A stretch of 64,000 bases of DNA from Zymoseptoria tritici IPO323. Its lineage: Eukaryota; Ascomycota; Dothideomycetes; Mycosphaerellales; Mycosphaerellaceae. The stretch is taken from NCBI RefSeq assembly GCF_000219625.1, contig NC_018216.1:1674001-1738000 (forward strand), read 5' to 3'. Each line of letters opens with the position of its first letter. Position 1 is the first letter of the stretch. Positions 1 to 64,000 of the stretch are shown here, piece by piece. The notes below the pieces were generated by a model, which saw nothing but the letters and a program-made list of their open reading frames with translations, did not search any database and was not told the origin of the DNA. Position numbers and translations under genes: made by a program.

Positions 1-133
1 ACATCGGAGTGGACACCCCCTTGTCGCCTTCAAGGGGGTATTCCGGGCACTGGATTGGCCTAAGTCTAATCGACGACCGTAATTACCCTGGACTTGGCCC
101 CTGGAGGCCACATGGGGGTGTCCACTCCGATGT
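1..133. repeat. Short element bounded by perfect 20-bp inverted repeats
   Basis: Bases 1-20 and 114-133 are exact reverse complements (ACATCGGAGTGGACACCCCC at the left arm). The interior is about 93 bp and has no coding potential I trust. Such a small unit with long terminal inverted repeats looks like a MITE or another non-autonomous DNA transposon. The left arm starts at the window edge, so the real element may be longer and no target-site duplication can be checked. A simple palindromic hairpin is the alternative. Confidence 0.5.
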
Positions 134-668
134 GCCAACACGCTGTATGGAATTCGAAGACGACGAGGATTCGGCATAAGCTGTCTCGACAGTGCTACTA
201 CTCACGATGAGCATCAAGTCTGATCTCGCGCAATCTTGCCTGTCCACCACGTTCTTCGTCCTGCTCACAGATCTAGACATCATATCCACCCTACCCACGA
301 AGGAGGACAAGAACGCGCCCATTCACTCTGTACCAGGCCAATTCCGGTCAGCATGCATCGCCTCCACATCTTGCCAGCGTCGGCATTATCATGAGGCTTA
401 AGGCGTCCTCTGTGCCGGAAGAACGCATCGTCCTAGCGCTAGAGAACCTTCCCTCTCCATCGCGAATTTGAACCCAAAGCAGATAATAGCTCCCTTCGTT
501 ATCTCCACGGCTGATCTCTGACCCGTATCCGATACCTACGACTTCTTTCACATAACCTTTGCCCAATACGCCGCAAAACAGTGCATCGACCACAGAACTG
601 TGTCCTCGTGCTCGTACTCTTTGCTCTTTCAACGCCCACTGCAGTTCTTCCAGCTCCCTCTCGCAAGA

Positions 669-1085
669 ATGCGATTCCCCACGCAATCTCTGCTCTTGCT
701 CGCTCTCGGCACCATCGCAGCCAGCAGGACCCCCTGTTACGGAGATGGAAGTACGTCCGCTCTCCCACACACTCTTTCTCTCCCCCAAATGAAAGACCGT
801 CTTGACCTGACTAAATTTCCGCCCCAGCCATCTGCGGCGCAAATAAAGCCCACATCGGATGCTGCAACCGACTGACCTGCGTTCTCGAAGGGTCTGCCAG
901 CAAATGTCGCCGTAGGTTCTTCGTGAGACGACGCGAAAAGCCAGAATCACTCATGGTGGAACGACTCTTTAGATCGATGCGAAGATGGAGGTGGGTTTTG
1001 TCCAGCCGATCAACCCATGTGCCACGAAGAATTCGGCGTGCGCAAATGTTGGTCTTGCCTTCCGAATGGGTGTAAGTGTTCCTGA
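669..1085 (+). CDS. Small secreted cysteine-rich protein, knottin-like spacing (effector candidate)
   Basis: I read three exons, 669-750, 828-911 and 1006-1085, with introns of 77 and 94 bp (GTACGT...CCAG and GTAGGT...CCAG). The first intron carries a CTGAC/TGACTAA branch-like site. The joined frame closes at TGA and gives 81 residues. The N-terminus MRFPTQSLLLLALGTIAAS is a clear signal peptide. The mature part has 11 cysteines in 62 residues, starting C-x6-C-x8-CC-x4-C-x9-C, which resembles an inhibitor-cystine-knot arrangement. A second cysteine-dense block follows (residues 60-81, ending ...GCKCS). Family knowledge: many fungal effectors are small, secreted and cysteine-rich. Host role is inference and no homologue is recognised. 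The exact splice sites are hand predictions. Confidence 0.68.
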
Positions 1086-1578
1086 AATTTTTCCTTTTGG
1101 AGTTTACCATCTTGAAAACAACCTGGAATCTGCTTTGCTGATCCACCATCCCTAGATACGTGCGCCGAAAACAACGACTGCTGTAGTACATATTGTAGTG
1201 TTGGTGGGAGTAAATGCTTCTGATATCTCAGTGGTGTACCGCTGCGAAGGAGATGGATGCATTTGAGATCAGGGAGGCATATCGAATGGCATGTTCAACT
1301 TCTTCCGAGAATTGGCGAGGTCGATCGAGGGGATGGGAAGAAGAGGCCTCATATATCGATACAATATACGCGCAGCCGTTGGAATTCTTCAGCCATAAAA
1401 TACATTGTGCAATGAGACACACAATATGCACCGAGGCGAATATCATCCTTCTCCTCGCCATCTATCTCCAACGAAGGGCTCCTGCAGCCTCTCACATCGC
1501 AATGCCCACTTTCCGGTGCTCAATTCCCATGGCTCATCACCCAACCTCTGAAACCCTCCTTTCGCAACCTCCCACCCC
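1086..1578. other. Intergenic, no feature seen
   Basis: Overlapping short open frames on both strands here have no family features. It probably holds the 3' ends of the two flanking genes, which converge on it. Confidence 0.5.
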
Positions 1579-4125
1579 TCAAGCCCTCGTCCCCTTTCCC
1601 TGCTGCTGATAAATCCCACTCAAACCCCCACCATGACTTTTGCTCGCCCGAACCGCGGGCGCTCTTCCCGCAAGCACATGCCAAGGATCCAGTCCCGGCG
1701 CTAATCCGCCATCGTCCGCAGCCGACAGTCCCCTTCTTCGTCCTTCCGTCTTCTTCACGCCCACTTCTACCGTTCGCAGTATGCCACCGCCGTCCGGTTT
1801 GCCACCCTGCTCTCCCGGGCGTCGAGTCAGTCTCCGGCCGCGCGACTTTGACCGGCGAGGATCGGTCGTGTCCGTCCAGTCGTTCGTGCCGTGGGAGCTA
1901 TACGCGGGAACTTCGGATGGGAATTGCTCGCACGTATCGTAGGAGGAGAGGGTAGATTGGGAGGCGTTAGACATGTTGCCGCTGGTGGTAACGGAGGAAA
2001 GAGGGATGACCGGGCCAGTGTCCCAGGGAAGCCGGCGGACGGTGGCGGAGATGACTTCGGGGGCTTGGGTGGAGCGCGAGGATTTGCGGGAGTGCAGGGA
2101 GGCGGCAGGAAGGGAGGGTTCGATGGGGTGCGATTTTAGAGGATTTGGCATGGGGACCTTGCTGAAGCGTGTCATCGGGTCTCGACGACGAGGAGGAGGG
2201 TCTTGCGCGAGGAGGTTTGGGGTGGAGTGACCTTGGGCGCCGAGGTTAGGCGTAGGTAGTGTGGGTTCGCGGTGAGGGGTCTGAAGGCGTGGTGGTGAGA
2301 CCTGTTGCATATTGTGCGAAGCTCTGGGAGTTACGCGAGGCATGGGCATTTCCTGGGCGTCGGTCACGGGTGGTACAAGAGTGTTTTCTCGTCGCATGGT
2401 GGTGGCCTTGATCCATACGTTCAGGGGAGGCGGCGCTCCTTTGGTGGCGATGAACGTTTCCAGTCGTCGTTGTGCTTCGGGGCTGATTGTTTGAGGCTTT
2501 GCGGGGCCGGGTGGATGATTTGACTCGTCGTTTACTTCTGGTTGCCAGGTTGAGGCTCGCTTGCGTGCTTCTGATATCCTCTGCGCGCTTGCGCGTAAAG
2601 GATCGTCGCAATCTTTCGCCGGTGGTGAGCGGGACTCTAGGAACGTGGGACGCACTGGCGTTATGCTCCGAGTCTCATCCACGCTGACGACTGAAGAGGC
2701 TGAGGATTCGGAGTCCAGGTAGCTCTCGCCGTGTGAGCATTCCTCGGTCTTTGTCTTGTTCTGCGCCTCGGACTCGCGGCAGGCCTCGACTTGGACATTT
2801 GGAGACTGTTTGGCAGATGGCATTGCGCTGTCTTTGCGACTCGAATAACGATTCTTGTTTTTCCGCGGCAAGGGCGGCGTTCTCATCGGCGGTGTGACAG
2901 GCGACTGTTCAGCCGGAGCGGGGAACTTTCCAATAGTCTCGCTCCAGGAGGGACTTGGTACCATTGAGGTCTTCTGCCTCATGGTCTTCAGAAGCGCCAT
3001 CTCCTCATCGGTGACCACGACCACATGACCAGACTCGGGGGTTGGAGCAGTTGACACGCTCGTCTTTCTGATTGGGTTTGACACCGCATCGTTGCATATC
3101 ACAACATTGACAGGGCCGGTTGTAGACAGGATCGGCAGCCGCGATGAGGCTCGTGCATGTCGCATTTCACGGAGAGAGCCCGCATCGTGGGAAAATTTAC
3201 GCGCAATCTCCCTAGGCCCGATCTCGTCCGAAGATGCTAGAGCCGTTCCATCAGGCGATCCGAGAGACTGGTCCGGACTCAACTGCTCATGCTGAAGCTC
3301 ACTGAAGGCGCTCGAAGACCAGGAGAAGTTGTCCAGGCTGTAGCTGGGCTTCAAGATTGGAGAATTCGTCGATATGGGGGAAGTCGCCACTTGCAGCGGT
3401 TTAATGGACGGCAACCTCGAGAGATCCACCGTCGAAGCAGATCCCAGAATAACAGAACAGTGATCATCGACCATGAGGCTGGCACGGATATCCGGCAAGC
3501 TTGCATCGATGCTGTAATCGGAGAGCGCTGACCTGGCTCTTTCTCGAAGCGTAACGTGGTCGATGTCTGGAGAGTCGAATCGCGCTTTCATTGGTGAGAG
3601 GTGTTTTGAGCGTTCGCTCGCCGCGATGGAACGGACACTATCCACACTGCGCGGTCTAGGCAGCTGCACCACTCGCCTCTGTCCGGCGGTGTGACCGATG
3701 TGTTGTGGCCGCGCCGGCCGACCACGATCTTCGTAAACGCCGTCCAAAGGCGACCTACGAGGTGCGTAGACCGAGGCCGGCTTCAATGTGTTCTTGGGAC
3801 TGTCGACCTGGGGAAGGGTCGGCACGGAGGCCGGCGCGATTTTGCGAACAGTATCCATTCCGCCCTTCCCCCTTCCCTTTTTCGCATAATCATCATCGCT
3901 GTCATCATCATCCTCCTCTTCGTCCTCTCCATCAGACGGCCAGGCATCGAACCAGTTCTGGACACCTTTCGGCGGTCGATGCACATTCTTCTTAAATTGA
4001 TCGCCAATGTCTTCGTCGAAAGGTCGGTTCTCGAGAGACACTTTGCGCCCGTGGACTGATGCGGCATCTCCATTGGAAGGCTTATTGGGCGTTGGCGCTT
4101 TCCCGCCCTTCAATTTCCAACCCAT
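1579..4125 (-). CDS. Disordered hypothetical fungal protein (848 aa)
   Basis: This is an uninterrupted frame that begins MGWKLKGGKAPTPN. The start is the first ATG and no upstream exon is evident. Near residues 50-90 it has a short WFDAWPSDGEDEEE segment followed by an acidic run and a basic KKGRGKGG patch. The rest is rich in Ser, Pro, Thr and Arg, with no predictable fold, signal peptide or membrane segment. Many SP/TP and RxxS sites suggest a phosphorylated scaffold or cytoskeletal-type protein, but that is inference. I do not recognise the family. The codon pattern, with GC-ending codons throughout, supports a real gene. Confidence 0.75.
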   Translation of the reverse strand: MGWKLKGGKAPTPNKPSNGDAASVHGRKVSLENRPFDEDIGDQFKKNVHRPPKGVQNWFDAWPSDGEDEEEDDDDSDDDYAKKGRGKGGMDTVRKIAPASVPTLPQVDSPKNTLKPASVYAPRRSPLDGVYEDRGRPARPQHIGHTAGQRRVVQLPRPRSVDSVRSIAASERSKHLSPMKARFDSPDIDHVTLRERARSALSDYSIDASLPDIRASLMVDDHCSVILGSASTVDLSRLPSIKPLQVATSPISTNSPILKPSYSLDNFSWSSSAFSELQHEQLSPDQSLGSPDGTALASSDEIGPREIARKFSHDAGSLREMRHARASSRLPILSTTGPVNVVICNDAVSNPIRKTSVSTAPTPESGHVVVVTDEEMALLKTMRQKTSMVPSPSWSETIGKFPAPAEQSPVTPPMRTPPLPRKNKNRYSSRKDSAMPSAKQSPNVQVEACRESEAQNKTKTEECSHGESYLDSESSASSVVSVDETRSITPVRPTFLESRSPPAKDCDDPLRASAQRISEARKRASTWQPEVNDESNHPPGPAKPQTISPEAQRRLETFIATKGAPPPLNVWIKATTMRRENTLVPPVTDAQEMPMPRVTPRASHNMQQVSPPRLQTPHREPTLPTPNLGAQGHSTPNLLAQDPPPRRRDPMTRFSKVPMPNPLKSHPIEPSLPAASLHSRKSSRSTQAPEVISATVRRLPWDTGPVIPLSSVTTSGNMSNASQSTLSSYDTCEQFPSEVPAYSSHGTNDWTDTTDPRRSKSRGRRLTRRPGEQGGKPDGGGILRTVEVGVKKTEGRRRGLSAADDGGLAPGLDPWHVLAGRAPAVRASKSHGGGLSGIYQQQGKGTRA

Positions 4126-5703
4126 GGCTGAGCAGGACTGATGCGTGTGTGGGCGCTCGCTGAGCAGATTTCGACGCGAATGGTGTCTGTCGTGATGATA
4201 ATTGTGTACGGCGTCCTAGATGTTTGCTGTCTGAAAGGCTGCAAAGTCGTGAATTCGGACGAGGCTGGTCAAGAGGTAGGCCGTGCTCATTCTCGCTATA
4301 TGTCGCAACTCGTCTCAAACCCAAAATTTGCACTGCCCAATCGGTTGTACGAGGTTCCTGCGGCGTGTCCAATTTCGCGGAGTTGACGATTGTAGCCGTG
4401 ACTGCCGCTGGTCAGTCGAGAGGATGGAGGTGTTAGGTCGGACGCGACGATGACAGACGAGCACAGAGCATTTTCTCCTTTACATTAGGCTCATCAGCTA
4501 GCATCACGTCACCAGGGTTGCGCGCTGTGTGCACCGCGCACGATCCGGGCTTTGGTCAAGGTTTGCCTGGGCTGGGCCGCTGTTCAGTCCTCCCCATGGT
4601 CAGGGTAGCCTCCTGGCGCGTCGGAGTTCGTGGAGTGATCACTGTATCGTATTGGTTCTGGATCAGCAAAACCACGTGGCAGGAAACCTTTACCGTTCTG
4701 CGGTCGGGTCCGTCGTCAGCTCATTATCTGTTTTCAATGTCAAGTCTCCGACGTGTCGCAGATTCAGACGTTGTGTAGGCAGATATTCTGTCGGAACTGC
4801 CGGTGATGAAGACTTGCACTGCCGAATGGAGGCTTTGCATCCCTGCGCGAGACACGCGCTGATCGACGACTTCCAGGCCGGCACGACCCATCGTGACGTG
4901 GACTCGACCTGGGTGTGTTGGACTCCCTCTGGCCACATCGAAGTCCTGGCTGGTTGGGGTCTATCGTTGGCGTGAGATGACTGCAATCTGGTATTGGTCC
5001 ATGCACCAAACGCCGTGAGTCGTGACTCTTGGTAGCTTCACCGGCAGCTGCACGCCAGTTTGAAACTCGGCTCGTAAACAAGTACCGACGCCGTGTGCAA
5101 CACAGGCTGTGTCGTCTGCGTACTCATGCGATTGATGCCATCTCCGCTGTGTTGCAATCGAGCGTGCACTTGCACGGTCGTCCTGCACGACGAACAGACA
5201 CCGATGCTTGCTGCGGATACAGTCGGACAATGCGGTCGAACGCTCATCAGGTCATCACAGGCTGATATACCCAGCCCGGCCACATTATTCCAGGGATCTT
5301 TCGGCGCGGAGATTCGTCTCACCTCAGCCCCCGGCATACCACGAACACTGCCCAGGAAACACGGTCGACGTGGTAAGCATTGCCCATCTTGGAACGGAGA
5401 TCGAAGATGAGCCTCGTCAGATTCATGTCGGGCAAGATTGTGCTCTCTTGGTCGCGGTGCTGAGGAGGGAAGATTTAGGGTGAAGTGAGATCGAAGAGGA
5501 GGGACCTCTGCTCTCAGTCACGTGATGATGCGTGCTAGCGCGAAGGACTACAGGGCATCATTGTCCGGCTCGAGGATCTGCCGATCTCCCGTCGTATCTC
5601 GAAAGCGCCGATCTCGTTCGAAGTACGACGATGTAGTTCTTACCTCCAACTACAACTCATCAGACACTACGGACAACCGCACCTCCATCCACAACCGCCT
5701 GCC
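4126..5703. other. Divergent promoter region, no gene supported
   Basis: This 1.6-kb stretch separates two divergently transcribed genes. Several 60-148-codon open frames occur on both strands, but they overlap and none has a domain, signal peptide or plausible splice pattern. I see no tRNA or repeat. Confidence 0.45.
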
Positions 5704-6261
5704 ATGTCCAGCAAACGTCCTCCCACCGCCGAGGCCCCCAAACCGCCCACAACCCTCCACCCGACAACCACCATCTCACCCCTCGCCGTCCTCACCGGAA
5801 CCCACCCCGTCACCCTCGGCGAAAACACCATCCTACACCCATACTCCATTACAACCTCCACCACCGGCCCTATAACCCTTGGACGCAACTGCACCCTCGC
5901 CGAAATGTCCGTCATATCCGCCTCGTCCTCAAACCCGACAACAATCGGCGACAACGTAACAATCGGACCCGCCACCCACATAACTGGCGCGAACATCGGA
6001 GAAGGGAGTGTCATCGAAGGGAGAGTCACAATCGCAGAGGGAGCAGTGTTGGGGAAGTTCTGCAAGATCACGGCCGGAGAGGTGGTGCACCCGGGAGAGG
6101 TACTGCCGGATTTCACGGTGGTGTATGGTGATGGGAAGAGGAAGGTGAATCGCACGATGGAGGGGAGTGTGGAGGTGAGGGAGGCGAGGAGGAAGGGTGT
6201 AGAGGGGGAGTGTGCGTTGGCGAGGAGGCTGATTCCGAATGCTGCCGCGAAGTGGGGATGA
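5704..6261 (+). CDS. Dynactin subunit 6 (p27), left-handed beta-helix protein
   Basis: This single-exon 185-aa protein belongs to the p25/p27 family, which caps the pointed end of the dynactin Arp1 filament and helps select dynein cargo on microtubules. The sequence shows imperfect hexapeptide repeats typical of a left-handed beta-helix from about residue 25 to 145. Examples are ITLGRNCTLAEMSVI, TIGDNVTIGPATHI and GANIGEGSVIEGRVTIAEGAVLG. They are followed by the family-style segment EVLPDFTVVYGDGKRKVNRT and a helical tail. Length agrees with the family (about 180-200 aa). A Pro/Thr-rich lead of some 20 residues precedes the helix. Another hexapeptide-repeat protein is the only alternative, but the YG.GK.R end favours p27. 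Confidence 0.88.
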   Translation: MSSKRPPTAEAPKPPTTLHPTTTISPLAVLTGTHPVTLGENTILHPYSITTSTTGPITLGRNCTLAEMSVISASSSNPTTIGDNVTIGPATHITGANIGEGSVIEGRVTIAEGAVLGKFCKITAGEVVHPGEVLPDFTVVYGDGKRKVNRTMEGSVEVREARRKGVEGECALARRLIPNAAAKWG

Positions 6262-6401
6262 AGGGAGAGAATTGAGGTGAGGCTACATTCTTCAGTTCGA
6301 CCTCGACTCATCACTCTGGATCGTCGACATGGACGAAACGCATTCGCCAGAGATGTCCCGGCCTCGGACGGAACCCGCAGACACCGACCATGCTGATCTA
6401 A

Positions 6402-7277
6402 CTACCTCTGATACGCCTCCAAGCCCCACTCAAACCCATACCCCTTCCACTCCGGCGGAATCCCCTCCCCTTCCACATCCTCCGGATCCCACGACAAAGT
6501 CTTGCCACCACCTCTCATCCTCACCTTATCTACCACGCCCTTCCACACGCCTGTCCTCACATACATCCCCACCAGACTCCCAAACGCATACAACATCATC
6601 TCCGGGTCCGTCGCCCGCTTCTCCCACGGATTCACCTCCCCACCTTCCCCGCGCGCCGGCCGCACACCCCCCTTCCTCGCCATCTCGATCTTCAACTCAT
6701 GAATCCTCATCGGCTCCGGCAAGACGCGTCCGAAATCCAGTCTCGGCCCACAATGAATGAGCAGATTCAGCGTCTGAAATAGCGCAGTCGTAAGCCGGCT
6801 CGGTCCGGCGTCGCCGTGGGTTTGCAGGCCGGTGTTGGTATCATACCGCACGTCGAGGATCCTGACATCCTGAGGAGGACACGGCAGAGACACCCAAGTC
6901 GTGGGTCCGAGACGGCAACCGAGCATGAGACCTTCGCCCTCTCCTTCTAGGTCGAGAGTGTAGGTGTGTAGCTCTTCATCAGCGGCGTAGCTGGGCGAGC
7001 TCATCAGGGAGCGGAGGTCGGAAGCTAGGGTCCGGCTGGTGAGGGAGAGGTTCAGCCATGGGATTGAGAGGCGGGTGGGGTTGAGGTCTGGAAGCAGCTG
7101 GGAGCGACGTTTTTCGAGGTCAAAGGTGAGTTTCCAGGAACTGCTGACTTGATGGTCGATGGGAAGGAGGAAGACTTGTTGGTAGATTAGGTGCCTGAGC
7201 TCTACTGAGAGACCAAGTAGTGAGGCGCGGGGGGATGAGGTGGTGGGCGTCATGTTGACCACTGCAGGATCGCTCAT
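6402..7277 (-). CDS. F-box-like hypothetical protein (291 aa)
   Basis: This is one open frame starting MSDPAVVNMTPTTS. Residues 20-36 (LLGLSVELRHLIYQQVF) match the short F-box-like helix seen at the head of many expanded fungal families, where L.LP.ELR..IY..V is the usual form. The next region has the common LTSRTLASDLRSLM segment. The rest predicts mixed alpha/beta with no catalytic motif. Such proteins are thought to be substrate receptors or paralogous relics with no proven role. It ends about 140 bp from the stop of the dynactin gene, so the two are convergent. Confidence 0.7.
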   Translation of the reverse strand: MSDPAVVNMTPTTSSPRASLLGLSVELRHLIYQQVFLLPIDHQVSSSWKLTFDLEKRRSQLLPDLNPTRLSIPWLNLSLTSRTLASDLRSLMSSPSYAADEELHTYTLDLEGEGEGLMLGCRLGPTTWVSLPCPPQDVRILDVRYDTNTGLQTHGDAGPSRLTTALFQTLNLLIHCGPRLDFGRVLPEPMRIHELKIEMARKGGVRPARGEGGEVNPWEKRATDPEMMLYAFGSLVGMYVRTGVWKGVVDKVRMRGGGKTLSWDPEDVEGEGIPPEWKGYGFEWGLEAYQR

Positions 7278-8930
7278 CTTGGAGGGATACCTTGCTTTCT
7301 CCGCGATCGCCCGAGGTTGGAAGATGTGAAGTCCAGGATTGCGCTTCTCCGGCCAACCGGTGTGCTGACGTTGGTGTTGCCATGAAGTGCTCTTCGGTAG
7401 GCGCCGTTTCCTGAAGCCTGATGCTGAGGGGGTGAAAGATGGCGCGGATGACGAAGGTGGAGAGTGGAGTGCAGGAAAGCCGCAGAGCGCGCGGGGCTAC
7501 GGCAACGATGTGGAGCCCCAGGCTAGAGAGGAATGGGATATCGCTCACCGACACGTGAAGATGGCGCCCATGATCAATTGTCGATGTTGATGACAGGCGA
7601 AAACTGACTGTCAAGCCCTGCACGTGTAGTTGTCGCATTGCAATCAGCAGCACAGATTGCTCGTGATTGCCGGCGGTAGTTCTTGTGAGCTGGACCATGT
7701 CAAGTACAGTGCGATTCGGAAGCAGGTACGACAGAGCTGCCCTGGCACTGTACAGATTACGGAAGAACTTGGAGAGGAAGGAACATGGACTTGTAGTCTA
7801 TTCCGAGCTCATCTCTCACCTTCAGTGAATACCAAGCGCTTCGGTATCTTCGAACCTCTTTCAGCGCCTTCCTCCGCAAAAGGCTCCGCTTTCACGCTTG
7901 ATCTCCTCCCTCTCCAGACTTCTCCGCCGTCTGGGGGCTCCGCTATGGTACATGAGTCCAGACCGGAGCAATATACCAACCCCGCATACAACATCCAACC
8001 CATTGGACATTCAATATCGAAACATGCGCTGTTTCAATGGAACACACTCTCAGCAAACATCCCCGCGCGACAGGTGGGACCTCCGTGAAGCGCCGGTGAG
8101 ACACTCGATGTGTATGGCATTTGACACGTCTCGTCGGGCAGTCACCGCTCATCGGCTGGGTTACCGGACACAGCATACGGGACGTCGCAGCAATGCAAGC
8201 ATTAATACGATGGTACCGACCAGCGAAACACAAACCATGGCGGTGAGTTGATTGATGTGTGTGAGAGGAGAAGGTGACAAGCCCGACGACGATGAGGCAC
8301 TTTTTGGCTTTGGCCGGCTTCCATTGCCAGCCCTCTACCAAGATTTGATGGGAGTGATATCAGTGCTGAGAGATAAGGAGGATTCGGAGGGTTTCGCGGT
8401 CGATATCGGCTGTGTGCTCGGTTTTGCATGACATCCCGAAGACAGTCCCGCGCCATGTGGAGACAAGACAGACAGGCATGGCCAGCGCGTGCAGATGGCA
8501 TACTGTAGGAAGAGGCGTCCATTGACCGCGGGAGAGTACCATCTGATGTCTCTCCATTTTCGCGTGAATATTCGATCCCGCAGCAAATTGTGCATCATCG
8601 CTGCAGGTTTTGAATTTTGCGGAGGTGTGCAGATCGGAAGGAGGGGGAGCGGATCCACCTTTGCAACACGTGGATCCGGCAGAGGATCATCATGACTCTG
8701 TCCTTAGCTTCCAACTTCAACATCTCCCTTCTTCTTCTTCCTCTTCCTGACATTATTCCATACTGCTCTCTTGGATCGACTACTCCTCTTCCACTCTCCG
8801 ACCAACAACTACATCTTCCACACACAAACAATCTTCGCACTACCAAGCACACCCAACCAGCGGACCCCACTGCGAGATCTACAAGCCTCAAAAACCACAC
8901 ACCATATCCTCCCACCACAACACCGCAAAA
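7278..8930. other. Intergenic, no gene supported
   Basis: This 1.65-kb interval holds the promoters of the F-box-like gene (leftward) and the HAD hydrolase (rightward). A pyrimidine-rich tract with several CTTCTTC runs lies at about 8695-8830, upstream of the hydrolase start, and is typical of fungal core promoters. Open frames at 7630-8088 (+) and 8202-8522 (-) overlap each other and lack family features. Confidence 0.45.
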
Positions 8931-9822
8931 ATGGCCAAAGTAAGCATTCCTCGTCCTCCAATGGCGTCGACATTGCCACCACCTTCCTGTCCACCCCTCA
9001 ATCCCTAATCTCCCACTCCCTCCGACTTCTCCCTTCAACCCTCCCCCAATGACGTACTTAGCTCCCAACTAACTTCCAAACTAGGTCAAATACATCCTCC
9101 TCGACTGCGACAACACCCTCTGCCAATCCGAGCGCCTTGCCTTCGAAGCCTGCGCGGATCTGACCAATGAAATCATGGAAAAATACGGCCTCGACGCCCG
9201 CTACGACACCGACGCCCTGCTCGAGGATTTCGTCGGCAACAATTTCCGCAACATGCTCATCGGTCTCCAAAAGAAACACAACTTCTCCATGTCCGCGGAA
9301 GACGTGGACCAGTACGTCGACATGGAACTCGGCCGCGTGACGAAGAAGTTGAGCGAAAAGTGCGAGGAGTGTCCCGGCGTGACGGAGCAGTTGGAGTGGG
9401 CGAAGGCGCAGGGGTACCCGATGAGTGTGGTGAGCACGTCGGCGAAACCGAGAGTGGTGGCGAGTTTGAAGAGGACGAATTTGATGCGATTTTTCACCGA
9501 CGAACACGTGTACTCTGCTGCGACCTCGCTCTCCCCGCCGTCGAGTAAACCCGACCCCGCCATCTACTTGCACGCCTGCAAAGAACTCGGCGTCAAGCCT
9601 GAGGAGGTGTTGACGGTTGAGGACTCCAAGTCCGGTGCCACGGCGGCGATGCGCGCGGGAATTCCGTGTATCGGGTATGTCGGGATTTACAAGCTGGAAG
9701 AGGGAGCGGAGAAGGAAAAGCAGATGGCCGAGACGTTGAAGGAGCAGACCAAGACGGCGACGACGATGTACAACTGGAAGGAGTTTCCTGAGTGTATCAA
9801 GGCGATTGAGGCGAAGTTGTAG
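8931..9822 (+). CDS. HAD-superfamily hydrolase, beta-phosphoglucomutase-like
   Basis: There are two exons: a 9-bp first exon (ATGGCCAAA, 8931-8939), a 145-bp intron with a CTAAC branch site, then 9085-9822, giving 248 aa. Motif I is KYILLDCDNTLCQSE, with the nucleophile and acid Asp in DxD. A helical cap follows (residues about 20-90). Motif II is SVVSTSAKPR, the motif III Lys is in SSKPDPAIY, and motif IV is TVEDSKSGATAAMRAG. This is the subfamily that includes phosphoglucomutase and phosphoglycolate or sugar-phosphate phosphatases. The start is set by the tiny exon, because without it motif I has no initiator Met. The substrate cannot be told from sequence. Confidence 0.85.
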
Positions 9823-10169
9823 TGGAGAGTGGTGAAGGCGGATGTTGATGGGGCATTATGATTTTATGTGTGAACGACACTTCTTAGCGAACTTGCGATG
9901 ATACTACTGCCGCCGTCGTCTTTTCATGACGATTGAATGGAATGTTTCTGATCTTAACTATTATACATCGTCGGGCGTGGAGTGAAACCGCATTGCTCCA
10001 CTGACGGAACAGTCTATTGCAAGAAAAGGTCTCCTGGTCGCATCCAGATGCCGCGAGTGGTCCTTGCATGCCAAACGCCCGCGTGTCTGTGGCGGAGGCA
10101 GATGTGTCGAACGACATCTAACTCGCGCCACTGAATCGTGGTGCTCTTTGAAATTCACCTAGCCACGTC
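9823..10169. other. Short 3' intergenic spacer
   Basis: Convergent 3' ends of the HAD hydrolase gene and the F-box-like gene meet here. Nothing else is seen. Confidence 0.5.
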
Positions 10170-11729
10170 TCAGTCTTCCACCTCACTGCTCTCGTCGCCT
10201 CCACGCGCATCGAACATGTACACATCCTCAAGATCTTCGTAGTCCTCATCATCCCCATCATCCTCATCGTCCTCATCATCCTCGTCATCCTCGTCATCAT
10301 CCATGTCCTCATCATCCGAATCTCCGCCGGCCCGACCGCTGTTGCTCGACTCCTCATCACTTTCGTCCTCTTCCCCTCCATCGTCGTCTTCTCCGCCGTC
10401 CTCAACATCGATCTCCTCATCACCGAACTCCAGCAAACTCGCTTCGGCCGCCCATCGGTTTGTCAAGACTTTTCTCTCCGTGTTTGCCACGCCGATTCTC
10501 CACAGCTTTCTCCTGGCCTTCATCTCCATTCGCGCCCGTCGAACATCCGCGTGACGGGTCCGGATACCCTCGAGCATCATGTCTGCTGCTTTGAAATCCC
10601 TCGTTGCCAGATCCAATTGTCTCGCGACGGAGTACCGACCACGGAAGGAGCGTGGGTCATGGGCGGCGACGGCGGCGGCGGCGGCAACGGCTCGAGAACG
10701 GGCGAACCACCTGTAGGAGCGGGTGGGGGGTGTAGACAAGGTGGCCGGAGTGGTAGTGGAAGAAGTGGGTACAGAGCAAGGTTTCCAGGTAAGGACTTCG
10801 ACGCGGTAGTCGAGGGTAGTCAAACCTTTGTAAGGATTATAGTCGCGCTCGTCAATATCAGCTGGGCCGGTCCAGTGAGAGACAGCTGGTGAACAGGTCG
10901 GATCGATTGTGAGCTGGGTCATAGGCGAGGAAGGGGGTTCTGAAGAACGGTGGCGGGGCGTCGAGCGTATCGTGAGCAGTTCGTCGACGATTATCTTCAG
11001 ATCGTTCTTGTTCCGGTCCAGTGTCTCGAGTTCGAGGGTAAAGATCTCCAGGTCAGCGCAATAATGGGCGTCAAGCAAACGCTGCAACCATTGCGTCTTG
11101 AATCGTAGCGGAGCGCTGTCCTCCCAGTTCCACCAATCAGTGTGTTTGATGACGATGCGCAGAGAGCGAGGACTAATGGCGCAGAGCATGTCAGGGATTA
11201 CTCCGCCGTCTTTCGAGAACGTCTCATTTTCCCCGACGTACATCTGGGTGTGCAAGACGACGGTGTCGATGCGTTGGAAGACCTCGGGTGACGCAGCGCG
11301 CCTGCTCAGCGAGAATGAGAGCCCATGTGGCTTCCGCGGTGGTCCACGCCGCGGGTGGAAGTAGAATAGCACAGTGAAGTTCTTGAAAGGCAGCGCATTT
11401 GACTCGAGATAAGCCCGACGGCAGGTGAGAAGGAGGTTGGTGTGCACGATCAGGGGCGCAGTGTTACCGGGTCGACACCAAAAGTCGGTCGTCTTGTAGG
11501 CCCTGGAGGTGTCTTCTTCCTGAGCAGTGGCATACTCGAAGATGATGTCGCGAAGCTCTTTTGGGAGGACGGAGTAAAGCGGCGACTGATTTTGCTGGTG
11601 GCACTTGTGCAAGTTGGCGGAGAGTGAAGTGCTCATGCAGAGCTTGCGCATGCATGTTCGTTCGATGCGCTCGGTGATGGACTCTTGTGCGCTCTGCGCA
11701 AGAATGATCTGGTCCACGATGTCCGCCAT
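10170..11729 (-). CDS. F-box-like hypothetical protein with acidic C-terminal tail (519 aa)
   Basis: This intronless protein has an F-box-like helix at residues 51-67 (LYSVLPKELRDIIFEYA). It continues with LLTCRRAYLESNALPFKNFTVLFYF, the usual second block of a large family of fungal hypothetical proteins. The middle carries an Ala-rich stretch (RAVAAAAAVAAHD). The last 80 residues are an extreme Asp/Glu tail with GEDDDGGEEDESDEE-like runs. Such tails occur in histone chaperones and nucleolar proteins, but here they sit on an F-box-like body, so no function is assigned. Confidence 0.72.
   Translation of the reverse strand: MADIVDQIILAQSAQESITERIERTCMRKLCMSTSLSANLHKCHQQNQSPLYSVLPKELRDIIFEYATAQEEDTSRAYKTTDFWCRPGNTAPLIVHTNLLLTCRRAYLESNALPFKNFTVLFYFHPRRGPPRKPHGLSFSLSRRAASPEVFQRIDTVVLHTQMYVGENETFSKDGGVIPDMLCAISPRSLRIVIKHTDWWNWEDSAPLRFKTQWLQRLLDAHYCADLEIFTLELETLDRNKNDLKIIVDELLTIRSTPRHRSSEPPSSPMTQLTIDPTCSPAVSHWTGPADIDERDYNPYKGLTTLDYRVEVLTWKPCSVPTSSTTTPATLSTPPTRSYRWFARSRAVAAAAAVAAHDPRSFRGRYSVARQLDLATRDFKAADMMLEGIRTRHADVRRARMEMKARRKLWRIGVANTERKVLTNRWAAEASLLEFGDEEIDVEDGGEDDDGGEEDESDEESSNSGRAGGDSDDEDMDDDEDDEDDEDDEDDGDDEDYEDLEDVYMFDARGGDESSEVED
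10240..10320. repeat. Simple-sequence tract encoding the Asp/Glu tail
   Basis: Imperfect tandem copies of TCATCC and TCGTCC units, read as Asp codons on the minus strand, make a coding microsatellite in the 3' end of the F-box-like gene. Length variation between strains is likely. Confidence 0.75.
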
Positions 11730-12698
11730 GGTGAAAGGTGTGCTATGATGAAGGTGGCAGTGAGAATATGAAGTCTCGCTGTTACAAGTCGATGGTGACT
11801 GTAGCTAGTGAAGACCACGGATATTTGCTCGCTGCCTCACGTTGTCCTGTGCGTCAGACGTCGTGTTTTGCAACCTGAGTTTTGCTCCGCTTAGCAGTGC
11901 GCGGGGGTATGGTGCGCTGTTTGTATTCGTGCTGTATCTGATGTGACCGAGCGTGGTGCGCGATGCTGCCTCCAGTGACTCCGCGTTTGTTCGTGATCAG
12001 CGGTCTTGTTGTAGTTGGTGAAGTTTGTTATGGGTGAAGATGCTGAAGTAGCTCCAAGCTGCGTTTGTCAATGCTTGATTGGAAAAGATATTGAAGGAGA
12101 GATGACGGTGATGATGCGCCGAGCTCACGATCGATTAATTCCGGTAGGAGATTGAAGTACACCTATCTCTGGGTCAAGCCAGCGACAGCCGGGTACTCGA
12201 CGATGAGCTGCCGAATGTCTTCCGTCACCTCACGTGGGAGTGTGACTCGTTGTTGCTTCGTCGCCGAATCTAGATAAGATTCGCTGATTTTGGCCAGCTT
12301 GGGAGAAGGCGCAGTGCCTTTACCAAGAGAAGAAGATAGCTCCCCGTGGAGTACGGTCAATTGTGTTTATCGTGTGCGATCCTTGCTGGCCCAAACGCCG
12401 TGCATTGTAGTTTCCAGGGTTCCTTGAACGAAAGTGAGTGTTTGGATGATGATGAAGTGGAAGAGAAAGCAAGTCATCTCGCAAACAAAGGCAGCAGTTG
12501 CTGAGTCAGTTTTCCGCTTGACAGCATTAGGCAGCTGCGACATGTGACGATGCTTCGACCCACTGAGTAGTGAAAGACATGTACTTTTGGTCTACAGTCT
12601 ACTCTTCGTCTTCTTCGGCTTGTAAGGAGTAATCCTACACAGCCGTGAGCCAGCGTCTTCAAAGTCCACCACATGCACCCTCGTAAAGAAGACACCGC
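11730..12698. other. Intergenic, possible small exon only
   Basis: A minus-strand stretch at 12163-12360 reads KISESYLDSATKQQRVTL and looks protein-like, but it has no ATG and an in-frame stop just upstream. I could not connect it to another exon. The rest holds the promoter of the F-box-like gene and the 3' flank of the reductase. Confidence 0.35.
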
Positions 12699-14123
12699 TC
12701 ACCTCTTCCGTCCAAAGCTGTTCGGCTCCTTCGGCTTGTTGTCCAGAATCTTCTCAATCTCCTCCATGATCTCTGGCGTCAACTTGGGCAGCAGCTTGAG
12801 TGCCTTGCAGTTATCCTCAATCTGAGAGACCTTCGTGGCACCCAAGATCACTGTGCTGACGTTCGGGTTTTTTGCCGCCCACGCGAGCGACAGCTGGGCT
12901 ACGTTGGCGTCCAGCTTCTCCGCCACTTCGGTCAGCTTGCGGACCTTGGCGATCTTGGCTTGGCCCTCGGGAGACTGCAGCGACTTGACGGTATCTTCGA
13001 AGAAGGCCTTGTTGGTAGCGAAGCGGGAGTCCTCAGGAATTCCGTCATTGTACTTTCCGGTCAGGAGGCCGGAAGCAAGCGGCGACCAGATGGTGGTTCC
13101 GTACTGGAATTGTTCGTACAAAGGAGCGAACTCGACCTCGAAACGCTCGCGGTGGAAAGCTAAGACATTGATCAGTATGCATAGGAGCGGTATATGGCGC
13201 TTTAAGTACCGTTATATTGAGGCTGCTCGGCAATGGGTGCGATGAGGTTGTAGCGCTCAGCGATCTGGGTTGCCTCTTGGATCTGCACGGCGCTCCACTC
13301 CGATGTGCCCCAGTAGTATGCCTAGAACAATGCGTCAGTTGATGAAAAGCCTTCTGATCGCTATTCATCGGGAGCTTACAAGGTTGAGGTTGCGGATGAC
13401 CTGTGTGAAGCCCTCGACAATCTCCTTCATGGGAGTGCCCTACAAAGCATCAGTCTCCGATCCAAGACTCATGGTGTCTCAAGATGTTCCACTCACAACA
13501 TCCGGACGATGAGCCAACACGATGTCGACATATGGCTGCTGAAGTCTCCTCAGGCAGTCCTTGAGGCCCTCAACCACGTGCTTGCGGCTGAGACCACGAG
13601 TGTTTGGCTCCTTGCGTCCTGTGCTCTCATGTCAACTTCGAGCTCTTTTATACCTCACGTCCCTCTCCACGATGTTGTGCGTACCAGTGCCAAAGAACAC
13701 CTTGGTGCTCAGAACGTATTCATCCCTCGGCCAGTTCAACTCTTTCAGGGCTTGACCCATGTGGATCTCACACTCTCCATTGGCGTACACCTCGGCGGTG
13801 TCGAAGAAGTTGATTCCGTGGTCCTGCAAAGGAAGCACCCTGTCAGCCGGGTTTCTCACTGCGTCGCCATCCACATTGGACACAAAGTCGAGCTTACCCA
13901 AGCAGCTTGCATGCACTCCTTGACATCGTTGCCCTTCTGGGTACCTCCGTACGTGAGCCAGCCTCCGAGGGAGAAGACGGAGACTTTGAGACCGGAGGGG
14001 CCCAAGTGGCGGAACTAGAGTGTGCTGTCAGCTTGCTGTTGCACTCATCACCCGGATTGTCACGGATGTACATACCTCCATGTCCTTGGGGTCGAACTTG
14101 CTTTGGACGGAGAGCTCAGACAT
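12699..14123 (-). CDS. Aldo/keto reductase, potassium-channel beta-subunit type (AKR6-like)
   Basis: Seven exons join in frame through six short introns, from [16 protein letters not shown] to the C-terminal SFGRKR. The TIM-barrel protein begins [19 protein letters not shown]. It carries the AKR catalytic residues: Asp and Tyr in [13 protein letters not shown], Lys in VLSTKVFF and His in [10 protein letters not shown]. Family signatures [17 protein letters not shown] and [12 protein letters not shown] are present, as is the NADPH-binding end [16 protein letters not shown]. This pattern matches Kv-beta-like reductases, NADPH-dependent reducers of aldehydes and ketones found in most fungi. Substrate unknown. 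The signature GTSEW region lies across the exon 5/6 junction (about 13,320). Confidence 0.9.
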
Positions 14124-14619
14124 TATGATTGTGGTCTGTGGTGCGTGAGGGAATTGTGTAGGTGAGAAAGTGGTAGATGAGAGTAAGAGGAAGAAACTGT
14201 AGCATTGGATAAATATGCGGTCACAAATCCACGTGGGTTTAACGTGCTAAGTCCGACCACCTTCCCGATTTGGACGGACTAACGTCATGGGCGGTATTTC
14301 ATTGCGGGGGCAATCCGGGATGTGGAGGAGGCATGGAGTTGTCATGTCTTTGATACTATGCCTCAAGTCTTCATATCCTGCGGAGGAGCGCAGAGAAGAC
14401 AAGGAGACGACTCGATTCAGCCACGTGGATCAACGGAATCATAACACCACCGACATTCTGCGTCTGATTTGCGATTCTTACATGCTGTCATCCATCACCT
14501 ATCCATCGCCATGCATACCTAGAAGCAGCATCCTCCAGACCATCGTTCGTACCCAGACGCCACCAACGCCTCGCTTGAAACAAACATATTCGTCACATGA
14601 TACCCAACGCGGAGTAAAC
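14124..14619. other. Intergenic spacer
   Basis: This is the promoter of the aldo/keto reductase and the 3' flank of the bZIP gene. No distinct element is seen. Confidence 0.45.
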
Positions 14620-16350
14620 TCAATGATCCTCAATCCTCACACTTCCATCACACAAGAACGGAAACGTGTTGCGGAACCGACTTCCCAAACTCCAATTCCT
14701 CAAATCTCTCAAGTGCTCCATGAAAGCCGGGTTGATACTCAACGTCGCCTCTCCTTCTTCAAGACCACCAGCTCCATCTCCAGCCTGATCAGCCGGCCTC
14801 CCAGTCGGCGAGGAAGATGACGTTGATCGGCGCGCATTTTCACCCGACATGCGTCTAGAAGCGCGAGGTCGACCAGGCGTACGCGTCAAAACAGTCTCGT
14901 CTCCGTGCGGCCAGTTGAGCGACAAAGTGCAGGTGTACGGCACAAAGAAATCTGTAAAGTCGACCGGAGAGGTGGGATGTGAGAGATGGCGTCGCATATG
15001 CGGCCAAGGTAAATAGTCCACAAATGCCGCATGTTTTCTGCCCACCTGCTCCTCCACACACCTGGCCCACTCCGGCAGGGCGTCCCAGCTCTCGCGATCA
15101 CCGCATATCTGCCAACGACTGACGACGAACATGACGTACAGCACGGCGATGCGTTCGGGCAAGCGTGCCACGTCAGGAAATTTCGAGAGGACGTCGATGA
15201 GCATGGATGTGATCGGCTGGTCGGACTGGAGGCTTGTGAAATCGTGGGTTGCAGAGAAGAGAACCCCGGGCGGACCAGCGGCGGAGGGAAGGGTGGCGCC
15301 GGAATGGATACGTTGGCGCCGTTTGTGGGCGAAGTCGAGGAGGAGGGAGTCGAGTGGGCAGGTTGGTGGCCCGTTGAGGGGAAAGCGGGCGTGGATCGGA
15401 GGATGAAGGTCGGTCTGAGGGGACGGGTACGGCTGGGCATTGTGAGGGGAATGGGATGGTTGGTGCTGTTGTTGCTGTTGGGTAGAGGACTCGAGGAGGA
15501 AGTTCAAGTTGTGGCGTTCTCCATTGGCGGGTTCGTAGGGTGAGTGGGAGGAGGGCGTAGGACGTTGTTGCAGCGTGTCGTAGTCGTTTTCGCTGGGAGT
15601 GGGATAATGAGGATTATTGCTGGCGTGAGACGCGCTTTGTGACCATGTCCGGATCGCAGCCTCTTCGTTGGCGTATGGAGAAACTGGTGCTGCAGATGCT
15701 GGTGCAGAGGTCGGGCTGTGATTGGAATGCGGCGAGCGCAGGTCGGGGTGGAGATGTTGCGACTGATGGTGCTGCTGCTGCTGCTGCTGCTGTTGAGGCG
15801 GTTGCTGCGGTCCTTGCTGATGTTGTAGCTGTTGCTGCTGCTGTCCATACGCTGGCGCACCCACAGCCTCATGAACCGGCGGAAGCGGACTCCGCAAATC
15901 CCCCAACCCACCACTCGACCCTCCCACAATCCCCGCCACGGCTCCCAGCCGTCTCCTCAACTCCTCACACTCCCTCCTGGCCTCATCCCTCTCCCTCACA
16001 ACTTTCATCAATTCCTGGTATGGCTGCTGAGCTTCCAACTCCCGTATCCGTCCCTCCAATCCCTCAATCGTATTCTTCGTCCTCTCCCTTATCGCCCTTT
16101 GCGCCTCGCGATCATTGGCTCTCTTCTTCGCCAACTGATCGGGTGTCAAGTTGGCAACTCCTCGACTTCCCGGCTCGCCCGTGGCCCGACGTTTTCGGTT
16201 CGCCGAGGCATTTTGAGTCGGGGAGTGGGTGCTGCTTGTGAGTGCGGCGGCGGCGGTCGCGGCGTAGATCGTGGGAGAGGGAGCAGGGTAGGGCGCGTAG
16301 GTGGGCTGATGAGGAGCGGAGGTGGAAGGCGGGGGAGGAGGCTCGTTCAT
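14620..16350 (-). CDS. bZIP transcription factor with DUF3425-type C-terminal domain
   Basis: This single-exon protein has 576 aa. A Pro/Ala-rich lead precedes a bZIP: basic region near residues 73-90 (AKKRANDREAQRAIRERT) and a heptad coiled coil to about 137. A Gln/His-rich low-complexity region then includes a polyglutamine run. The C-terminal 270 residues (from PPTCPLDSLLLDFAHKRR through RLPERIAVLYVMFVVSRWQI to LGSRFRNTFPFLCDG) have the pattern of fungal bZIPs with DUF3425. The start is the first ATG before the poly-Pro run. Family knowledge: these regulators act in stress and secondary metabolism. No target is suggested by the neighbours. Confidence 0.88.
   Translation of the reverse strand: MNEPPPPPSTSAPHQPTYAPYPAPSPTIYAATAAAALTSSTHSPTQNASANRKRRATGEPGSRGVANLTPDQLAKKRANDREAQRAIRERTKNTIEGLEGRIRELEAQQPYQELMKVVRERDEARRECEELRRRLGAVAGIVGGSSGGLGDLRSPLPPVHEAVGAPAYGQQQQQLQHQQGPQQPPQQQQQQQQHHQSQHLHPDLRSPHSNHSPTSAPASAAPVSPYANEEAAIRTWSQSASHASNNPHYPTPSENDYDTLQQRPTPSSHSPYEPANGERHNLNFLLESSTQQQQQHQPSHSPHNAQPYPSPQTDLHPPIHARFPLNGPPTCPLDSLLLDFAHKRRQRIHSGATLPSAAGPPGVLFSATHDFTSLQSDQPITSMLIDVLSKFPDVARLPERIAVLYVMFVVSRWQICGDRESWDALPEWARCVEEQVGRKHAAFVDYLPWPHMRRHLSHPTSPVDFTDFFVPYTCTLSLNWPHGDETVLTRTPGRPRASRRMSGENARRSTSSSSPTGRPADQAGDGAGGLEEGEATLSINPAFMEHLRDLRNWSLGSRFRNTFPFLCDGSVRIEDH
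15769..15801. repeat. CTG/CAG trinucleotide repeat in the bZIP gene
   Basis: About ten consecutive CTG triplets on the plus strand, read as CAG (Gln) on the coding strand, extend a broader Gln-rich tract. This is a coding microsatellite likely to vary in length. Confidence 0.85.
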
Positions 16351-16679
16351 CGTTGTTGTGGACGAGCTGGGGTCATCTATGAGTCGCGTCGAGGGATGGG
16401 TCAGAGTGTTTGCGAGTAATGTGCAGGATTGGATGTTTGGGGGCCGAAGATCTGCCCCCCACTCACTGGCACGTGGTAGGCGGAACAGAGTGGAGACGGA
16501 TTCTTATTCCGAGCGCATTCATGTACAGAGATACCACAACCATCTCACCTCCGACTTTCCTTCCTTCCCTCAGCAACGCAGAAAGAGTACAAACAAACAA
16601 GTGTTCTCCTTTACCGTATCTTATCGACGCCGACACTTCCCTTATCCCCTCTTCTGTCCCTTGCATACAGCCTGCTTGT
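16351..16679. other. Promoter of the bZIP gene
   Basis: This sequence lies between the bZIP start and the mutated repeat relic. It has normal base composition and no distinct motif stands out. Confidence 0.45.
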
Positions 16680-17675
16680 AGTTCCTTAAATCTATATTAT
16701 ACGGATCGTTGCGGTGTTCGTAGGGCGAATCCTATATACGGCTACACCGTTAGTATTAAAATATCCTCTTCGACCGTAAGGTACTTACGCTAGCGTACAG
16801 GAATAGATAGCTACCTCTAAAATCGTAGATAGCAGGTAGGCGGCTAAGGTCTTTATAGCTCTAGAAGAGTAATTATTATTAGTATAGGTATAGGTAAGTG
16901 CAATTCGAAGACGGGTAGGTAAAGGTAAGCAAGGTTAACGTACGCTAGAGGCGAAGACGGTCGAAACTATAGAGAGGATAAGAATAGAGACCTAAGAGAT
17001 CTACATAGTGTTCGTCGTGTTCGTTGTATTTTATCTTAGTTATACGATTGTTTAGTTGTATGTTTGTTTGCAGAAAGAAATAGTTAGAAGTAGAGATAGA
17101 AGAGGTATTTATATCCGCTAGTTATTCCGGATAGCTCTATTTCGACCGGCAACCTCGCTAAGAGAGCTCTCGATTATAAGTGTAGTATATAAGGACTAAT
17201 CCGGCTAGTCGCAACTCGCGGGTCCTAGGAGCAAGTATCGCAGAAGATCTTAGCATCGTATTAGAGCATTATAATCGTTTGGGAAATAGCGGTAAATAGC
17301 TCGATCTAGGGTTCGTCGTTTATCTAGCGGAACAAGGCATTATATTCTAATAGAGATACTATAATTAGCTTAATTTAACTTTCTTGCTTAAGTGTTACCT
17401 TACTAAGGCAGGTCGTCGTTATAATTAGTCGATTACGGCGCCGCGCCGTAAATAGACTATAGTAGAAGAACTTATAGAACCCTCGAAGTAGATAATAACT
17501 ATAGCGAGCTAGGAGATCTATATAGTTCTTGCGGTCCCTTATCTTAATAGCGCTTCCTTCTTACCGTTTTCTAAGGGGTAAGGGACTATAGCTTAAGGAG
17601 AACAGGGAAGAAGTAGCTAGATCCTTCGGAGCATAGCACTAACATGCTTAAGCTAATATAACTTTCTAATAGAGC
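16680..17675. mobile_element. RIP-mutated repeat relic
   Basis: Base use changes sharply here. TpA is very frequent (TATA, CTAG, TAGTATAGG strings), CpA and TpG are nearly absent over long runs, and CpG remains. That is the signature of repeat-induced point mutation, which turns CpA into TpA in duplicated DNA. All six frames are riddled with stops. No terminal repeat or coding remnant is readable, so the original element type is unknown. Edges are set by eye where CpA-containing sequence resumes. Confidence 0.75.
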
Positions 17676-17958
17676 AGACAACTGCCGACATATGTTCGGA
17701 CAGGGGTTTACACTTTGTTAGCATTTGCGCTACTTCCTATGCTAAAACTGCAGAAAAACACCCCGATTACTAGCAAAGCCAAATTATTAAAGAGTAGGAG
17801 TCGGAAATACCGAATTGCTCAGAGACCAACGCAACTCTCCAGCTCCGCAAGCCCATCATCCATTAGCGACGTCGCCGCGTTCGTACCCACATTCTTCCAA
17901 AATCGTCGAACAACCTCGCAAAGTTCTCTCCATCACGTTTGCGAGACGAGCAGAAAGA

Positions 17959-18348
17959 TCAAATCTTATCCGGGTAAGGTTCTTCCTTCTGGTTAAGGCA
18001 GAGTGCTTGGTGGATGTTCCTCTTGGCGTCCAAGTGGCATGGCTTGCCGTGCACCGAGCATGGCGAGTCCTTTGAACCGTTAGCGAAGTGCACATGCGTC
18101 GCACTGAACTATCATGTTAACATACTTTAGCGCAGGGCACAAAGATGGCCCAGCCGTGGATGTCATATCCGTAGAGGCAATCGCCGGACTTCTCTCCGGG
18201 AGGATCGCTTGTGAAATTCACGCCGCATACCTGGATATAGTTTTAGTAAACGAGATGTGAATAAGGATGAAAGAGTGGGACGTACGCCGTCGGCAAAGGC
18301 AGTCGAGGCGATGGAGAGGAGAACGAAGGCGAGCTGGGAGATCTGCAT
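17959..18348 (-). CDS. Small secreted cysteine-rich protein beside the RIP relic (effector candidate)
   Basis: Three exons, 18286-18348, 18126-18230 and 17959-18069, are separated by 55- and 56-bp introns (GTACGT...CCAG and GTATGT...AAAG). All phases agree and the frame ends at TGA, giving 92 residues. MQISQLAFVLLSIASTAFA is a signal peptide. The 71-residue mature part has six cysteines (VCGVNF, GDCLYGY, VPCAK, SPCSV, KPCHL, ALCLN), enough for three disulphides, plus aromatic-rich YGYDIHGWAIF. No family is recognised. It begins about 285 bp from the RIP relic, a common setting for fungal effectors. The last intron boundary is the least certain, but the Cys-rich third exon supports it. Confidence 0.72.
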
Positions 18349-19464
18349 GATTGTCTTGTCGTTGGGGTGTTCCTTTTCCTTTAATGGAGCCTTGTCGTTT
18401 CGCAGTGTTGAAAAGGAACTGGAGGAAAGGATGAGTCGACGGGTGCCCGAACGAGTCCATGATCGTATCAGACTGGAGTCCAGACTTGGTTCTGTATGCA
18501 GGCATTGCGCTTACTTGTTGGAAAGCCAATCGATGCCCTCTCTCGGCAGGTATCAACGGGTCCTCGAAGTCGAGCTTACATTGACCTGGACCTCCAGGAC
18601 TCGTCCTAGAGGCGGGTTTGTATCAGGAGAATTCCGGCGAGGCGATCTGCTTCGGTCAGGAGTAGGAGCGGAGGACTTGTTTGATTCTTAAGGCCGAGTA
18701 CGTCTGGACCTCGATGGAGGAATGGAGTTCGTAGGTTTGGAGGCACCACTGGGTTTCTTATCTTTTGCAGTGAGCTTGCTGTGGAGTGTTTTTCCAAGAT
18801 AGGGTTGAAGAGGTTGGTATTTGTACGTCGTGAATCCTTGGCTTCATGCTTCTGTATCGATGAATAGTTGATTGATCGAATTCCGAGGTGGACGGTCCAT
18901 CCCACGGATGCTGCTGCTGAAAGTAATCTTACTGCTCCTTTTGCTTGCCATCTCTCATGATCGCAGCCAACTTGCTCTTCTCATCATCGTCGAGAAGTCT
19001 TCGTTCATCGGTCAAGGCACACTAAAATTCTCTGCAGAGTTTTCGTACGACCTCTGCGGCACAATCATCCGGCCGGTGAGTGCTGGGTCTGCCTTCCTTA
19101 TGGCCGTGGTCCTCACCGCCGAGCAACTTCGGGCGCCCGAGCGGTCTTCATTCCCGACTGCCATCTGGATGCGAGAGGTGCTTCAATCAGGAGGAACGAT
19201 AAGAACTCTCCCGGGCGAGGTCTGAAAAAGAGATGAGAGCAGTGTGGTGTAAAACAGTCGATCGACAAAGCGGTTTCTTCGACTCCTTAGCATACTGTTT
19301 GCATTTCGTCTGGTTCTGTTTCTTTCATCTCAAAACGCCTGCGAACGCCGCGCCATAGCGCTCAGCTGATATCCCACGCTTTTCTTCTCCTTCCGCCTCC
19401 CTACGTTTCCCAATCTATTCCCTTCTCCCTTGCTCAAATCTTCACATCCATGTCCCAATACCAC
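18349..19464. other. Intergenic, weak coding hints only
   Basis: This holds the promoter of the secreted protein and the 3' flank of the exchanger gene. On the minus strand near 18940-19030 a short frame reads DERRLLDDDEKSKLAAI and looks protein-like, but an in-frame TAG and the lack of an ATG stop me from calling a gene. Confidence 0.4.
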
Positions 19465-21286
19465 TCAAGGAAAAAATCCACCAACCAATCCTCCAATATC
19501 ACCCGCATCTTCCGGGTAGACCCAAAACGCCAACGCAATTACAATATACAATCCCAAACACATACATCCCTCGAGATAGTTGCTCTTGCCGTCCTGAATG
19601 AGGTAATTCACCACCAGCACACTCAAGAAGAACACCACCGTCTCGAATCCCTTGAAGTGCAACGTCATCTCCTGACCCATCGCCCAGCCGAGGATGACGA
19701 GGAATGGGGTGACGAAGAGGGCGATTTGCATGGAAGATCCGATGGCCACGCCGATCGCCAGGTCCATCTTGTCCTTGTAGGCGACCACGACTGCGGTGAC
19801 GTGTTCGGCGGCGTTGCCGACGATGGGGAGGAGGATCAGACCGATGAATGTCTTGGATACGCCGGAAGAGGCGACGATGGAGTCGATTGAGCCAACGAGG
19901 TATTCCGCGCACACCGCGACGAGGATCGTGACGAGGACCAGGGCAATGCCCGCCGCAACAGGGCCGAGGATTTCCGGCTCGGAACCCTCGCCGTCCTCGC
20001 CGTCTTGAGCCTCAGCATCGAAGAGCGAAGCGTGGGTCTTGAGCTGGAAGACGAGGTAGAGGATGTACAGCACCAGCATGATGATGGCGGTGCCGCGGGA
20101 GAGGACGAGGATGTTCTCGACAGAGTCGGCCTTGGACTTGGAGAGCGCGGCATACATGGTCGCGGGGATGATGAGGCAGGTCGCGGCCACGGCCATGAGG
20201 GAGGACATGGTGGAGGCGACGGTTTCGTTGAAGGAGGATTCCGTGCGGCGTACTCCTGACGCGATGAAGCAGCAGCCCAGCACGAGAAGGATGTTGGAGA
20301 GGATGGAGCCGAGCATGCTGGCTTGGACGATGCGGATTTCACCCTTTTGGAGGGCCACGATGGAGACCTTGGGTTGTTTTGTTAGCGCCGTGTCGTAGGT
20401 TTATGGTTTATCATCCGTCGAAACTCACAATCAACTCGACCGCATTTCCAAACGTCGCATTCATCAACCCTCCAATCGTCTGTCCCAGCTTCACACTCAA
20501 CTCCTCCGTCGCGAAGCTCAACAACGCCGCCAACGGCACAATGGCCAAGAAGTTGACCACGAAAATCGCCGTCGGGTTGCTGTCCATCGCACCGAGCACA
20601 ATTCCCGCCGGCACGAATACCAGGAAGACGTTGACGTAGTTGCTCGCCAGCGTCAACCAGGTCAGGCGCACAAAGTTGGCCGGCATGCGCACATACCACC
20701 GACTGTCCTCGGACATCTGCTTGCTCTTTGCTTTGACTGTATGCGCTGCGTCGGAGGCGCTGGAGAGGAGAGGGGTGTGCTCGGAGGTGCCACCGGTTGC
20801 GCGACCATTGGGAGCCATGTTGTCGTTGTCGGTGTTGTTGGAGGTGGAGCCGCTACGGGCGTGTTTGGAGAATTCGCGTTTGATGCTGTCTGTTTGGATT
20901 CAAGATGGTCGCATCAGTAAGGTGGAGGTGAGGAGGTAGGTCAGGTGAGGTAGGAAGATGCTCGATCGACGACGATCTTCGGAGAAGAAAGAACAAAGAC
21001 ACGGATGGCTGATAGCGTGGTCGTGACGCCGTACGATGCGGCTCGCGCCAGTGTACAAATAAGTTTGCGCGAAGGCGGCGACGGGCTGAGGCAATGGACT
21101 ATTGATGCCAAGGCTTCGTCCGTATGTGGCGCTTGCACAGATCGTGTCTTGGGAAGTGTGATGAGATGGGAGATGAAGGGTTGGCTAGTCGGGGAATGTG
21201 AGGCGCCAAGGTGCACAGCCAGGCGGGACAAGGAGGAGGTGATATGAGGAGGACAGGATGGGAAAAGGACGGCGGAACTCACTCAT
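19465..21286 (-). CDS. Vacuolar Ca2+/H+ exchanger (CAX family, VCX1-like)
   Basis: Exons are 21283-21286, 20429-20889 and 19465-20367, giving 455 aa with consistent phases. Exon 1 is only four bases (ATGA) before a 393-bp intron. A start at the internal Met (20818, [10 protein letters not shown]) is the simpler alternative. The protein exchanges vacuolar protons for cytosolic Ca2+. It shows about 11 membrane segments, the two ion-selective repeats ([19 protein letters not shown] and [19 protein letters not shown]) and an acidic central loop ([16 protein letters not shown]). The short N-terminus lacks the long autoinhibitory extension of plant CAX proteins. Intron 2 falls inside the first repeat. 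Confidence 0.92.
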
Positions 21287-22191
21287 GGTGACCAGGGGGG
21301 AGGTGTAGGTAAGCTTGTAGTTGGATGAAGGAGGAGGAATGGGCGTGGCACTTGGGCACAAAGCAGAACAAGGCCCGGGTCTCGAAGGGCTTGGTCGAGC
21401 TTGGGTGGTTTCGGTCGAATCGTACCGGCGTGTCGAGTGGTACAGCAGGACACAGGAGGTTTCGGTGATGCGTCGAAGCTGTGGAAGCGAGTGAGATGGG
21501 AAAGACTCCGGACGGGGGAGGGGTCGGGGTCAAGGTGAGAAAGGCGCAGCGCAGCCAAGAGGACGTTCGTTGTGCCAGCGAAAGAAAAACCTGGCTTTGC
21601 CTGACACGAGACCAAACAAACGTGCAGCCTCTCAGCGACGACCAGTGACGATGCACGTGGGATTTAGGGTTGACATAATGACGATCGTGGAGCACGGGAG
21701 CTCGTGTCCGCGGACCGGAAGCTAGGAGCGCACTCCTCTTTTGCACAGCCTCAATCCGCGAGACGCTGCCAAGATGCTGCCAAGCACGGTTAAATGAGCT
21801 AGATCGTTTCCGATCTATGGATGGAAGTGATCCCGACGGGAATAGTCCGATGCAAGAACCCGATGCAATGTCAAAGGAGGAGATGCTGTGCGGGACGCAG
21901 GAGGCATGATGGAGCAGACAGTGAGGTGCCACGGTAGTGTCTACACATTCGTTCGATTGGTATAGATGGGTGTATTGGGCATTTCTCCAGCGGTTAATGC
22001 TTCATCGCATCAACCATCTCATTCAAGCATCAAGCATCGTTCCAAGCAAACAAGCAATCATACCAAATCGTCCTTCCCAAACCCATCATATCAGTCATCC
22101 ATCCCGTATCCATTCCAATCCCTCAGCGCCGGTCCAAACAGCATCCAGTCCCAAGTCTGTATCCAAGCCCAAGTACGCCATTCCCATCAAC
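21287..22191. other. Exchanger promoter and 3' flank of the next gene
   Basis: No gene is supported. Open frames on the minus strand at 21279-21932 are Ser/Pro-rich without motifs and precede the exchanger start. Confidence 0.45.
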
Positions 22192-23956
22192 TCATTGCCC
22201 ACCCTCAATCCCCCTCTCCGCTCCACTCGGCAACACCACCCGCCGGCTTCCAGCTCCATAAACCAACTCCATCATCTTCCTCTTCTGCGCATCCCGACTC
22301 GACTTCAATTCCTGATACGTCCCATCCAAACCCCGAATCTGATCGTCCACAGACAAGGTACTCGAATTGCTCGCCCTTACCATGGGACTCACCAATCTCC
22401 TGCGCAGAATTTCCAGGTTGCTCTTCAACTGGAGCAAGCGTTGATTGTGGTTTACAAGCACGTGCTTGTTGCTAACGGTTCGATCCCGAACGGAATGCAG
22501 GAGCTCCTTGTTCTTCTCGTATTTGCGCAGTTTCGATGCATTGACGCCGATGACTTTCGTCCACAGTGAGGAAAGGAAGTCGTTTTCCATCCTCTCCTGA
22601 GCGTCTTGTTCGCGGATGACGGTGCGTTGGAGGTTGAGGAATTGCTTGTCGATCGCTTCGAAGAGTTGGAACAGTTGGATGGAGTAGGCGAGTTCGTTGT
22701 TGATGCTTTCTTCTAGCACGCCCAGGAACTCGTGAAAGGTGCGCTCGAGCGTCGCCTTGGTGCGTTGTTGGTAGGTCTGTCCCAACAAGGTCTGTGCGAG
22801 AGGAGAGTCGGAGAGTAGGCCGATGCGGGTTAAAGCTGTGTGCGCATTGGACCAGACGGAGCCGATTGTGGAGGGTGGTTCGGATGAGATGGAGGTCAGT
22901 TCGCGCTGAGCCCATTCCATGACGAGGAGGATGGAATCGACATCCGCGTCCACTCCTGCGAAGAAGCGGGTGAGTTCGATGGCGAGGGTTTTCAAGCTGT
23001 CGGAGAGGTCGTCGAGTTGATGGACGATGAGAGGCGCAGAAGTCATGTTTGTGCTGCGGACAGACTCGCCGAGATCCCAGACTGCAACGCCAGTTTCTTG
23101 TAATTGCTCAATCTGCGCGTGGCCGTGCTCCGAGTAGTAGATGACCGGCTCGAAGGATTTTGCGAGGCCGGCGACTTTGACTAGGTCGGGCATGGGGCCA
23201 TTTTGGGGAGTGGAGATGAGGGAAGTAACTGTCCAGTAGAGGAAAAGAGTGGAGAGGACGTAGAAGAGAGTATTGTAGGAGGATTTCGTAACATGATGTG
23301 TTGCGCGCCGGATGCTGTGGACCATAGCTTCAATGGGCTCCGTTCGTTGGACCACATCTAGTGATGTTGAGAACCTGATGTCTTCGCTGTATCAGTATTA
23401 CTCCTCTCAAGGTAGGAGACACGCGCCTTCACTCACAGTTGTTCTGCGTCGGCGTGCGCGCAGTCGGCGACTCGAGCTCCTCATCAACATCGTCCTCCTC
23501 TCTTAGTGTACTTGCACCTTCTTGTTCGTCAACATTTCCCTCACATTCGACCACGGGCTCCGGACTCGTCCTAGGACTCTGTCCCTTGATCGGCGACTCC
23601 GGCAAGGGAATGCGCCTGGCCTTCCTCAAATCTCCATCGCCCTCCTCATCCGCGCTGTGATATACCGGACTGCAATCTTTACTCCCATACGCCATCCCTC
23701 TTGGCTCCAACGTCTGATGATTTTGAAACCAGCCACTTCCCGCTTTCCTCCACGCCGGCGGTGAATACGACCGCCTTGAACTTGCTTCGCTGTATTCGGA
23801 GGCGTGATTGCTGCGGAAGCCAGAATGTTGCGATGGCATGTCCGGGATCGTGGGCGAGAATTCGCGCGCTTCAAAGTCGTCCATTGAGGCGTTCAGGCTT
23901 GGATGCGAGTCGAGGTAGTGTTGGCGCGAGGTGGTCATGTTGGTGGGGAGGATCAT
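22192..23956 (-). CDS. Single-pass membrane protein of unknown function (569 aa)
   Basis: Two exons, 23437-23956 and 22192-23381, are joined by a 55-bp intron. The 3' splice is at GCGAAG, which alone keeps the frame (NNYIRFSTSLD). Residues 1-175 are hydrophilic and disordered with an acidic patch (EEDDVDEELE). A membrane helix follows (TLFYVLSTLFLYWTVTSLIS). The remaining 330 residues are helical, with NDFLSSLWTKVIGVNASKLRKYEK and a coiled-coil end. The layout suggests a membrane-tethered protein with a soluble helical domain. I do not recognise a named family, although it looks conserved-fungal in style. Translation may start at either of two close ATGs. Confidence 0.78.
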
Positions 23957-25261
23957 GCGGTGGTGAAGTTGGTTTGCGCCGCCGAAAGTGGGGGCGCGGA
24001 GGGGAGGTCACTTGAGTTGGAGGAAGGGAGGAGCCGCGAGCGCGAGGTGTCGTAAATTGTGTCTTGCGTTCTGTGAGTGAGACCGGACGTTTGTTGGTCT
24101 TAGACTTTAGTGAAGTGTCTTGATTGATGCTTCGTTTAGTATCGATTGGAGATTGACGTCGCTGGCCTGTCTCTGGTCACACAGTGTCGCAATAGACGAA
24201 TAGATCGAAAGACCAGGATGTCTTGCGCGTATGTCTTGGTGGAATGGATGCGAACTGGAGCTGCGCCGTGATCTCTGCAGAGTGATGTGGCTACGGTTGC
24301 TGATGCCTACCTTGCAAGGGGAGAGGTACTGAAGCGTGGAGAGAAAGAGGATTAGTTCTACCTCTCCGATTGTGCGCAGGTACGGAATCGGGCTGCGACA
24401 GAGGGGTCGTCTCCCAGCCTCCGACTATCTGGGACTCTACCAGACGTGAGACGTGAAGTGACCAGTGAAGTGTGGTGGAGGCTGGGGAGAAGTGGACTCG
24501 TCCCTCACGGTGCTGACTGCTGCCGGCACCTTGCTTGTCTCTCCGCCAATTGTTCCTCCCGGCTCCTCCCGTCCGCGCATTAGCGTGGTGGGGAGCTCCT
24601 GGATCGACCCGGCTTGCCTGGCCTCGTCATGAGAACACGTCAAATGGATTCTTGGTCTGGTCTACTGGTCTGCCGGTCGAGCGAATGGTCTGCATTTTGC
24701 AAAATGCGACAGTTGCGGCGCCATGGTCCGGCCTTTGAGCCACACTCCCAGCCCGAGGACTTCATTCGAACCGTGGATTGGAGTACCGGAAGGCGCACTT
24801 CGACCGTACGTCGCGAATCCGACTGAAAGAGAAACGAAGAGGACAGCCATCTGAACTGCGGTCGCCGAGCAGTCGGAATGCGGCTGCTGCTCGCAGTATG
24901 GAGACGAGGACGATGAACGAAGCACTCGACTCAGCTCCAAGGCGAGACGGCATCGTCCCAAGAGATACGAACATCAAGAAAACCTCCTCTGAAGCACGTA
25001 CAAGTACAGAGAAATGACCTGTTCATTCCGATCTGGATCACCGCACGGGTTGGGAGACATCTGGATCTGGGGAATTCGTCGAAATGTGGTCATGTACGAC
25101 CGCCATACATGAGACGGCAGTGCCAACCAAAATGTGTCGACACGGGCATGTGGGTATCTCTTCATTCCTCATTGTGCTAATGCCTATACACGTCCACTGC
25201 TGCTGGTTTGCGATTCCCGAAACCACCCAATCTACACAGTCCTTTCGACGACCATTTCGCA
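23957..25261. other. Intergenic, no feature seen
   Basis: This 1.3-kb stretch has no open frame with family features, no repeat and no RIP signature. It lies upstream of the membrane-protein gene and downstream of the secreted NTF2-like gene. Confidence 0.45.
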
Positions 25262-25924
25262 TTACCTCGACACCAAGTCCGTGGTGGCGACGTCAATGCC
25301 CATCTGATACGCATAAGTGAAGATATCCTGCGACGTCAAGATCTGCGCAATTCGACCCGAGCAATCATCGACCTCGATGATGTCCGTTCCGTTCATCCTG
25401 ACCTCATCTCCTTTGTTCTTCACACTAATAGCAACAACACATCAGCAGACATTCAATGACATCGGTCTTCATGGAGAGGTATGCACTCACGGTGTGTCGG
25501 CTGTCAGAGTCGAAAGCAGTGTCCACCTCGCGACCAACTTCTTCCCCTCTGGATCCGCAAAGATCAAGCTGTAGATGAAGCTCGCGCCGTCGCCCACGTC
25601 CAGCATCCACTTGAGCAACGCCTGAGAGTCGTGGACATCCACGCGTACCATGACGGTGGGCTCGTTGGGAATGTTCTGCTCGAGGCGATAGTCGGTGATC
25701 AAGCTGACGTTTGGGACCATTGTGCGGGACACGAGCTCATCCGAGTGGTCGCCTTGCCAGACCTTGATCCAGTTTTCCATGACTTCGCCGAGGGTGAGTC
25801 TTGGCCCGGACCATGATCCGCCGCACGTAGAGTCGTTGGACGACGCTCTGGACTGGAGTATCGGGGTTGATGATGCCACGAGGCTTTGCAACAGAACCAA
25901 GGCTAGAGTCTTGATCGACGGCAT
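25262..25924 (-). CDS. Secreted SnoaL/NTF2-like protein (198 aa)
   Basis: Exons 25491-25924 and 25262-25424 are joined across a 66-bp GTGAGT...TTAG intron. MPSIKTLALVLLQSLVASS is a signal peptide. The rest fits the cone-shaped SnoaL/NTF2 fold: an N-terminal helix (LGEVMENWIKVWQGDHSDEL), then VSLITDYRLEQ, a beta-rich middle (GKKLVARWTLLSTL) and the typical closing strand pair NGTDIIEVDDCSGRIAQIL. This fold is used by cyclases, hydratases and non-enzymatic binders, and the sequence does not say which. It could belong with the peptide cluster that begins 2.4 kb away, but nothing proves it. Confidence 0.75.
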
Positions 25925-28326
25925 GATTGCTGCGTCGAGGGTCGAGTTATTGGGATGGGATGTCGTGTCTGTCCAGCATCGGTCAGTATTCCAAGTACGT
26001 TCTGCTTGTGAAGGCACGAACTGACGGAAGAAGTGGGTTTCTCTGGATCCGCTCGAAAATAGCACACAGTAGAGGACTTTGGATACTTCAACACTCGCTT
26101 CCTTCCTCCGCTTGTTATACTCGAGGCCAATCGTCCAACAGACGCCATGGTCGTACAAAATCGCCTTCGTTCGGACGCTCTAGTATCCATCGAGACAGCT
26201 AAGAGCCATATGTTCCGGCTTGGTAGCTTGGTGCGCCCCTCGGCCATGGAACAAGCAATGCCACATGTTCGATCTCAGGTCGTTGCCACGATGAGCAATG
26301 AGAGATCCCTTCACGGCCGCAATGGTGATGTTTAGAGGCCGAACCCTCCCCTGCTAGTGCCTCGCTTCTTCTTGGACACATGCATCGCCCGCCTGTACGC
26401 ACCATCGACACATGGCGTTCTTCAGACACGTGGGCGTCCATCCGATCTGGCGGAAAATATGCAGTAAGATGAGTACTCGGAGAGATGGGACATGCTGTTT
26501 CGCTTTGCCGAGACCGCTAAGAGTAGCGAAGACCGGGGCATTGAGGTGCTCGTGTGGGAAATCCTGGACATGCCGACGCGGCCCCGAAGCACCTCCGCGG
26601 TGCATATCGTACCTGAATCCGCCGCGCGAGACATTGTACTCCACGAACCTGCCAGGCGAGCATTGCCCTTGATGGGTCGGCGGTCGTGAAAGGCCTGGGT
26701 GAGGGGTTTGCCCCGAAGCGGCTAGATATTACACGATGAGATGGCTTCGCTTCCACGCTCTTCGTCGCCAAACAATCTTGGCGGTCTACTGCGCATATGT
26801 TCGACGGAGGGTGCTGCTCGATCGAGAATGTTGCTCCGGTCGCCATCATTGCGGCGAGTGGCCGGATCGTGCCTCACTTGAGGGTCGTGGGAAGTTGTGC
26901 GAATGGTCGGCGAGGTCTTGCTGAAGCATTATATCTCGCCAAAGTGATCCAACGATACATACGACCACAGATAGATGAAAAATCGGCTTCCCGTCCGATC
27001 AGCCATTGATAACCATCTAATCGCTACACTAGTACTCAAGTTGGTGACAATTGGGGAATCCGTAGTGTTGTATGTTTTTGATTTTTGCCCTTCCTGCCTT
27101 TCCAGGCGAACTGCATCCTCGTTGTGTGTCTTGTGTTCACAAGTGAGGGAAAGGTCAGTTTTGTTCTCCAGACACAGATCTTCGGCCGCTGAAAAGTCGT
27201 GGAGGGATGCAGATTCACGACCGAGAGACGACAAGTGTGGCCTTGGCACTGTCTATTTCGACGTCAAGCGCTTGAAGATACTCCAGGCCTTGCGCATTTG
27301 GGGATCATCGACTTGCTCACTCGGCTTGAGAGGATGTGGCCTGGGTGTCAGCCTTGTCTCGATGGACAATGGCTTCCAAGGTCTGTCACTCGGTGTGGCT
27401 GCGGCCGGGCCGATTGCGTTCTTCTGCCGGCGAGGAGGAACTACCTCTCGCAGCGCGGCCTAGTGTTACGAGAGGTACCTGGGAAGTTGAAACAACCGTG
27501 TTGTAATCATGTCATTCCCCCTGGACAACGCTTTGCGCAGGAGCTTGAGGCCCTTTGGTACTGGACATTGAGCAAACAGAAGGGTCTGGTTCCTGCCCTT
27601 CAAGCGATCTTCAGGCTGGATCGAGCTGAATTCAATTCCTGCTCGCGGTTCGACTTTCGTTCGAAAGAGGTCTTCTCAGAACAGGCGTTGCCTGCATTTC
27701 TACATGTTGCCCTCGTCCACTGCATTGTATTGTTGTACCGTGGTCTTGAGGATGTCCAAGCTGCCCACCTCGTCTGTCGTGGAAAGGCACACCGTGGTCC
27801 TGTCTCTTACTCGCGTTCTGGGACCTCTCTGTAGGAGCGGAGGACCAGCAGATGTAAACCAGAGAGAAGCTGGCTTTGCTGCTTCCACCGAGAGGCAAGA
27901 AGACATGAATGCAACTTGAGAGCTCGCTTGAGTACGCCCCAGATTTCAAGGGCTGTTGATGCGTTGTATGCAATGGACGATGAAGGACATGAAGATGTTA
28001 TGATGCCAACGAGGAGAGAGGAACTTGGCCGAGTTCATCGAGAGCTCATGAATGAATCAAGTAAAGGCATCGCCCGGAGGTGTTCTATAGGGACGATGAA
28101 ACTCGTGCCAGAATTTATGCGACTGTACATGGATGATGGGTGAACAACCAGCTTCCCGTTCGATCAACCCCAGTAGGCATGCGGGTGACAAGTGGTGAGC
28201 ACTGTTGTATGTCCTGCTCTTCGATTTCTGGCGGCACGAATGTGACTCAACGCGAAATATTTGTTTGGCTGCCAATCATCGGCGTGGTGAAGGGGTACTT
28301 ATATACCAGTCGAACCATTCTCTCAT
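25925..28326. other. Gene-poor stretch with a diverged duplicated flank
   Basis: No gene is supported over 2.4 kb, although open frames of 60-211 codons exist on both strands. Sequence near 26980-27090 resembles sequence at 28145-28240, just downstream of the UstYa-like stop. Shared pieces include CTTCCCGT-CGATCA and GTTGTATGT. This suggests an old duplication of the gene's 3' flank, so a decayed paralogue may lie between about 27.2 and 28.0 kb. I found no HxxHC motif there. Confidence 0.35.
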
Positions 28327-29326
28327 CTAGCTCAATGTACTCGGATCGTGGAAAATCGCGTCAGGAGGAGGCCGAACAGGCAGAAGCTCGTGCTTGCTGC
28401 CTGCATGCACAAACGCCGGGTGTTTGGCCTCCCATTGCTGTTTCCATTCAAGCAAAGCATTGTAGTTGTGACATTTGTGCTGGTTGGCGAATTTGATCGC
28501 TTCCGAATGAGGACCAGTGTAGACAGAGGGAATCAGGCCGATATCCGCCGTGCACATCAATCTTTCGCGGACATTGTCAAGGCAATGATTGATATGGCTT
28601 CGCCGGTTTGGCTCAGTGACCTTCGTGTCGTCCTCGTATTGCTTGTAGTAAGGCTTGTTGAAATACAACGCCTTTCGTAATTCATTCTGTGCATATCATG
28701 AGTCGCGTTGGATAAGTCATAGCGTTTGAGCCGTGCTTACCAGACAGTGGATGTCGTGAAAGCCCTGGATGAGCACGAAAAACCCTTCCTCGTCAGGATC
28801 TTTGTCGAACGTCCCTGGTCCATCGTACAAGTGCTCTTTCATGCTCAGTCCCACCTTCTTTCCTGTACGTGCCGGCAACAAAAACCCTCCGTCGCGGACG
28901 CCAAGATCAACCCAGGCGCGGTCGACTGCAGGACTTGGAGGTGATGTCCAACGGCTCGTAGCGTTGCCAGAACGCTCGCTGAATTCGACGAGCGAGAAAG
29001 AGCGGTCCAGGCCTGGATATGCATAGAGACCTGGGGGAAGTCTTGCGTTAGTATGGTCAGAGACAGGTCACGAAAGCGATGTTCGTACTTTCTTCCAAGT
29101 CTGGTGAGAGGCTGGAGTGTAGTCGTATCTCGTCCAACTTGAGCGTTGCGAAGATCGAGAGAACGTTCGTGGCAATCATGGCTCCAAGTACATAGAGCCA
29201 TTGGCGAGACTTCGACGACGACCGGTGTTGTGAGTGTTGTGGGTAGTTCAGCTCGTCGAGTAGACATTCCTTTTCGATATGGGCGATCGACGAGTCTTGC
29301 GATTCTGTGTCGTATGTGGACATCAT
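28327..29326 (-). CDS. UstYa-family (DUF3328) oxidase, likely RiPP-modifying
   Basis: Exons 29089-29326, 28741-29030 and 28327-28686 (introns 58 and 54 bp) give 295 aa with consistent phases. It has a cytosolic tail, one membrane helix (residues 43-63, WLYVLGAMIATNVLSIFA) and a lumenal domain with both family motifs: HDIHC at 171-175 and HINHC at 207-211. RERLMCTADIGLIP and KCHNYNALLEWKQQW follow, as expected. Family members (UstYa/UstYb of ustiloxin, proteins of phomopsin, asperipin and cyclochlorotine pathways) catalyse oxidative cyclisation, hydroxylation or chlorination of peptides in the secretory route. The tandem-repeat precursor starts 1.3 kb away on the other strand. An upstream in-frame ATG at 29359 is a possible alternative start. 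Confidence 0.9.
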
Positions 29327-29947
29327 TGCACACGTTGCGGCCCGGCCTCGAGAGAGCATGAGATCGATGTTACTGCTTCGAAAGGGAGGAAGGAACGGAT
29401 ACGAGTCGCCTGTGTAAGTACGCACCCTCCGCGCGTGGACGCTCCTGTGACGAAAGTAGTCGCCACGGTAGACTCCCGTAGCCACCCAGATTCTGGATCC
29501 ATAGCTGTACGTTCGATCGGGAATGGCTCGACATTTCGTCGGAACAACTTGACAGGGGTGGCCGAATAGGACCGAAACTCGCTCTTTCGCATGCGATGAG
29601 ATCTTTGAACTCCCACCTGTATTCTCGATCGCATTCTCGATCGCAAACGCCCGACGTTGTTCTCGCAAAGTTGAATCTCGCTGCTCCTAACGCGATTTGG
29701 ATGGTAGCACCGAAGACAAGGATTTAGAGAACTAGTTCATCCATGCTCCGTTATCGGCGCGAACTTCGCGACAAGCATCTGTCACAGATTATCGTAGAGG
29801 AAGAAACGATGACGCCACTTTTGGACCGCACGGCATCACGAATAGTATATCCTTCTTGTTTCAATGACTTTCGACAAGTGCCCGCTCACGGGGCGATAGT
29901 CCGCAGAGTGCAAAGTATATGTCGTTCGTTGAAACATCGAAGAAGAA

Positions 29948-29992
29948 GCGACAGAGTTATAAGCGACAGAGTTATAAGCGACAGAGTTATAA
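29948..29992. repeat. Three tandem copies of a 15-bp unit
   Basis: GCGACAGAGTTATAA occurs three times head-to-tail between the UstYa-like gene and the precursor gene. The first two copies are exact and the third ends the same way. It lies in the shared 5' region of two divergent genes. Confidence 0.9.
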
Positions 29993-30512
29993 CCGCCTAC
30001 ATTCCTCGATCCAGTAGGATCGCTAGCTCATTCGCTCTCGGACTCACCGCCCAGCCTATTGCCCAACCCCTGACATGCGTGAAAGACGGTCATCGATGGG
30101 TCATTACGAGGCACCAGGGGGTCCAGGGGAGAAATGCCTTTGCATACATTGCCTCGTGGAGCAAGTGCGTCAGACTGAGCAAGAAATCGCGCATAACGAC
30201 ATTTTCGCTTCAAACAACGGAAAGGACCATGTACGCGATAGACTCCAGCTTACACCCTGCAAGCGTGAGAAGCGCATATCGTTAGTAGCGATATCGCCAC
30301 TTTCAGGAAGCACGTCTTGACGGCAGCTTGCACTTCAGTGACAACTTCGATACGGAAACCAATCTCCCGGTGCCAGGAGCGGAATTTCATTCCAACTTCG
30401 GAATCGCTAGTCTCAATCGTTGAGATCGAAGACAAGACAAGACATGGAGCTGCCATCGAGTATCAACCGAGACGATCGCCATGAATGCCCAGGTCAACGG
30501 TGCGCAGAACCA

Positions 30513-30521
30513 ACATAAAAG
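30513..30521 (+). promoter_or_regulatory. TATA-like box of the precursor gene
   Basis: ACATAAAAG lies about 95 bp before the chosen ATG. The leader that follows ends in an A-rich run (AAAAAAAA) and TTTCATC just upstream of the start. The spacing suits a strongly expressed fungal gene, but the site is inferred from sequence only. Confidence 0.4.
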
Positions 30522-30613
30522 CCGCTCGCCACGCAGTCCGAACCGCTTTTCTTCTTCCAAGCACATCCCACCGAACATATCTTCTGATCAGCCAAAAAAA
30601 AACTTCTTTCATC

Positions 30614-31069
30614 ATGCACTCATCCACCATCATTGCCTTGGCGTCTGTCCTTGCTACTGGCATCGTCCACGCCCTTCCCCAGGCTGGAGTGCGCGGTGAC
30701 CGGTATGCGCGCGCGGCGGAGAACGTCAACATTCCAGTGGAGAAGAGAGGCGAGTGGGACTACGAGCCCACCCCTCACTACTACCCACCCGCCGCGGACA
30801 GCGCCAACATTCCAGTGGAGAAGAGAGGCGAATGGGACTACGAGCCCACCCCTCACTACTACCCACCCGCCGCGGACAGCGCCAACATTCCAGTGGAGAA
30901 GAGAGGCGAGTGGGACTACGAGCCCACCCCTCACTACTACCCACCCGCCGCGGACAGCGCCAACATTCCAGTGGAGAAGAGAGGCGAGTGGGACTACGAG
31001 CCCACCTCTCACTACTACCCACCCGCCGCGGACAGCGCCAACATTCCAGTGGAGAAAATAAAGAACTGA
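30614..31069 (+). CDS. Secreted Kex2-processed tandem-repeat precursor (candidate RiPP precursor)
   Basis: This is a 151-aa single-exon protein. MHSSTIIALASVLATGIVHA is a signal peptide. A short leader ends NIPVEKR, then four 26-residue units follow, each starting GEWDYEPTPHYYPP and ending NIPVEKR. Unit 4 has Ser for one Pro/Thr-region residue (PTSHYYPP) and ends VEKIKN at the stop, so the last Lys-Arg is lost. Kexin cleavage after Lys-Arg would release several identical Trp/Tyr/Pro-rich peptides. This is the architecture of fungal KEP proteins and of ustiloxin/asperipin-type RiPP precursors. The start ATG is the one that gives the signal peptide. Alternatives: a pheromone precursor (but there is no Trp-Cys...Cys pattern) or a surface repeat peptide. 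The DUF3328 neighbour favours a RiPP. Confidence 0.85.
   Translation: MHSSTIIALASVLATGIVHALPQAGVRGDRYARAAENVNIPVEKRGEWDYEPTPHYYPPAADSANIPVEKRGEWDYEPTPHYYPPAADSANIPVEKRGEWDYEPTPHYYPPAADSANIPVEKRGEWDYEPTSHYYPPAADSANIPVEKIKN
30749..31060 (+). repeat. Four 78-bp tandem coding repeats
   Basis: Units begin at 30749, 30827, 30905 and 30983. They are nearly identical even at third codon positions: unit 2 has GAA for GAG, unit 4 has TCT for CCT and a changed end. This implies recent expansion or gene conversion rather than old conserved repeats. Confidence 0.95.
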
Positions 31070-32366
31070 AGGTCGGTCACCGAAGACTATGGAGCTGGGA
31101 CCGCGACTAATATCGAAGCTGCAGTATCTCACTCCTTCTTGCAAGGCCGACACCAACTCGACGAACAAGACGCGTTGTTTACGCAGGCGCAAGGCGCTGA
31201 ACCCAACGTTCCCAGTACCGGACGAGACAATGAGTGCTTCAACAACCTGCACTTGGTAATGGCAACACGATGCATCGAGCTTTAGGGCCGAAGTAAGCGA
31301 TGGTCGGATGGAGCGCAAGCGGTTGGAATTTGATATATGTCGCTCGCTGATAGTTCTATATCGATGTGAATTGATGGATGCACTGATGAACGCTGTTCAA
31401 TTCTCTCATGTAACTGCTGCGGATAGCTCCCCCCTGTAGCTCTCTAGCAAATCAAACAAGCGTATCGAAGTTCCAAGCAAGCTTCTCGAAGTTACTTGCA
31501 AATAGTCCTTGGTATGGCTCGGTCCTCCAGGGTGAAGTCAGGATAAGGTTCAGACTAGTAGTATACTATATATGGGTGAAGTCTGCGTTATATCTTCTTG
31601 CATAGGTAAGGTATCTCTCAGCTCTAGACTCACAGCTCACCTCGATGTAGATTGCCTGCAGCTCGACCGCCTTGCTCTCATGTTTCATCCGCCGCGTAAG
31701 ACATAAGGACCAAGAGATCCAAGAGTCGACTCCGGCGGGTGCTGCTCTCGACGGTCTGGCCGCCGTTGAAAGAACTAGGCGAGAGGATGGGCATACTCCG
31801 ACGGCTGACTGGCCTCTATAGCCAAACAGGCAAGCGACCATGTCCCGACCATGTCTCTGTGCAGGTCGCCTTACATGTCGCCGTACATGTCGCTCAACTT
31901 GTATGCAGTCATGATTGCGAACATTCAGTTTCGTGGTCAAGCACTCGGTCACGGTCTCAGCTACAATCTTAGGAGCATTGCTTCCTGCCGGAGGTGGATC
32001 AGGTAATTGAACAGCTGTGACGGCAACCAAAGAAGGTCGACTATACCACGGCTTCGGTTCTTCTGAAGCAGGCTGAAGACCAGGATAATTTCGCGATCCA
32101 CCGCGCGAGAAATGACCACAAGCAAAGTTGCCGATAGTGTATGCCGCTCGTTCATGCAAGCCACGACCAAGTTGAGAGAGCCAAATGCGCAAGGATCAAC
32201 TTCGAACCAGACTGGGACGATGTCATATCGTATACGGAGATCTAGATCAGAAATGCTTGCTGGGTGGGCTCGGGCCGGTACACTACTCACGGAAGAGGGT
32301 CGGGAAATGCTAAGCCATATTCGAGCTACATATTCACCAGAGATACGTGGAACACCGAATCAACAC
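31070..32366. other. Intergenic, no gene supported
   Basis: This 1.3-kb 3' region lies between the precursor gene and the convergent sedolisin gene. A 208-codon minus-strand frame (31566-32192) has no motif and is Arg-rich in an irregular way. I looked for an HxxHC motif of a second UstYa-like gene and saw none. Confidence 0.4.
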
Positions 32367-34447
32367 CTATGGAAGGCTGAGGAAAAATTCCAGTGCCTCT
32401 TTGTACTTGAGCACCCCAAGCCCAGTGACCGGATCCCATCCCTTGGCAACCGGGAAACCAGGCTGATCACAATTACCATTGGGTCGTCCATCCGTGATGT
32501 CACGGATGAATTTGTCCGCGTACTTGTACAGCGTTGGATTGAGAAAGCCAACGGGACCTTTGCCCACGTACATCCTCTCCAGATTGATGCGAGAGATCAT
32601 CGAGGCCACCACATGAACCGCAGCCGAAGTGCCTCCAGTCGTGCCCAGAGTGTGTCCATTGCCTCGGACGTAGACATGGTCCCCAAGGGCGGAGATGTCT
32701 GGAACGCCGCGGCCCAACGTGGAGTAGTGGCCATACTCTCCACTTTTGACTCCCGTCTGGTAGATCTGATGGATCGTGGTGTTGAGCGCTTGTGGCATGG
32801 GAAGATCGGGTGCAAGTGCAGCGAAACCTAGCGCATCGATTTTGGTATTGTCCAGGTATCCCCCCACGGCTGTCGACTGCCATGATGGTCGATCGTAAAC
32901 TGCGGAAATGCCGCCAGACGATTGCCACAATGTCTGGGGGTTGCGACCGTCCAACGCCTCCTCTGGAGAAGAGTCTGGATCCGTTGGGTCCGCACCGTCC
33001 TTGATCTGAGTTCCTCCAACTCCGGTCACATAAGGGCAGTTCGCGGGCCAAGGTACACCCCACATGTCTCCCTTCGGACCATAGCATGTGTGACCACCGT
33101 TCGCTATACCCCAGTCGCCGACCGCGTAGATGAACGATACGCCTTGCAAAGTGAGCTTCATGAATTCGTTGCACTGACGACGCTGATAGGCTCTGCGAAG
33201 GAGTGTTAGCGCTTGTGCAGCGTCTCGAAACATTTCTCGACACCCGACTTACAAGGGAATGTAGTCTTCAGTGGCATCCCAAGAAGATGCAATGACTTTA
33301 GGCGGGTTGATGGTTCCGCAGTCCTTATTCTTGACCTCGCCGCCTAGTCCAGGGTAATCGCCGGTCTCACCATACGCGGTGTAGGTGCAATACGATGCTG
33401 TAGATGTTAGCACATATCGCATGGCTTGGATGAGGAATACTTACCATCCAGGGCGTCGAGCATCAGGTTCATGTATCCGGCATTATTTGTTTGATATTCC
33501 TTCGGACCCTCGTTCAACAACACAATCTCCGCAGGGTATAACAGCGGATACGTCACGTCCAAATCGATGTTCGTCTCTTCAACGTAACCTCTGTATTCGG
33601 CCTCAGGTTCAGGTGCGCCAGCAATATTGTATGACTTCGGATGAGTGCCTTTCGGGATATTGGTCTGAGTACTGAAGAAGGTGTCCAGACTGAGCTGATC
33701 CCAGGGGTCATTGCCGGTCGAGTATATGGCGTGCTCGTAACCTGCAACTGCTTTTGGCGGAGTGTCTGGGATGCCGTATAGCTTTTTGATGCATTGAGGC
33801 GACATTCCTGTGACGTTGCATGGTATATCGCGGGCGCTGAGCAGATCACGCTCTTGGATGGGCGGAATTGACGCTTCTCCTGGCTCTTCGTTGCTCGGAC
33901 TTCTTTTGTTCACTTTCGGCAAAACTGTGCCTGGAGTGATGTAGTCCAGGTGTCTACGAACATGCTCCGGTACGTGATAGATGTCGGTTGCCGGCACGCC
34001 GCGCCGAACCAAATCGTGGTGGTGGTAGTGGTATTCGGTCTCCAGCAAGCTCTCCAATTCAGAAGTCGTCGCCATGAACCGAAGATGTCCCTTGTGCAAG
34101 GTGTGATCAATGTCCCTCGCGATGGTCTCTTCGATCCACTGACGTACGGCATCGATGGTCTCGTCGGTGGGGCGGAAAAAGTCTTGCACTTGTTGAGCAG
34201 TCCAGTGTTTGCCATAATTGAGTGAGTCGGGATCTGACACGTCCATCACGCAGTCTTCAGCCTTGTCAAGGTTTCCCATGGTGAGGGCGATTTGAACATC
34301 GTGTACCGCGTTCGGCTCGACACGTTGATGCTTCGTCCATCCTTCTGGTAGGCTTTGCCGATGCTCACACGGTTCAGCAACCGGCGCCGCTTCGAGAAGA
34401 GTGTACGATAAGCTGGCGGCAGCCAGCCATAATTTTGTGCACCACAT
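32367..34447 (-). CDS. Secreted sedolisin (family S53) serine-carboxyl protease, tripeptidyl-peptidase-like
   Basis: Three exons give a protease of about 640 aa. MWCTKLWLAAASLSYTLLEA is a signal peptide. A pro-kumamolisin domain spans roughly residues 30-180 (LNYGKHWTAQQVQDFFRPTDE, HVPEHVRRHLDYITPG) and ends at a KR-like processing zone (NKRSP). The catalytic domain shows the Glu-x3-Asp pair in YVEETNIDLDVTYPL, the oxyanion Asp region (SFIYAVGDWGIANG) and the Ser in TLGTTGGTSAAVH. A Ca2+-binding end follows (FIRDITDGRPNGNCDQPGF, AKGWDPVTGLG). Such enzymes cleave tripeptides or act as acid endopeptidases outside the cell. It is convergent with the precursor gene. Its use in peptide maturation is only a possibility. 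The start is the first ATG; an upstream GTG-led frame is ignored. Confidence 0.9.
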
Positions 34448-35629
34448 TGGCACGTACTCGTTGTAGCGAGAAGATCACACTGCTTTCAAGGATACCGTAA
34501 CTTGAGGAATGTCTGTCCGTGACCGAGGACAGGCGATCCATTTCATAGTCTCGCGATAAGTGTCCAGGTGCTCCGATGAGGAAAGGCTAGCGCTGCGACT
34601 TCGTCGGGACGGGGAGGCGCAGCTCGACGAGGGTCGGTCAAGTCGAAGGACCAGCCGGGTTCACCGTAGCTCTATCCCGGTATTCGGGACTCCCTGGTAC
34701 ATCGCGTGAGCGCATCGAAGAGGCTGTCGTTTCGGCATACTCAGAGGACGTTCACAATCTTCGCAGCAGAGGTAATGATCTGTTCTCGGTCAACGAGGTC
34801 ATTGAAACAGTCAGGGGACGGAGCGCCTACTTTACCGATGCGAACGCCTCCCGCGCGCCACGAACCCTTGACCTAAGTCGAGTTAACCGAGCCTCACCTG
34901 GTGTCCTGGTCATTGGATCGCTCAAAGGTAAATAAGATGTGCGAACAAGGATGAAACCTTGATGACTTACCTTGCCCTGCGATTTTGCACAAATACCGCA
35001 CAAAATCCGAGCGCCTAACTTTTGCTTCAAGGAAAATCTAGGCATATCGGACGTGTTGTGTGAGTGGACATCACAAGCTGAGAATGAGCGCACCGTGACC
35101 AGGCTTCCGTGCTTGGCCTGTTGTAGGCAGCGAGGAATGACCGTCTCGTCTGGCTAATCATAGTATTGGCAACGCTCAAGCTTGAAAGCAAGGGCCTGTA
35201 TTCAAGATGTCTTTTATGGTCCTTCTCACCGCTATCCGGGATTGTGCTGCGCATTTTCACGGACTCAGAGTACATCGAAGTCCCGGATGCTTATTTCCCC
35301 CATCTCGCTGACTCTAGACATTGCTCAGAGGTGCTTTGCTGCTATGACTGCATTCTCTTTTCGTGGAGCTTGGGACTGGTCGTATCGTGCGGGTGAAGCG
35401 GTGGAGGAGTATTTCAGGGCGTGCTGAAGTTGGGGACTCAGACAGCGGGTCGACCAGACGCCTTGTGGACCGGCGGAGGTCGCTGGTGAGGAAACGGAGA
35501 CTGTGATCGTAACATGTTGTTCTGTGGTCCGTAGAGGAACGGTGGTTGCAGTTCACACGCGGTGGTGGTGGTGGCGGTGGTGACAAATGAAGTCGATACC
35601 CCTCCCGCAGGGTTTGCTCTGGCTCCGAT
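34448..35629. other. Protease promoter and unexplained open frame
   Basis: On the plus strand, 34594-34936 is open without an ATG and reads protein-like pieces such as ERIEEAVVSAYSEDVHNL, ending at a GTAAAT donor-like site. I could not place other exons, so it is not called as a gene. Nothing else is seen. Confidence 0.35.
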
Positions 35630-36991
35630 TCACTCCTCCTCGTCCTTGACCATCTCCTCGATGAAAGCCACCACGAGATCCATTTTAGCAACAACGTCGT
35701 CCGATCGCTGAGCTAGTGGCAGCGCTCTCGCCACTCGATCCGGATGCCAACGCTTCAGCTGCAGGCGCAACATTTGAAGGAAGCTACCACTCCAGTCCGT
35801 AATATTCTTAGGGGCATGGTAGAAGAATTCCTGGACGTTTGCCTCGGTCACCTCCTTCAACGTGCCACCTTTGACTGGCCAAGGAATGGAGCGTATGGGT
35901 TCGTCGAGTGTGGTGTTGTTGACGCGGGATAGCTTCGACCATGCTCGCTCGTATCTGGTCCAGCTGATAGCCCATGCGTCGTTGCAGATTGATTCTCCTT
36001 CGGGCTCGGTTGGGGTGCGATCTGTGGCCGCCGCTTCTTCCAATTCTCGCGGCTCTTCTTGTTGCTCAGCCTCGCGGTGCTCCTCTATCTGTTGCCCAGC
36101 TTCGCGGCGCTCCGCTTTCCGTTGCTCGGCTTCGCGGCGATCCTCTTCTGGCGTTTCGGGCTTCGCACTTCGAGCTTCACGACGAGCCTCCTCGGCTTCA
36201 CGATGGAGGACTTGATCGCGCTTCTCGGCCTTTTCCTGCTCAGCTCGACTGTTGACCTCATCTAAGCGTTCGCATACCACCCGTAACCGCATATTCGCGT
36301 CATCCGCTCGTTCGCCCACTTCACACAGTCGTCTGTTCACGTCATCCGCCCGTTTGCGGGCTTCATCTGCTCGGCTGCTCGCTTCTTTTAATCGTTTGAA
36401 TGCTTGATCCTCAGTCCGCTTCAAGGCTTGGTACCTCGCCTCTCTGCGTACTTTTTGCGCCGCCTCCTGCTCGCGCTTGAACCGGGCAGTCGCCATCGTT
36501 CCTTCGTTTTTCTGCTTCACATTGCGCTGCGACTTATTGGTAGTCCAAGTCCTCTCGCGAGGCTCCGACTTCATCAACGATGGGATGTCCGGATTCCTGG
36601 TGTTGATCAATTTCTTGTCGGGCTGCTGGAGGAAAACAGTCTCTTCGCCTTGCTGAAGTGCGCCATTCAGTCCGCCTTTCTGTCTCTGCAACGTCCGCGC
36701 AATGACATCGGACCACTGCTCAGCCATATCGCCGGTCTGTTCTTGATGATCGTGCTTGCACAGCGCCTTTGACGCAATGACCGACAGCTCGTGGCGGAGA
36801 CCGACGGAGTTGCCAAAGTGCTTCGGCAGCGCTCGTATCCGTTTCTGCACTTCATGACGATTGGCAACAGCGATCGCGTTCTGGCAGCGCCGGTTCTTCG
36901 AAGGAGCATAGCCGACACAAGTGAAGGTATCGGTCGCTGGGTTGATGATTCCGAGGACTTTCTCGCCACTCCAGGACATCGCGGCGGCCAT
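35630..36991 (-). CDS. Coiled-coil protein with N-terminal Cys block and C-terminal J-like segment (453 aa)
   Basis: The start at MAAAMSWSGEKVLGI is chosen because the conserved-looking block begins there; the frame is open further upstream. Residues 10-45 contain IINPATDTFTCVGYAPSKNRRCQN with two cysteines, a pattern I associate with a family of Dothideomycete hypotheticals. The middle 200 residues are a charged Glu/Arg coiled coil with heptads. The C-terminus has DWSGSFLQMLRLQLKRWHPDRVARAL, where HPD in a helical hairpin is J-domain-like. No enzyme motif is present. A role in chaperone recruitment would be inference. Confidence 0.7.
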   Translation of the reverse strand: MAAAMSWSGEKVLGIINPATDTFTCVGYAPSKNRRCQNAIAVANRHEVQKRIRALPKHFGNSVGLRHELSVIASKALCKHDHQEQTGDMAEQWSDVIARTLQRQKGGLNGALQQGEETVFLQQPDKKLINTRNPDIPSLMKSEPRERTWTTNKSQRNVKQKNEGTMATARFKREQEAAQKVRREARYQALKRTEDQAFKRLKEASSRADEARKRADDVNRRLCEVGERADDANMRLRVVCERLDEVNSRAEQEKAEKRDQVLHREAEEARREARSAKPETPEEDRREAEQRKAERREAGQQIEEHREAEQQEEPRELEEAAATDRTPTEPEGESICNDAWAISWTRYERAWSKLSRVNNTTLDEPIRSIPWPVKGGTLKEVTEANVQEFFYHAPKNITDWSGSFLQMLRLQLKRWHPDRVARALPLAQRSDDVVAKMDLVVAFIEEMVKDEEE

Positions 36992-37552
36992 GTTGCAGGA
37001 TGTGGATGCTCCGGAGAGAGTATGAGGGCTCGCGAGTGGTTTTGGGCGCAAACACGGGACGGCGGAATGCGTAACTAGTATTGCGTGAATTGCTGAGTGA
37101 ATGTCGGTTAGCACGACCAAGGTAGTTTCAACACTCCTTATGCACAAACGCCTGGTCGATGAACCAAGCATTCAAAATGTCGCAGCCTGCTCGAAAGAGC
37201 AAACAGACGACTGTTTTTGAGACCTGCATTGCATCTGCGCCGGCGCATCATGTCTCAGAGCACCTTATGTACGGCAAGCAAGACAGCGGCGAGTTGCAGA
37301 CAATGCGGCCTTCCAATTGATGCGGTATCTTCGAGGATCCGGCTTGCAGGCAAGCATCCACCAAAGCGATGTTCGGAGCTGAACATCTCTCGGCCTTCTA
37401 CTGCCATAGTCTGTCATCTGTACGGTTCCATCAGCGTTCTTCATGCGTGATCTGAGACACTGCAAATGGAGGCCGAATGTCCAAAATCACTGTCAGAAAA
37501 CCTCATGATTGATTACCACAGCGCTAAGCTTTCGTAACAATGCACCCACCCC
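36992..37552. other. Intergenic, no feature seen
   Basis: This spacer lies between the start of the coiled-coil gene and the 3' end of the DUF8035-like gene. There are no convincing open frames. Confidence 0.45.
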
Positions 37553-40500
37553 TCAATACCCATCGTCCCTCTTACTCCTCTCCCGGTCCCGGTCCCATCC
37601 TCCAGGCATCGAGCCGGGCAGCGCATATTCCGGCTCTCTCTCCCTCTCACGTTCCCTATCCCGCTCCCTCCTCCTCTCTCGGAAGTCCGCATCACTCGCT
37701 CCTCCGACTGTACTCGCCGCGCTTCCGCCAGTTGATGGACCTTCCAGCATCTTGGGTGTCTTCGCTTTGAACTCATCCTCGGAGTTGGGGTCTTCGTACT
37801 CGTCTCGATCACGGCGGTCGCGGGTGCGGCGGGAGGACTTGCGTTCGGCGCGGTCTTCTTCATGGCGGGAGTCTGATGAGGATGAGTATTAGCGGTCGAA
37901 GCTTGTGGAGAAGCCCTTGATAGTATGTGCAAGAGAGATGGCAGGTGTTCTCGAGCAAAGAGCTTGCGCAGTTCAAAGTCCAAAGCAACTGAGCAACTCG
38001 GCAGCGGTGCAGAAGCGTGTCAAGGCTCAAAGCAGTGCAGTGGCCAGAGTCTTGGCTCGTGATCTCGAGGACGATGAAAACGTTGCGACCGGCGCTTCGT
38101 GCGCTAAGGATTGGACGGAAGCTGCGTTGCGTTCTTTTCGAATAGGATGATCAGTCCTTGGAGCCGCTTCGTCGGAAGACACTACTTCGGACGATGCCTC
38201 GAAAGGATCATCGGGTATGTGGAGAAATGGAAACGAAAGGAAATGCCTACCTCTGATGCTCGCTGTTCGATCAGCGAGCTTCTGAATCTCTTCCTTGGTC
38301 AAGACTCTCAGCACAATCACACAGTCGAGTCGTTCTTCAAATCGTTCCTGTGCGGCTTCAAGAGCTTCCGGGTTGACGAGGCGACGGTCAATCTTTGTCC
38401 AGCGGGCACCGGGTGGGATTCCTTTCTTGGTGGCCTAGCAAGAAGAGTCAGTTTGCATCCGCCATCAATGTATCAAACACAACTCACGTCTTTCAATGGC
38501 GCCACGCCCTCACGTATGTTATCCGAATTCTCAGGAAACTTCGCCGTAGGCTTTTTCAAGATCCCTTTCGGTCTCCTCTCTTCTTCTTCCGTGGGTGGGT
38601 CAACGATGCGAACTCGGTTCTCACGCTTCGAGCTCTCGCTGTTATCGATGATCTGGAACGGCTCATCCATCATCGGCATGTCCAGAATGCTCGGCCTCCT
38701 GCGGAGTTCGGACGGTAGGGAGGATGTGACAGTGCTGCTAGCAGTGACTGTCGATTGGTCGTCTCTGTCAAAGCTATTCCGCAAAGCTGACGGCGGAGGG
38801 GTCTCGTTAAACATGGAGTTCGCAACAGCTGCAGTCGAAGGCGAGCCACGACTTTCACGAGCTCTGTGACGCTGCTCTCGTTCGCGACGTCTCCGTGCCC
38901 TATCAGGATCCGAATCAGAGCCGCGTTGGTCATCAGAGCCACGGCCGTGGTCTCTCGAGACACCCAGCTCTCGCTGAACTTGCTCCATACGACGACGGTA
39001 GTCTTCGTCGGCGTCAATCGTCGAAGCAGGAACCTCAGCCGGCTTGTTTTCCTGCTCGCGCTGGTGGTCTCGCTGCCCTCTGTCAGGCACTCGTTCCGGA
39101 GGTTGCGTTTCTAGCCCGTTATCGAAGCTACGTTCTTGGGGTGGAAACGACTTCTCCGACCTGTCTTCCTTCATATTATCGGGTTTCCAGTCCGGATTGC
39201 TGACCGGTGGAGCACTCCTCGGCGGCTCGCCAGCATTCTCAAATGCAAATCCGAGGCTACGATCCGGATCGCGATATCGGTCACGCTCGGATTCACGTTC
39301 GCGGAGCTCTTCGTCGCTAGCGGCCTTGCCTGACCGCCGTTCTCGCGGAGGGAAGTCTCGCTCCTCACCGTTGCGGCGATCATCTCCATTGCGTCGGTCA
39401 CTTCGCTCTTCCTTTTCGCGGCGCTCGCTTCGTCCATCTTTATCGCGACGCTCTCCTCGCTCTCTGTCCTTTTCGTTGCGATCACGGTCTCGATCTGGGT
39501 CATCTCGGTCACGGTCCTTGTCCTTGTCTCGCTTGTCGGCCACCTTGTTCAAGAGACCTGTCAGCCCAAAGGCAGCAGCGGCTCCCGCTAGACCGCCAGT
39601 CGCTGCTTGCGATAAACTGGGCTTCGAGATCTGCTCAGTGCTCTGCCGTGGGCTGTTCTCCTTTCGAGCATGATCTCGGTCGCGATCAGTGTCCCGACGA
39701 TGTCGATCGCGGTCTCGCTCAGCGGGAGGCTCCATCTGCCGAGCTCGTTCCCTTTCCCTTTCCCGATCTTGATCCACTTCACGATCCTTCTTTCGATCCT
39801 GGTCGCGATCATGGCCTCGATCCTCATCGCGTCGTCGAGATTCTTTCTCGCGGACCTCTCTTTGAAGATCCCTCTCGCGATGTCGATCTCGCTCATCAGC
39901 TTGTACCCTGCCCGCAAGCTCTCGATCCTTCTTCTCTTGTTCTAGTCTCCGCATATCATGAGGATACAACTCCGGAGCAGTATCCCTCCGATGTGGATCG
40001 CCATAGCCAGAGTCCCGGTATTTCTGGGCTTCGAAAGGTTCGTCGCTGCCTCTGCCGTCCCCTGCGTATCGGACCTGACTCTCGGGCCGCTGGTGTCTCA
40101 CCTCCGGCCTGATGCCAAAGCCTCGCCGCTCCACACTCTGATCCAGACGAGCGTCTCTTGTCACACTAGGTCTCCTCTCCCGTCTCGATTCCCGATCATC
40201 TGCTCCGCTGTAATCGTATTGATGCACAGTAGTACGCCGGTCGCTCGAGGTTGCTCGCGCTGGTGCGTGATATCCTGCCTTTGGGTCCAGATACACGGGG
40301 TCCGCATAGCCTCTTCCGCGGGTCGGCGATTGCGCGACCTGTCGAGGCTCGTCCCTAACGCTTCTCGTGCGGCCCAAATTGTCATTGATCTTGTCCCATC
40401 CTCGCGTGCTTGGAGGTGGACCGACTTCCTTGGCAGCAGGCCGAATGCCGAAGGTGGGATCGAGGACACTCACGGGGCGTTCCCTAGAAGTGCCGCCATT

Positions 40501-41370
40501 GCGATCCACGCTGCCGCGCCTTAGGCGGGGTTCTCTCCATCTTGGCTCAGTATCACGATACATGCTTGCAGGGTCTGTGTAGGAGTATGCGTCTTCGTCG
40601 TCAATGCTCGTGTCTCTTGGCTTGTTGCTTGTGCCATTGGCGTGGTATCCTCGTCGTCCTCGATCACGCTCTCTTTCCGACACACCACTCGAGCGATAAC
40701 CACTACGGTCCACACTGTTTCTCCGCTTGTGATTTCTCTCTCCACCGGCGGGCACAGGCAGGTTCACGTCGGCGACCAGCCTCGCACCGTTGTCGTCCAC
40801 ACTGTAGAGTTTTTTGTGGGTCACCGTTCGCGCAGGCTCTTGAGAAATCGCAGGTGTGATGTAGTAGTCCTTTTCTCGTGAAGTCTTCACAGGACTCGCC
40901 GGGCGGATGACCTCGGTTTGGACGATATTTGGTCGGGTGCGGGACGGCAGATGAGTGGTGGTGGTAGTGGTTCCACGCTGACCGTCGACAAGTGAGGAGC
41001 GTCGCGGTCGGCCGGAGTATGAGTCGTATGTCGAGACCGGTCGGGCGGCCTGTGGAGGCGGTACGTTGATGAATGTCTGCGTGGAGATCGGAATCACACC
41101 AGTGCTGGCTCTCGGCGAGGCGTAGGTGCTGTGTCGTGAAGTGTAATAATTAGGGTCCAGCGAATTGTCGGATAAGCGATTGGGATTGGCGATACGCCTG
41201 CCACCCGGCGACAGTGGACGGTGATTGTAGGACATGGTGACCTCGGCGATGGGTTTCACGCGCGGGAGGTGGATGGCCAGCGGTGTTGTCCGCGGTCGGG
41301 CGATGTAGGTCGTTACTTTCTGCTCCCCGCCAACACCAGTCAGCGTCGATCTTCTCTTCGTTCCGTCCAT
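37553..41370 (-). CDS. Large charged protein with C-terminal DUF8035-like domain (about 1128 aa)
   Basis: Exons 38488-41370, 38251-38434 and 37553-37872 join in frame; introns are 53 and 378 bp. The protein starts MDGTKRRSTLTGVGG. The first 960 residues are disordered with long RD/RE/DR runs (for example DRDRDRNEKDRERGERRDKD). They are broken by one hydrophobic Ala/Gly helix (ATGGLAGAAAAFGLTGLLNKV) near residue 620. The folded part is the end of exon 1 plus exon 2: GILKKPTAKFPE, then KKGIPPGARWTKIDRRLVNP and CVIVLRVLTKEEIQKLADRT. This matches a fungal-only domain of unknown function. The exon 3 tail is again charged. RD-rich proteins are often RNA-linked, but that is not shown here. Confidence 0.8.
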
Positions 41371-43196
41371 GGCGACCGTGGTCGGCAAGGGCGGCGTCAA
41401 GGTGAGGTGGGTAGCTCGTCGAGTAGGTTCAGACACAAGTCAAGGTCGCATCCGACATCGCGGTGTCTTCTCCTCAACGGGATGAACATGCGGTCGACAA
41501 CAGCAGGGACAGCAAGAGCCAGCGAAGCGAAAGGAAGGAGACTAGCTTACCTGTCGTAATGCGGTGAAGCAGGGATATTCGCTGCTAATGTTGGGCTTCG
41601 AAAAGTGTTTCCCAAAGTTTGGCCCAGCGTGGGTGTTCGCGGGCGGTGCGCGGGTAGTAGATAGCGCGCAGTCAACGGGTGAATGCGCGGAGAGCGGCCA
41701 GCGCGGAGAGAGGGTGGAGAGGAAGGTGGCGGAGGAAGATGTCGAGATGGTCGTCGTGGTGGTGGTGTGGTAAAAGTTGAGGAGGAGGAGGAGTGGTACG
41801 GTAGCGTGGTTGGTGTGTCTCTCGTGGGCTGGTATTTCTGGACCAGGGTTGTGCTGATGGATACGGTACGTCACATGGGTACCCAACGTGCAATGATATA
41901 AAGATGGTAACACAAGACTGGTCTGCTCGACGACGGCGATGACTACAACAACTCTGACTCTGATGATTGAGAGATCTGAAAGTCCTCCTGTCCGTTCCGT
42001 TCCTCTGGACACCAAAAGTCAATGCCGCAGTGTCGGGGCGTGAGGAGTCTAATGCAATGCGCGCGATCTGTCCCATCACTGGGCAGATGTAGCCAAGCCG
42101 AAGGAGATGGCCTCCAACCTGACGTCGTTGGTGGCAGATCGTGCTGCCAGAGTTTGGGCTACCACCGAGGCGAGAAAGCCAAAAATCTTCCGCTCCCCTG
42201 GCATGTCTCACCTTGTCCGTTCCGTTCTACAACCAGAGGCACAGCAGAGGACAGGAAAGCAAGGCTCATCACTGGCGTGATCGCGATTCTGAGATGACCA
42301 GAGGTCATCTCGACGATTCCATTCCCAGCTGCGAGCCTCATGCGCCGAGGAGTGGACATGTTCGGCTTACGACGATTTGCCTTGTGCAGACACTACTGGG
42401 CTGGGCTGGGCTGCTGACCCCGAGGCCCAGGCTGCATGAATCCCTGTCAGGAATCTCGACAATCCTCGACGCATCATCTCGCTATCACTGGAACTCCCGG
42501 GGCCTGGGCGAACGATGTCTTCACTGTCTCCCTTGGCACGGACATCATCAGACTGGCCATGGTGCATTCACTCGCGTTCGGCAATGTCGACACCAAGATT
42601 GTAGCCGAGTGCCAGACGCCATGGATACGACTTCCAAGGTCATCCCCTGCTCGTTATGCGAAGCCACCCGCTGTCAATCGGCGTAGTGCGAGTGCCGCAC
42701 CGTCTTGCGTCGGCTAAAGGTGAAAGATACAGATGCCGGCACGGTTGACATTACTCGGGCACCGCTTACTTCATCACGCGACCAAGTTGCTGTCATAGGG
42801 AATATGAAGTGGAAGTGCCGAAATGCCGTCGACGAAAGTTCTCGAGGTGTCGTACTACGGAATCGAAGATTTCCACGTGCCGAATTTCATGCTACATTGA
42901 CAATGACGCTGAATCTCATGACGATTTGGGTGACATCGGAAACATGGGCACTTGGTAACGCAGTTTCAAAGCGTTCTCTTACCGTCACAGGTTCGGCGTA
43001 CGATATGCAAACTCCTGGATCGTGGCTGCGCAAACCACCTCCGGACGGAAGAGGTCACGAGGTCATGACCGAATAACACCGACTTGCGACGTTGTATAGC
43101 CGTACAGCGGGTACACTCTGAACCGTACAGGAGTTCCGGATCACTTCTGCTCGAACGCTCCTGAGACTTTTGCAGCATCCAACTCTCCATTCGCAA
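41371..43196. other. Intergenic, no gene supported
   Basis: This 1.8-kb interval holds the promoter of the large charged gene and the 3' flank of the oxygenase. Pyrimidine-rich blocks lie near 41690-41790. A 181-codon plus frame (42141-42686) shows no family features. Confidence 0.45.
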
Positions 43197-44385
43197 TCAT
43201 GCCTTCACCCTCATCCCACCAACCCTCTCCAACCGCTCCGTATCAGTTCCACCACTCTTATTCCAGTCTCCACCAGCTCGTCTGCCCAACGCTCTCCTCA
43301 GAATCCATTCCTTTGCCGTAATGACTTCATCGTCCTTACCACTACCCTCCGTTCTTCGCTCCTCATCAATCATCTTACTACCGTCCAAGACTTGCAGTAG
43401 CACATCATCCTCCGGCCTACTGAAATACACCAGACTATAACGTGTCGACCTCGCCTGTTCGCCAGGTGGATTAACAACACGATGAATCTAAAACAGCACA
43501 ATCAGCACGCTCATACCATCATCAGACAACATGAAAGGGGAAGGAACTCACATTACTCCTCAACACCCCACCACTAAACTTCACCATCGCATCCCCCAAA
43601 TTCACCACACAATGCCCCTTCAACGGCCTCACAAACCTCCACTCATTCTCCCCCGGCGGCAGCACCTGCAATCCTCCCAATCGATTGAACAGAACCGTCA
43701 CACTTCCAAAGTCCGTATGCTCGCCCAACGCCGCCTGCTGCGCATCCATCGCCTCTTCTTTCGGCGGCGAGCGTACCCATCGGACTTGATCTCCACTATT
43801 CGCTTGCAGACGATGGAGACTTTCCAGTTTGCCAGCCGGTAAGCCAAGCGAAGCATCCAACAGCTGCAAGACCAGTCTCACGATACCATGACTCTGCTCA
43901 ATAAACGTCTTCAACAATTCCCGACTCTCCTTCCGCTTCAGAATCTCCGGGTTAACAATCGGCTCGCTAAGACCAAGAATATCATCTTTGGAAATATTCC
44001 AAAACTCATTCCGGTCGCGTGTACCTTTGGCATCGATGACGCCTTGTCCAAGACCTTTGTAGCCGTAGTATGAATTCTGATCCATGAGGTCGTATTGCTG
44101 TTTCTCGTCCACTGGTAGAGCGAAGACTTGCTCGCCCAGGCGGAAGAGATCATCAGTTGAGTCGAGAAGGGTGTGGCCGGATATGTCGCCGGATGAGGCG
44201 GAGCGGAGGTCGAGGTAGAAGAATCCGAGGTCGCGGCAGGCGGAGAAGAGGCGGGATATTTCTTCTGGGTCGGAGGCGAGGAGGCGGTTAAGGTTGATGC
44301 GGAGGAGAGGCGCGGATGGAATGTCGGAAGGGAATGGTGGGAGGGAGGGAATGGAGAGGTCTTCTCCTTGTTCGATCGAGCCCAT
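43197..44385 (-). CDS. 2-oxoglutarate/Fe(II)-dependent oxygenase (isopenicillin-N-synthase-like)
   Basis: Exons 43552-44385 and 43197-43487 (64-bp intron) give 374 aa. The N-terminal DIOX_N part includes RLFSACRDLGFFYLDL. The jelly-roll core has the iron ligands in GEHTDFGSVTVLF (His, Asp) and NIHRVVNPPGEQARSTRYSL (His), plus the 2-oxoglutarate-binding Arg in RYS. The intron sits just before the last ligand. Such enzymes hydroxylate, desaturate or cleave small molecules, and the substrate cannot be read. Neighbours give no pathway clue. An extra 50-residue charged C-terminal segment (TEGSGKDDEVITAKEWILR) is common in fungal members. Confidence 0.88.
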
Positions 44386-45012
44386 GGCGGTGAGATGGTA
44401 TGGCGGATGTTTGTCTCTGTGGATGGTGATGGGGCACGAGAGAGATCGAGGACGAAGAGACTGGCGTCTACTTACAGTTTGGCAACGACCGCGGCTATTG
44501 TTTCGTCCTCATCTTGGTACCGCATAGAAGTCTACCCATTACCCCGCCTGGCTCGAAGGCGCGCCGTTGGAGAGCTTCTTATTCGCCGACACGCTAGATG
44601 GAAATGGAAAGCGCAGGCCAGAAGAGGACGTCACTAAAGTGAAGGGGTCCCCGGGCCCAGGCCGGAAGTCTTCAGCGATGCGGTCATGAGAAGATCTGAG
44701 AGGTGCGTTACTGAGGACATTACAATTTCGATACACTATCAACAATCTGACCGTTCTACCCTATCCCAACCTTCATGCCATGGTCTCATAGCATCCAAGC
44801 ATGTCAAGACGCCGTGTCCAGATGCAGCTGAGAGCTCTCATGTTTCCGATGCCGGTTGCATCAAGCCGGCTTTGGACCAACTCAATCGACCGACATCATG
44901 TTTTTCGTTCCCATATTGTACGATGCATACAATCATGTGTCATTGTTGACTACTGGTAAAGGTCAGCAAGCTCACAACCGACGGGACAACAGCACCACGT
45001 ACCTGTTCATAT
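44386..45012. other. Intergenic spacer
   Basis: This is the oxygenase promoter and the 3' flank of the HEX1 gene. Nothing distinct is seen. Confidence 0.45.
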
Positions 45013-45678
45013 CTACAAGCGGCTACCGTGGACGACCTTGTAGTCGACCGCAAGCTCGCGACCCTCATCAGAGATGACAAGAACGCGGACGCTACCACGG
45101 CCGTTGTTGAAGGAGTCCGCAAGACGGCTGAGGAGGCCGCTCTGATCGAGGACGGGAAGACCCTGCTTGACATCACCAGTCTCGGTCATGGCGACGACAC
45201 GACCATCCTCGCGGATGTCCAACACGCGGTACTGCTTGAAGACAGGACCGATCATGTTCTGAACGACCACGGATGGGCTTGGGTTGCTGACGAAGGAGGA
45301 CTCCTCGTGAAGCTGCTTGCTGAAGAGATCCACACCGAGGTAGCGGTGCTGACCGGTCTGAGCAGAGGTGGTGATGCGGATGACCTGGCATGGGCGTCCC
45401 TGGAGGATGAGGAGATCGCCAATGCGGATATGGTGGCATGGGATGGTGATGGTGTTGGGTGGGCCGGCAGGGCGGGCAGAGCGGCGCTCTTCGGTGTAGC
45501 GTGGAGCACTCATGCTGACTTCTTGGTCTCTGACGACAACGTCCTCTTCACGCTCAACGTGGATGTGTTCGTGTCCGTGGTGGCTGGTTCCTTCGAATGG
45601 GTGACGAATCTTCTCGGCGGCGCGGTGGAGTCCGTGACGCAAGCTGTGGTAGTGGCCGTCTTCGTCGTAATATCCCAT
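45013..45678 (-). CDS. hex1: Woronin body major protein HEX1
   Basis: This core coding region has 221 aa and starts MGYYDEDGHYH, the same kind of start as the known Neurospora protein. HEX1 self-assembles into the crystalline core of Woronin bodies, peroxisome-derived plugs that seal septal pores after wounding. The conserved two-domain, eIF5A-like fold is plain: NTITIPCHHIRIGDLLI, RPCQVIRITTSAQTGQHRYL, LHEESSFVSNPSPSVVVQ and AMTETGDVKQGLPV. The C-terminal SRL is the peroxisomal targeting signal type 1. Between Met1 and the fold lies a His/Glu-rich insert that is longer than in Neurospora (176 aa). The protein is restricted to filamentous Pezizomycotina, which fixes the lineage. Confidence 0.96.
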   Translation of the reverse strand: MGYYDEDGHYHSLRHGLHRAAEKIRHPFEGTSHHGHEHIHVEREEDVVVRDQEVSMSAPRYTEERRSARPAGPPNTITIPCHHIRIGDLLILQGRPCQVIRITTSAQTGQHRYLGVDLFSKQLHEESSFVSNPSPSVVVQNMIGPVFKQYRVLDIREDGRVVAMTETGDVKQGLPVLDQSGLLSRLADSFNNGRGSVRVLVISDEGRELAVDYKVVHGSRL

Positions 45679-46476
45679 GTCGCGGTGGCGGTGTTCTTGC
45701 GGACCTTCGACGATACGCTCTTCCTGAACGCGGACGGTATCACGCTCGGCGGGGTACTGGCGGGCGTGGGTGGACTTGTTTTCCCAACGGGTCTCCTCTG
45801 CGAAAGGAGTGGTACGGGCACGGAAGTCTCGTTCGGCAACGTCGATTCGAGAATCGAGGTCGATGTGAGTGGCTGGAGTGTGACGGGTAGGGTATTCGCG
45901 GTCGTAATCACGATCTTGAACGTCGATCTGAGCGTCGGTGTAACGCTGGAATGGTTCGCGGTAGCTATGAGTGAGTACGACGGTCAGCGATGATGGTCTG
46001 GCAAAAGAAGAGATCCGTACAAACGGCGGACGGTTGAGGATGTGGAACGGTGAAGAAGGGCGTTTTGTTGACCGTTGCTAGGTCGACACTAGCGCGCTGT
46101 AGCTTGTTCAAGCGAGGCATGGGTGTGGAGCGGGCGGTGAAGCGTTGAAAGTGAGGCGGGTGAGATCGTAGCGTGAAGATCAACGGCCGGGGAATGATGC
46201 AGAGGGTGATGATGAGCTCGAGGAGAGCAAAGGTCGGCCAAAACTTACCGATTCCTGTCAATGTCAACCTCTACGCGAGTGTCGACTCTGTCTTCGCGGC
46301 GGTCTCTCCTGTCACGTCCGAAGCGTTGCTCTTCGGTGATGTGGATGTCCTCGCGGTATCGATCGTCTCGTCGTCGATCCCGTCCAGCGCCTTGGACAGT
46401 GACTTTCTCCTCAGTAGTGACTTCGGTTTCCGAGGACTTGTTGCGGTAGCTCGATGGGAAGACGCTGAACGAGACC
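45679..46476 (-). other. Open upstream exons in frame with HEX1 (possible N-terminal extension)
   Basis: The HEX1 frame stays open upstream to 45964, where a TAG acceptor closes a 284-bp intron. Its GTAAGT donor ends another open exon, 46249-46476, in the matching phase (AATCG|CTACCG). The joined sequence is charged and coding-like (SSYRNKSSETEVTTEEKVTV, then REPFQRYTDAQIDVQDRDYD). I could not find an ATG for it, since an in-frame TGA lies in the next exon upstream. It is either a longer isoform made by alternative splicing or 5' UTR that happens to be open. Confidence 0.5.
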
Positions 46477-47334
46477 CTGGGAAGAATGTCAGTGGGAGTG
46501 CTCGATCGTGAGCATTGACGAATGAATCATACTCACGGGAGTGCAGCGTTGTAATCCAGCGTGACGAGCAGAGCTCGAGACCTTCGACTTCAGCGAGATC
46601 GAAGGACGACGAGCTGGTCTGGAGGGTGACAGATCAGGCGTCGTGGAGTGGGAATGCCAGCTTGAAGTCTGTCGAGAGGAAGGACAACGAAGCAGAGATA
46701 TGATGTTGTTGTTGTTCTTGGAGAGGGTGATGTGGAGAAGTGAAGAGGGTCGAATGGCAGATGTTCTCGATTTATGAGGAACCCTGGCAGCAACACAAAC
46801 AGTCGGAAGTGGAGACCACACGCTAGCAGCCCAGCAACGGCGTCGAGCGACGGCCAACCAAACGGGGCGGCAGCGTTTCTCGATTGTCAGCCTCGGTGAT
46901 GACGTCGATTTAGTTTCATCGTTTCGGGGAACGGCAGCAAAGGTCTTCTTATGATGTGGAATCTTCACATCAAGCGTTCATAGCCTTGCCATTTGCTCGT
47001 TGCTATGAAGCCGAGCCAGAGCTTGAGAACACACACAGCAACTTGGCCATTTCCACTGCACTTTCACTCCTGTCGAATGCTTACGACTCCCCATCTCAGT
47101 CCACCACAACGCTGACGAGGAGCAATACGAGAGAAACCTCACTGTTATTCGTCAATCTCTTGTTTGTTTACCGCTTGCAGATCCCTGATGATGGCGTTCT
47201 CGCGAAATCCTCACGCCAATAAAGTCAATTGCGGAGCTGTCGGGCCGTGGACGAAGCGAACAGCTTTCTGGCATGTGATATTTGACACAAGAATCTTCAA
47301 GGCTCTTTGGATGGACTTTTCTTTGCGTCCATAT
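46477..47334. other. HEX1 promoter/5' leader and transporter 3' flank
   Basis: A probable leader intron (GTGAGT at about 46,548 to CCCAG at 46,477) is visible on the minus strand. No other gene is supported. Confidence 0.45.
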
Positions 47335-49374
47335 CTAACGGTTCTCCACATGATGAATGGAAACACTCTTTCCTTTCATCCTCTCCTCGTCATCGTCGTC
47401 CACCTCAGACTCCTCCCCGCCGTTCCCCTGCAATAGCCTCCCTCTCGCCAGTCTCGGCACGGTATCTCTCAACGCACCTTTGACAATACCACCCTCGAAT
47501 AACAGATGGATGGACTCCAACGGGACGCCTTTCGTTTCGGGAATGCAGAAGACAGTGAACACCACCATCAAAATACAGCAGGAGCCGAAGAGCAGGAACG
47601 TCCCGTAGGTGATCTTGGCCAGCATGATGGGTGTGATCTTAGCGATGATGAAGTTGAACAGCCATTGGGTCATGAGTGCTGCTGCCATGATGAGGGAGCG
47701 GACGTGATTCGGCTGTACTGTGGTCAGTGCTTGGTATCAGTCAAGGCAATAGTAGAACTCACAGAGCACTCTGCAGACAGCACAAACGGTACAGGACCCC
47801 ATCCGACTAATAGAGATGTTAGCTGACGAGTCGAATGACGGCCACACCCTCCCGATGTCACTCACAGCTGTAGAACACCACAAACAAGTACACGCAGATG
47901 ATGGCGAAGATACTGTTTCCGTTCAACGGCGATCCCGGAGCGACAGGATTGACGGCCTGGTTGACGCCGATGTAGAACATGGCAAACGCCTGGCCTGCTC
48001 CTCCAACGATGAGCGACCACTTCCTGCCGACCTGCTCGGTCGCAAAGCACAACCCGAGCGCAGTGACAACGACCTTGACCACGCCGTAGATGCCAGTAGC
48101 GAAGAGTCCGGCCGACCTACCTTCCAGCCCTACCGCCTCAAAGATTTGGGGAGAATAATAATTAATTGAATTCGTCCCGGTCCACTGTTGCCAGAACATG
48201 AGAGACACGGCCATGGCGAAGGTGTAGAAGACTTTGCCGCTCGAGCAGGTCGCTTTCATCTGGGCAAGCAGAGGCATTTTCTCGTGGCCTTGGAAGTCCT
48301 GGACGATGTCCTCGAGCTCGCGATCGACGTCCGGGTGGTCGAAGGTCTTTCCGCGGACTTGTGAGAGAGCTTTGCGAGCGGCTTCGACCTTGTTCTTTTC
48401 GACGAGCCTGGAATGTCGTTAGTCGGGCGCATGAAATTGAAGAACTGCAAACCCTACCATCGAGGCGACTCGTTCTGGAACACAATACCAATCAAAAGGA
48501 GTGCTCCAGGAAGCATTTGCAAAGCGAAAGGAATCCGCCACTGCGACGAGGAGGTGCTGGACACACTCTCATTCACGCCGTAGTTGACAAAGTACGACAG
48601 CATGATTCCAGTGACACTGTCATATCGTCAGTCGAACAGTTTCACACCCACCGAGAGAATTCAACTCACTTGAACAACTGCATGCAACCGATGCACCGAC
48701 CACGAATCTCCTTGTTCACGTTCTCGCCCACGTACGTTGGAACGACAGCGGAGATCATGCCTACTCCAAAGCCGCCAATGACACGTCCGACATAGAGCTC
48801 AGCCAGACCCCGACTGTGTAGACCAGCACACGTCTGGATCAAGCTGCCGAGGATGAAGATGACATCCGCAATGATCAGCGCTTTCTTACGGCCAAACGTG
48901 TCGCTGGTGTAGAAGCTCGACATGGCGCCGAAGAAGCATCCAAGTTGGAGCACCGATACGATGTTTCCAGAAAGACTGGCGAACCGATCTGGCTGGTTGA
49001 CCTTGTCGAGTCCGAAGCTGAGATCGTCAGCGATACTTCTCAATGAATATTCTAGTACTGCCTCACCTGTCCTGAAAGCTCTTCATCGTCAAGACCCCGC
49101 CTATGAGGCCAGTGTCCCAACCGAACAGCATTCCACCGAATGATGCTACGGCGGTCAAGAGGTATGCTCGGCGATACTGGACGATGTCCTCCCAGATTGT
49201 GGGCTTCTTGGGCATAGTGGCTTCCATGGCTAGGGTCGAGTCGAGTGGTCGGTAGTTGCCACGAGTTTCGGGATCAAAGAGCGTCCAGAAGAGAGCGCTT
49301 CCAGAAGTCGGAGCTGGGTCTTCGAGTCTTTGCTTGCCAGTTCTCCGACGATGGCGGAAGAGGAGGGCCTTCAT
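47335..49374 (-). CDS. MFS sugar transporter (sugar porter family)
   Basis: Several short introns split a 12-helix transporter starting MKALLFRHRRR. Helix 1 has GGMLFGWDTGLIGGVL. Loop 2-3 carries DTFGRKKALI, helix 4 RVIGGFGVGMISAVVPTY, and loop 6 a long cytosolic helix set (LVEKNKVEAARKAL). Helix 7 shows QQWTGTNSINYYSPQIF, the sugar-binding QQ..G.N..NYY motif, and the end has PETKGVPLES. This is the hexose/quinate-type sugar porter group at the plasma membrane. Specificity is not readable. The tail is acidic then basic (EVDDDDEERMKGKS). Intron boundaries were checked by motif continuity, not base by base. Confidence 0.88.
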
Positions 49375-49742
49375 ATGGTCGACAGCGCGCGGGGTTCCGC
49401 TCAATCGCCGCTCAGGCCGATGTGTGATCGCTCGTTGTGGAGCGATTTGTGGTCCCGCATATGCATCACCAACCGCATATCTGCATTGTTGAGAGCTTGT
49501 GCCCCAGACGTATTGATCTCCACATTCTGGAGAAGCGTGCGGGATACCAGAAACGCATGGGCGTATCTCTCAGTACAAAGCAGGAATATTGAAGGACGCA
49601 TCAAATGCCGAAGCTGATATTCCATCTTCTAGCAAAGGCCGACTGAGGTCATCCTCCCGCTCCAGCAAGCCACCTCGAACACCGAAAAGCAGTACAGCTA
49701 CATTGCCAGCCCAAATCGTCTCTCCTCCATCAAAAGCTCCAT
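49375..49742. other. Spacer between the transporter and a secreted-protein gene
   Basis: This is the transporter promoter (leftward) and the 3' end of the small secreted protein gene. No further feature is seen. Confidence 0.45.
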
Positions 49743-50070
49743 TCAATTGTTCGGAACGCATTCGCATTCATGGCAGTGGTGTCCAGCATCGCAGTCCTTG
49801 ACTTTGCTCCAGTACCAGCCATCCCACAAATAGCGTGGGCTGTACACGCATTGGAGCTGCAGAACGATCGTAACCAGGTCAACGACCGATTCCCGCAACC
49901 AAAATTGACACAGGGCGACGTACGACTTTGTGATCTCCGCATGCATGGTCTTGCCCATCGTTATGCGCCCACACACAGTAATCATTTTCCTGCTTGCCCC
50001 CTCCGGCACAAGTACCGGAGGCGATGATGCTCGGAATAAGGCAGAGTAGGGGAATTGCGTTGATATGCAT
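49743..50070 (-). CDS. Small secreted cysteine-rich protein (effector candidate)
   Basis: Exons 49924-50070 and 49743-49856 are joined across a 67-bp GTACGT...TGCAG intron with a TTGAC branch-like site. The frame closes at TGA to give 86 residues. MHINAIPLLCLIPSIIASG is a signal peptide. The mature 67 residues hold eight cysteines (TCAGG, YCVWA, HACGD, QCVYS, DCDAG, HCHECEC) and many aromatic residues (RYLWDGWYWSK). Eight Cys would give four disulphides. The spacing differs from the other two small secreted proteins in this window, so they do not form one family. No known homologue is recognised. Confidence 0.74.
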
Positions 50071-50730
50071 TTTGGGGGTTCAATGCCTGAAGCTCCGGGG
50101 ATGATTTGATAAAAGTGGTCTTTTGACGATGAAGTGGAATGTTCTTGGAGAAGTAAACATGCGGGCGCGGCGCCCGTTTAAATCGCCGGTCTTCCTCTTC
50201 TTCGTGTAACTCATGCTTGTGCTGCGCAGTCGCACGAGGCGATAGGCCCTTCACCGGTAGCGCTCGGCCTCTCGCTCTCTGGCTATGCTTCAATCCTCAG
50301 CCTCGTTGTACACCCACACTGATTCCCGAAGGATCCGCATTCCGGTGTCTGGAGCAGTAGCTGGCAACGGAACAGAGTAGTGACGTGGGCAAGAGGACGC
50401 GGAAACGTCAGCAGTAGGATAGAGGCGCATCCGGTGAGCTTTCTTTCCATGCGTATGCACTACACGCATCCACGAGCATAATTTCTTCTTCGTCATTGGT
50501 GCCTTTCAGGATGCAGGTGTTCAAGGGCGCAGGGCAAGAACAGCCTTCTATGTGTCGCATTGCACCTCAAACGTCGACAAGAAAATGAAGCGCAGCCGTC
50601 AACTCTTGTGATCCATTGGCGTTGCTACAGGCGGCTCTTGGAGATATCTTCGCTGCGATGCAGCAGATCGGGGCTTAGCAAAACTCTTGCAATGCGGAAA
50701 GAAGATCCATGTCGGGACGTCGGAAGCTGC
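50071..50730. other. Intergenic, no feature seen
   Basis: This is the promoter of the small secreted protein gene and the 3' flank of the dehydrogenase gene. Confidence 0.45.
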
Positions 50731-51914
50731 TCACTTTTTCTGTTCTGGAATCTGCGTTATCAAACCCTTGCCCTCCACCGCTGACTTCAAGTTCTCGAGT
50801 ACCAGTAACTCCATGTCCTTCTGCGTCTCCCAGGTCGCAGTCCCAATGTGCGGTAGCAGCACAACGTTCTCGTTCCGCAGCAGACCAGGATGAATCTTGG
50901 GCTCTTCCTCGAACACATCCAGTCCAGCGGAGAACACCTTCCCAGAGTCGAGAGCGTCAACCAAAGCGGCTTCGTCGATGATGGGACCCCGAGCGGTGTT
51001 GACAATCACTACGCCCTTCTTCATGAGCTCGAACTGCGGTGTTGAGATCATGTGTCGTGTTGATGGATTCAATGCCAGGTTCAGACTGAGCACATCCGAT
51101 GTCTTCAACAGCTCATCGAATGACACGTACTTCGCTCCTTGCTCTTCGTTCTCGGGCAGGCGTTTGCGATTGTGGTATTGGATCGACATGCCGAACCCTT
51201 TGGCTCGATGGGCGACTGCTTTTCCAATGCCTCCCATTCCAAGTATCCCAAGCACTTTCTTGTTCGGGTCATGTCCGAGAGCGAAGTTGCTTCCTCTCCA
51301 CGCGTTCGCCCGGACATTGGTAAAGGCCACTGTGATTCGACGAAGAGCGCCAAGCATGAGGAATATCGCAGCTACACAAAGAGTGAGAACTGACACGAAG
51401 TGTGGAGGTTTATACAAACTCACTATCGGCGGTAGCTTCATTCACAGCGATTGGCGTGCTGCTGACTTCAATGCCTCGTTCTGTGCATGCTGGAACCTCG
51501 ATGTTGTCGTAGCCCGCTCCATTGTGTGTGATATGTTTCAAGCTCTTGGGCAAGACGCTCACGAGCTCTTTGTTGAATGGACCTGTTATGCTCGTAGATT
51601 CGTTCGACCGGTAAATGGCAACGACATCGTCAAACTCGCCAGCCTTGGAGCGAGTGATGAAGTCTTCTCTTGAGCCGGAGCCGTATTCCTAAAGAAGCCA
51701 TGTCAAAGATGAGGCCTTGGGCGAGAATGAGGGCTTTCTCCAAAGGGCAACTACTCTCATCGCCTGTGTCGACGTCCAATGGCGAAGTCGAGCATGAGCC
51801 CCAAGGAAGGAAATTCAGGCGTACCTTCAAGTTGACGATCGAGCTCAGTGCCTGCCATTCTTGCCGCGCATGGGCAATTTGGCCAATGAGGAGAGCAGAT
51901 CTTGAGGCTGCCAT
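50731..51914 (-). CDS. D-2-hydroxyacid dehydrogenase, glyoxylate/hydroxypyruvate reductase type
   Basis: Three exons start at MAASRSALLIGQIAHARQEW and end IPEQKK, about 340 aa. The enzyme reduces glyoxylate or related 2-oxo acids with NAD(P)H. Seen here: substrate-domain segment HNGAGYDNIEVPACTERGI, the Rossmann motif KVLGILGMGGIGKAVAHRA, NRK after the second strand (suggesting NADPH preference), the catalytic Arg in VIVNTARGPIIDE, Glu in DVFEEEP and His in LLPHIGTATWETQ. Length and motifs fit yeast GOR1-like proteins. Introns fall after NLK and after EATADS. Confidence 0.9.
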
Positions 51915-52499
51915 GCTGCCCGATTGTACAAATTCCCTAGGACGAAGATGTAGAAGAGGATGCGAGCTGCGAGGAAGTTCAGACGGCGGTAGAAAGATCA
52001 AACGGCGTCGGCATTTGGAAAATGGGGCTATGCTAACTCCGGCCGCCAGAAGCCGGACTGTCACATGCGTGCCATGCTATTAAGGGACAGATTAGCTGAA
52101 CAGTTAGCAGATGGACTCGTACAAGTATGATAGCAGAACATGCTAGATATGTGTATAGGCATCTCAGTAGACATGTCAAATAGGCGTGCAGGTAAGTTAT
52201 CCAAGCTGCTAATTATTAGGCGTACATGTAATTTAGCCGACTTGCTTGACAGGCGTGCAGGTAAACCAGCAAGACGTGCTAGATAGTCGTAATGTCACGC
52301 TGGCAAGACGGCGAGGACTGTGGCTTTCATCCAATCTGATGTCGTTCTTTTATGCAGTGCTGTAAAATTATGGTACTTAGAAACGAACCACTTCGTGCCA
52401 GGCGAATGGATTCCCTCTTCCCTCGTTCAATCGTGTCAAATGATGCCGCTTAATCAATACAAACATGCACGGCCCATCCTGTTGCTCTGGGCCGGATCA
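51915..52499. other. Intergenic with degenerate short repeats
   Basis: This is the dehydrogenase promoter and the 3' flank of the glucanase gene. It contains the short repeat group annotated separately. Confidence 0.5.
52182..52264. repeat. Three spaced copies of AGGCGTGCAGGTAA-like motif
   Basis: Copies at 52182-52195, 52218-52231 (AGGCGTACATGTAA) and 52251-52264 are spaced 33-36 bp apart. Flanking pieces such as GCTAGATA also recur. This looks like a decayed minisatellite. Confidence 0.65.
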
Positions 52500-54500
52500 T
52501 CAATATGGCCTGTCCACCGTCTTGCCTCCGCAGTCCGGAATGGTCAATCCTTTCTTGAAGTTGCGATCTTTGTCGAAGATGCCCCAGAACGGCTAAAACG
52601 AAGGTAAGGTCAGCCACGCTTAGACAGGAGGATCATTTCAGTGAGTTTTACCTCCCAGCCGTTACTGGAACTGGACCGAAAGAATGAGTGTCAGCATGTG
52701 TCTCAGATACATAGCGGAAGGCAAGGGCATAAAGACATGCTCTGACCCATCCAAACTTGATTGCTTACCTGTCGAACTGATGTTTCCACGGCTCGTCAAA
52801 GGCTTCGAACCTGGATCAATGGTCAGTAGAACCTTCAAAATTTGTGTTTCTCGGACTTACCAGAAGAACGTCGTGCCATTCGCAAGCGCACCGCAAACCC
52901 ATCCGTCCATGAACGTATTCAAGTTATCAATGCTGGCCACTGCTCCGTCAGTGTCGCTCGTGCAACCATAGGTGGGCGAAGTCGCGTCTCCACAGTCATT
53001 CCCGCCCTGCGATGGCCAGCCAATCTCGGCGATGATCTGAGTAGGATAGGTGATGCTTCCCACCGAGCCCGTCTTCTGGGTCTTGAGGGGCACGTCTTTG
53101 CCGGTCCAGAACGTGTAGGCCCAGCTTGCTGAGTCCTCCGCCACTGTTCCAGCAAAGAACGGATGGATATTGGCCATGACTATATCACTCTGCGCCGCGA
53201 GCGTCGCATCCCAGTTGTCTCCGAGATCCGCCGTCGCGACGGGCAAGCTGATGCCCTTCGATGTGAGATTGTCCCTGACAGACTCGAGCTGAGTACCCAG
53301 CTCAGTGGCGGTGAGGTATTTTGCGTACAACACTTCGTTGCCAACGATGATGCCAGCAAAACTATCGTGAGGATAATTGTCGAGAAGGTCGTACATCTTG
53401 GATATTTGGCGGTCGTTCGTAGTTTGGTTACCATCGAGATAGACTCCGATCCAGACCTTCATCGTTTGTTGGATATCCAACAGCTTGATTGCCTCGAGAA
53501 CCAGTTCGGTCTGGTTGCAATCTGTACCGTACAACCTGACCGAGGGCGCCAATTGTGAGAGCAAGGCAATGTCGATTGTGACGTTGTTCTGGTCGGGTCC
53601 GCCCATTGGAATCTCGCAAGCTGGGTACTGAGCGTTGTACGGAGTGTAGTCCACCGCTGGAAAGACCTTGTGCAGTTTGTCGTTGTTCATCAGAGCCTTG
53701 ATCTCCGCACTGTTCTTGTCCAGTATTCCGTCATGACGTCCGGCTGATGGCGAGTTTCCACCACCACCGCTAGATCTGCTACCCAGTATACCGCCCACAA
53801 CTCCCCCTGCAATCGCTGCGACAATCAGGAAGGCAACGAGGCCACCAACCCACCACTTCAGCCTTTTCCTGCCGGTGCTTTGTTTCCGTAGCCACTCCGA
53901 TTTGTCCGCTGCTGATTGACCGACTGGACCATAGCTTCCACCTGTTGGTTGTGCTGAGTTCGCATGCATGCTCTTGAACATCCCGGCACCCGCTGCGGCG
54001 CCACCAGCTCCTCCCACAAGTCCAAGTCGACTTCCACGCTTGCTCGGTCTGTGTTCCAGATCATCGTCTCCATCATCGGCAATACTATTTGGATCGAAGT
54101 CGTCGTAGCCGTCTCCGTAGTAAGAGTTGCGTGGCATGGATGCACCGTACGGTTGCGATGAGAGTGACGGAGTGGACTGTCCAAGTCCTTGATTGGCGGT
54201 CAGAGGTGCTAGTGATGATTGCGAGTATGCTGATCGATATGCGGGGCTTGGTTGAGAGAAGCTACTCTGGTGTTGGGGTGGCATCGGTGGTCGCTGATTG
54301 TCGTAAGGATCAGTCATGGGTATACCTCCTGCCGGCATTCCATAGTCGTTCGGTTCTGAGTGATATGGCCCTTGTGGTGGCGATGGCTGTCTGTCGTGTG
54401 GGGAACCATCTGTGTATCCATAACTCTGCTCTTGAGGCTGTGACCGCTGTGGTTCACCGTAGATGTGTCCAGCAGGGATTCCATACTCGGGCCCAGACAT
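52500..54500 (-). CDS. btgC: Membrane-anchored endo-1,3-beta-glucanase, GH17 (BtgC-like)
   Basis: Four exons end at ...[11 protein letters not shown] Pro/Gln/Ser-rich cytosolic region (about 210 residues) leads to one membrane helix ([25 protein letters not shown]), making a type II membrane protein, then a Gly/Ser linker and the GH17 barrel. Catalytic Glu residues lie in [12 protein letters not shown] (acid/base) and [13 protein letters not shown] (nucleophile). Conserved cysteines and the end segment [20 protein letters not shown] are present. The family remodels cell-wall beta-1,3-glucan, and this anchored layout is that of Aspergillus btgC. The terminal three small exons were joined by phase ([10 protein letters not shown]). 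Confidence 0.92.
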
Positions 54501-55334
54501 TGTCGCGGTTGTGTTTGTGAAAGTCGGCTGACGGTATGCCTGTCCGAGGAAGAATACAGTCGCAGGAAATAGTTCGTGTGCTCAATACTGAGGGAAGATT
54601 CCGTAGTCGCAAAGGATCGTTTGCCACGGCGAGCCGCGCTGCCGTCGTCGTATTTACTGGTGGCTGACCAGCAACCAGCAGCTGTGGGAGTTCAGGTCGT
54701 TTCAACGTTGTTGGTCCGTGTTGTCCGGCTTTTGTCTGGTTCTGTGACAACGTTCCGTTGGCCTGACTGCTCGATGAGGAAATTCGTACTGATGTCTCTG
54801 GAACTGGAAGATGAACGAGTGTATAGAATGCTGCTCTCCCTTGAAGGTGTGCAATAATCGCGGAAGATGTCAAAGTACCAAGCACGAAAGGCGTCGTAAT
54901 GCGAGAGTTATTAATAAAGCGGCGCCGCGGGACAGCCAGCCACCATTGCGCCCCCGCCATGCTTTCATTGATGAGGTACGGTGCCTTTCATATACAGCAC
55001 TGCCAATGTTTACGTTGATTGTTGACGTCGTGTCGAGACTATGGACCGCGCATGGGTTCCCCGCTGCATCAAATCCCTCCTTGCTCGGTATTCAGCCATG
55101 CGGTTGTGAGGCTTCCAGCTGGGCAGCCTCCCGTATTGAGCGAGGCGATGACTATGGTGGTGTGTCGATGAGGTCGTGGAACTGCTCATGGCATAGATAT
55201 ATCTGTCAAGTCTACGCTATCTACAACGATGAACGACGCGATCATTGCCCTTGTACGGAGACGAAAGCCTTGCGATAGCATGACCTCGATGAATCAGGCC
55301 TGGCAATCATCGATTCTCACGACCGCAGGGCCGA
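54501..55334. other. Intergenic, glucanase promoter side
   Basis: No gene is supported. A 155-codon plus frame at 54811-55278 has no motif. Confidence 0.45.
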
Positions 55335-58186
55335 TCAATGCTTGATACCCAAGTACCTGTAATAGCCCTCATTGTTCGGCTCGCGACCGAGAAAAGATGG
55401 CAACAAGGACGAGACGTTCTTGGAGCTGCCAGGCTGCAAAACCTGTTGACGATATCTCCAACCGACCGCGCTATTGAAGGGATCGTCGTAGAATGCGGTA
55501 TAGAACACGTCCTCGGCTCGTACCAGACACCACTGGTACGAGTAGTACAAGCCAGCGTACAGATCCTCTACAATCTGGCCGAACGTGCTCACTTCGTTAC
55601 CCCAGCCGTAACCCTGCCCGAGGTCGGAAGGATCAGGTATGGCGAGGATGCTGCGAAAGTCCTAGCAAATTGAAGTGTATAAGTTAGCTACGGTCCAGAC
55701 AATGAGGATTTGACGCAGGGTAAGACCTGCTGGCGTCCACGTGAAACAGTCACGGGAATCTGCAGGCCTTATAAAACTTTTAGTACTGACTTTGTTGTAC
55801 ACCTCCGCGACTTTGGTATTCTTGATGGCGTCGAGGCTGGACAGCTGATACAAGTCTTGGTCGAAGCGCGACCAGCTGATGCTGGCCAGCGTGTCGAAAC
55901 CTGTTCCAAAGTCATTGCCCTTAATGACTTGTGCGATCAGGTCATCGGGCATGGTCGCCGGCGGAAGAGGAGCGTCTGGGTCGGATTGCTCCTTTCTCCA
56001 TGCTTCGGCGGCTTGTGGAGAGAGGGATGACCTGTACGCCAAGGGTGTGACTGTTAGTGATGTTCCAGGCACATTCAGGGACTAGGTCAGACAAGACACG
56101 CCGGTGCGAAGATTGGATGAGCTTTTGTCCACTCCATATGCCATACTCACCAATGCTTAGAGATCTGTTTGATCGCTTCCGGCACACGCGCCTGTCCAAC
56201 ATTTGTCAGCCCTGCGAGGAGAATAGAAGAGAGCGACTGCCTTCAACTCACGTAGTTCTCCATAAATTGGCTTGGCAGCTCAATAAAATCCGTTGGAACA
56301 CTGGAAGTACCATGGGTCCTTGCGTATGTCGTAATTGACACGAGATCGTGCGTGCCATGCCCTAGCACATTGAAGTGTACAAGTTAGCTATGGTCCAGAC
56401 AATGAGGATTTGACGCAGGGTAAGACCTGCTGGCGTCCCCGTGGAACAGTCTCGGGAATCTGCAGGCCTTATTCACTCTAGTACTTACCTAGTTCGTGAA
56501 ATATAGAGGCCAATTGGTGGTACTGAATGAGGGTCGGCTGAGCATCCTCATCGCCCCGAGACTTTGGAAGTGACAAGACAATTTGCACCGATGGGTACTG
56601 CCGACGACCGTCGGCGTAATATCCGGGAACGAACATGTCTTCAAACCCAGTGTTGTCCTTGCCAGGACGTTGGAAAATGTCGACATAAAGCCATCCCCGG
56701 AAATGACTGTCATTAGGGTCGTTGCACGCATTACGGTAGGCCTCATTGTCCCAGACAGCATACATTGCAACATCGGGATGATAGACCAAGTCACTACCCT
56801 TGCCCGTTGGCGAGAGTTCGTTGGCATCCTGGCCCGTAACGCGGTCGAATCGCAGTCCATAGAGCTGCGCGTAGATGTCCAAAATCGCGGGTACAGTAAC
56901 ATTGGCAGGGAAGTAGGCCTTGACTTCATCGTCGTTAACGGCGTCAGTGGTCTTCCGTTCGATGTTGGCGTAACGATCTCTGTGGCGGCATTAGTCGAGA
57001 CGGGCTGGCAGGCATTCACACTCGGGGAGGATGCAGGGCCGCCTGATATGGTACTTACTTGTCCCACCGGTACGCAATGTCTTTTTCGCCGACTGGGCTT
57101 ACTAGTCGCTCGTCTTTCGACTTCAAGTCATTGATGACTGCTTGCTCGCTTTGGCCTAGAGGGGCAACACTGGTCCGGAGGTCTGCAATGAAGTCCTCTA
57201 CCGCTTCGATGTTCGCGGCCAGGGTATTCTGGATACTGCAAGCACATGCATCAGCTAGATCCTCCTTACTATCGAAGCAAGATTGGTACTCACGCAAATT
57301 CAGTCCACGACGAAAAGTTGAACAGTTGTGCAACCTCGAATCGCAGCTGAATCATCTCCTGGACGAGAGGGACATTTGCCGGCGCCTGACGTTCATACGC
57401 GAGGAAAATCGATAATCTGGTCGTCTCGTTCACGGAATTGAGGATCAATTCACCAAGATTGTCATTGCTCAAGATGTCGATTTGTAGCTTTCCAGCGTTT
57501 GCGCCAGTGGCATTGTCGAAAGTCCGAATTGTATCAGGAGATACTCCGTCGAGTTCCTCGGCTGTGAAATAGACATAGACCGGACTGTCCAAATTTGCAA
57601 AGAATTCGTCCTGGATGTCTTCGATGCGCTTCAGCTTGTTGAGATACTGGTCGCGCTCAGCGCCTGCCGCGAGACTGAGACCTGAAGTGGCGAGCTTGTT
57701 CCACATGTCCTTTAGGACAATTTCATCCTCTTCGCTCAGTGCTGGATTTGCCTGATAGAGATGATCGACCAGGGCGAAGTAGGGTTCACTGGCGAAGACG
57801 GTCCTCACGGCGTTCGAGACATTGGCATAGACTTCGTTCGCAGCAGTGGCGAGGTCTCCCGAATCATAGACTCTGATCGGCAATAGTTTTGCTAGCCGAA
57901 TGTTCTCGTTTTGCACGTAGGGAAGAATCGTATTGTCAAAATTGGCATCTTCCAGCGAGACTGTATCCAGAATTTGCTGAATGGCGCTTTTTTCTGCTGC
58001 CAGTAGTGTAACCTCGAGCTGCTCGACAGACTCGACCGTATCGTTGAACACGTGGGGAGCTTGCGGAGGCCTCTCAATGGTAAGACCGTGTGCGAGCTGC
58101 AGGACAGTAGCAAGGAGAATGAACGTCACGACCATGGGAAATGAAACCAGCCGTAGAAGGGATGGGACAGTCGGATGCCGCACCAT
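55335..58186 (-). CDS. Secreted M3-family zinc metallopeptidase
   Basis: Seven exons (57294-58186, 57059-57235, 56489-56979, 56252-56361, 56151-56191, 55791-56031, 55335-55661) sum to 759 aa with every phase agreeing. MVRHPTV... carries a signal anchor or signal peptide (FPMVVTFILLATVLQLAHG). The mostly helical body ends in the M3 catalytic core: zinc motif HELGH split by intron 3, then DLVSITTYARTHGTSSVPTDFIELPSQF, which supplies the third ligand Glu. The end GWGNEVSTFGQIVEDLYAGLYY fits the family. M3 enzymes (thimet oligopeptidase group) cut short peptides, and secretion is unusual. Introns 3 and 6 are near-identical and are annotated separately. Confidence 0.92.
55662..55790 (-). repeat. 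Introner-like intron, copy B (intron 6 of the M3 peptidase gene)
   Basis: This 129-bp intron (GTCAGT...GCTAG) lies in phase 0 after VAEVYNK. From ATAAGGCC to the acceptor it differs from intron 3 at only six of about 110 bases. It contains GCAGGTCTTACCCTGC, which can form a hairpin, and a GCTAAC branch site. Confidence 0.92.
56362..56488 (-). repeat. Introner-like intron, copy A (intron 3 of the M3 peptidase gene)
   Basis: This 127-bp intron (GTAAGT...GCTAG) lies in phase 1 inside the catalytic codon run for HELGH (between HEL-G and H). It is the sister of intron 6. CTAG occurs at both edges (exonic GAACTAG and intronic TGCTAG), which may be a short target duplication. Confidence 0.92.
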
Positions 58187-59828
58187 AGCGGAGCCTGTTG
58201 CGGGCTTGACGTGAGTCAAGTCGGACTTCGCGAGCAAAGAGGTGTCGGCGAGAAGAGAGCACGTCTGATATGACGAGCACTGATGAGAAGGATGCGATGA
58301 AAGAGCATGACAGCGAGGTGCGGTTGCGAATGCGTGTGAGATTCCTGTTCATCTCCGGGGCTGCCGAGCATCCCAGCCAGATCAGCCGCCAATCGCCAGA
58401 CCGGAGGTGTAATTGTGTGAGTAGCCATCTAGTGCTGCCGGAGTCCAAAGCTGTGTAAAGAAGTCGCGGGCTGCGACAGGGAATAGCGCTTACATTTCCG
58501 ACTTCTGTCCTTCCAGCCTGTAGAACTAGATAGGAAATGAGGCCGAACTTACTCAAGCATCGACAACTCCAAACCAAAGAACATCGTCGAGTCGACTACG
58601 ATGCACGCATTGGTGGAATCAGTATGGATAAATTTGTGCAGACCCGATCATCGTAGATCTTCACATTCTCGGGGTATCGGTTCATCAACCTTGCACCGGT
58701 TCGGGTCGATGTTCTGTTCAATGGCTGGCTCCCAATCCTTGCTCTGGTGCCGGGGTCTCTGTGGCCAAGCTGAAGATAGTGTTCACGATGCCTGATCTCC
58801 CTAGCTCTTGTCTCGGACGTTTGTCTTCTTCGTCCACGACCTGTCCGAGGCGACTTGTTGTGACGACTCGCCGCCGTCGCTATCTCTTCGCGGAGTACCC
58901 TCAATAATGGCCAAGCTCTTTGCGCCACCCTCAGGCGGGGACAGCAGCTCTATTGCCCCGGTCATTGGCATCGGACATTGACCGTTGCGGCTGCTTGACC
59001 GGTCGTAGACGTGGCATCGCAAAAGTGAGGTGAAGTCCAGAAGACAATGCTCACGGCGCATCTGGTTTTGCCGATAAAATAGATAGACTGGCAGCATAGC
59101 TGCTCCGTTCGCTTGCGTCTTGGATAGTCAGAATCACTTTGCTTCGCGGCAGTGACACCAGCACGAAGCTCGAATGGAGGAGATGTTGTTGGCTCCGACA
59201 GGAAGACGGCGAGCAAGTGGTTGCTAGCGGCTCCTCAGCCGGTGACTTGTGGCCCCCGCGACGACGATCTCTCCCTCCTCCTCTTGAATCTTCTCCCATC
59301 TTCCTCACTCTGGAACACTGCCATCACTTTGAGCCATCGATTGGTTCGATACACGCAATACCGCCTACGATTCCGTGTCCCTGAGAACGCGACTCGATGA
59401 CATGAGAAGTATATCCACGCCAGCACGGTCTTTGGGACTTGACCACGGGTATCAATTTGAGCGGTGCTAGAAGCCTTCGCAGCGCTCCTTCGTTGACGAT
59501 ATACATATTGAGGCTATGGACAGCGCAAGGTTTCCTGAATCAGCCCGCTGGTCTCGTGTTTCTTGACGACAGAAACTTGCGATGATTCGTTCACAGGTCT
59601 GAAGATGAGGCAAGGCAGTACAGAGCACGTTCCCGCGCCGAAGTCAAGCATGAGGAGATTGAACAGGAGTATGATATGTATCTCTCTACATTCTCTTCCA
59701 CCTGCTTCGCATCGCCCTCCGGGCCTCTGGCAGCCACCGACTGAGAAAAGGCTATCTCAATCATAGCTTTGCGGGCAACCAAGCTCGTCAGGAAGGCCAG
59801 CCGGTCGCTCCAACACGCCATATTCGCA
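58187..59828. other. Intergenic, no gene supported
   Basis: This 1.6-kb stretch upstream of the M3 peptidase gene and downstream of the SDR gene contains only short overlapping frames. No repeat or RIP signature is seen. Confidence 0.45.
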
Positions 59829-60746
59829 TCACTTCAGACCGCCAGCTATGATCACACTCTGGCCAGTGGCAAATCCAGTACGGGCATAGAAAGTGACGGC
59901 ATTGGCAACTTCTTCCGGCTCGCACAATCTGTGCATGGGAATACTGTCCACGAGTCCTGGGAACTGGTCACCGCTGGGCAGTAATCCAGTGTTACCAACC
60001 ATTGCCCTGCAAAGTATCAGTATGTATGAAGCTCCCCACATTACGCAAAAGACTCACGGCGCGACGTCGTTCACGGTGATATTCAATGGAGCGAGAGTCG
60101 TCGAGAGGTTCTTCATCATGCCCATCTGGATGTCGTCAGCCTGCTATCGGCACGTCTTGCTAGGAGTCACTCACCAATCCACCTTTCGACGCTGCGTAGT
60201 GGCATCCCTGATGCTGTCAGCTGGCTACCACGGTTTGATATCACTCAATCGCTTCCGACTCACGTTCATGCCGCCTCCATACGCTGCTATGGAACTGACG
60301 AAGATGATTCGGCCCCACTTCTGAGCCTTCATGCCATCCACCACGCCCTTGACCAGCAGGAATGGCGCCCTCAAGTTCACATTCAGTGTGATCTCAAACT
60401 CGCTCAGTGGGATCTCAGAAACATCCCTTATTCGCTTGCCATACCCCGCGTTGGAGATGAGTATGTCAACCGCTCGCCCATGCTCTTTCTGTACGTCCTC
60501 GCAGAGTTTGGTCGTTTGCTCAGGCGAAGCAAGGTCGGCCTGATGGATGGTGATTTTCAGCTTCTTTTCTGTTGCCGCCGCTTGAAAGCTCTCGACGAGC
60601 TTGACCAAAGAGTCCCGATTTGAGGAATATGTCAAAGCAAGATCACAACCAAGGTCGAGGAGTTGCTTTGCACACGCTGATCCGATTCCTCCCGAAGCCC
60701 CTGTAATGAGGGCAAGTCTGCCGGAGATGTCGTTTGAGCTCGTCAT
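59829..60746 (-). CDS. Short-chain dehydrogenase/reductase (FabG-like SDR)
   Basis: Four exons give a classical SDR starting MTSSNDISGRLALITGASGG. It has the cofactor motif TGASGGIGSACA, the NAG motif (ILISNAGYGKRI), the catalytic Ser in IIFVSSIAAYGG and Tyr-x3-Lys in GCHYAASKGG, which is carried on its own small exon. Then come NITVNDVAPAMVGNTG and FATGQSVIIAGGLK at the end. The layout matches 3-oxoacyl-ACP-reductase-like oxidoreductases using NAD(P)H. Substrate unknown. It is divergent from the Zn2Cys6 gene with 231 bp between the two starts, so co-regulation is plausible. Confidence 0.9.
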
Positions 60747-60848
60747 TGTGATCGTGGAGGAAGTGTCAATACTGGAGTATGATCTGAAGAGGTTCCAGAC
60801 TGTCTTGTATATTTTTGGTCTCCCGGCAGCACGAACAATTATCTCAAG

Positions 60849-60861
60849 CCGTGATTTACCG
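60849..60861. promoter_or_regulatory. CGG-N7-CGG direct repeat in the shared promoter
   Basis: The plus strand reads CCG-TGATTTA-CCG, which is CGG-N7-CGG on the other strand. Zn2Cys6 proteins typically bind paired CGG triplets, so this may be a site for the adjacent regulator. This is inference from one occurrence. Confidence 0.35.
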
Positions 60862-60977
60862 CTCGACAGGCAATCCCAACCCCACACTTGTCATGGCGCA
60901 AACCTGCATGGGTTCTGCAGATCCGCAACAGTTGTTTGCAAATCACAGCAGACAGTGCTCTCCGTCAAGTCGAAATT

Positions 60978-63927
60978 ATGGCCGAAGGCGATGGCCGTTC
61001 AAGGTCGCCGCCCAGCAAAGCCGACAAAGACGACCGATCTAAGGAGCAAAGAACAAGTCGAGCTTGCCTCAATTGCCGTGCGCGGAAAAGCGCTTGCCAT
61101 CTGTGAGTGCATTTTTCCCTTTTACCAAAAACCGCGCACATATTCGACCGCACGATCAGCATGCATGCATCATGCGTGCGGTCGTGCTGAATTGGTTTGC
61201 CGTACAAATGCCACGATACGATGCCCTTTTGGTTACTACGGACCGACGCCATTGGCCGACAGCATCAATCGGCTATTGAAAATTGTCCATCGCTAACAAA
61301 CTGCATCTCATCAGACCTGTCGTTGACGGAATTGTGACAACACCCTGCGAGCGCTGTAAAGCCTCAGGTGCTGAATGCGTAATCGGCTCCAGCAATCGTG
61401 GAGGTCGGCGTGTACGAAAGCGAACCGCCACAAATGCCGGTCTGGACGCTCATACAGACTCCGGACATGCTACCGGCAATCTTGACATAACCTCCCTCAA
61501 TACCAGCAACAGCAGACCGGGCGATGACGCGCGAGACAGAACGGAGACTCCCTCGCGGTCAGCGTGGCTCACAGGTCAATACGGTGACGACAGCGGGCTG
61601 GCGCCGCGAGAACTTTCACCATCTTCTGGCATCATGATCGATCCAGCTCTGCAAGTGAGCAGCGACAATGCAGAAGATATTACAGGCAGAGGCTACTCGA
61701 GTAACTCCAACAACATCGCCTTCAACGATCTGCAGAACCCAAGCGATGCTCTCGGAATTCTAGCGCAAATCGCAGATCAGGGCGAGAGTACGCTCGTGCA
61801 CTTCCACGGTATTTTACGTCCACGGCTGACGTCGACAGGAACACAATCTTTCAATGCTCCGCTGACCGTGGGTAATTACGGTCAACCTCAGCTCGACTAC
61901 GCTCTGATCAGAGATGGCCGCCTTGCGATGTCGAAAATTATCGAGCTGTTGCAAATATATAAGCATTACTACCACCCGTTCTTCCCTCTGGTACCCTCGG
62001 CGACATTGGAAGCAAGCAACCTGCCCACAACGGCTCGAGACGAACAGCACCTTCTGACTGCTGTATTGGTCATTGCGTCGCGAGACTTAATCGATGAACC
62101 TCATGTGTTCATGGCCTGCAGCGAGTACATGAGAACACTAGTCTCGGCGCTTGCTGCAGGAGGGCCTGGGAACGTTGAGGCGGTCGAGGTGTGTGCAGAC
62201 TTGCGAGACCGTTTGCACAGCAGGAAACTAAACATTCTCTAGGCTCTCTTAGTACTCGCCGAGTGGACGCCGTACACGTCGCGCTCTGACGCTGGACATG
62301 TCGGACGCGGAGAAGAGGTGGGACAATCTGCACTTCCTGGAGATGTGGTAAAATGCTCACGGGGTCATAGGATCGCGAGGCGTGGATGCATGTCGGTACC
62401 GCACTACGCATCGGCTACTTTCTCGGGCTCGACCGATACTCCTTTCATGTCCGAGGCGACGACGCAAAGGATCCCCAGTGGCAGCGCAAGCGGCTAGTAT
62501 GGGCTGCATGTTACATCAGCGACCGGCAGATATCGATTCGCCTGGGTCGTGCTTTCTGGTCTAGAGGACCTGGTCCATTGACAACACTGTCAAAGGCAGA
62601 TTTTCCAATGCTCGCTGCGACCTCACCGGGCGAAGAGGTATATAAGCCGACCGACACGAAGAGCATCACATCGATACTGACGTCGATAGGACTACGCAAG
62701 CATCTTTCAAGCGACCCTCGAACTGACGCTCCTTTTCTCCAATGTACACGATGTATTGTACTCAAACCCTGGCAACAGCATGCGAAACCATCTTGCTGGC
62801 GGCTACATCAAGTACATCGATGACTTCAGAAGCGCGATATATGGCTGGAAGAGCGTATGGGGCACACTGACCTGCTCACCGCACCTCAAAGCCACTCTGC
62901 TGATGTCGTATGACTATCTCCGGCTCTACACTAATGCGTTTGCCTTCCACGCAACGGTCAAGCGTGCTTTGCCGCAAGGGCAGCAAGGCCAGGAAACTCC
63001 AAAATCAAGCCATGCTGCGCCTGGACGAGTCTTTTATAATAATGTACGTCAAAGCCTGTACCCTACTTTGCACGCAATTCGCTGACACTGTCTTCTTTAC
63101 AATCCAGGTCGGAGCTGTTGGCGACGCACGTTTCATCTACGAAGGCCTCGATGCGGCCAAGAGCCTTCTCAGTATGGTCAACACTTTCGTCGATCCCGAG
63201 AAGTCTTTGAGATTCATGCCGCTGCGATACTATCTCTATGCGATTTACTCTGGTGTTTTCCTGTACCGAGCGAGATGTGTCGGTGTCTTAGCGTCGGACG
63301 AGGAACAGTCCGTGAGAAGGATGATCAAAGAGACTGTTTCTAGACTGGTACGTCCCAAACAGGTTTCCTGCTGCCATGTGCGCCGTGTGGGGATATTTCG
63401 CACGTGGCAAGTCAACACGATCTCGCTACCAATCTTTACAACCGCATGGCTTTTTACCTGCTCACGGTCGATTGGACAACATCAGCAGATAGCACTAGGC
63501 TGACCACATGCAGGAACGATCCGGCATAGGCACCCAGCACCCTGGCAGCCGCTACGCCCAACTGCTCAAACTTCTATGGGAGAAGGTTGAGCGCAAAGAG
63601 CGCCGACCCTCCAAGCCCTCCACCGCAAGCCTCCACAATCCTTACCGTCCAAATAGCATAGGCGGTGCTGGTGCCAGTAGCGGACGTCGTCCATCCAGTT
63701 CGGCCGCCTCTGCCGCCATCACGCCCAATTCGCCGAGCACGACGGAGGTCATGGGTGACTTCTCCTGGACGGACCTTGATGCGATTGGGAATTTTGCGGT
63801 CAACGGAAATGGAGGCTTGATTAATGACGCGGAGTGGTGGTCTGGGTTTCTGCCGGCTGATTCTGGCAATTTTCTGTTCGATGCGACGCAGGGTATGGAT
63901 GACTGGAATCTCGCCGGACTACAATAG
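60978..63927 (+). CDS. Zn2Cys6 (Gal4-type) transcription factor with fungal-specific middle domain
   Basis: Seven exons (60978-61102, 61315-62188, 62243-62317, 62371-62637, 62690-63043, 63108-63347, 63514-63927) sum to 782 aa with all phases closed. The binuclear zinc cluster is C30-x2-C33-x6-C40-x12-C53-x2-C56-x6-C63, with an intron between the third and fourth Cys as is common. The fungal_trans-type domain spans about residues 225-600 (YYHPFFPLVPSATLEASNLP, WMHVGTALRIGYFLGLDRY, WAACYISDRQISIRLGRA, GGYIKYIDDFRSAIYGWKSV). The C-terminus is Ser-rich with an acidic/aromatic end (DFSWTDLDAIGNF, DAEWWSGFLP) that looks like an activation domain. The target pathway is unknown. Confidence 0.93.
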
Positions 63928-64000
63928 GGCGCAGGCTTGGAGAGGCGGGACGATGAGAGCCGATACCAAACTACCACATGCAGCTCCAGTTGGATGATGA

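Follow-up and report, generated by a model that had tools for sequence, protein, structure and literature searches.

A candidate dikaritin-type RiPP locus with a new core in Zymoseptoria tritici

In Zymoseptoria tritici, a gene for a repeat-containing precursor stands head to head with a UstYa-family gene 1.29 kb away (Table 1). The final base of the UstYa stop codon, on the minus strand, is position 28327 and that of the precursor stop codon is 31069; both the gene positions and the divergent arrangement are as an earlier sequence-only reading had given them. Three 15-bp repeats lie within the intergenic region at 29946-29992. This triple repeat was sought in 40 loci and matched only in two, both overlapping the window (the whole 64-kb stretch of DNA that was analyzed), and it was rejected as a promoter motif common to the loci. 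Outside the precursor, the window holds no further array of at least three units bounded by Lys-Arg (KR). A Pfam scan of ten ORFs or ORF parts in the window gave no match above the cut-off, and NCBIfam yielded none for the three proteins examined.

Table 1. Features of the locus, in window positions
Feature	Position	Strand	Details
UstYa-family gene (DUF3328, PF11807)	28327..29323	-	exons 29323-29089, 29030-28741, 28686-28327; 294 aa
UstYa gene/precursor intergenic region	29324..30613	.	1290 bp between divergent start codons; candidate shared promoter
Precursor gene	30614..31069	+	single exon, ATG at 30614, 151 aa; signal-peptide-like start, short leader, four units
Leader linker copy AAENVNIPVEKR	30713..30748	+	no core preceding; 37 of 48 last bases as at the end of unit 1
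Unit 1, GEWDYEPTPHYYPPAADSANIPVEKR	30749..30826	+	26 aa
Unit 2	30827..30904	+	protein identical to unit 1; one silent base change
Unit 3	30905..30982	+	DNA identical to unit 1
Unit 4, GEWDYEPTSHYYPPAADSANIPVEKIKN	30983..31066	+	Pro to Ser; no closing KR
Sedolisin (S53, tripeptidyl-peptidase-1-like) gene	32367..34474	-	span of its two ORFs; adjoins precursor

The UstYa gene is intact, with three exons and two introns that are both GT-AG. Apart from one residue, its model matches a 294-aa protein deposited for strain ST99CH_1E4. The claim of a DUF3328 protein carrying HDIHC and HINHC was confirmed by a PF11807 match of 129.7 bits (E=1.9e-37; cut-off 25 bits) and by the two motifs at residues 170-174 and 206-210, respectively. 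H170, H173, C174, H206, H209, and C210 are unchanged throughout an alignment of nine sequences, of which two represent this Z. tritici protein. Hydropathy indicates a single N-terminal transmembrane-like stretch at residues 43-61, so that both features of DUF3328 copper oxidases, HxxHC(x)nHxxHC and one such stretch, are present, the latter judged by hydropathy. CctR, a DUF3328 protein with the same motif pair, is described as an O2-dependent copper enzyme (PMC12435403). A structure prediction for the enzyme from eight sequences (mean pLDDT 43.2) was too poor to serve as a basis for a fold search and was set aside, and a profile search of solved structures found nothing significant (best E=0.38).

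The precursor begins with a hydrophobic stretch at residues 6-20 that is signal-peptide-like by hydropathy. A tandem array with a 78-bp period and 97% matches extends over 30712-31056. The array had been read as four identical units separated by KR and yielding 24-residue peptides; this holds for units 1-3, which encode the same protein sequence, while the fourth has a Ser for a Pro and ends in Lys-Ile-Lys-Asn where the others have Lys-Arg. Predicted cleavage would thus give a 24-mer from three copies and a 28-residue piece from the last. Chance origin of the repeat was rejected, as none of 2000 shuffles of the protein yielded at least three similar units bounded by dibasic sites. Other frames of the array also carry units bounded by RR because the DNA itself is tandem; the precursor frame was chosen on account of its signal-peptide-like start and of a protein from strain 3D7 that reads the same frame. 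The sole Pfam match of the precursor, DUF1285_N (E=0.00076), is below the cut-off.

Since the leader holds the linker NIPVEKR and no core, we regard GEWDYEPTPHYYPP as the core and AADSANIPVE as linker or follower, a reading that is likely as judged from the arrangement of the repeats. The core contains three Tyr, one Trp, and no Tyr-x-Ile, and the unit is without Cys. A protein search with the precursor, in which 7995 candidates were scored, found one homologue, in the same species (P0001, strain 3D7), and none beyond Z. tritici; conservation therefore lends no support. In the 3D7 protein, two full units are succeeded by a third that gives way to an unrelated end; four fragments of this end are absent from the six frames of the window. 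A tblastn search of plasmids with the precursor gave no match. A text match of four core and linker fragments across 5.39 million papers also returned none, and no paper on the locus was evident by title or abstract start in the literature on Zymoseptoria RiPPs, UstYa proteins, or Kex2-processed repeat proteins (KEPs); the supplementary KEP and antiSMASH lists lie outside both searches. As far as searched, then, the core sequence is new in an otherwise known kind of pathway, and the earlier statement that no described product has this core holds to the same extent.

PMC7329392 counts as a KEP any protein that has a signal peptide and in which three or more tandem repeats, each 8-100 aa long, are bounded by dibasic sites. 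The precursor has three complete 26-aa units running from KR to KR, a fourth without a closing KR, and a signal peptide by hydropathy. In the dikaritin cluster definition as applied to Venturia (PMC9632046), a DUF3328/UstYa gene lies near the precursor; here it is 1.29 kb away and divergent, with E=1.9e-37. With these two agreements, and with a KR-repeat ORF at 8 of 29 examined UstYa loci, the proposal of a dikaritin-type locus stands: it is a well-supported candidate for such a RiPP, one whose core is new. We consider it probable that this is a minimal locus of that type, in which the precursor is cut at KR and the GEWDYEPTPHYYPP core is oxidatively modified by the head-to-head UstYa enzyme. 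In the survey of PMC7329392, a DUF3328 gene is among the 15 closest genes for 22% of 7878 KEPs, mostly as the next gene, and Tyr is found in 65.6% of the repeats of KEPs with such a neighbor vs 38.2% of the others.

We infer that the precursor is expressed and cleaved and that its product is crosslinked. The precursor would be secreted, judging by hydropathy, and processed by Kex2 along the secretory pathway; cleavage after each KR should release three GEWDYEPTPHYYPPAADSANIPVE 24-mers. The GEWDYEPTPHYYPP core may then be oxidised in the Golgi lumen by the membrane-bound, presumably copper-dependent UstYa enzyme, with a crosslink probably formed via Tyr or Trp of the core. Trimming would complete the pathway, and a candidate for this step is the tripeptidyl-peptidase-1-like sedolisin encoded next to the pair. 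No Trp-crosslinked dikaritin was found in titles and passages of the literature on UstYa crosslinks. The product would most likely act as a secreted small peptide aimed at the plant or at competing microbes.

It is unlikely that the precursor is an ordinary KEP whose signalling or effector peptide is released linear and unmodified, and that the neighboring UstYa enzyme has another substrate. Enzyme-free use is common, as for 78% of KEPs in the Umemura survey none of the 15 closest genes codes for a DUF3328 protein, and proximity of two genes is no proof of a common pathway. The two genes are nevertheless head-to-head neighbors, an arrangement shared by five other loci of the genome that combine a KR array with a signal-peptide-like start, and the core is rich in Tyr and Trp. 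Slightly less likely again is that the UstYa enzyme oxidises the peptide by hydroxylation or a similar reaction without forming a ring. CctR is a copper-dependent hydroxylase, and halogenation as well as hydroxylation has been linked to DUF3328 proteins (PMC12435403), so a neighboring UstYa gene is no proof of a ring. The substrate of CctR, however, is a non-ribosomal peptide, whereas DUF3328 proteins beside KR-repeat precursors are described as needed for, or tied to, crosslinking in ustiloxin and asperipin-2a (PMC6514808, PMC9233826).

A silent or decaying locus that makes no product is decidedly improbable: KR is lost from the last unit, and in the 3D7 homologue an unrelated end begins within the third unit, but both frames are intact with canonical splice sites, the units are nearly identical, and the UstYa protein is almost unchanged in strain 1E4. 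The alpha-type mating pheromone of Z. tritici, although alike in build with a signal peptide and KR-separated repeats, was rejected with near certainty, since the Dothideomycete pheromone patterns PYG[L/M]P[I/V]G or two conserved Cys (PMC6339444) are both missing from the precursor, the Ste13 signature (X-Ala/X-Pro after KR) is absent from a unit that has no Cys, and pheromone KEPs are reported to lack a DUF3328 neighbor with three exceptions (PMC7329392).

Compared with known systems, the dikaritin-type candidate in Z. tritici, with its one UstYa gene, resembles asperipin-2a of Aspergillus flavus (AprA/AprY). In both, one UstYa goes with a KR-repeat precursor whose core is rich in Tyr; the likeness covers those two genes of a cluster that also includes aprT and aprR, and the asperipin-2a core is FYYTGY vs GEWDYEPTPHYYPP. 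The asperipin-2a type is described as a cluster of four genes, namely precursor, one UstYa homologue, which is required, transporter, and isoflavone reductase, and as described it has no tyrosinase (PMC6514808). Ustiloxin and phomopsin (UstA/UstYa/UstYb/UstQ; PhomA/PhomQ) share the signal-peptide KR-repeat precursor and the DUF3328 enzyme, but the Z. tritici core is without Tyr-x-Ile. An S41-family peptidase gene is given as a feature of phomopsin-like clusters (PMC6514808). The nearest match on the contig to tyrosinase (PF00264) is 656 kb from the locus, and none of the three genome matches to S41 (PF03572) is on the contig. With neither nearby, membership in a ustiloxin/phomopsin-type cluster was rejected; the genome has a cluster with tyrosinase, S41, and several UstYa matches elsewhere, at C4:1.68-1.69 Mb.

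Epichloecyclin (GigA) is described as likewise having four KR-bounded repeats, a Tyr core, and a plant-associated producer; its core, by description, is not that of Z. tritici. The nine putative dikaritin clusters of the plant pathogen Venturia inaequalis (PMC9632046) also place a DUF3328 gene beside a kexin-repeat precursor; they belong to another species, and the likeness comes from the description of the clusters. Within the genus, type G-10 KEPs with a YVIP core, 41 of 45 members of which have a DUF3328 neighbor, are reported from Zymoseptoria (PMC7329392), and the EDYXI motif of ustiloxin and phomopsin is reported for Z. tritici itself (PMC6339444). Both cores differ from the one described here, and no ORF with at least two Y[VA]I[PG] was seen at the locus or in the UstYa stretches examined.

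Among the neighboring genes, the sedolisin is a candidate trimming peptidase whose membership in the cluster is conjectural. Of ten S53 genes, three have a UstYa match no more than 6 kb away (expected 0.11, P=0.00015, under uniform placement and with the limit chosen afterwards); with this locus excluded, two of nine do. Transporter-type matches among the ORFs scanned, which cover part of the window, were only a Sugar_tr exon (47861-48418) and a Na_Ca_ex ORF (19468-20400).

When matches within 6 kb were merged, the genome showed 32 UstYa loci, one of them below the Pfam cut-off, and 29 were examined. At the eight with a KR-tandem ORF (a raw count), this ORF is 0.8-2.6 kb away and the repeats are unrelated; the other 21 showed none. 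The scan misses some precursors, because no array was detected in the C4 cluster. At seven of the eight, the studied pair included, the strand that bears the array also has a signal-peptide-like start. Among these seven, six pairs stand head to head (P=0.0013 vs one in four), and the divergent orientation is found in seven of eight with the doubtful eighth pair (P=0.0004), both tested after the pattern had been seen. L026 (C13) was counted apart: its repeats fall in more than a single frame and on both strands, and no start resembling a signal peptide was found. L029 has only two full units.

A broader reading, held tentatively and rather doubtful as a whole, is that Z. tritici possesses a set of head-to-head RiPP modules of one enzyme and one precursor, with a shared promoter and private cores. 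The module studied here would make a Trp/Tyr-crosslinked GEWDYEPTPHYYPP peptide, its dose would vary between strains through repeat number, and the sedolisin would be a new trimming partner in a UstYa pathway. Septoria blotch is a major disease of wheat. A crosslinked ribosomal peptide, if made, would be easily overlooked, because its precursor resembles a repetitive small secreted protein and the protein search found a homologue in the gene set of one strain only. Pairs of UstYa enzyme and precursor within one genome, mostly head to head and with unrelated cores, are a natural enzyme-core set for the study of UstYa substrate choice.

At two of the other loci the strand of the precursor is settled and its exact frame ambiguous: the signal-peptide-like start runs into another same-strand open frame that also has dibasic repeats in L024, and into a frame with repeats but without KR in L035. 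On C6, where no related precursor was seen in the surrounding 4 kb, a relic-like match corresponds at 85% to a UstYa protein of Z. brevis over its final 41 aa.

A UstYa-family (DUF3328, PF11807) gene next to a Kex2-processed repeat protein (KEP) is a kind of locus that is already known. A DUF3328 neighbour has been reported for 1758 of 7878 KEPs (PMC7329392), and nine dikaritin-type clusters are listed for Venturia (PMC9632046). The part likely to be of most interest to a specialist is the recurrent head-to-head arrangement of the two genes; a term search in the main text of the KEP survey (PMC7329392) gave no mention of orientation, of a divergent, bidirectional or opposite arrangement, or of a promoter.

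The sequence-only reading had placed a UstYa-like gene with two HxxHC motifs divergent to a precursor of four identical units separated by Lys-Arg. The first part is borne out by a PF11807 score of 129.7 bits against the Pfam profile (cut-off 25) and by 1290 bp between the divergent start codons. The second needs amendment. Four precursor units are present (starting at 30749, 30827, 30905, and 30983), and the first three encode the same protein, units 1 and 3 with the same DNA and unit 2 with one silent change, but three changes in unit 4 turn Pro into Ser and replace the closing Lys-Arg. The leader before unit 1 ends in AENVNIPVEKR, compared to ADSANIPVEKR at the unit end, and 37 of its last 48 bases are equal. 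The precursor thus has five linkers, the last one broken, to four cores, and this sequence count points to GEWDYEPTPHYYPP as the core. None of 2000 shuffles of the precursor protein gave at least three similar dibasic-bounded units. RR-bounded units are also present in other frames, as expected of a tandem DNA array, and the described frame was chosen for its signal-peptide-like start and the ST99CH_3D7 protein considered below. As the only local control, the rest of the window was searched for Lys-Arg (KR) arrays of at least three units, and none was found.

Features of the window and of related loci in the same genome (window positions unless a stretch or contig is named)
Feature	Position	Strand	Remarks
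Precursor gene	30614-31069	plus	single exon, 151 aa
UstYa-family gene	29323-29089, 29030-28741, 28686-28327	minus	3 exons, 294 aa
Sedolisin gene	ORFs within 32367-34474	minus	adjoins precursor; tripeptidyl-peptidase-1-like
5S rRNA gene match	26957-27076	plus	74.7 bits, complete
ORF, no Pfam match	25490-26179	minus	internal signal-peptide-like start; by eye, 145 aa counted from its Met
2OG-Fe(II) oxygenase-like ORF	43525-44508	minus	~12 kb beyond precursor
Candidate precursor genes near UstYa matches	L020, L022, L024, L025, L029, L035		head to head except L025; unrelated repeats
KR-repeat protein	L010 1453-2163 (G000:C9, ~31.9-32.6 kb)		signal-peptide-like start; unit GEIANNPNPVYTVPEVERSKLQERKKR
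S41 peptidase, tyrosinase, and several UstYa matches	L013 and L019, G000:C4:1680300-1696699		

In described pathways, once the precursor has entered the secretory pathway, it is cleaved at Lys-Arg by Kex2, and DUF3328 proteins oxidise the core (PMC6514808, PMC9233826, PMC12435403). One such protein, CctR, is anchored in the membrane, faces the lumen, and has a binuclear copper site (PMC12435403). By analogy, each precursor would release three 24-residue peptides and one longer last piece, which would be modified at Tyr/Trp, possibly with hydroxylation rather than ring formation by the UstYa enzyme. Trimming would then be carried out by a carboxypeptidase, and perhaps also by the neighbouring tripeptidyl peptidase.

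Among 820 candidates scored, the UstYa protein has eight relatives, from Z. tritici, Bipolaris victoriae (51%), Z. brevis (52%, partial), four Pseudocercospora species (42-45%), and Apodospora (30%). Both HxxHC motifs keep their His and Cys residues throughout the alignment of nine sequences, of which two are the Z. tritici protein. The Z. tritici relative, from strain ST99CH_1E4, matches over the full length with a single residue different. The best match of the Z. brevis protein in the genome is the window gene (53-54%); its last 41 residues are 85% identical to C6:1414280-1414402 (stretch L040), which carries an internal stop. Judged by these alignments, the Z. brevis protein is no simple orthologue of the window gene, and the C6 match, with its internal stop, may be a relic of its counterpart.

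The precursor search (a database of ~5.8 billion proteins, with scoring limited to the 7995 candidates that had most words in common; E up to 1) gave one protein, P0001 of Z. tritici ST99CH_3D7. It has 121 aa, with two full units, a third starting GEWDYEPTSHYY, and an unrelated end, four fragments of which are absent from all frames of the window. P0001 may be a genuine shorter allele that differs in repeat number, or it may be an annotation artefact. No homologue outside Z. tritici was present among the 7995 candidates, and four core/linker fragments had no match in a literature text search. The core therefore appears to be new, in keeping with the earlier statement that no described product is known to have it.

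The whole genome (39.69 Mb, 21 contigs; the window is C3:1674001-1738000) has 61 PF11807 matches, including two that fall short of the cut-off, and merging at 6 kb gives 32 loci; the locus at C6:1989371 has a match under the cut-off as its sole support. We examined 28 stretches (20 of ~10 kb and 8 of 5 kb). They represent 28 loci, since one locus is spanned by two stretches and a single stretch spans two loci; adding the window brings the coverage to 29 of the 32 loci. A scan for ORFs in which two or more similar segments lie between KR sites marked seven stretches (L020, L022, L024, L025, L026, L029, and L035), or eight of 29 loci with the window, and none of the other 21 stretches. By eye, the repeats at paired loci show no relationship to one another (DPEAQRGGIMDYIKR, SISPSVESYDGASVEEKR, YEGDVEWKDKTKR, and TDDGDDAAVYAYAPSKR are examples), and the KR ORF lies 0.8-2.6 kb from the nearest UstYa match. 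L029 has only two full units (each of 56 aa), which is below the published KEP rule. A signal-peptide-like start, as judged by hydropathy, lies upstream on the same strand at all paired loci except L026; at L024 and L035, it continues into a different open frame, and the precursor frame is uncertain. Six of the seven pairs with such a start are divergent and L025 is convergent (P=0.0013 against a quarter, tested post hoc); including L026, seven of eight are divergent (P=0.0004, likewise post hoc).

The KR-repeat protein of L010 was discovered through its weak likeness to the window precursor and lies ~11 kb from the genome's best UstYa match. The C4 cluster is made up like a phomopsin/ustiloxin-type cluster. 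No KR-repeat ORF was detected in it by the scan, which indicates that the scan is not complete. Between the window's UstYa gene and precursor, a 15-bp repeat, AAGCGACAGAGTTAT, has three perfect copies (29946-29992) and is absent from the other loci examined.

In the neighbouring sedolisin gene, one ORF encodes a Pro-kumamolisin activation domain (E=4.2e-36). A comparison with solved structures matched each of its two ORFs to tripeptidyl-peptidase 1 (E=4.1e-13 and 1.5e-23). The catalytic Glu/Asp region is hard to locate by eye. The genome has 12 sedolisin (S53) matches, counted as 10 genes, and three of these genes have a UstYa match no more than 6 kb away, against 0.11 expected (P=0.00015 for uniform placement, with 6 kb chosen post hoc). 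This proximity is a lead, since the limit was set after seeing the locus and two of nine genes remain without it. With the same 6-kb limit, a UstYa match is near tyrosinase at 2 of 14 places and near S41 at 2 of 3, none of them at the window locus; the nearest tyrosinase match on the contig is 656 kb away, and the contig has no S41 match.

The text of a 2017 Z. tritici cluster survey (PMC5561558) does not contain RiPP, ustiloxin, or DUF3328. In three isolates, IPO323 among them, antiSMASH predicted clusters of the fungal-RiPP class, and a Z. tritici cluster with 10% likeness to ustiloxin had six of seven genes raised at infection stages B and C (PMC8939313). Fungal-RiPP is also reported to be one of the classes richest in metabolite associations (PMC9548119). 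Of the DUF3328 genes of Mycosphaerella (Pseudocercospora) fijiensis, 11 are reported as higher in infected leaf and 0 as higher in culture (PMC5006380).
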